Part shown: one piece after another, positions 1 to 34,087 of the stretch
How the letters are laid out: every line of letters starts with the position of its first letter
Position numbering within the stretch: the first letter of the stretch is position 1
Position numbers and translations under genes: made by a program
Source of the DNA: Bacteroidota bacterium
GTDB lineage: Bacteria > Bacteroidota > Bacteroidia > Flavobacteriales_F > PHOS-HE28
NCBI GenBank assembly: GCA_018266475.1
Contig: JAFEAI010000034.1
Location: 1 to 34,087, forward strand
Direction: 5' to 3'
DNA length: 34,087 nt
The notes under the pieces: model-generated
What the model was told of the DNA's origin: nothing
Seen by the model: the letters and a program-made list of their open reading frames with translations, nothing else
Databases searched by the model: none

Positions 1-436
1 CCTGGGTCATCCGCTGGCCGCCCACGTACACCTGGGGCACCTTGCCCCCGGCCACGGGCGCCTTCCAGATGCTGCCCTGGTACACCGTCCAGCCCGTTAC
101 CGCCTCGCTGCCCTTGATCACCGGCTTGGCGCCGCTGCCGTAGGCCCCCACGGTGATCGGCTGCGCGGCCGTGCCCGAGCTGCCCAGCACCACCTCCCCC
201 CGCCAGGTGCCGCCGCGCTCAAACAGGATGCGGTCCCCGGGCTGATACGAGTACGTGGACTGGTTCACCCGCGCGATCGTCCGCCATGGGCTGCCTGCCG
301 AGGTCCCGCTGTTCTGGTCGTTGCCCCCGGGGGAAACGTAGTAGTCCGTGGCACGGGCCGCGGGGCACAGGGAAAGAAACAGCAATGCAGCGGTTCCGGA
401 CTTTTTCAAACGGAGGCTATAGGAAGATGGCTTCAT
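1..436 (-). CDS. Secreted parallel beta-helix / pectate-lyase-fold protein, N-terminal fragment
   Basis: The reading frame starts at an ATG at 436 and runs off the left edge, so only about 145 residues are visible. The first 28 or so residues form a signal peptide: basic residues, a hydrophobic stretch (AALLFLSLCP) and an Ala-x-Ala-like end. The mature part opens with DYYVSPGGNDQNSGTSAGSPW, which is typical of the start of DUF1565/right-handed beta-helix proteins, and continues with PGDRILFERGGTW and repeated short beta-rich segments, as in parallel beta-helix carbohydrate-binding or lyase proteins. It diverges from the polysaccharide operon on the plus strand, so a role in handling a polysaccharide is possible but is inference. 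The catalytic part and any T9SS sorting region lie outside the window. The family call is good; substrate and activity cannot be stated. Confidence 0.8.
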   Translation of the reverse strand, partial: MKPSSYSLRLKKSGTAALLFLSLCPAARATDYYVSPGGNDQNSGTSAGSPWRTIARVNQSTYSYQPGDRILFERGGTWRGEVVLGSSGTAAQPITVGAYGSGAKPVIKGSEAVTGWTVYQGSIWKAPVAGGKVPQVYVGGQRMTQ

Positions 437-508
437 GGCAAGGTCCTGATTGAACCGACTTCAACCCGGATCGACCACCAAGGTTCCGGCTATTCGACCA
501 ATGGGCCA

Positions 509-535
509 TTGGTGAAGATGGAGCAACTAATTTTG
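509..535 (+). promoter_or_regulatory. Candidate Bacteroidota promoter for the polysaccharide operon
   Basis: TAATTTTG at 528-535 matches the Bacteroidota -7 consensus TAnnTTTG exactly. A TTG at 509-511 could serve as the -33 element, but the 16 bp gap is shorter than the usual 19 or so. Transcription would begin near 542, which favours a translation start downstream of 546 for the next gene. Confidence 0.4.
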
Positions 536-611
536 CCAACCACCGTTGGAGGCCACTGTCCGGAACCAACTGTTGGGCGGCCAGCCCACAATCGCATTGA
601 CCATTCCACCT

Positions 612-1739
612 GTGAAGACCCGCGCAGCCCTGCACGTTTTGGTTGTAGGCCAAACCCCGCCGCCATTCGGGGGCCAGGCCATGATGATAGAGGCGCTGCT
701 GCAAGCAGAACCTTCACAGGTGCGCTTGTTCCATGTCCGCCTGCGGTATTCGGATGATATGGACAGTGTGGGCAAGTTTGCCTTGCGCAAAGTGTGGGTG
801 CTTTTCGCCACCATCCTGGAAGTGTGGCGCGCGCGGTACCGCTACCGCACGCCCATGCTGTACTATCCGCCCAGCGGCCCCAACCGGGTGCCGGTGCTGC
901 GCGATATCATCTTTCTCTGTGCCACCCGGTGGATGTTCCGGTGGACGGTGTTCCACTACCATGCGGGAGGCGTGTCGGGCTACGAGGCCAAGCTGCCGCG
1001 GCTTCTGCGCCCCTTGTTCCGCCTGGCCTACCGCAACGCGGCCATGGCCATCCGCACGGCGCCCCAGAACCCCGAGGACGGAAAGCTGCTTGGTGCCAGG
1101 CGGGATGTGGTGGTGCCCAACGGCATTCCCGATGCCCGGGGCACGGTAGTGGAGCGTACTGCGGCACCGGGAAATCCGGTGGTGATCCTCTTTACCGGAG
1201 TGCTTATTCCCTCCAAAGGGGTCCGCGTGCTCCTGGAGGCGTTCCGGCAGGTGGTGGGGCAGGGGGCCAATGTGCGGCTGGAACTGATGGGCCGATGGGG
1301 CGATGAGGCCTTCCATACCGAGTGCATGCACTTCATCGCCCGGCATGGCCTGCAGGCCCGCATCAGCTTTCTTGGCGTGAAGCGCGACCAGGAAAAGCTG
1401 GAGCACTTTGCCGGATGCGACATTTTCTGCTTCCCCAGCCATTTTGAGGCGGAGAGCTTCGGCTTGGTGCTTTTGGAGGCCATGCAATTCGCCAAGCCTG
1501 TGGTCACTACGTGCTGGCGGGGCATCCCCTCGGTGGTGGAGGATGGCGTGAACGGCTTCACCGTGCCCGTGGAAGATCCCGGGGCGGTGGCCGAACGCCT
1601 GCTCCAATTGATCGGTGACGAGGCCTTGCGGATGCGGATGGGGCAGGAGGGGCGACGCATCTTTACCGGGCGGTTCACGTTGGAACGCTTTTGGCAAAAC
1701 ATGGAAGAGGCCCTGACCTTGGCCGCGAAACCCCTCTGA
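612..1739 (+). CDS. Glycosyltransferase family 4 (GT-B fold)
   Basis: This is a retaining glycosyltransferase that would move a sugar from a nucleotide donor onto a growing surface glycan at the cytoplasmic membrane face. The N-terminal Rossmann half begins with ALHVLVVGQTPPPFGGQ. The C-terminal half has VVPNGI, VILFTGVLIPSKGV, an RLELMG strand and the donor-site motif ESFGLVLLE, which is the GT4 E-x7-E pair, followed by VVTTCWRGIPSVVEDGVNGF. The frame is open from a TTG at 546. I chose the GTG at 612 because it starts right before the first beta strand and leaves a leader after the candidate promoter; TTG 597 and TTG 546 remain possible. The stop overlaps the next start by one base (TGATG), so translation is probably coupled. 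Family is secure; the sugar and linkage cannot be read. Confidence 0.9.
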   Translation: MKTRAALHVLVVGQTPPPFGGQAMMIEALLQAEPSQVRLFHVRLRYSDDMDSVGKFALRKVWVLFATILEVWRARYRYRTPMLYYPPSGPNRVPVLRDIIFLCATRWMFRWTVFHYHAGGVSGYEAKLPRLLRPLFRLAYRNAAMAIRTAPQNPEDGKLLGARRDVVVPNGIPDARGTVVERTAAPGNPVVILFTGVLIPSKGVRVLLEAFRQVVGQGANVRLELMGRWGDEAFHTECMHFIARHGLQARISFLGVKRDQEKLEHFAGCDIFCFPSHFEAESFGLVLLEAMQFAKPVVTTCWRGIPSVVEDGVNGFTVPVEDPGAVAERLLQLIGDEALRMRMGQEGRRIFTGRFTLERFWQNMEEALTLAAKPL

Positions 1740-2758
1740 TGCGATTGTTGATCACCGGTGGATCCGGATTCATAGGCACCAACCTGGTGCAAAGTTGCTT
1801 GGACAAAGGTTGGCAAGTGCTCAACCTGGATTGGAACCCGCCGCTGAAGGCCGCGCACCGGCCATGGTGGAAGGAGTGGAACATCATGGACGGGGAAGCC
1901 ACCCGCAGGCACCTGGCCGATTTCAAGCCCACCCACCTTGTTCACCTTGCGGCCCGCACGGATACCGATGTGCAGGATGACATGGCCGCCTACCGGCAGA
2001 ACCATGAAGGTACCGCCATCCTGCTGCAGGCCATCAAGCAGGCCGCGGGCATCGAGCGCGTCATTATCACCAGTACCCAATTTGTCTGCGAGGCCGGCTA
2101 CCAGCCCAAGGACGACCTGGACTTCAAGCCGTTCACGCTCTACGGTGAAACCAAGCGGCTGTGCGAGATGGCCACCCGTGGCGCAGGGCTGGCCTGCACG
2201 TGGACCATCATCCGGCCCACCACCATTTGGGGGCCGTGGAGCCTGCGCTATCGCGATGTGTTGTTCAAGGTGATGCGCAAGGGGCTCTACTTTCATCCCG
2301 GCAAGGGCAGGGTAGTGCGCTCCTACGGCTACGTGGGCAATGTGGTGTGGCAGATCGAGCAGATCCTGCAGGCTGCACCTGCCGCCGTGCAGGGCAAGGT
2401 GTTCTACGTAGGCGATCCGCCCATGGACCTGCGCCTTTGGGTGGAGGCCATCTCCCGGGCGCTGGTGGGCAGGCAAGTGCGCTATATACCCACATGGATG
2501 GTGAAAACCCTCGCCCTGTGCGGCGATGCGCTCAAGCTGCTCCACTTGCCCTTCCCCATCACCAGCGGGCGGTTCCGCAGCATGACCAGCGACTACATCA
2601 CGCCGATGGACAAGACCGAATTCGTGCTGGGCAAGGCCCCGTGGACGCTGGAGCAGGGCGCACGGGCGATGGTGCAGTGGTACGACACGGAAAGCGCGGC
2701 CGCTATAAAGCCGAGCCTGATCGATACGCGCCAATTGCAAGCGAAGGAACAGGAATGA
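1739..2758 (+). CDS. NAD-dependent epimerase/dehydratase (extended SDR)
   Basis: An extended short-chain dehydrogenase/reductase of 339 residues that probably modifies a nucleotide sugar. It begins MRLLITGGSGFIGTNL, so the GxxGxxG dinucleotide-binding loop sits at residues 7-13. The catalytic YxxxK appears as YGETK and a Ser/Thr-rich strand (IITSTQF) lies in the expected place before it. The C-terminal half is the substrate domain and contains VRSYGYVGNVV, a segment common in GDP/UDP-sugar epimerases. The ATG overlaps the stop of the upstream glycosyltransferase by one base, and the gene overlaps the next one by four bases (ATGA), so it is within a tightly coupled operon. The exact product (4-epimerase, reductase or dehydratase) cannot be assigned from sequence. 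Confidence 0.92.
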   Translation: MRLLITGGSGFIGTNLVQSCLDKGWQVLNLDWNPPLKAAHRPWWKEWNIMDGEATRRHLADFKPTHLVHLAARTDTDVQDDMAAYRQNHEGTAILLQAIKQAAGIERVIITSTQFVCEAGYQPKDDLDFKPFTLYGETKRLCEMATRGAGLACTWTIIRPTTIWGPWSLRYRDVLFKVMRKGLYFHPGKGRVVRSYGYVGNVVWQIEQILQAAPAAVQGKVFYVGDPPMDLRLWVEAISRALVGRQVRYIPTWMVKTLALCGDALKLLHLPFPITSGRFRSMTSDYITPMDKTEFVLGKAPWTLEQGARAMVQWYDTESAAAIKPSLIDTRQLQAKEQE

Positions 2759-3543
2759 ACGCGCTGAAGAAGGTCCCGGCCTTTGGCTTGGGCATATCCA
2801 CCGGCTCCTTCAGGGAGCATGTGGCGGCCATCCTTGCCATGGGCAGGGAGCACCGGTCGGCCTATGTGTGCTGCGTGAACGTACACATGTGCATGGAGGC
2901 GCAGGCGAACGCACCCTTCAGGGAGGTGGTGAACGGCGCCGACCTGGCCACTGCGGACGGCATGCCCATTGTAAAGAGCGTGAACAAGTTCAACCGCATT
3001 GCGCAGGAGCGGGTGGCCGGAAACGACCTGATGCCTGCCGTGCTTGCCGAAGCTGAAAAGGAAGGATTGTCCGTCTTCCTGCACGGCGGGGAGCCGCATG
3101 TGCTGGAGAAGATCACCGGCCGCATGGCCATGGACCATCCCCGCTTGAAAATTGCCGGGGCCTATTCCCCGCCCTTCAGGCAAGCTACCGCTGCCGAACG
3201 CGAAGAAGAAGCTGCCCGGATCAGGCAAAGCGGCGCCCACATTGTACTGGTAAGCTTAGGCTGCCCCAAACAAGAACGCTGGATGGCCGAAATGAAAGGC
3301 CGGGTACCTGCCGTGATGCTGGGCGTGGGCGGTGCCTTTCTGCTCTACGCGGGCATGGATACACGCGCACCCCTGTGGATGCGCAAGGCCTCCTTGGAGT
3401 GGCTGTACCGGCTGGCCCTCGAACCGCGCAGGCTGTGGAAACGTTACCTAGTGACCAATACGTCATTTATTTTGCTGTACGTCAAGGAATTGGCTCGCCA
3501 CGGGAAAGCCTCCGCCGGGCAAATTACCGGGGGTGGAAAATAA
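2755..3543 (+). CDS. WecG/TagA/CpsF family glycosyltransferase (GT26)
   Basis: A 262-residue protein of the family that transfers N-acetylmannosamine or its uronic acid (WecG, TagA) onto a lipid-linked GlcNAc. Family landmarks are visible in order: NVHMCMEAQ, then ATADGMPIV with the conserved Asp near residue 68, ERVAGNDL with the conserved Arg near 86, FLHGGEP, VSLGCPKQERWM and the C-terminal LEWLYRLALEPRRLWKRY. Length fits the family. The ATG at 2755 lies inside the ATGA overlap with the upstream stop; the frame stays open far upstream but that part shadows the epimerase gene. A UDP-GlcNAc 2-epimerase, which makes the ManNAc donor, is encoded at 6007-7158. No UDP-ManNAc dehydrogenase (WecC) is in the window, so transfer of ManNAc rather than ManNAcA is the simpler guess. 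Confidence 0.93.
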   Translation: MNALKKVPAFGLGISTGSFREHVAAILAMGREHRSAYVCCVNVHMCMEAQANAPFREVVNGADLATADGMPIVKSVNKFNRIAQERVAGNDLMPAVLAEAEKEGLSVFLHGGEPHVLEKITGRMAMDHPRLKIAGAYSPPFRQATAAEREEEAARIRQSGAHIVLVSLGCPKQERWMAEMKGRVPAVMLGVGGAFLLYAGMDTRAPLWMRKASLEWLYRLALEPRRLWKRYLVTNTSFILLYVKELARHGKASAGQITGGGK

Positions 3544-3634
3544 ATTCCTTCGACGAACTTGACATTTGCTTCGACGAAACGATAATTTTGGAACCTTGTT
3601 CAGCACCGCCTTCCGCGAACAGACCATTACCACC

Positions 3635-4795
3635 ATGGAACAGCACCACACACCTTCCCTGGCTCCGGCGCAAGAGGTTTTGCGCACCGGCAACCGCAGC
3701 ACACGTGGTGACCTCGGCAATGAGCTGGCCACCTTGCTGAGGTCCAGCCGCCAGCAATTGCACCAGGTGCAGCACGGCATCAGCAGGGCCATCAGCATGG
3801 AACCGCTCACCTCGGTAAAGGACCTCATCATCGTGGGCGAAGGGCCTGCCGCCGAAGAGATCTTCCAGTATTGCCAGGACCAAACCGTGCGCGGCTACCG
3901 CTTCCGAGGCGTGTTCCATGACCATGCGCTCGGCGGCCCCTTGGGCAGCCATCAGCTCGGGAGCATTGAGGCGGCCAAGGTGTTCGCCCTGCAAAACCGC
4001 ATCGACATCCTGTACTGCGCCCTGCCGGGAAGCTACCGCGAACAGATCACCGACCTGCTTGAGTTCTGTGAGCGGAACACCATCCGCTTCCGCGTGATCC
4101 CCAGCCCGGACAGCTTTATCCCCGTGGTGCAAACCACCGACCTCACCTTCCACGGGGCCGTGCCGGTGAGCCGCATGAGGCATGAGCCCCTTGAGAACAA
4201 GGGCAACAGGCTGCTCAAACGCAGTTTCGATATCGTCTTCTCCTTCCTGGTGATCACCCTGGTGTTCAGTTGGCTGTTCCCCATCCTGGCCATCCTGGTG
4301 AAGCTGTCTTCCAAGGGGCCGGTGTTCTTCAAGCAGACCCGGCTGGGCGAAGGCAAGAAGAAATTCAGCTGCTACAAGTTCCGCAGCATGCGGATGAACG
4401 CTGAGGCGGACAGCAAGCAGGCCACGCGGAACGACCCGCGCATCACGCGGGTAGGCGCCTTCCTGCGCAAGAGCAACCTGGACGAGATGCCGCAGTTCTT
4501 CAATGTGCTGCTGGGGCAGATGAGCGTTGTGGGCCCGCGGCCCCACCCGCTGAAGTTGAACGACCAGTTCCGCGACATCATCGACAAGTACATGGTGCGC
4601 CATTTCGTGCGCCCCGGCATCACCGGCTGGGCCCAGGTGAACGGCTTCCGCGGGGAAACCCATACCCCCGAACTGATGGAAAAGCGGGTGGAGCTGGACG
4701 TGTGGTACCTGGAAAACTGGTCCTTCCTGCTGGACCTGAAGATCGTGGTGAAGACCGTGACCAACATGCTGGGCAAGGAGGAGATGGCCTATTGA
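3635..4795 (+). CDS. Polyprenyl-phosphate sugar-phosphate transferase, short form
   Basis: An initiating transferase that would place a sugar 1-phosphate on undecaprenyl phosphate to begin a surface polysaccharide repeat. Residues about 61-140 form a Rossmann-like domain ([27 protein letters not shown]) as in WcaJ-type proteins. One hydrophobic segment follows at about 199-222, then the catalytic domain with YKFRSM, the Asp-Glu pair in [16 protein letters not shown] and [12 protein letters not shown]. WcaJ-type relatives of about 460 residues carry four membrane helices before the Rossmann domain; this protein has 386 residues and begins with a polar, Gln-rich stretch instead. The start is the ATG at 3635; the frame extends to a TTG at 3566 but adds no membrane helix. 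It is the last gene before a terminator. Confidence 0.93.
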
Positions 4796-4811
4796 GGCGG
4801 AAACACCTTGG

Positions 4812-4845
4812 AAATAGGCCGGGGGATCGCCTCGGCCTATTTTAT
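4812..4845 (+). terminator. Rho-independent terminator after the polysaccharide operon
   Basis: A ten-base perfect stem, AAATAGGCCG at 4812-4821 with CGGCCTATTT at 4833-4842, is followed by T-rich sequence (TTTTATT). It starts 16 bases after the sugar transferase stop and ends just before the rpsT promoter, so it separates the two units. The A-run on the other arm would also allow function on the opposite strand. Confidence 0.85.
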
Positions 4846-4856
4846 TCCCTGCACAA

Positions 4857-4886
4857 TTGCCCATTGGAGGAAAGAAGCTATATTTG
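4857..4886 (+). promoter_or_regulatory. Bacteroidota-type promoter of rpsT
   Basis: TTG at 4857-4859, a 19-base spacer and TATATTTG at 4879-4886 match the primary-sigma consensus of Bacteroidota (TTG, about 19 bp, TAnnTTTG). Transcription would start near 4893, giving a leader of under 20 bases before the rpsT ATG at 4911. Confidence 0.8.
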
Positions 4887-4910
4887 CCGCCCCATTCGGA
4901 GAAAAGGAAC

Positions 4911-5165
4911 ATGGCCAATCACAAGTCCTCCATCAAGCGGATCCGCCAAACCGAGACCCGCAACGAGCTGAACCGCTACCAGCACAAGACAGCACGGAAT
5001 GCGGTGCGCGATATCCGTGCCACCACCTCCAAGAAGGAGGCCGAAGCCATGTTCCCCGCGGTGCAGGCCATGCTGGACAAGCTGGCCAAGCGCAACATCA
5101 TCCACAAGAACAAGGCGGCCAACCTCAAGAGCAGCATCCAGGTTCACGTGGCCGGGCTGAAGTGA
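4911..5165 (+). CDS. rpsT: 30S ribosomal protein S20
   Basis: The product binds 16S rRNA early in assembly of the small ribosomal subunit. The protein (84 residues) begins [18 protein letters not shown] and has the alternating basic helices typical of S20 ([32 protein letters not shown]). Length agrees with the family. The ATG at 4911 is chosen over an upstream in-frame ATG at 4857 because it gives the conserved MANH start and because 4857 lies upstream of the predicted transcription start. It is a single-gene unit with its own promoter and a strong terminator, lying between two sets of polysaccharide genes. Confidence 0.98.
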
Positions 5166-5186
5166 GCTCCTCCGCCAAGCGCATGG

Positions 5187-5214
5187 AACGGACCCGTGAG
5201 GGTCCGTTTTTTTT
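5187..5214 (+). terminator. Rho-independent terminator after rpsT
   Basis: AACGGACCC at 5187-5195 pairs perfectly with GGGTCCGTT at 5200-5208 around a GTGA loop, followed by a run of T to 5214. It lies about 20 bases after the rpsT stop. Confidence 0.95.
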
Positions 5215-5292
5215 GGGGGCAGGGTATTCGGGCGGGTGAATTCGGCCGGCACGCTGCCCAGGTCCGCGATACTTGGCATCTTTGCCCACCCC

Positions 5293-6006
5293 ATGGAGCC
5301 CCAGGAGCCGAGCCAACCACTGCGCGCCAAGATCACGGAATGGGCCGAGGCCGACCGCCCGCGGGAGCGGCTGCTGGCCCAAGGCGCCAAGGCGCTGAGC
5401 GATGCCGAGCTGGTGGCCATCCTGCTGCGGTCGGGCACCCGCGCGCAAAGTGCCCTGGACCTGGCGCGGCAGCTGCTGCTGCAGGTGGGCAATGACATTG
5501 ACCGAATGGCGGCGCTGCGCCCCGCCGAGCTGATGAAGCACCACGGCGTGGGCGAGGCCAAGGCATTGAGCATTGTGGCGGCCCTGGAGCTGGGTGTGCG
5601 GCGCAGGGAGCGGGGCCCGCGGGAGCGGCCGCAACTGCACAACAGTGTGCTGGCCCATGAAGAACTCCGCGCGCAATTGAGCCACCTGCCCCACGAGGAG
5701 TTTTGGGTGCTGCTGCTGGACCGCGGCATGCGCCTGCTGGCCAAGCGCCAGGTAAGCAGCGGCGGCATCCATGGCACGGTGGCCGACCCCAAGGTCATAT
5801 TCCGGCACGCGCTGGACGGGGGCGCATCCTGCATCGTGGTGGCCCACAACCACCCCAGTGGCCAGTTGCGGCCCAGTGAAGAGGACATCCGCCTTACCCG
5901 CAAGCTGGTGGAGGGCGGGCGCATGCTGGACATCCTGGTGCAGGACCACCTGATCATCACCACCGACGGCTTCTATTCCTTTGCCGACAACGGCCAGTTG
6001 CACTAA
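5293..6006 (+). CDS. radC: RadC-family JAB/JAMM domain protein
   Basis: A 237-residue RadC homologue. The N-terminal part (KITEWAEADRPRERLL, ALSDAELVAILLRSGT) and a helix-hairpin-helix (MKHHGVGEAKALSIVAALEL, about residues 81-100) are typical. The C-terminal JAMM domain carries the metal motif: HNHPSG with His 185 and His 187 and the downstream Ser and Asp in PSEED. The biochemical role of RadC proteins is not settled despite the old DNA-repair name. ATG 5293 gives the usual family start; a GTG at 5236 would add 19 residues with no family character. CATCTTTG at 5277-5284 is one base from the -7 consensus and would give an almost leaderless transcript from 5293. The next gene's ATG follows the stop directly. 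Confidence 0.95.
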   Translation: MEPQEPSQPLRAKITEWAEADRPRERLLAQGAKALSDAELVAILLRSGTRAQSALDLARQLLLQVGNDIDRMAALRPAELMKHHGVGEAKALSIVAALELGVRRRERGPRERPQLHNSVLAHEELRAQLSHLPHEEFWVLLLDRGMRLLAKRQVSSGGIHGTVADPKVIFRHALDGGASCIVVAHNHPSGQLRPSEEDIRLTRKLVEGGRMLDILVQDHLIITTDGFYSFADNGQLH

Positions 6007-7158
6007 ATGAAGGACCCCTTGCGCATCCTTACCGTTATCGGGGCGCGGCCGCAGATCATCAAGGCGGCCGCCATCAGCCATGCCGTGCGCACCGCCTTCA
6101 GCGGGCGCATCCATGAAACGCTGCTGCACACCGGCCAGCATTATGATGCCAACATGTCGCAGGTGTTCTTTGATGAGCTGGGCATACCGCACGCGGACAT
6201 CTCCTTGGGCGTGGGCAGCGGCCCCCACGGCGCACAAACAGCCCGGATGATCGAAGGCATAGAAGCGGAGATCAATACCGGAAAGCACGACGTGGTGCTC
6301 CTCTACGGCGACACCAACAGCACCTTGGCGGGTGCCGTGGCCGCAGCCAAGCTGCATGTGCCCGTGGCCCATGTGGAAGCAGGGCTGCGCTCCTTCAACA
6401 AGGCCATGCCGGAGGAGGTGAACCGCATCGTATGCGACCACTGCAGCACATGGCTGTTCTGCCCCACGGAAACCGCCGTGAAGAACCTGGCCCGCGAAGG
6501 CTTTTCATTGGACCTGGGGGCGCCTGCCACCGCCGATCGCCCGCACGTGGTGGCCAGCGGCGATGTGATGTATGACAACAGCATGCGCTTCGCGCGGATG
6601 GCAGCGGCACGGTCAACGCTGGTGGCGGGCCTGGGCTTGGCGGATGGCGGCTTTCTGTTGGCCACCATCCACCGCGACCACAACACGGATGATGCCGCCC
6701 GCATAAATGCCATCTTCTCCTCCCTGCTGGAACTGCACCACCGCCACGGGCTGCCCGTGGTGCTGCCGGTTCACCCGCGCACGCGCAAAATGATGGCGGC
6801 GCTCCTGCACGCCAACGTACGGGCGGCCTTGGATGACGCTGCCGGCTTCCATGTGCTGCCGCCGGTGGGCTTCCTGGACATGGTCGCCCTGGAACGCGCG
6901 GCGCGGCTGGTGGTCACCGACAGCGGTGGCGTGCAGAAGGAGGCCTATTTCTTCGGCAAGCCGGTGGTGGTGCTGCGGCCGGAGACCGAGTGGGTGGAAC
7001 TCGTGGAGCAGGGTCAGGCCGTGCTGGCGGACGCGGACCCGGGCAAAATAGAGGCGGCGGCAACGCACTTCCTGCAAGGCGGAGTGCCGCCATGCCCGCC
7101 CATCTTCGGCGATGGACATGCGGCCGAGGCCATTTGCGCGCATCTGTTGGGAGCATGA
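6007..7158 (+). CDS. wecB: UDP-N-acetylglucosamine 2-epimerase (non-hydrolysing)
   Basis: The enzyme interconverts UDP-GlcNAc and UDP-ManNAc in the cytoplasm, supplying ManNAc for surface glycans. It is 383 residues, the normal length. Family motifs appear in order: ILTVIGARPQIIKAAAI at the N-terminus, LHTGQHYD, VLLYGDTNSTLAG, VAHVEAGLRSFNKAMPEEVN, TIHRDHNTD, and the UDP-binding VTDSGGVQKEAYFFGKPVVV followed by RPETEW. The ATG comes directly after the radC stop, so the two are probably co-transcribed. Its product is the expected donor for the WecG/TagA-type transferase encoded at 2755-3543. It is followed by two more genes that look glycan-related. Confidence 0.95.
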   Translation: MKDPLRILTVIGARPQIIKAAAISHAVRTAFSGRIHETLLHTGQHYDANMSQVFFDELGIPHADISLGVGSGPHGAQTARMIEGIEAEINTGKHDVVLLYGDTNSTLAGAVAAAKLHVPVAHVEAGLRSFNKAMPEEVNRIVCDHCSTWLFCPTETAVKNLAREGFSLDLGAPATADRPHVVASGDVMYDNSMRFARMAAARSTLVAGLGLADGGFLLATIHRDHNTDDAARINAIFSSLLELHHRHGLPVVLPVHPRTRKMMAALLHANVRAALDDAAGFHVLPPVGFLDMVALERAARLVVTDSGGVQKEAYFFGKPVVVLRPETEWVELVEQGQAVLADADPGKIEAAATHFLQGGVPPCPPIFGDGHAAEAICAHLLGA

Positions 7159-7226
7159 CCGGGGCCGGCGGGTGTCGATCCACCGGCCGCAACACATGAT
7201 CGGCATAACTTGCGGGACCCCTCCGC

Positions 7227-8534
7227 ATGGCCGACGTCCACTACCACATTGAGCGGCCCGGCCCGCGCTCGCGCTACATCATCGCGCATTTGCTGGGCGC
7301 CATGCCCGGGTGGCACGCGCAAGAAGTGCCGGACCTGGCGGCATTCATGGAAATTCCGGGCCCCAAGCTCATCTACGGACAGCGGCCCGTGCAAGGGGCC
7401 TTCCACATTCTGCCGGAAGGACTGCTCAGCCGCACGGGCCTTGGGCAAGAGGACCCGGCAACCGCCCGGTGGCATCAGGTGCCCGCATTGTTTCCCGTAG
7501 ATGGCGGAGACATGCCCTTTGACATTTTTTCCGCGTCCTTCTTCCTGCTTGGCCGCATGGAAGAATACGGACCCGTGCAACGGGATATGCACGGCCGCCC
7601 GGTTTCCGGTGCCTTGCATTCCGCGCGAAACGGCTATCAGGAGCGGCCCGTGGTGGATGAGTGGCTCCATGGACTGGCGCGGGCCTGGCGGCAAAAGGAC
7701 CCCCGCCTTCCGGACCTGCGGCGCACCTGCTCGCAAGTGGCCACGCTGGATGCGGACAATGGGGCCATGTACTTGGGCCGCCCTTGGTGGCGCAGCGCGG
7801 GCAGCGCCATCAGGGACCTGCTCAAGGGGCATGCGAGCCGCTTGCGGGACCGTGCAGCGGTGCTTCGGGGAAAGATGCCGGACCCCTACGCCGTACATGG
7901 CGAGTTCCTTGCACTCGCGAGGGAAAACAGGGCTGGGGCCATCATCAATTTCCTGGCCGCGCCGCGCGGAAAGTTCGACCATGCCATCCCCGTACGGTCC
8001 ATCTGCATGCGGCAGGTGATCCAGCTGGCGGCACGACATGGTGCTGTGGGCCTACACCCGGGCTATTCCAGCTCGGACAGCCCGCATCGCATGGCAGAGG
8101 AGAAGAAATTGGTGGAGGCCGCATTCGGGCAGCCGGTCACGCGCAGCCGCCAGCACTACCTGCGCATGGCGTTGCCCGGCACCATGAACGCACTGGAACG
8201 CGCCGGGATCCGCGAGGAGCACAGCATGGGTTTTGCCGATGCCGTGGGCTTCCGCGCGGGCACTTGCACACCATACCCTTTTTATGACCTGCATGCGGAA
8301 GCGCCCACGGCTTTGGTGGTCCATCCCTTCGCGGTGATGGACAGTGCGATGGCCTACAAGATGCGGTTGTCCCCGGAAGAAGCGGCCACAAAGGCCAAGC
8401 AGTTGGTGGATGCCGTGCGCGCCGTGCAGGGCACGTTCATTTCCGTTTGGCATGAACGGTTCCTAAGCGATTACGGCGATGAGCAGGGATGGGGGCGCCT
8501 GGCCCGCGAAGTGATCACCTATGCCCGGCCATGA
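7227..8534 (+). CDS. Polysaccharide deacetylase-like protein (DUF7033-type N-terminus)
   Basis: A 435-residue protein resembling Bacteroidota polysaccharide-deacetylase family members that carry an N-terminal DUF7033-like domain. The N-terminal 150 or so residues contain FPVDGGDMPFDIFSASFFLL and MEEY, typical of that domain. The NodB-like part has TLDADNGAMY (the region of the metal-binding Asp), GLHPGYSSSD and SRQHYLRM, then ends in VWHERFL, a conserved C-terminal motif. No signal peptide is seen, so the protein is probably cytoplasmic, where relatives may act on lipid-linked or precursor sugars; this is inference. A TAACTTGC lies upstream but matches the promoter consensus poorly. The stop overlaps the next ATG in ATGA, so it is coupled to the downstream acetyltransferase-fold gene. 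Confidence 0.85.
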   Translation: MADVHYHIERPGPRSRYIIAHLLGAMPGWHAQEVPDLAAFMEIPGPKLIYGQRPVQGAFHILPEGLLSRTGLGQEDPATARWHQVPALFPVDGGDMPFDIFSASFFLLGRMEEYGPVQRDMHGRPVSGALHSARNGYQERPVVDEWLHGLARAWRQKDPRLPDLRRTCSQVATLDADNGAMYLGRPWWRSAGSAIRDLLKGHASRLRDRAAVLRGKMPDPYAVHGEFLALARENRAGAIINFLAAPRGKFDHAIPVRSICMRQVIQLAARHGAVGLHPGYSSSDSPHRMAEEKKLVEAAFGQPVTRSRQHYLRMALPGTMNALERAGIREEHSMGFADAVGFRAGTCTPYPFYDLHAEAPTALVVHPFAVMDSAMAYKMRLSPEEAATKAKQLVDAVRAVQGTFISVWHERFLSDYGDEQGWGRLAREVITYARP

Positions 8535-9439
8535 TCAGGCACTTGCACCACCACCAGATCGACACGAAGGCATGGGACCGGCAATTGCAGGCCAGTGCCA
8601 ACGCATCCTGGTACGGCACCAGTACGGCATTGAACGCTGCGGCACCGGGGTGGAACGCCCTGGTGGACGAGGAAGGCGGGGCCCAAATGCCGCTGCCCTG
8701 GCGCCGGAAATTCGGGATCACCTACCTCCACCAGCCCTTTCTGATCCAGCACCTCGGGCCGTATGCACCCAAGGCATCGGCGGGCCTTGCCGAAGGCTTT
8801 ATAAAGGCGCTCCCCGGCCAATACCGCTACGCGGACATCAACTTGGACGGCCGGGAGGTGCCTGAACTGGACGGCCTGCGTACTGAACCCAGGCGGAACC
8901 ATGTGCTGGCCTTGGGAGCTGGAGCGGAGGCGATACATGCCGGATACAGCACAAACCACAGGCGCAGCCTGCGCAAGGCAGGGCAGCACGGCCTGTTGGT
9001 GGAGAAGGCGCAGGAAAGCGGGCGCATAGCCGCGTTCCTGGAAGCATCGGAACAATTCACGCGGTGGAAGGTGGACGCAAGGCAGCGTGAAGCCATGCGG
9101 CGCGTGTTCCGGGCTACGGAAGCGGATGGGAGCGGCTTTGGGCGGATGGCCACCGAAAAGGGGGCACCCGTGGCGGCAGGGTGGTTCGTGGTGTACGGGG
9201 ACAGGATCATCTTCCTGAAAGGGTTGGCCTCGCAACGGGGCCGCGAGACAGGTGCCATGCATGCCCTGCTCCACCAAGTGATCACTGAATTTGCCGCCCG
9301 CCATGCCGTCTTTGACCTTGCTGGCGGCAATGATCCGCAGTTGGCGCGTTTCTATTCCGGTTTCGGAGCGGAACCCGTGTTTTATTTGCGAGCTTTGATG
9401 AACCGTCTTCCGCCGGTTGTCCGGCGGATCAAACCCTGA
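8531..9439 (+). CDS. GNAT/FemAB-like acyltransferase-fold protein
   Basis: A 302-residue protein with the two-lobed GNAT arrangement of FemAB/BioF2-like proteins often found in exopolysaccharide loci. Visible features are NASWYGTSTAL near the N-terminus, the central YSTNHRRSLRKAGQHGL basic helix, and a C-terminal GNAT-like section (GAPVAAGWFVVYGDRIIFLKG, then ETGAMHALLHQVI, FDLAGGNDPQLARFYSGFGA). I infer acyl- or aminoacyl-transfer onto a sugar or peptide; the substrate is unknown. The ATG at 8531 is used because it sits in the ATGA overlap with the deacetylase stop; the frame is open to 8489. Coupling of an acyltransferase-fold protein with a deacetylase-like protein suggests both act on the same glycan. 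Confidence 0.8.
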   Translation: MIRHLHHHQIDTKAWDRQLQASANASWYGTSTALNAAAPGWNALVDEEGGAQMPLPWRRKFGITYLHQPFLIQHLGPYAPKASAGLAEGFIKALPGQYRYADINLDGREVPELDGLRTEPRRNHVLALGAGAEAIHAGYSTNHRRSLRKAGQHGLLVEKAQESGRIAAFLEASEQFTRWKVDARQREAMRRVFRATEADGSGFGRMATEKGAPVAAGWFVVYGDRIIFLKGLASQRGRETGAMHALLHQVITEFAARHAVFDLAGGNDPQLARFYSGFGAEPVFYLRALMNRLPPVVRRIKP

Positions 9440-9442
9440 CCC

Positions 9443-10093
9443 ATGGTAGTGGAGCTGAACCAGTCGAATTCCGTGGCCAATCGCTTTTTGGCCGAACTGC
9501 GCGATGTGCAGGTGCAGAAAGACCCGTTGCGTTTCAGGCGGAACCTGGAGCGGCTCGGTGAGATCTTTGCCTATGAGCTGAGCAAGACCCTGGCCTACGG
9601 GGAGCAGGACGTGGTATCCCCGTTGGGCGTGGCCAAGGCCATGCTGCCGGTGGAGCAACCCGTGATCTGCACCATCCTGCGGGCAGGCCTGCCCCTTCAC
9701 CAGGGCCTATTGAACTACTTTGACCGCGCTGACAATGCCTTCGTGAGCGCGTACCGCAAGCACCGCAAGGGCGAGGACGGGTTCGATGTGGAGGTGGAGT
9801 ACCTGAGCAGCCCGTCCATCGATGACCGGGTGCTCATCATCAGCGATCCCATGTTGGCCACCGGCCGCAGCATGGTGCTGGTGTACAAGGCCATGTTGCG
9901 CATGGGCAGGCCCAAGGCGATCCACGTGGTGTCGGTGATCGCCAGCACGGAGGGCGTGGAGTTTGCGCGCCAGCACCTGCCGCCCGGCACGCGGTTCTGG
10001 CTGGGCGCCGTGGATGAGGAGATGACCGCGGAGGCGTACATCGTGCCCGGGTTGGGCGATGCGGGCGACCTGGCCTACGGAAGCAAGGAATAG
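9443..10093 (+). CDS. upp: Uracil phosphoribosyltransferase
   Basis: The enzyme makes UMP from uracil and PRPP in pyrimidine salvage. The 216-residue protein has the UPRT features: FRRNLERLGEIFAYELSKTL near the N-terminus, TILRAGLPLHQGLLNYF, the PRPP-binding strand VLIISDPMLATGRSMV, and the C-terminal YIVPGLGDAGDLAYG. Length fits. It starts three bases after the GNAT-like gene, so it may be read through from it, and is followed after two bases by a small membrane-protein gene and then a pyrimidine nucleotidase. That nucleotidase gives the cluster a loose pyrimidine theme. Confidence 0.96.
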   Translation: MVVELNQSNSVANRFLAELRDVQVQKDPLRFRRNLERLGEIFAYELSKTLAYGEQDVVSPLGVAKAMLPVEQPVICTILRAGLPLHQGLLNYFDRADNAFVSAYRKHRKGEDGFDVEVEYLSSPSIDDRVLIISDPMLATGRSMVLVYKAMLRMGRPKAIHVVSVIASTEGVEFARQHLPPGTRFWLGAVDEEMTAEAYIVPGLGDAGDLAYGSKE

Positions 10094-10095
10094 GC

Positions 10096-10551
10096 ATGAA
10101 GCCCTGGCATGTGGTCACGGTATTGATGGCGGCGGTGGCGAAGTTCCTGTTCTCGCCGCTCGTATCGTACAAGTTCGGCCATTCCTACATGGAGACCGTG
10201 ATGCTGACCAGCATGGGCGGGTGCATCGGGGTGCTCATCTTTTTTCCGGCTGGCAGTGAGCTGCTGGAGTGGATGCGCAGGCGGCGCATGCGCAAGCATG
10301 CCGCAGCCATCGCCAAGGGCCAGAAGCCCAAGCGGGCCTTCACGCGCCTGAACCGCATGCTCATCCATCTGAAATTGAAGTACGGCCCGCAAGGCGTGGC
10401 CTTCATCCTTACTCCGGCACTGTCCGTGTGGCTCACGGCCCTGGTGGCGGCCAAGTATTTCCGCAACGACCGGCGCATGCTGCCGCTGTTGCTGGCCGCG
10501 GTGGTGGCGTGGTCCTTCGTGCTCAGCGCCGTGTGGAAGTGGGTGCATTGA
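10096..10551 (+). CDS. Small integral membrane protein, unknown function
   Basis: A 151-residue protein that I do not recognise. Hydrophobic segments at about 6-25, 35-53, 100-118 and 127-147 suggest three or four membrane helices. They flank a strongly basic loop (MRRRRMRKHAAAIAKGQKPKRAF) that should face the cytoplasm. It begins two bases after upp and its stop overlaps the start of the nucleotidase gene by one base, so it is very likely translated as part of this operon. Similar small membrane proteins are common in Bacteroidota genomes, but I can give no function. Confidence 0.8.
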   Translation: MKPWHVVTVLMAAVAKFLFSPLVSYKFGHSYMETVMLTSMGGCIGVLIFFPAGSELLEWMRRRRMRKHAAAIAKGQKPKRAFTRLNRMLIHLKLKYGPQGVAFILTPALSVWLTALVAAKYFRNDRRMLPLLLAAVVAWSFVLSAVWKWVH

Positions 10552-11240
10552 TGAAGCGGTACGGGCACCTGTTCTTCGACCTGGACCATACGTTGTGGGA
10601 TTTCAGGGCCAACTCACGCGCAGTGCTTGCCGAGCTTTGCGCCGAGCTGCTGTGCGGCCAAGGATTGACGGCAGATGCGTTCATTCCCGTGTATGAGCGG
10701 GTGAATGCCGCGCTATGGGACCGGTTGGACAGCGGTGCGATCGCCAAGGAGGTGCTGCGTGCCTTGCGCTTCAAGCAGGCCCTTCAGCACTTCGGCGTGG
10801 ATGACGGGCCCCTGGCTGCACGCTTGGAACGGATCTACATGGAGCGTTGCCCGGTGCGCGCCATGCTCATGCCCGGTGCGCTGGAACTGCTGCGCGACCT
10901 GCATCCCCATTACCGCCTGCACATCATCACCAACGGGTTCACCGGGGTGCAGCTGGTGAAATTGCGGAGTTCAGGGATCCGGGAATTCTTCAGCGTGGTG
11001 CTCACCAGTGAAATGGCCGGGGCGGCCAAGCCGAATGCACGCATCTTCCGCCACGCGCTGCGTTCGGCCGGCGCAAGGGCCGGGGAGAGCTTGATGGTAG
11101 GGGACAATGCCATGGCCGACATCGCCGGAGGGCGAAGCGCCGGGCTGGACCAGGCGCACTATTCGCCGGAGGCGGAAGGCGATCCGCAGGCCACCTATCG
11201 GATTTCCCGGTTGGACGAGCTGCGCGGGATCCTGTTGTGA
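10551..11240 (+). CDS. YjjG-type HAD pyrimidine nucleotidase
   Basis: A HAD-superfamily phosphatase of 229 residues, closest in layout to YjjG, which dephosphorylates non-canonical pyrimidine nucleoside monophosphates. Motif I is FFDLDHTLWDF with catalytic Asp 10 and Asp 12. Motif II is IITNGF, the motif III lysine is in AAKPNARIF, and motif IV is MVGDNAMADIAGGRSAG. The cap region RVNAALWDRLDSGAI is typical of YjjG. The ATG overlaps the upstream stop (TGATG). It ends 19 bases from the convergent lipoprotein gene, with only a weak palindrome (ACCGGGGCCGGT at 11240-11251) between. Nucleotide house-cleaning next to upp makes sense; the precise substrate is inference. Confidence 0.88.
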   Translation: MKRYGHLFFDLDHTLWDFRANSRAVLAELCAELLCGQGLTADAFIPVYERVNAALWDRLDSGAIAKEVLRALRFKQALQHFGVDDGPLAARLERIYMERCPVRAMLMPGALELLRDLHPHYRLHIITNGFTGVQLVKLRSSGIREFFSVVLTSEMAGAAKPNARIFRHALRSAGARAGESLMVGDNAMADIAGGRSAGLDQAHYSPEAEGDPQATYRISRLDELRGILL

Positions 11241-11259
11241 CCGGGGCCGGTGCGGAGCT

Positions 11260-11778
11260 TCAGTCCGGGATGAAGTGGTAGCTGACCACGGCCTTCTTCG
11301 CGGTCACCTTGCTGTGCTTGAGGAAGCGCAAGGTGTCGCCATCGGCCACCCCGGCGTAGGTGATCTCCCCGCGCGGAGCCATCGTGGTGAAGAACAGGCT
11401 GTCGTTGCGCAAGGTCACGGGCACGTTGTGTGCATTGTTCAGGCCGCTTTTTACGTCCTGGGTGAGGAAGCTCCGCAGGTTTATCGAGTCCTCGGGTTGT
11501 TCCCTGCCGGCGATCAGGGCCACATTGCCCCGCTCGAAGAAGCGCATGTAGTAATGAAGGTCGCCCGAGGTGTTCTCATACACCCCGTTGAACTTCAGGC
11601 TGGAGCCTTCCAGGGATTGCAGGTTCACCATGTTGGAGGCCACGGGAGCCGTGGAGGTGTCGCTTTCGGCCTGTGCGGCAGGGGCTGTTTCAGTAGCGGT
11701 GGGCGTGGCTTCCGGAGTCCCGGGGTTTCCGCATGCGGCCCACACGAGCAAGGTTGCCAGGGGAAGGAGGTTGCGCAT
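11260..11778 (-). CDS. Small putative lipoprotein, unknown function
   Basis: A 172-residue protein with an N-terminal hydrophobic segment ending in a Cys (MRNLLPLATLLVWAACGN). This looks like a lipoprotein signal, although the lipobox has Trp where Leu is usual. A low-complexity Ala/Thr/Pro/Glu linker (about residues 22-50) follows, then a compact beta-rich domain (VNLQSLEGSSLKFNGVYENT, YYMRFFERGNVALI, DTLRFLKHSKVTAKKAVVSY). I do not recognise the family. ATG 11778 is chosen because it gives the signal; the longer open frame upstream shadows psd. One base separates it from the psd stop, so it is the last gene of the rsfS-ftsH-cdsA-psd run. It is probably anchored to a membrane facing the periplasm. 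Confidence 0.75.
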   Translation of the reverse strand: MRNLLPLATLLVWAACGNPGTPEATPTATETAPAAQAESDTSTAPVASNMVNLQSLEGSSLKFNGVYENTSGDLHYYMRFFERGNVALIAGREQPEDSINLRSFLTQDVKSGLNNAHNVPVTLRNDSLFFTTMAPRGEITYAGVADGDTLRFLKHSKVTAKKAVVSYHFIPD

Positions 11779-11779
11779 T

Positions 11780-12436
11780 TCAGGATGGATTACGGGCGAT
11801 AACGGAGGTTGCACCCTGCACCACATCGCCGATCTTGACGGCCACCTGCGAGGTGAGGGGCAGGAAGAGGTCCACGCGGGAGCCGAACTTGATGAAACCC
11901 AGCTCGGTGCCTTGGGTAACATGTTCACCGGGCTCGGGGTAGGTGCAAATGCGCCGCGCCAAGGCCCCGGCGATCTGCCGTACCAGCACTTCGCCATGTA
12001 CCGGGCTGCTCACCACCACGGTACACCGCTCATTGTCCGTGCTGCTTTTGGGATGCCAGGCCACGAGGTACTTTCCCTTATGGTACTGGCGGAAGGTGGT
12101 GGTGCCGGTGACGGGATGGTAGTTCACATGCACGTTGAGGGGGCTCATGAAAATGGACACCTGGATGCGGCGGTCCTTGAAGTATTCGGTTTCCGTCACT
12201 TCCTCCACCACCACCACTTTGCCATCGCAAGGGGAAAGAATGTGCTTGCCATTGGTGCCTTCGGCCCGCACCGGAACCCGGAAGAACCAGAGCACGATGC
12301 CCAGCAGGCAGGCCATGGCGGCTGCCACGGGCCATGCGGCCACCCCCGGCAGCCAATGCCAGGCCATGTAGGAGGCCAAGCAGCCTATGCCCGCGATCAG
12401 CAGGATGGTCAAGGTTCCTTCGCGGTGCAGGCGCAT
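11780..12436 (-). CDS. psd: Phosphatidylserine decarboxylase family protein
   Basis: The protein would decarboxylate phosphatidylserine (or a related lipid) to give phosphatidylethanolamine. It belongs to the short class of about 220 residues; this one has 218. It starts MRLHREG, has two hydrophobic helices in the first 60 residues, and then KHILSPCDGKVVVVEE, SIFMSPLNVHVNYHP and FIKFGSRVDLFLP. The Gly-Ser pair (residues 185-186) is the self-cleavage site that forms the pyruvoyl cofactor on Ser 186, in place of the LGST of the long class. ATG 12436 is preferred to a TTG at 12457. A TATCTTTG on the minus strand lies just upstream, so psd may have its own promoter inside the cluster. Confidence 0.95.
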   Translation of the reverse strand: MRLHREGTLTILLIAGIGCLASYMAWHWLPGVAAWPVAAAMACLLGIVLWFFRVPVRAEGTNGKHILSPCDGKVVVVEEVTETEYFKDRRIQVSIFMSPLNVHVNYHPVTGTTTFRQYHKGKYLVAWHPKSSTDNERCTVVVSSPVHGEVLVRQIAGALARRICTYPEPGEHVTQGTELGFIKFGSRVDLFLPLTSQVAVKIGDVVQGATSVIARNPS

Positions 12437-12454
12437 GTGGAAAAGGATTGCGGC

Positions 12455-12462
12455 CAAAGATA
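12455..12462 (-). promoter_or_regulatory. Candidate internal promoter (-7 element) before psd
   Basis: The minus strand reads TATCTTTG, a perfect TAnnTTTG, 18 bases before the psd ATG and inside the 62-base gap after cdsA. No TTG is seen at the usual -33 distance, so this rests on the -7 element alone. The same octamer stands before rpmH. Confidence 0.5.
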
Positions 12463-12498
12463 AACGGGCACGCGGGGCCTGGCGGGCATTTGGCCTGG

Positions 12499-13302
12499 TC
12501 AGTGCATCAATTCCACCAGGATCGCCATGGCTGGCAAGGCCAGCAGGAACCCGTCGAAGCGGTCCAGGATGCCGCCGTGCCCCGGCAGTATGGTGCCCGA
12601 ATCCTTTACACCGGCCTCGCGCTTCATCGCCGATTCAAGCAGGTCGCCGATGGTGGCGGCCACGGCCACGGCCGCCGCGCACAGGATCCATTCCTGCGGC
12701 GCCAAAACGGGCCAAGCCATGGAGAGCACCCAGCCTGCGGCCATGGCCAAGGCAATGCCGCCCAGCAGCCCTTCCACGGTTTTTTTGGGGCTTATGCGCG
12801 CCAGCAGGGGCGTGCGGCCCATGCTCCTGCCCACCAAGTATGCACCGGTATCGTTCGTCCAAAGCATCACCATGAACCCGATGAAGAGTTCGGGGCCCTG
12901 GTGCATCAATGCGGGGATCAACCCGAAAGGCAGTGCCACGAGGAATACCACCTGAAGCACCAGCCCGAAATCCCTGCCCACCAGACCTTCCTTGCGCCAG
13001 AGCAGGTCCACCACGGCGAAGAACACCGCGAGGAACACGGCACCGGCCGCAAGCAACGGGGAAATGCGCGGAATGATGTTCACCAGTGCCACCGCCAAGT
13101 ACACAAAGGCGGCGGCCAGCAACAGAACGGTGTCCGGCTGTTGGGCGGGATTCCCGGAACCCAACCGGTGCAATTCATGGGCGGCAAGCAGGCATACGGG
13201 AAGGAACAGCAGGGTGGTGGTGACAGGCCCTGCGAAGGCTGCTCCCAGGGTGATCGCCACGTACACGGCCCCGGTGAGGGAGCGTTTGGCCAGTTCGCCC
13301 AT
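12499..13302 (-). CDS. cdsA: Phosphatidate cytidylyltransferase (CDP-diglyceride synthase)
   Basis: An integral membrane enzyme that makes CDP-diacylglycerol from phosphatidate and CTP, the branch point to phosphatidylserine and phosphatidylglycerol. It has 267 residues, mostly hydrophobic, with about seven or eight likely membrane helices. The family signature lies near the C-terminus (about residues 224-250): SAMKREAGVKD, then LPGHGGILDRFD. WTNDTGAYLVGRSMGRTPL and ISPKKTVEG in the centre are also typical. The gene starts 17 bases after ftsH and precedes psd, so it supplies the precursor of the substrate used by psd. In many flavobacteria I recall a LUD-domain gene between ftsH and cdsA; none is here. 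Confidence 0.96.
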   Translation of the reverse strand: MGELAKRSLTGAVYVAITLGAAFAGPVTTTLLFLPVCLLAAHELHRLGSGNPAQQPDTVLLLAAAFVYLAVALVNIIPRISPLLAAGAVFLAVFFAVVDLLWRKEGLVGRDFGLVLQVVFLVALPFGLIPALMHQGPELFIGFMVMLWTNDTGAYLVGRSMGRTPLLARISPKKTVEGLLGGIALAMAAGWVLSMAWPVLAPQEWILCAAAVAVAATIGDLLESAMKREAGVKDSGTILPGHGGILDRFDGFLLALPAMAILVELMH

Positions 13303-13319
13303 GGGTGCCGCAGAGGTGG

Positions 13320-15323
<2,004 letters not shown>

Positions 15324-15335
15324 GGTAAAAGGGGG

Positions 15336-15710
15336 TCAGGCTACATTCTCGTGGGCAATGCGGTGTGCATCGGCCCACAGTTGGTCAAGTCCGTAAAAGG
15401 CACGCTGGTCGCGCTGGAAGATATGCACCACCACATCCACGTAGTCCAGCAGGATCCAGCCGGCATTTTCCTTGCCTTCGGAGTGCCACGGCTTTTCATG
15501 GAGCTGTTGGAGGGTTGCTTTTTCCACGCTTCGGGCAATGGCTTCCACCTGTGTGGTCGAATCGCCGTGGCAGATGATGAAGTGGTCGCACACCGCACCG
15601 GGCACGCCGCGCAGGTCCAAGTGGACAATGTCCTTGGCCTTTACCTCTTGCATGCCCTGCACCACGGCCTCCACCAAGGGGCTGGTCGCGGGCTTTCGGG
15701 CTTTCTTCAT
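15336..15710 (-). CDS. rsfS: Ribosome silencing factor RsfS
   Basis: RsfS binds ribosomal protein L14 and keeps the 50S subunit from joining 30S when nutrients are short. The 124-residue protein contains the family core KDIVHLDLRGVPGAVCDHFI, STTQVEAIARSVEK, and the C-terminal GWILLDYVDVVVHIF followed by RAFYGLDQLWADA. I chose the ATG at 15710 over a TTG at 15734 because a perfect -7 promoter element covers the upstream position. It is the first gene of the cluster with ftsH, cdsA, psd and a lipoprotein, and it diverges from birA. Confidence 0.96.
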   Translation of the reverse strand: MKKARKPATSPLVEAVVQGMQEVKAKDIVHLDLRGVPGAVCDHFIICHGDSTTQVEAIARSVEKATLQQLHEKPWHSEGKENAGWILLDYVDVVVHIFQRDQRAFYGLDQLWADAHRIAHENVA

Positions 15711-15731
15711 GCGGGCTATCTTCGGCGCGTT

Positions 15732-15739
15732 CAAAGGTA
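15732..15739 (-). promoter_or_regulatory. Candidate promoter (-7 element) of the rsfS-ftsH cluster
   Basis: On the minus strand TACCTTTG matches TAnnTTTG exactly and lies 22 bases upstream of the rsfS ATG. No TTG stands at the usual distance upstream. Its position places the transcription start between it and ATG 15710, which argues against the upstream TTG start. Confidence 0.5.
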
Positions 15740-15782
15740 TGCACTATGTGCGGGCTTCCCGTGCCGTGCGGCACCAAATTCA

Positions 15783-16559
15783 ATGTTCCAAGCGCTGCAC
15801 ATGCCAGTGATCGGCCACCGGGTGGTCCTGCTGGATTCGGTGGACAGCACCAACAATTATGCGGCCAAGGCATTGGCGCGGCATGAATTGCAGCATGGCA
15901 CTGCCATCATGGCCTTGGAGCAGACGGCCGGCAGCGGGCAAAGGGGCCGTGCATGGACCACCCTGAAAGGGCTGGACCTGGCCGCCAGCGTGGTGTTGCT
16001 GCCGCAGGGGCTGGCCGCCGGGGCGCAATCCATGCTGTCCAAAATGGCCGCTTTGGCCGTGCATGACGTTGTGGCCGACGCCATGCGGAAATGCAACCGG
16101 AATGCGGATGAGGTGCGGATCAAATGGCCCAACGATGTGCTGGTGGGCCGCGAAAAGGTGGCCGGCATCCTGATCACCAACGAGGTGCATGGCAATTGGT
16201 TGACCTCCTCCATCGTGGGGATGGGGATCAATGTGAACAGCAGTGGATGGCCCGGGGACATGGCAGCTACCAGCCTGTTGGTGCAAACGGGGGCGCAGCA
16301 TGACCTTGGGGAGGCGGTGCGCTTGTTGTGCCAGCGCATGGAGCACTGGTGGGCATTGTTGCGCACGGATCCGGAGCAACTCTCAAGGGCCTACGGGCAA
16401 TTGCTTTGGGGAAGGGGCCGCTTTTGCTCCTTTGTCCTGGATGGTGCGGCCTTTTATGCAAGGCTGTTGGATGTGGACGGTACTGGGCGGCTGCTGGTGG
16501 AGGATGATGCCGGGCGGGTTGCCGCCTATGGGCTGGAAAGGCTGAGCCTCCAGCGGTAG
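15783..16559 (+). CDS. birA: Biotin--[acetyl-CoA-carboxylase] ligase
   Basis: The enzyme activates biotin with ATP and attaches it to the biotin carboxyl carrier protein of acetyl-CoA carboxylase. The 258-residue protein has the ligase core: [15 protein letters not shown], the biotinyl-AMP loop SGQRGRAW (residues 51-58), KWPNDVLV (114-121), the lysine in REKVAGILI and the glycine-rich VGMGINVNS. There is no N-terminal helix-turn-helix domain, so this is the monofunctional type, not a repressor. ATG 15783 is taken as the start; ATG 15801 (MPVIGHRVV) is nearly as good. The frame is open far to the left, but that part lies opposite ftsH and rsfS and is not coding. It diverges from rsfS. Confidence 0.94.
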
Positions 16560-16591
16560 GGGGGCTTTTTCGGGGATGGGCGTGCCGGGTG

Positions 16592-16622
16592 TTTGCATGG
16601 ATCCATCGAAAAGCTATCTTTG
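16592..16622 (+). promoter_or_regulatory. Bacteroidota-type promoter of rpmH
   Basis: TTTG at 16592-16595, a 19-base spacer and TATCTTTG at 16615-16622 are a full match to the primary-sigma consensus. Spacing is the same as at rpsT. The transcript would start near 16629, about 25 bases before the rpmH ATG. Confidence 0.82.
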
Positions 16623-16653
16623 CGCTCCCTTTTCAAGAAATAAGCCGACCGCG

Positions 16654-16812
16654 ATGAAGCGTACCTACCAGCCCAGCAAGCGTAAACGGGTGAACAAGCA
16701 CGGATTCCGTGAGCGGATGAGCACCCCAGCCGGTCGTGCCGTCCTGGCCAGCCGCAGGGCACAAGGCCGCCATAAGCTCACGGTGAGCGACGAGCCGATG
16801 GGCCGCAAGTAA
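16654..16812 (+). CDS. rpmH: 50S ribosomal protein L34
   Basis: A small, very basic protein of the large ribosomal subunit. The 52 residues begin [21 protein letters not shown] and continue [21 protein letters not shown], the standard L34 pattern, with a short C-terminal extension ([10 protein letters not shown]). The ATG at 16654 gives the conserved MKRT start; in-frame ATGs upstream lie in or before the promoter. It is a single-gene unit with its own promoter and terminator. dnaA and rnpA, common neighbours of rpmH in other bacteria, are not beside it here, which is usual in Bacteroidota. Confidence 0.98.
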
Positions 16813-16836
16813 CGCGGCCGGTTCCCGAACATGTTC

Positions 16837-16864
16837 AAGGCCACCCCGCCAGGGTGGCCTTTTT
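16837..16864 (+). terminator. Rho-independent terminator after rpmH
   Basis: AGGCCACCC at 16838-16846 pairs with GGGTGGCCT at 16852-16860 around a five-base loop, and a run of T follows to 16864. It lies about 25 bases after the rpmH stop. Confidence 0.93.
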
Positions 16865-16902
16865 CGTGCCGCACGGCGGGATATTGCATGGCCTGTTGCA
16901 CT

Positions 16903-17715
16903 TCATGCACCGGCCTGCAGCAGGCTTGCGATCAACGTTCCCGTTTCACCGTTCAGCATGCGGTGGCCCGTGGGCAGCAAATGGACCTGCACCCAGGTTG
17001 GCGCCAATTGCAGCAGGCGGCGGCCCGATGAGGGCCGGATCACGCGGTCGAATTGGCCCAGCAGCAGATGCACCGGGATGTGGTGGGCCTGCATGTTCGC
17101 GGCCACGCTGGCAAGGCGGGGCTCGATCAGGCGGAAGCCGGTCCACACCTGGTGCAGCAGGGCGCGTGCCTGGGGTGTGGCGGTACGGTCCATGAGGAAG
17201 CGGAACATGCGGCCATCAAGCATGCCAAGGCGGTGCAGCAGGCGCATGGCTGCATGCGCGGTGCCGGGATGGTCGATAAAGACGCGGTAGAGCCAACGCC
17301 CCATGCGGTAATGGGCCAGGCCGCGGTACCATGGCCTGGGCACCAGGCCGTCCGGGGCCAGCAGGAAGGCCCGGGTGAACATGGCGGGTGAGCGTTCCAG
17401 CAGGCACAGTGCAATGCGGCCGCCCAAGCTGTAGCCCATCAAGCCTGCTTGCGGAATGGACTGCGACCGGAGGTAGGCGCGGAAGAAGTCGGCCAATTGT
17501 TCGGGCTTTATTGCCTGCCCTGGCGGCAGGCCGGGGCTTTCGCCGTGGCAGGGCAGGTCGAAGGCATGCAGCGTGCAACTTTCGGCCAGGGAAGGGGCCA
17601 GGGCTGAAAAATCCGCGCCGGTACGGCCAAAGCCATGGAAGGCGAGGAAGTGGGCCGGGCCGGCGCCAAAGCGCCTCACGGCCATGGTGAGCCCGCCGTT
17701 GAGGAAGCGTTCCAT
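16903..17715 (-). CDS. Alpha/beta hydrolase
   Basis: A 270-residue cytoplasmic hydrolase of the alpha/beta fold. The oxyanion region is LAFHGFGRTGADFSAL, the AFDLPCHGES segment follows, and the nucleophile elbow is GYSLGG with Ser 96. A candidate acid is the Asp in LLGQFDRVI, and the catalytic His is His 251 in LPTGHRML. The lid region (about 125-200) is rich in Arg and aromatic residues. There is no signal peptide. The ATG at 17715 is the first of the frame. It lies downstream of, and on the same strand as, the large T9SS protein gene, separated by a long hairpin. Family is sure; the substrate cannot be told. Confidence 0.9.
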   Translation of the reverse strand: MERFLNGGLTMAVRRFGAGPAHFLAFHGFGRTGADFSALAPSLAESCTLHAFDLPCHGESPGLPPGQAIKPEQLADFFRAYLRSQSIPQAGLMGYSLGGRIALCLLERSPAMFTRAFLLAPDGLVPRPWYRGLAHYRMGRWLYRVFIDHPGTAHAAMRLLHRLGMLDGRMFRFLMDRTATPQARALLHQVWTGFRLIEPRLASVAANMQAHHIPVHLLLGQFDRVIRPSSGRRLLQLAPTWVQVHLLPTGHRMLNGETGTLIASLLQAGA

Positions 17716-17808
17716 GCGGGCGAAGTTTACGCCGATCGTTCTTCAGGGGAGGCCAGTGGCCGTTTTCCTCCTGGAAGCGTGCCATGGTGCATGTGGCCAC
17801 GTGGATAT

Positions 17809-17846
17809 GCGCGAAGGGCCGCCCTCTTGAGGGCGGCCCTTCGCGC
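17809..17846 (-). terminator. Long perfect hairpin downstream of the large T9SS protein
   Basis: An 18-base perfect inverted repeat (left arm 17809-17826, right arm 17829-17846) is separated by two bases, so the real loop is about six. On the minus strand it follows the stop at 17913 and is preceded by CAACGCGCGAA. There is no T-run after it on either strand, so it may stall transcription or protect the 3' end rather than act as a classic terminator. A second hairpin with the same flank follows dnaK. Confidence 0.65.
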
Positions 17847-17912
17847 GTTGGTCGATGGTTGCAGGCCTGGCAACATTCTGCCACGGGGGGCCTGAAGTGC
17901 TTGTTTCGCGGC

Positions 17913-20900
17913 CTATTTCACAATGCTCAGGCGGTGTACACTGCGCTGCCCGTTCACGGTGACACCTACGAGGTACACGCCGCTTGCGGTGCCGTCCGGC
18001 AACTGCAGTACCGTGCTGAAGCGGTCGCTGCTGTTATCGAATTCCCTTGTAAACACCTGCTGCCCGTAGATGTCGGTGATGTCTACCGCGATGCGCCGGC
18101 CATCATTATGGATGCCGTCGATGACCAGGTGAACCTGTCCTTCACTTGCCGGATTGGGCCACAAGGTGGTTGTGCCTGCGGGCTGCTCCACGATCCGGGG
18201 GCCGATCTGCGGGTTGTTGTTGATGATGATGGTGCAATTGCTGGCGCAGAAGCCGCTGTAGAGGCCGTTCACCTTCACATTGATCTGCACATTGTAGGTG
18301 TAGCCGTCCACCAGTGGCGGGGCCACCAGGTTGTTCCACTTCAGCTGCAGGATGTAGGTGCTGCGCGTGAAGGTTTGGTCGTACCCTTCCGACACGTTGT
18401 AGATGCGGAACTGGTATTCCGTGGCACCGGTAACGGGCGTGGCGTAGATGAAGCTGTTGTTCGTGTTGAAGGTGCGCTCCTCGCTGCAGCTGTGCCCGTA
18501 CAAGGGAGCGGGGATCAGCGCCGAGCAGAGCACGGTTTCAGCCACGCCTAAGCCCACTTCGCAGCCGCTGCCCCAGTAGGCATTGGCGAGCGGGCCGTCC
18601 TTGTCGCTGCGCACGCGAACGAAGTATTTCACCCCGGGGGTAAGCGGGTTCACCACCATGTCCCAGAACTGTACGTAGTTGGTTGTCTTCAATACGCGGC
18701 GCATGAAGCCTGCATCGGGGTCGGTGAACTCGAACTCATATTGCGTGGCACCGGTGATCTTGTTGCAGAAGATCTTGTTGCCCAAGGCGTAGTTGAACAC
18801 GCCGCAGCGGGCGGTTTCGATGTTGGCCGGGCCTAGGGGCAGGCAGAAGCTGTGCGCACTGCCGTAGCCGGCTGTGGCGGGCGGATTGGCTGGGGACATG
18901 TTGCCGCTGCTGAAGCTGTCCCGCAGGATCACCTTGCCTGCCGTGGTGCGCAGCTCCCAGCCGCCGTTGGTAATGCCGTCGCCGAAGCTGTCCGTCAGTT
19001 TGAAGCCGTAGCAGGCTGGGCCGGGGTTGAAGCTCAGGCACACGGTCTGCGTTACGGTGCTGTTGTTCTGCGCATTGGTCAAGGAGCCGCTGGCGATGCT
19101 GTTATTGCTGCCATCAACAAATTCCCATCCCAGTTGGGCGGCGTTATTGTCGGTGGTGATGCTCATCACCACTTGGTTGCCGCTGCACGGCGGCATTACC
19201 GTAATAGAGAACGTGCAGCTGTTGCCGCAGCCGTTGCCGTCCGTGTAGCTGTAGGTGATGGTGTGTACCCCGGCGCCTGCCGTGGCAGGGCTGAAGTTGC
19301 CGCCGCTCACGCCTGTGCCGCTGAAGCTTCCGCCAGCAGGGCTCTCACCATGGCCGGACAGGGCAAAAGCAGCATCCGTGGTGACGATGCCCGTCATGTT
19401 GCCCGGGCAGGTCACCACCGGCAGCGGGTTCACGGTGATGGTGAAGGTGCAGCTTGCGCTGCAGCTATTCCCGTCGGTGTAGCTGTAGGTGATCGCGTGC
19501 GCTCCCGCTCCGGCAGTGGCCGGGTCGAAGTTGCCACCGCTTACCCCGGCACCGCTGTACGTGCCGCCAGCAGGGCTTCCGCCAGTGAGGGCGTAGGCGG
19601 GCGCGCTGATGCACACGTTGCTGTTGCCCGGGCAGGTCACCACCGGCAGCGGGTTCACCGTGATGGTGAAGGTGCAGCTTGCGCTGCAGCTATTGCCGTC
19701 GGTGTAGCTGTAGGTGATGGTGTGCGCTCCCGCTCCGGCACTGGCCGGGTCGAAGTTGCCACCGCTCACTCCCGCGCCGGTGTAGGTGCCCCCAGCGGGG
19801 CTTCCGCCAGTGAGGGCGTATGCGGGCGCGCTGATGCACACGCTGCTGTTGCCCGGGCAGGTCACCACCGGCAGCGGGTTCACCGTGATTGTGAAGGAGC
19901 AGCTGTTGGTGCAGCCGTTTCCGTTGGTGTAGCTGTAGGTGATCACCTTGGGGCCGGTGCCTGCCGATGCGGGGTTGAAATTGCCACCGCTCACTCCAGT
20001 GCCGGAGTAGGTGCCTCCCGCCGGACTTCCGCCGGTGAGGGCGTATGCGGGTGCGCTGATGCACACGCTGCTGTTGCCCGGGCAGGTGACGGTGGGCAAG
20101 GGGTTCACCGTGATGGTGAAGGAGCAGCTGTTGGTGCAGCCGTTTCCGTTGGTGTAGCTGTAGGTGATCACCTTGGGGCCGGTGCCGGCCGATGCGGGGT
20201 TGAAGTTGCCACCGCTCACTCCAGCGCCGGAGTAGGTGCCTCCCGCCGGACTTCCGCCGGTGAGGGCGTAGGCAGGTGCGCTGATGCACACGCTGCTGTT
20301 GCCAGGGCAGGTCACGGTGGGCAAGGGGTTCACGGTTACCGGGATCGTAGCATTGGTTGTGCCGCAGGTACTGGTGGCCGTAAGGGTGTAGTTGCCGGTA
20401 GCAGGGCCGGTTACGCTCACGTTTGCGCTGGTGTTGTTCGGCGCGAAGGTGCCGGTGCCGGCCCATGACAGGGTGGGAGTGGGCGTTCCGGTGATGGTGG
20501 CGCCCAAGGTCAGCGCATTGCCGGCGCAGAGCGGGCTGTTGCTGGTGGGTGCAGTGATCTGGGGCACGGTGCAGAAGTTCAACTTCGCATAGACCAGGTT
20601 GCCCACATCGCCTCCGGCATTGTCACAGATGGTCAATGTCCAGGTGCCGTTTGGGTTACCGGTGAACCCGGCCAAGGATTGTTCGGGGTTGTAGGTGCCC
20701 GACACGTTGTTGGTATTCGAATTGCTGAGGGTGGTGCCGCCATCGCGCAGGGTGAACACCGTGTTGGGACAAGTGCCGGGGTTTCCGAAGTTGTCCCCCG
20801 AGCCGAAGCGGTTTGTCACCAGGTTGCGTGTGGTGCCCCCTGGTGAAGTGAGGGAGATGCGCAGGTCTTGGTTGTAGGTGTGCGCCACGATAAGTTCCAC

Positions 20901-21767
20901 CGTGTACAGGCGGGCATTGCCCGGTGATGTGCCCAACGTGTTGGGAAGTCCGCTGAAGGACATGGGCGCCACCATGGACAGGCTTGCGCTGCACCCGTTG
21001 TCAGGGATGCTGTTGAAGCCGTTCGTGCCGCTGATGCAAGTGCCGTTTGCATAGTAGGTTACCACCACTTTTCCGCCGCCGCCGGTCCCGCCGGTACGCG
21101 TTCCGCTGTTGGAACGTATAGCACCGCCGCCGCCGCCGCCTGGGTCGCTTCCATTGGTGCCATTGCCCTGGCTGGAAGCACCATTGCCGCCGTTGCCACC
21201 TCCGCTTGGGGCGGTACCTCCTGTGCCCAAAGAACCGCCTGCACCAGCCGCAGCAAAACCTGCCGAGGAGCCACCACCACCGCCCCAGGAGACGATGAAT
21301 GAACCTCCGTTGGCCCCGGTGGCACCATCATATTTGAATGTGCCTATGGATGCGGCTGCCGTACCCCCGGTGGCACCTGTGGCGGAGTTGTCCGCGCTGC
21401 TGTTGCCCCCCTTGGCCATCACGGTACTGGCAGTGCCGAACCAGCTATCGCCGCCTGGGGCGGAACTGGAGCTGCCGGCCCCAACGTTCACCGTGTAGCT
21501 TGTCAACGGGGTTACTGACAACGAACTTCGGACGTATGCACCACCTCCCCCTCCTCCTCCTTGGCCATTGGAAGTGCGTGTTCCGCCGCTGCCGCCACCA
21601 CCCCAGCATTCCACCACCACCTTGGTTACCCCGGCCGGCGGGGTGAAGGTGCCATTGGTTACGAATGTGGTCACCACTTGGGCGGATGCCGTACCCAGGA
21701 GCGTCAGAAAAAGGAGGGTGGCTGCCCATCCTTTTAACAATGCCGGGAATAGTGATTGACGGTTCAT
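17913..21767 (-). CDS. Large T9SS-secreted repeat protein with P-domain
   Basis: A 1284-residue secreted protein, probably exported by Sec and then T9SS. A signal peptide spans about 1-30, ending TASAQ. Residues about 31-245 are Gly/Ser-rich, opening FVTNGTFTPPAGVTKVVVE, as in many Bacteroidota surface proteins. A proprotein-convertase P-domain-like section (about 270-400) has YNQDLRISLTSPGG and GTWTLTICDNAGGD. An Ig/PKD-like module follows, then five tandem modules of about 75 residues (481-857). A DSFGDG motif and Cys-rich modules come next. The last 85 residues (TLWPNPASEGQ to VHRLSIVK) look like a type A T9SS sorting region. No catalytic domain is recognised, so an adhesin or matrix role is inference. 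Confidence 0.92.
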   Translation of the reverse strand: MNRQSLFPALLKGWAATLLFLTLLGTASAQVVTTFVTNGTFTPPAGVTKVVVECWGGGGSGGTRTSNGQGGGGGGGAYVRSSLSVTPLTSYTVNVGAGSSSSAPGGDSWFGTASTVMAKGGNSSADNSATGATGGTAAASIGTFKYDGATGANGGSFIVSWGGGGGSSAGFAAAGAGGSLGTGGTAPSGGGNGGNGASSQGNGTNGSDPGGGGGGAIRSNSGTRTGGTGGGGKVVVTYYANGTCISGTNGFNSIPDNGCSASLSMVAPMSFSGLPNTLGTSPGNARLYTVELIVAHTYNQDLRISLTSPGGTTRNLVTNRFGSGDNFGNPGTCPNTVFTLRDGGTTLSNSNTNNVSGTYNPEQSLAGFTGNPNGTWTLTICDNAGGDVGNLVYAKLNFCTVPQITAPTSNSPLCAGNALTLGATITGTPTPTLSWAGTGTFAPNNTSANVSVTGPATGNYTLTATSTCGTTNATIPVTVNPLPTVTCPGNSSVCISAPAYALTGGSPAGGTYSGAGVSGGNFNPASAGTGPKVITYSYTNGNGCTNSCSFTITVNPLPTVTCPGNSSVCISAPAYALTGGSPAGGTYSGTGVSGGNFNPASAGTGPKVITYSYTNGNGCTNSCSFTITVNPLPVVTCPGNSSVCISAPAYALTGGSPAGGTYTGAGVSGGNFDPASAGAGAHTITYSYTDGNSCSASCTFTITVNPLPVVTCPGNSNVCISAPAYALTGGSPAGGTYSGAGVSGGNFDPATAGAGAHAITYSYTDGNSCSASCTFTITVNPLPVVTCPGNMTGIVTTDAAFALSGHGESPAGGSFSGTGVSGGNFSPATAGAGVHTITYSYTDGNGCGNSCTFSITVMPPCSGNQVVMSITTDNNAAQLGWEFVDGSNNSIASGSLTNAQNNSTVTQTVCLSFNPGPACYGFKLTDSFGDGITNGGWELRTTAGKVILRDSFSSGNMSPANPPATAGYGSAHSFCLPLGPANIETARCGVFNYALGNKIFCNKITGATQYEFEFTDPDAGFMRRVLKTTNYVQFWDMVVNPLTPGVKYFVRVRSDKDGPLANAYWGSGCEVGLGVAETVLCSALIPAPLYGHSCSEERTFNTNNSFIYATPVTGATEYQFRIYNVSEGYDQTFTRSTYILQLKWNNLVAPPLVDGYTYNVQINVKVNGLYSGFCASNCTIIINNNPQIGPRIVEQPAGTTTLWPNPASEGQVHLVIDGIHNDGRRIAVDITDIYGQQVFTREFDNSSDRFSTVLQLPDGTASGVYLVGVTVNGQRSVHRLSIVK
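19197..20327 (-). repeat. Five tandem repeats of about 225 bp within the T9SS protein gene
   Basis: Read on the minus strand, units begin at about 20327, 20102, 19877, 19652 and 19427. The first four are exactly 225 bp (75 codons); the fifth is a little longer and more divergent. Each encodes PLPxVTCPGNSSVCISAP, then ALTGGSPAGGTYSG, GVSGGNF and an ITYSYT strand ending CTFTITVN. Units 1 and 2 are almost identical at the DNA level, and units 3 and 4 resemble each other more than units 1 and 2, so they arose by stepwise duplication. Confidence 0.95.
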
Positions 21768-22104
21768 GTGTTCCGAGGTTTTATCGGTATTGGCGGCAGG
21801 TTTTTAAGGAACCACGCATGGCCAAATAGCCGGGTTATGGTGCGAATGTTTGTAATTCATGGGACGGAAGTCAATAGACGAACATGAAAAAAATAAGTTG
21901 AGCACAAAAAAATCATCGACTAATGAATTTTAGTGATGCCAAACCTCCCTTTCGGCCCTGGTCCAATTTGCTTCGAGGAAGCAAGCGATATGGCCATGCC
22001 GCTTTTGGCATGCCCAATTGGTTACCGGTGGGCCGGAAAACACGAACGCCGCCCTGCTGGTGTTCCAGCGGGCGGCGTTCGCGCGTTGAATTACTTGTTG
22101 GACC
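21768..22104. other. Intergenic region between dnaK and the large T9SS protein gene
   Basis: This 337-base stretch holds no gene that I can support. It contains the post-dnaK hairpin at 22043-22081 and, at about 21770-21930, an AT-richer segment with A-runs. The promoter of the T9SS gene should lie there, but I find no perfect TAnnTTTG on the minus strand. Confidence 0.6.
22043..22081 (-). terminator. Hairpin terminator after dnaK
   Basis: Arms 22043-22060 and 22065-22081 pair over 17 bases with one bulged base and a TGTT loop. On the minus strand it lies 23 bases after the dnaK stop and is followed by GTGTTTTCC, a short T-run. It is preceded by CAACGCGCGAA, the same flank as the hairpin at 17809-17846. 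Confidence 0.8.
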
Positions 22105-24012
22105 TTACTTCTTGTCGTCCTTCACTTCTTCAAAGTCCACGTCGGTCACATCCTGGTCGGCTCCTTTTCCTTGGTCATGGCCATTGCCGGAACCGTTGGA
22201 TTGAGCTTGTTGGGCGGCCTTGTACATTTCCTCGCTGGCACTGGCGAACACGTTGTTCAGCTCGCTCATTGCCGTGTCGATGGCGGCGATGTCCTGCGCC
22301 TCATGCGCCTTTTTCAGTTTGGCCAAGGCATCTTCGATCGGTTGCTTTTTGTCCGCCGGGAGCTTGTCGCCGAAGTCGGCGAGCTGCTTCTCGGTTTGGA
22401 AGATCAGGCTGTCGGCCTGGTTGAGCTTGTCGGCCTTGTCGCGCGATTGCTTGTCGGCATCGGCATTGGCGGCGGCCTCGCTCTTCATTTTTTCGATCTG
22501 CTCCTTGCTCAGGCCGCTGCTGGCCTCAATGCGGATGCTCTGCTCCTTCGCGGTGGCCTTGTCCTTGGCGCTCACGTTGAGGATGCCGTTGGCATCGATA
22601 TCGAAGGTGACCTCGATCTGCGGGGTGCCGCGGCGGGCGGGCGGGATGCCGTCCAGGTGGAAGCGCCCGATGGTGCGGTTGCCCGAGGCCATTGGCCGTT
22701 CGCCCTGCAGCACATGGATCTCCACGCTGGGCTGGTTGTCGCTGGCGGTGCTGAAGGTCTCGCTCTTCTTGGTGGGAATGGTGGTGTTGGCGTCGATCAG
22801 GCGCGTCATCACCCCGCCCATGGTCTCAATGCCGAGGCTCAGGGGCGTTACGTCCAGCAGGAGCACGTCCTTCACCTCGCCGGTGAGCACGCCGCCTTGG
22901 ATGGCGGCCCCCACGGCCACCACTTCATCGGGGTTCACACCCTTGCTGGGTTCTTTGCCGAAGAACTTGCGCACGGCATCCTGGATGGCGGGGATGCGGG
23001 TGCTGCCGCCCACCAGGATCACCTCGTCGATGTCCTTGGTGGTGAAGCCGGCATTCTTGAGCGCGCGCTCGCAGGGGGTGATGGTCCGCTTGATGAGGGA
23101 ATCCACCAGCTGCTCGAACTTGGCGCGGGACAGGGTGCGCACCAAGTGCTTTGGAATGCCGTCCACCGGCATGATGTAGGGCAGGTTGATCTCCGTGCTG
23201 GTGGAGCTGCTCAGTTCGATCTTCGCTTTTTCGGCAGCGTCCTTCAAGCGTTGCAAGGCCATGGGGTCCCTGCGGAGGTCCACGTTTTCGTCCTGCTTGA
23301 ACTCCTCGGCCAGCCAGTCGATCACCATCTGGTCGAAGTCATCACCGCCCAAGTGGGTGTCGCCATCGGTGCTTTTCACCTCGAACACGCCATCGCCGAG
23401 TTCCAGCACGCTCACGTCGTGGGTGCCTCCACCGCAGTCGAAGACCACGATCTTCTGGTCCACGTGCTTTTTGTCCAATCCGTATGCCAGCGCGGCGGCG
23501 GTGGGTTCGTTAAGGATCCGGCGCACCTTCAGGCCGGCGATCTCCCCGGCTTCCTTGGTGGCTTGCCGCTGGGAATCGTTGAAGTAGGCCGGCACGGTGA
23601 TGACGGCCTCGGTCACCGTGGTGCCCAAGTAGTCCTCGGCGGTCTTCTTCATCTTTTGCAGGATCATGGCGCTGAGCTCCTGCGGGGTGTATTCGCGGCC
23701 ATGCACCTTCATGCGGGGCATTCCGTTGGCATCACGCACCACATCGAAGGGCACCCGGGAAATTTCCTTGGCGTCCTCCTCGTAGTTGTTGCCCATGAAC
23801 CGCTTGATGGAGTACACGGTGTTCTTCGGGTTGGTGATGGCCTGGCGCTTGGCCGGGTCGCCCACCTTGCGCTCCCCATTGTCCAGGAAAGCCACCACGC
23901 TGGGTGTGGTGCGCTTGCCTTCGCTGTTTGCGATCACCACGGGTTCGCTGCCTTCCATCACGGCTACGCAGCTGTTCGTGGTTCCCAGGTCAATACCTAT
24001 GATCTTGCTCAT
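22105..24012 (-). CDS. dnaK: Molecular chaperone DnaK (Hsp70)
   Basis: The ATP-dependent Hsp70 chaperone of the cytoplasm. The 635-residue protein begins [20 protein letters not shown], with the phosphate-binding loop. The ATPase domain includes [47 protein letters not shown] and [10 protein letters not shown]. The linker [16 protein letters not shown] lies at about 380-395, then the substrate domain and helical lid. The acidic tail [10 protein letters not shown] is the usual C-terminal signature. ATG 24012 gives the family start; the frame stays open upstream without meaning. grpE and dnaJ are not adjacent, which is common in this phylum. I see no CIRCE element upstream. Confidence 0.99.
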
Positions 24013-24174
24013 CGTTTGGTCATTATGGAGCAGTTGAAGACGGCTCCGCGTGCGGTTTTTATCGTGTGTTCGGCCCGCGCTTCTCAACCACCGTGCCAAG
24101 TGAATCCCCTGGCGAGGCCTGTCAGCGCTTGCCACAGTTTGGCGGATTTTACCCTGCCAAAAGGACAGCTTGCC

Positions 24175-25188
24175 TTAGTTGCAATCGAAATCGCTGCCGG
24201 GAATGCAGAAGTGCAGGTGGGCGGTGTACTGCCCCTGGGCAAGCTCGGGCGTGGTCTGCGCGCTCAAGCCGTGTACGGTGAGCTCCAGGAAGCGCCGGGT
24301 GGAAAAAAGGCCGTAGCCATTGTCCACATTGGTGTAGGTGGGGCGCTCTTCCACTAAGCCGGAGATGGGGCTGTTCAATTGCAGGTAGTTGTACAACGCG
24401 GGCCCTGCCACGGCCCACAGGACGTCCACGCCGCGGAAGATGCGCTTTGTGGCTTGGGGGTTGTCCCCGGCGCGCAGGCCCACGGTTTGGAAGAAGGGTT
24501 CCCCTGCGAAGGCGATCTCCATGGCATCGCCGCCGCCAAGGCCGTTGGAGACCACGGACCCCAGGTTTTGCACAAAGCTGCGTGGCACCGTGTCCTGGCC
24601 CACGATGTCATCCCAGCGGAAGCGATAGGCAACATCATAGCGCTTGCCGTTGGCGGAGGAGGTCCACTTTACCTGTTGGCTTGTGTAGGCTCCGCCTGAG
24701 GGGGCGATCAGGCGCAAGGGTTGGCTGAGGATGGACCCCGTGGGGGTGATCTTGGCCACAATGGGTGTTTCCGCTTGCACGTGATTGCCCTTGGCGGTGG
24801 CCTCAAGGCGGTAGGTGGCGGAGGAATCAAGGGTGGCGTTGAAATAGTACAGTTTGTGGGAGGGGCCTGCGAAGATCCCCGGGTCGTGGGCCCATACGGT
24901 ATCGCGCAGCGTGTAGGTGTTCACCACCTGGCCGTTTTTCACTTGCTGCACCACGGCCTGCAGCTGGCCGGGCTGGTATTCGGAGGAATCGGGCACTTGC
25001 GCGTAGGTGAAGGCGTTGCCCGGCCCGAGGAACGCCTTGTTGATGCGCAGGTATTGGGTGGTGCTGTCCTTGTTCAGCATGGCGTACACAATGGTGTTCT
25101 CCTTGTATGGCGCTGCAATGTCCAGGTCGGAATTGCAGGCGGACAGGGCGATAACGGCCACGGCCATGGGAAGAAGGCGGATGCGCAT
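24175..25188 (-). CDS. DUF4249-like lipoprotein
   Basis: A 337-residue protein with a clear lipoprotein signal peptide: MRIRLLPMAVAVIALSAC, with LSAC as lipobox and Cys 18 as the lipidation site. The mature part opens with a beta strand and a low-level immunoglobulin-like pattern (NTIVYAMLNKDSTTQYLRINKAFLG). It continues with PIVAKITPTG and YRFRWDDI and ends in a Cys-containing tail (HLHFCIPGSDFDCN). This order resembles Bacteroidota DUF4249 proteins, often found with TonB-dependent receptors, but the match is by eye and no receptor gene is adjacent. ATG 25188 is chosen for the signal peptide and because a TATCTTTG lies about 20 bases upstream. It probably sits in the outer membrane; function unknown. 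Confidence 0.78.
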   Translation of the reverse strand: MRIRLLPMAVAVIALSACNSDLDIAAPYKENTIVYAMLNKDSTTQYLRINKAFLGPGNAFTYAQVPDSSEYQPGQLQAVVQQVKNGQVVNTYTLRDTVWAHDPGIFAGPSHKLYYFNATLDSSATYRLEATAKGNHVQAETPIVAKITPTGSILSQPLRLIAPSGGAYTSQQVKWTSSANGKRYDVAYRFRWDDIVGQDTVPRSFVQNLGSVVSNGLGGGDAMEIAFAGEPFFQTVGLRAGDNPQATKRIFRGVDVLWAVAGPALYNYLQLNSPISGLVEERPTYTNVDNGYGLFSTRRFLELTVHGLSAQTTPELAQGQYTAHLHFCIPGSDFDCN

Positions 25189-25208
25189 GGGTGAAAACGG
25201 CAGGGGGC

Positions 25209-25216
25209 CAAAGATA
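25209..25216 (-). promoter_or_regulatory. Candidate promoter (-7 element) of the DUF4249-like gene
   Basis: The minus strand reads TATCTTTG, a perfect TAnnTTTG, 20 bases before the ATG at 25188. No clear -33 TTG is seen at 19 bases. The very short implied leader matches the pattern at rsfS and psd. Confidence 0.5.
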
Positions 25217-25316
25217 GCTTGTGCCGGGATGCGGGATCCCCCCGGGACAGGAAGGCGGTGGCAGGTGTTGGAGGTACACCGGCCCACGTGGTAAGCACCG
25301 GGGCCGCGCGGCCCCC

Positions 25317-27212
25317 TTAGCGCTTGAGGAACCCGGCGCTCATGAGCGGGGCTCCATCGGGCAGCACCACGGACAGGCTGTACCAGCCTTTTGCCAGGCG
25401 GCCGGTGGAAAGCGTGGCTGCCGGCTCACCCCGTTTGACGGCGATCAATTCCTCTTGCACGGTGCGGCCTAGCGCATCCTTCACAAGGACCAAGGCATCG
25501 CCGTCCACCGGGGAGGTGAAGGCCACGTTGAGCAGGTCGTCCGCCGGATTGGGGAAGAGCACCGGTTTTGCGCCGGGGTCCAGCCCCAGGTAGGCCACCA
25601 CGGTTTGTGTGATTTCCGACCTGCCGTCGCGGTCCACCTGGTTCAGTCGGTAGTAGTTGGCTCCTTGCAGCGGGTGTTCATCCACAAATTGGTAGTCGTT
25701 CCTGTATTGGGCATCTCCGGTAGCGGGCACGGAACCCACAGTGTGGAACTCACGGCTGTCGGCACTGCGTTGCACCTCAAAGAAAGCGGCATTGCGTTCG
25801 GTTGCCGTGGCCCAATCCACCATGATTGCCTGGTGTTGCGCGGTGGCTTCCAGGGAAAGCAGTTCCACAGGGAGTACGGTGCAGTCCAGGGATGATCCCC
25901 CGCTGAGGCTCCAGGCCAGGTTGAAGGATTGGCCGGAAACGGAATAGTTGTCGATGTACAGTACATACACCTTGCCGGCCACCACGCTCAATGGTGCCAC
26001 CCAGCCATCGTTGGTGGCTAAGCCTCCGAGGATGGGAGGGCGGTATGGACCTTCGGAGAAGTCGGTGGCACCGTTGCCCATGCCGCCGGAGTAGGAGCTG
26101 TAGTAGGCATTGTCGAAATAGCTGCACCGTGCGGGCGGGCCTGTGGGGCATACTGCATCGTCAAATGGTCCCCACAGAGCAAAGTCGTAGTCATCGTTGC
26201 CGGCGGGGGTAAGGGTGAACCCGAGCATGCCGGAGGCCGAAGGGGAGAGGTAGTACCAGGTGCCCTGGCGTTCGCCTTGTGCGAGGCAACCTTGGTTGGA
26301 TGCGTTGAGGTCGCTGAAGCACCCCGGGTTGTTGCTGGTATTGTTGATGTTCTGGCTGGAGCAGACCGTGATGCCGCCACCGCAATCCTGCGGCAGCGAA
26401 GGGGGCAGCGGGGTGCAATTCACCGTGCCATTGAACAAGGTGCCGGTCGCAGGCCCGTTGGGGGAGTGGTATGCGCATTTGCCGGCCACCGACAGCCCCA
26501 CGGAGTTTTCGCTGTTGTAGGAGCCGGAGGAGTAGATGATCTGCACGGCATCACCATTGTTGATGCCGAAATCCACCAGGCCCTCGTATCCGGTGGCCAG
26601 GGTGTACACCCCGAGGCTTATACCATTGACCCGGATCTCCACGGTTGCGGTGGTTCCCACAGTCCAGCCATCGCCGTAGCTGTCGTACAGGTGCAGGGTG
26701 TAGAGGCAGGCCGTGTTGTAGACGCAGAGCGTGCCGTTCATCGCGTTGGCATAGCTGCTGGTGCGTTGAATGCGCACATAGTAGGTGTTTCCCGGCACGG
26801 TGGGGATCGTCACGGTTTCGGTGCCGTTGTTGCCGTTGTTGTCAGCACAGCCCAGCAGTGGCCCCGTGCAGCTGGCCATTACTTGGAGGATGGCGTTGGC
26901 CCCGCCGGACGGGGTGTATTGCACCGTGGTTTGGGTGCTGGTGGCAATGAAGGAGCCGAAGGCATCCTGCCGATTGCCGGAGCCGCAACCGCCGGGGTTG
27001 TAATTGTACACGAACGTTGCCGGCTTATTGAAGGCCACGGGAGTGCATGTGCCGTTTACCGGATAGCGGTTGGCGGCGGCATTGGTGCATGCGTCGCTGG
27101 AGGTTTGTGCCGGGGCAATGTGTGCGGCAAGGCCCGTGGCCAAGGCAATGAGGATGTTCAGCCATGCAGGATGGCCGGGCGGTGCAGTTCGGGGCTTTAT
27201 CAGGTTCCGCAT
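25317..27212 (-). CDS. T9SS-secreted protein with type A sorting region
   Basis: A 631-residue secreted protein. The signal peptide has an Arg/Pro-rich start and a hydrophobic core (WLNILIALATGLAAHIAPAQ). The N-terminal part is Cys-poor and beta-rich. It is followed by LHLYDSYGDGW, a DxxGDG motif that is also present as DSFGDG in the 1284-residue protein. A central module (WYYLSPSASGMLGFTLTP, DDYDFALWGP, KVYVLYIDNYS) is a beta-sandwich often seen in T9SS cargo. The C-terminal part is classic: LPVELLSLEA, FFEVQRSADSREF, NYYRLNQVDRDG and the final sorting region VLFPNPADDLLNVAF to the end. ATG 27212 is preferred to ATG 27269, which adds a polar extension before the signal. A truncated paralogue lies just upstream on the same strand. 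Confidence 0.9.
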   Translation of the reverse strand: MRNLIKPRTAPPGHPAWLNILIALATGLAAHIAPAQTSSDACTNAAANRYPVNGTCTPVAFNKPATFVYNYNPGGCGSGNRQDAFGSFIATSTQTTVQYTPSGGANAILQVMASCTGPLLGCADNNGNNGTETVTIPTVPGNTYYVRIQRTSSYANAMNGTLCVYNTACLYTLHLYDSYGDGWTVGTTATVEIRVNGISLGVYTLATGYEGLVDFGINNGDAVQIIYSSGSYNSENSVGLSVAGKCAYHSPNGPATGTLFNGTVNCTPLPPSLPQDCGGGITVCSSQNINNTSNNPGCFSDLNASNQGCLAQGERQGTWYYLSPSASGMLGFTLTPAGNDDYDFALWGPFDDAVCPTGPPARCSYFDNAYYSSYSGGMGNGATDFSEGPYRPPILGGLATNDGWVAPLSVVAGKVYVLYIDNYSVSGQSFNLAWSLSGGSSLDCTVLPVELLSLEATAQHQAIMVDWATATERNAAFFEVQRSADSREFHTVGSVPATGDAQYRNDYQFVDEHPLQGANYYRLNQVDRDGRSEITQTVVAYLGLDPGAKPVLFPNPADDLLNVAFTSPVDGDALVLVKDALGRTVQEELIAVKRGEPAATLSTGRLAKGWYSLSVVLPDGAPLMSAGFLKR

Positions 27213-27756
27213 CACGAGTGATGGCCTTGGGATTTTTTCCTGCCTTGCTGGGTTCCCGCTACGGGGCATCAGAAGGGCGAATGCGACGAACGCGGGTAAT
27301 TCATTGCCAAGTGGTCCAATTATAACGACGGATAAAGTAAATGGGTTTCAAAATGAAATGTCAACAGGATAGCCGAGAAATCCCCATTTTTAGGGATTGA
27401 ACCACGGCGTTCCAGTGAAACGATTTAGCCCGGCACTGGACAATGCCGCAGTGCATGGATGGCGGAGCCCGGTAACGGGATGGCACGTGCTAGATCGGGC
27501 TGCGGACCTCAAATCGGAAATATGCGATCGGGTGATAGCTGCGCTCCTGAAACGCCATGCCACGTTGCGTTTTGCGCATTATCGTTCCTCATCGGGAACA
27601 TGGCCGCGCCTTCGTACGGAATTCGTACAGGAAATGACGCTGTGTTTCCGGCTCCCGCTACTTTCCCTGCTGTATGATCCGGGCAGAATGGCAAGGCGGG
27701 GTATCCTGTTCCGGCCACTTCATCCGCATGGGGATGTACCTGTACTATACACCCCC
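27213..27756. other. Non-coding gap between the T9SS gene and its decayed paralogue
   Basis: In these 544 bases I find no credible gene, RNA or repeat. The first 180 or so bases are AT-richer and must carry the promoter of the 25317-27212 gene, but no perfect TAnnTTTG is present on the minus strand. Short open frames in the rest have no recognisable character. Confidence 0.6.
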
Positions 27757-28550
27757 TTACTCCTTGAAAAAGCCCTCGGATTGCAATTTGGTGCCGTCCG
27801 GGCGGTTGGCTCTAAGGTTGTACCAGCCCTTGGCCAAGCCTTCCAGTCCGAATTGGGCAGCGGGACCTGCACCATCCACCGTGATCGCCTCACGAAGCAC
27901 CACGCGCCCAAGCGCGTCAAGGATGGAGGCTTCCACAGGGCCGGCCATTGCCTTCGGGAACAGGATGTTGAGGACATCACCGGCCGGGTTGGGGTAAATG
28001 GAAAGCCTTCCATCTGCACCACCCAGCGTGGCCACCACCGTCTTGGACCGTTTGGCGGTACCATCCCGGTCCACTTGCTCAAGGCGGTAGAAGTTGGCGC
28101 CCCGGAAAGGGGCCTCGTCCACGAACAGGTAATCGCTGCGGAATTGGGCATTTCCGGCGGCCATCACGGTGCCGATGTGGGTGAAGGAGGCATTGTCCGC
28201 ACTGCGCATCACGTTGAAGTGGCTGCTGTTCTGCTCGGTGGCGGTGCTCCATTCCACAAGCACCTTCGGATCATGGGCGGTAGCTTCCAATGCGAGCATC
28301 TCCACGGGCAGCACGCTGCAATCCAAAGATCCGCCGCTGCTGAGCTGCCAATTGAGGGTGAGGGCTTGTCCGGTGGCGGAGAAATTGTCGATGTAGAGGG
28401 CGAACACTTGCCCGGCCAAGGCCTGGATATTCTTCACCCATCCGGTACCGGAACCCTTCCGTGGTTTGGGTGGCCGTAGCATTGAGCCCGGTGGTATAGG
28501 GCGGCGGCGCGGCATAGCTGCACCGGAGCGGCGGGCCCGTGGGGCGTGCC
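27757..28550 (-). pseudogene. Truncated, frameshifted T9SS protein paralogue
   Basis: This is a C-terminal fragment related to the neighbouring 631-residue T9SS protein. Reading on the minus strand, similarity begins with PTGPPLRCSY (neighbour: PTGPPARCSY). It continues to about 28455, then moves to another frame with GWVKNIQALAGQVFALYIDN (neighbour: VVAGKVYVLYIDN), consistent with one inserted base. From there the frame is intact: LPVEMLALEA, NFYRLEQVDRDG, IYPNPAGDVLNILF and the end GFFKE. About 370 N-terminal residues including the signal peptide are missing; the sequence before 28550 is unrelated and leads into a divergent gene. The 27757-28560 open frame alone would encode about 267 residues without a signal, so a functional product is unlikely. 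Confidence 0.8.
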
Positions 28551-28646
28551 ATGCCGGCAATTGCCCGATTTAATGACTGCCATGCGTGGATGCCTATCCT
28601 TTCCGGCGCAAGCACCGTTGAAACGCCCCTGAACGTTTATTTGCAC

Positions 28647-29561
28647 ATGCGCCAACTTGTATCCCGCTTCCCCGTCCTGTGTTTTGTGCTGCTTACGCTG
28701 GGTTACCAGTTTGCCGTCATGGGCTTTATCGCATGGCGCAGCAAGGCAGGCATCCACCTGCATGAGGACAGGCTGGTACACATGGTGTTCCGCCTGCGTT
28801 TGTTCGGCCCGTTGATCTTCGCGGCGCTGCTTACCTGGTACCTGGAAGGACGCGCGGGCATAGTGGCCTTGTTCAACGGGTTCAGGCATTGGCGGGTGCC
28901 GGCCCGGTGGTATGCGCTGGCCTTTTCGTGGAAGTTCCTGTTCACCTGGTGCGGCATCGGCTGCCTGGCGCTGCTGGGCATACGCGCATGGCCGGGGTTT
29001 TTCGTGGACGGTCTTTGGGGCGGCGATTGGGCCACCCTGAAGAACTTGCTGAAGGCCTTTCCGTTCATCGTGGCCATTGCCTTTGTGGAAGAGACCAGTT
29101 GGATGAAATATTGCGTGACCCGGCTGCAGGACCGCTACCCGGCCGCAGTGGCCTGCCTGCTCACCGGCATTGGCTGGGCGCTGTGGTACATGCCCATGCT
29201 GCTGGTGGGCGAGGGCGTGCCGGACGGTTACCCGGTTGCGGTGTTCATGGCCAGCATGGTGGCGCTCACCTTTTTGCTGGGCTGGGCCTACAACATGACG
29301 CGGAGCGGCACGGTGCTGCTGGTGATGCAGATCGTGAGCAACTGCGCCTTCTTCCTGCTGCCGGTGCTGCCGGGCCTGCACAACTTGGATGCAGCGTACG
29401 TCAACTCGTTCGTTGCGGCCAACGTCCTGTCCGCCTTGTTGCTGGTCCTGGTTTTCGGCTGGCGGGAATTGGGCAGGGACAAGCGTGCCACGTGGAGCGA
29501 GGCCTTGGCCGAAGCAGGCGCTGAACGTTCACTTCAGGCTCCCTTGCGCCGGGCGGCCTAA
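28647..29561 (+). CDS. CPBP-like membrane protein with degenerate catalytic motifs
   Basis: A 304-residue integral membrane protein with about seven or eight helices, resembling the CPBP (CAAX protease and bacteriocin-processing) family. The layout of the three family motifs is recognisable: FVEETSWMKY (residues 146-155) for the EExxxR motif, GWALWYMP (176-183) where a WxxxWH is usual, and VMQIVSN (226-232) for HxxxN. The two glutamates (148, 149) and Asn 232 are kept. The expected Arg is Met 153, the first His is Tyr 181 and the second His is Gln 228. It is therefore probably not an active glutamic intramembrane protease. ATG 28647 was chosen as it gives a short basic start before the first helix; ATG 28590 is possible. 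It diverges from the T9SS fragment. Confidence 0.75.
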   Translation: MRQLVSRFPVLCFVLLTLGYQFAVMGFIAWRSKAGIHLHEDRLVHMVFRLRLFGPLIFAALLTWYLEGRAGIVALFNGFRHWRVPARWYALAFSWKFLFTWCGIGCLALLGIRAWPGFFVDGLWGGDWATLKNLLKAFPFIVAIAFVEETSWMKYCVTRLQDRYPAAVACLLTGIGWALWYMPMLLVGEGVPDGYPVAVFMASMVALTFLLGWAYNMTRSGTVLLVMQIVSNCAFFLLPVLPGLHNLDAAYVNSFVAANVLSALLLVLVFGWRELGRDKRATWSEALAEAGAERSLQAPLRRAA

Positions 29562-29590
29562 GGGAAAACCCGGGCGCGGGCGGCGTGTGT

Positions 29591-30811
29591 TCACGCCTTG
29601 GCGGGTGCGGCCATGGCCGGGATGCGGGCGTAGGCTTCCAGGCCGTGCCTGAGGCACTCCACGGCCAGTTCCAGCTTATGCTTTTCGAGCACGTATGCCA
29701 GGCGCACCTGTTTTTTACCGGGACCGGGGTGTGCATAGAAGCCGGAAGCAGGGGCCATCATCACGGTGTGGCCCTTGTGCTCGAATTCCTCCAACAACCA
29801 CACGCAGAAGCGGTCCGCATCATCGATCGGAAGCTCCGCCACGCAGTAGAAGGCGCCCTTGGGCATGGGGCAGGTAACACCCGGGATGGTGTTCAGCCCG
29901 TTCACCAAGGTGTTGCGGCGCTCACGGTATTCCAGGTTCACGGCTTCAAAATAGGACTTGGGCGCCTGCAGCGCGGCCTCGGACGCGATCTGCCCGTAGG
30001 TGGGCGGGCTCAGGCGGGCCTGCGCAAACTTCATGGCGGTGCCGAGCAGCTCGGCATTGCGGGTGACAAAGGCGCCGATACGCGCCCCGCACATGCTGTA
30101 GCGCTTGCTCACGCTGTCGATCAGCACCACGTTCTGCTCAATGCCCTTCAGCTCCATGGCGCTGATGTGCGCTGCACCGTCGTAGCAGAACTCACGGTAC
30201 ACCTCGTCGCTGAACAGGAAGAGGTCATGCTTCAGCACGATATCGCGCAGCGTCTCCAGCTCCTGGCGGCTGTACAGGGCACCTGTGGGGTTGCCTGGGT
30301 TGCAGATCAGGATGCCCTTTGTGCGCGGGGTGATCAGCTTTTCAAAAGCGGAGGCGGGCGGCAGGGCAAACCCCTCCTGGATGGTGCTGCGCACGGGCAC
30401 CACGGTGATGCCGGCCTGGATGGCGAAGGCGTTGTAGTTGGTATAGAACGGTTCGGGGATGATCAGCTCGTCGCCGGGGTTGAAGCAGGCCATCATGCCG
30501 AAGAAGAGCGCCTCGGACCCGCCGGTGGTGATGATGATCTGTTCGTGTGAGACCGGTATGCGACGGGCCTGGTAATAGGCCGCCAAGCCCTTGCGGTAGC
30601 TTTCATTGCCTGCGCTGTGGCTGTATTCCACCACGGAGAGCTTGTTGTTGCGCACGGCCTCCAAGGCCACTTCAGGGGTATGGATGTCCGGCTGGCCGAT
30701 GTTGAGGTGCAGCACCTCCACGCCGCGCTTTTTGGCGGCTTCGGCGTAGGGCACCAGTTTGCGGATGGGGGAGGCGGGCATGGCTTGCCCTTTCTTGGAG
30801 ATGCTTGGCAT
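29591..30811 (-). CDS. PLP-dependent aminotransferase, class I/II
   Basis: A fold-type I aminotransferase of 406 residues that probably uses an amino acid and 2-oxoglutarate. Motifs: LHLNIGQPDIHTP near the N-terminus, TTGGSEALFF for cofactor phosphate binding, NPGNPTG (171-177), SDEVYREF with the Asp and Tyr that hold PLP, and SVSKRYSMCGARIG with the Schiff-base Lys 236. The C-terminal Arg that binds the substrate carboxylate is probably the one in KQVRLAYV. The ATG at 30811 starts MPSISKKGQAMPASPIRKL, the normal start in Bacteroidota homologues. GAACTTTG at 30830-30837 (minus) is one base from the -7 consensus. Its 3' end lies 29 bases from the convergent CPBP-like gene. Substrate is not determinable. 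Confidence 0.93.
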   Translation of the reverse strand: MPSISKKGQAMPASPIRKLVPYAEAAKKRGVEVLHLNIGQPDIHTPEVALEAVRNNKLSVVEYSHSAGNESYRKGLAAYYQARRIPVSHEQIIITTGGSEALFFGMMACFNPGDELIIPEPFYTNYNAFAIQAGITVVPVRSTIQEGFALPPASAFEKLITPRTKGILICNPGNPTGALYSRQELETLRDIVLKHDLFLFSDEVYREFCYDGAAHISAMELKGIEQNVVLIDSVSKRYSMCGARIGAFVTRNAELLGTAMKFAQARLSPPTYGQIASEAALQAPKSYFEAVNLEYRERRNTLVNGLNTIPGVTCPMPKGAFYCVAELPIDDADRFCVWLLEEFEHKGHTVMMAPASGFYAHPGPGKKQVRLAYVLEKHKLELAVECLRHGLEAYARIPAMAAPAKA

Positions 30812-30969
30812 GGCTGTGGAGTGATGCGGCAAAGTTCGGCCATATCCATGGAAGGAAGGCCATGCCCGCCCAAGGTGGCGAGGGCTGCATGCTGGCCGGG
30901 TGCGCGGAAGGGCATGCACGGCCCAAGTGCCGCATGCGGGTGAACGGCTGCGGGCAAAAGAAGGGAATG

Positions 30970-31002
30970 AAAAAGGCCGCTCCCCGGGAAGGAAGCGGCC
31001 TT
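30970..31002 (-). terminator. Terminator after the small exported protein gene
   Basis: AAGGCCGCT at 30973-30981 pairs with AGCGGCCTT at 30994-31002 around a 12-base loop. On the minus strand the stem is followed by a five-base T-run. It lies about 20 bases after the stop at 31021. Confidence 0.82.
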
Positions 31003-31020
31003 GCAGGGGAGCTGTGGGTG

Positions 31021-31395
31021 CTATTTCCTGCCCTTGGCAGCCTTGGCTGCGCTCTTCTTGGCCTTGCGCTCCTCGCGCACCTTGATCATCTTGTCGTATT
31101 GCTGCGGGGTAAGCACCGATTGCAGGTTGTTGTCGCGGCTGGTCTTCAGGGCCGATGCACGGCCTTTCCGGGAGGTCTCATCCTTGATGGCGTCCACGTT
31201 CTGCATGGCTTGCGCGTATTGCAGGTTTATCGCGGCCACCTTCTCCTGCTGGGTTGCATCCAAGCCGAGTTCCTTGGTCATCCATTCGGTGCGGTTCTTG
31301 GCTTTCTCGGCGGGCGTTTTTTCGGTTTGCCCCTTTTGTTGGGCCATGGTGGAAAGGCCGGTGGCCAAGGCAAGGGTCAGCAGGAGGGTCCTCAT
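31021..31395 (-). CDS. Small exported DUF4890/Spy-like protein
   Basis: A 124-residue protein with a signal peptide (MRTLLLTLALATGLSTMAQ) and a highly charged helical mature part. The order is RTEWMTKELGLDATQQEKVAAIN, a central helix, then SVLTPQQYDKMIKVREERKAK and a Lys/Ala tail. The pair of short helical segments with LxLTxxQ-like motifs resembles DUF4890 and the Spy/CpxP group of periplasmic helical proteins, in which similar segments bind unfolded proteins or metals. The comparison is by eye. It lies between the aminotransferase and carB, has its own terminator and is probably a single-gene unit. Function unknown. Confidence 0.8.
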   Translation of the reverse strand: MRTLLLTLALATGLSTMAQQKGQTEKTPAEKAKNRTEWMTKELGLDATQQEKVAAINLQYAQAMQNVDAIKDETSRKGRASALKTSRDNNLQSVLTPQQYDKMIKVREERKAKKSAAKAAKGRK

Positions 31396-31655
31396 GGAAA
31401 TTGGGATTTGGTGTGCAAGGTATGCGGGAACGACGCAGAACGGCCACCATAGGTTGGCCGGGGCGGCGTGAAATTGTTCCGGTTGAACGGCCTGGCAGAG
31501 ACTTTCTCCACGATCCGCCCGGCTTTTGCACGATCGGCGGCAGGCAGGCCGGTCGTGGGGTACCTTCGCGCCCCGAGTCCGCCCCAGTGCCGGGGCATGC
31601 GCCGCACTTCCCGTGGGCGTGCCTCGGCCAAGGTCGCGGGCGGATATCCTCCGGA

Positions 31656-34087
<2,432 letters not shown>

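Follow-up and report, generated by a model that had tools for sequence, protein, structure and literature searches.

A candidate CPBP-fold pseudoprotease with fixed active-site replacements in one genus of Flavobacteriales

The gene, its frame and its family

The window, a 34,087-nucleotide stretch of a Bacteroidota contig, carries a candidate CPBP-fold pseudoprotease gene at 28647..29561 (+), coding for 304 aa plus stop. Reading from the ATG at 28647, the frame stays open up to its stop at 29561. The list of open reading frames extends the same frame upstream to a GTG start at 28539; the ATG start is supported by the orthologue loci, where the codon aligned to M1 was ATG in 25 of 26 and CTA in L033. 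A Pfam search of the protein gave 34.1 bits to PF02517 (Rce1-like) against a cut-off of 22.4, and all 36 family members matched the same model at E <= 0.01. The first-pass annotation had described the product as a CPBP-family membrane protein with an otherwise intact frame, and both statements stand. The NCBIfam equivalog for MmRce1, NF041656, scored 24.4 bits, below its cut-off of 425. When the family profile was compared with PDB sequences up to E 10, the sole match was MmRce1 (4cad_C, E 5.6e-7). A chance or mis-read frame was ruled out by the Pfam match, by orthologues up to 81% identical and by the pattern of substitution over codon positions, the differences between the window gene and that of locus L005 falling at positions 1/2/3 in the numbers 59/31/109 (302 codons).

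The gene is flanked by one gene for a Por_Secre_tail protein and one for an aminotransferase, each on the opposite strand, and surroundings of the same kind were seen at loci L034 and L047. Two neighbours in the window, at 25317-27269 and 27757-28560 (-), carry the type IX secretion C-terminal sorting domain Por_Secre_tail and belong to one cluster.

Active-site residues and predicted fold

The window protein has E148, E149, M153, Y181, Q228 and N232 at the positions of interest. To compare these with intact proteases, we used a joint MAFFT alignment of the 36 family members and 25 canonical homologues. The paired glutamates of motif 1, E148-E149 (29088..29093, +), were present in 36/36 members and 25/25 canonical proteins. 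N232 (29340..29342, +), the Asn of HxxxN, was likewise invariant in the family (36/36; N in 23 and D in 2 of the 25 canonical proteins), and the earlier observation that both Glu and Asn 232 are kept held for all 36 aligned members. Both His residues were replaced, as had been read from the window alone: the first by Y181 (29187..29189, +; Y in 36/36 vs H in 25/25), which aligns to H173 of 4cad_C, and the second by Q228 (29328..29330, +; Q in 36/36 vs H in 25/25), turning HxxxN into QxxSN. Neither catalytic His was present in any of the 36 members. The canonical R-G of motif 1 was replaced by M153-K154 (29103..29108, +), with M in 33 and I in 3, and K in 33 and R in 3, of the 36 members, compared to R in 25 and G in 25 of the 25 canonical proteins. 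The reported loss of Arg therefore holds at position 153 itself, and is qualified by the basic residue that has taken the place of Gly at 154. Of the residues that mark a catalytic CPBP protease, the protein thus has the paired Glu of EExxxR and the Asn of HxxxN, and lacks the Arg, the first His and the second His. Among 15 columns conserved in the canonical proteins, 8 were unchanged in the family, 4 (153, 154, 181 and 228) were fixed to another residue and 3 were variable.

The genome-contig scan that contributed loci used two patterns, one of which was EET[AST]WMK[FY], and its locus set therefore leans towards M153. The whole-genome search set, which is free of this bias and overlaps in genomes with the set of 36, gave M in 25 and I in 1 of 26 loci, Y in 26/26 and Q in 26/26. 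Conservation of Met, Tyr and Gln among homologues, proposed earlier as a check, was thus borne out (33/36, 36/36 and 36/36 in the larger set). Because the replacements are fixed across the family, the site is one that changed and was then frozen, by neither drift nor decay.

A misaligned active site was tried as an explanation and ruled out, since hhalign and MAFFT agreed on motif 1 and on the Tyr facing His. In the profile match to 4cad_C, the Glu pair fell on E140/E141 and Y181 on H173, and the alignment ended just before Q228. In the hhalign block, Q228 did not lie on the His of the first template row unless the consensus was considered. As the 4cad_C match stops short and the first hhalign row is ambiguous, the register of Q228 comes mainly from the joint alignment and from the HxxxN spacing. 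Counted without gaps from the Trp that comes before it, the distance to this position was one residue off from that in some canonical proteins (L100 and L101) and the same as in others (L107, L109 and most paralogues of the genus), which places Q228 on the second His. A search for a substitute His across the 36-member alignment found no other invariant His; H45 was present in 33/36 members and had no fixed counterpart in the canonical proteins. Together with the Pfam assignment of the family to CPBP, this leaves standing the first reading, for which a different Arg and His in the active site, or a family other than CPBP, had been named as objections.

An AlphaFold2 run on the 36-sequence family alignment gave a model with pLDDT 91.3 and pTM 0.89. 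With this predicted model as query, the top four Foldseek hits were 4cad chains (E 1.7e-4 to 5.1e-4), followed in fifth place by 6u0o_A (E 1.1e-3). VIA-align 2 matched the model to 4cad_L with Z 23.0 (2.5 A over 245 residues) and to 6u0o_A, SpdC, with Z 20.0 (3.5 A over 236 residues). All other entries had Z <= 6.7, including the BOS complex (6.6) and APH-1 (5.8-6.5), and are too weak to count. The suggested comparison of a predicted structure with the CPBP protease Rce1 thus gave a match, and the Rce1 fold is predicted to be kept.

The EExxxR and HxxxN motifs are described in passages of PMC11980579. In passages of PMC10811503, the conserved catalytic residues of MmRce1 are given as E140, E141, H173, H227 and N231, and the mechanism proposed for MmRce1 and DidK has an acidic residue and a His prime the water while a His and an Asn stabilise the oxyanion. 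MmRce1 (PDB 4cad), an archaeal CAAX prenyl protease, appears to share its fold, the Glu pair and the Asn with the window protein, and differs in having R145 (from the profile-match numbering), H173 and H227 in place of M153, Y181 and Q228. With the acid and the Asn kept and both His gone, cleavage by the MmRce1/DidK route is unlikely, and the missing water-priming His and oxyanion-site His would leave no peptide cleavage of the Rce1 type. The protein could nevertheless be a protease in which Glu148 is paired with Tyr181, or with the basic residue that has shifted to 154, and in which Gln228 and Asn232 form the oxyanion hole. The invariance of both Glu and of the Asn, the ability of Gln to donate hydrogen bonds and the constant basic residue at 154 would fit such an arrangement, as would a canonical-type paralogue, L166, that has its Arg one position early, yet this paralogue keeps both His. 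The family has neither His in any member, passages of PMC10811503 describe the first His as needed for water priming, and in DidK a change of His to Ala or equivalent abolished or strongly cut activity. We therefore regard continued proteolysis as quite unlikely.

Distribution, paralogues and selection

Among 45 genomes of the order, 35 had a full-length match (E <= 1e-100), and these all come from one genus. Ten of the 45 genomes had no full-length copy, some of them nearly complete (G023 99%, G018 100%), and the gene is thus not essential to the group. There were two copies in each of G005 and G007 and three in G064, showing duplication of the gene in part of the genus; G064 and G005/G007 are probably the same genomes as those of loci L063-L065 and L048/L051. 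Beyond the genus, an even sampling of the class (295 genomes) gave weak matches in 13 genomes (best 1e-17), and the 12 that were read, L111 being left out, were all canonical. A scan of a collection of 84,980 species gave 35 loci, all in MAGs, with record titles naming Flavobacteriales, Bacteroidetes/Bacteroidota and, once, Chryseobacterium gleum. A quick tree separated the 36 members from the other sequences by a branch of SH-aLRT 100; the tree has long branches, is midpoint-rooted and includes the active-site columns.

As a baseline we examined 101 other CPBP loci of the order, including two from the window's own genome. The profile read 80 of these loci, 76 of them as E, E, R, H, H. Two more (L187 and L214) were read as E, E, R, H, the profile not reaching the second His, and the last two (L166 and L174) at the two His only. 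Twenty-three paralogues were read from their translations, namely L166, L174 and the 21 without a profile match, and all kept the Glu pair and the two His; EExxxR was present in all of them except L166, where the Arg comes one position early. Both His were thus shown in 99 of the 101 loci, and no loss of His was seen among them. L166 (G015:C96) has EExxR for EExxxR, with Met at the usual position of Arg and both His kept, and is a partial parallel to the M153 change. The replacements are frozen across a genus of uncultured Flavobacteriales, while the CPBP paralogues read from the same genomes keep the canonical residues.

Selection was assessed as dN/dS by the method of Nei and Gojobori. The window gene gave 0.159 and 0.133 against its two nearest relatives (dS 0.86 and 1.08), and these two gave 0.142 against each other. 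The values were 0.080-0.280 for other near pairs and 0.133-0.239 for the six pairs among L022-L025, and ranged from 0.133 to 0.720 over the 14 pairs of lowest pS. Divergent pairs reached 0.41-0.72 (0.58-0.72, with L007-L011 at 0.41), at silent sites that are saturated and GC-biased. The high ratios in these saturated pairs and a median pN/pS of 0.59 over 325 pairs limit the demonstration of purifying selection to near relatives, and the purifying selection that had been proposed as a check was found at that depth (0.13-0.16 among the three nearest relatives).

These results bear on the possibility that the gene is a protease gene in decay, for which the lost key residues and a few short fragments beside full copies could be taken as signs. 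Decay is contradicted by the invariance of the replacement residues and is opposed by the low dN/dS among near relatives; 34 of the 35 scan loci read through to a stop and the remaining one, L048, runs off its contig. We give decay almost no credence. The fragments correspond to the C-terminal third of the protein (G009:C139:8272-8517, G026:C155:4251-4490 and G007:C13:13524-13700) and are partial duplicates or contig-edge pieces, with full copies elsewhere in the same genomes. Homology to the canonical EExxxR/H/HxxxN intramembrane glutamic proteases, fixed replacement of their active-site residues and purifying selection among near relatives are shown computationally for this family.

New conserved residues, genomic surroundings and proposed role

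Several residues are conserved in the family and not in the canonical proteins. R49 and R51 (28791..28799, +), in the second predicted helix (42-80), were invariant in 36/36 members and unconserved in the 25 canonical homologues. The same was true of K96 (28932..28934, +), in the third long predicted helix (86-109; 36/36), and R159 was invariant in 36/36 members and unconserved in the canonical set. A loop, GEGVPDG (188-194; 29208..29228, +), is also conserved in the family, with E189 in 35/36 members and G190, P192 and G194 invariant in alignment A2. Judged from the sequences, the basic residue at 154 and the invariant R49, R51 and K96 could be substitutes for the lost residues, and R49, R51 and K96, lying in predicted membrane helices, possibly form a new charged site.

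An aminotransferase-family gene was present in the flanks of 19 of the 36 loci; at 13 of them it stands immediately upstream and points away from the gene. Other genes recurred less often in these flanks: gatC at 14 loci, a PF01553 acyltransferase at 13 and a TylF-like methyltransferase at 8. (Neighbour cluster c2 was left out of the counts as it resembles antisense frames.) At seven loci (L050, L052 and L054-L058), the gene is immediately preceded on its own strand by genes for a PF01553-type acyltransferase and GatC, making co-transcription possible there. At others the acyltransferase and gatC face the pseudoprotease gene, and with an orientation that varies across loci there is no fixed operon. 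The acyltransferase hints at most weakly at a link to lipid.

Both the new residues and this neighbourhood can be read as signs of an enzyme with different chemistry, in which E148/E149, Y181, Q228 and N232, perhaps with K154, R49, R51 and K96, would make up a reworked polar centre whose target is a lipid, an ester or an acyl group, or which binds an anionic ligand. The replacements are invariant polar residues and non-random, the new invariant basic residues lie in predicted membrane helices, and the acyltransferase and gatC genes stand just upstream on the same strand in 7 of the 36 loci. Furthermore, passages of PMC10811503 describe the CPBP homologue DidK as having esterase activity, although DidK keeps both His. 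The literature passages collected, however, contained no CPBP enzyme without these His residues, and the orientation of the acyltransferase neighbourhood is not conserved. We consider such an enzyme unlikely, if worth bearing in mind. A more specific version, to which we give slightly less weight, is that a glutamic intramembrane protease was rebuilt once into a different enzyme or a ligand receptor, with Arg/His/His becoming Met-Lys/Tyr/Gln. Together with R49, R51, K96 and the Glu pair, the new residues would make a charged pocket not present before, suited for instance to an anionic lipid or a lipid-linked substrate.

An operon partner was sought in the flanks of the 36 loci and none was found. 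PF05708, which we take to be the LnsA superfamily, was present in 21 of the 35 genomes with the gene and in 3 of the 10 without; 14 gene-bearing genomes, several of them 99% complete, had no match. PF01832 was present in 41 of the 45 genomes irrespective of the gene. Over the 45 genomes, co-occurrence therefore gave no strict link to an LnsA-like or SagB-like partner, and no PF05708 gene adjoining the pseudoprotease gene was seen in the flanks of the 36 loci. The uneven spread of PF05708 would suit a role like that of LnsB, as an accessory to lipoprotein acylation with a partner of NlpC/P60 type, which would be one particular form of scaffold, and LnsB is itself described in passages of PMC7387801 as a CPBP relative without catalytic residues. 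Given the 14 genomes without PF05708 and its absence beside the gene, we find this very doubtful.

We favour, at a probability of about 60%, a lineage-specific integral membrane pseudoprotease of CPBP fold that acts as a membrane binder or scaffold. The kept intramembrane pocket and helices would bind a membrane partner, be it a transmembrane segment, a lipid or a lipidated protein, and the protein may serve as a scaffold or regulator by analogy with the role proposed for SpdC/LyrA. The PF02517 match, the match of the predicted fold to Rce1 and SpdC, the fixed replacements, the low dN/dS among near relatives, the presence in 35 of 45 genomes and the canonical paralogues all argue for a pseudoprotease, as do the non-catalytic CPBP proteins on record in the passages cited here. 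Against it, E148, E149 and N232 are kept although not obviously needed by a pure scaffold, the fixed polar Tyr and Gln and the basic residues gained at 154, 49, 51 and 96 might point to a changed catalysis, and neither the flanks of the 36 loci nor co-occurrence over the 45 genomes gave a partner gene. The non-proteolytic role that the first-pass annotation had put forward is thus supported by the Rce1-like predicted fold, the fixed Met, Tyr and Gln, and purifying selection among near relatives. The family is new; CPBP pseudoproteases as such are already known, SpdC/LyrA, LnsB and APH-1 being described as non-catalytic relatives in passages of PMC7387801. A search of titles and abstract openings in one limited literature collection found no paper on a CPBP pseudoprotease of Flavobacteriales, and although CPBP proteins are widespread, prokaryotic CPBP members are called largely unexplored in passages of PMC11980579. 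An active-site exchange that is complete, uniform and confined to one lineage is modestly interesting, as it offers a clean natural comparison of what the CPBP fold does when it is not cutting.

The non-proteolytic examples met in the literature passages were staphylococcal proteins, ComM and APH-1. SpdC/LyrA of Staphylococcus aureus (PDB 6u0o, the SagB-SpdC complex) appears to share the fold of the window protein (Z 20.0), at 12% identity in the structural alignment, and is almost certainly no protease, its key catalytic residues being absent (passages of PMC7387801); unlike in the SagB-SpdC pairing, no SagB-like gene adjoins the window gene. S. aureus LnsB likewise lacks the conserved catalytic residues, according to the same passages. 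LnsB requires LnsA, in contrast to the lack of strict PF05708 co-occurrence here, and is linked to CPBP in that paper by remote homology only, whereas the window protein matches PF02517 by a plain HMM. APH-1 of gamma-secretase is a proposed non-proteolytic CPBP relative (passages of PMC7387801), and its Z of 5.8-6.5 against the window model is below the level that VIA-align 2 trusts for helical bundles. ComM is possibly non-catalytic; passages of PMC12214887 leave activity possible and report that CAAX-like site mutations abolished immunity. The iRhom pseudoproteases, from an unrelated protease family, are a parallel case in which an intramembrane protease became a pseudoprotease.
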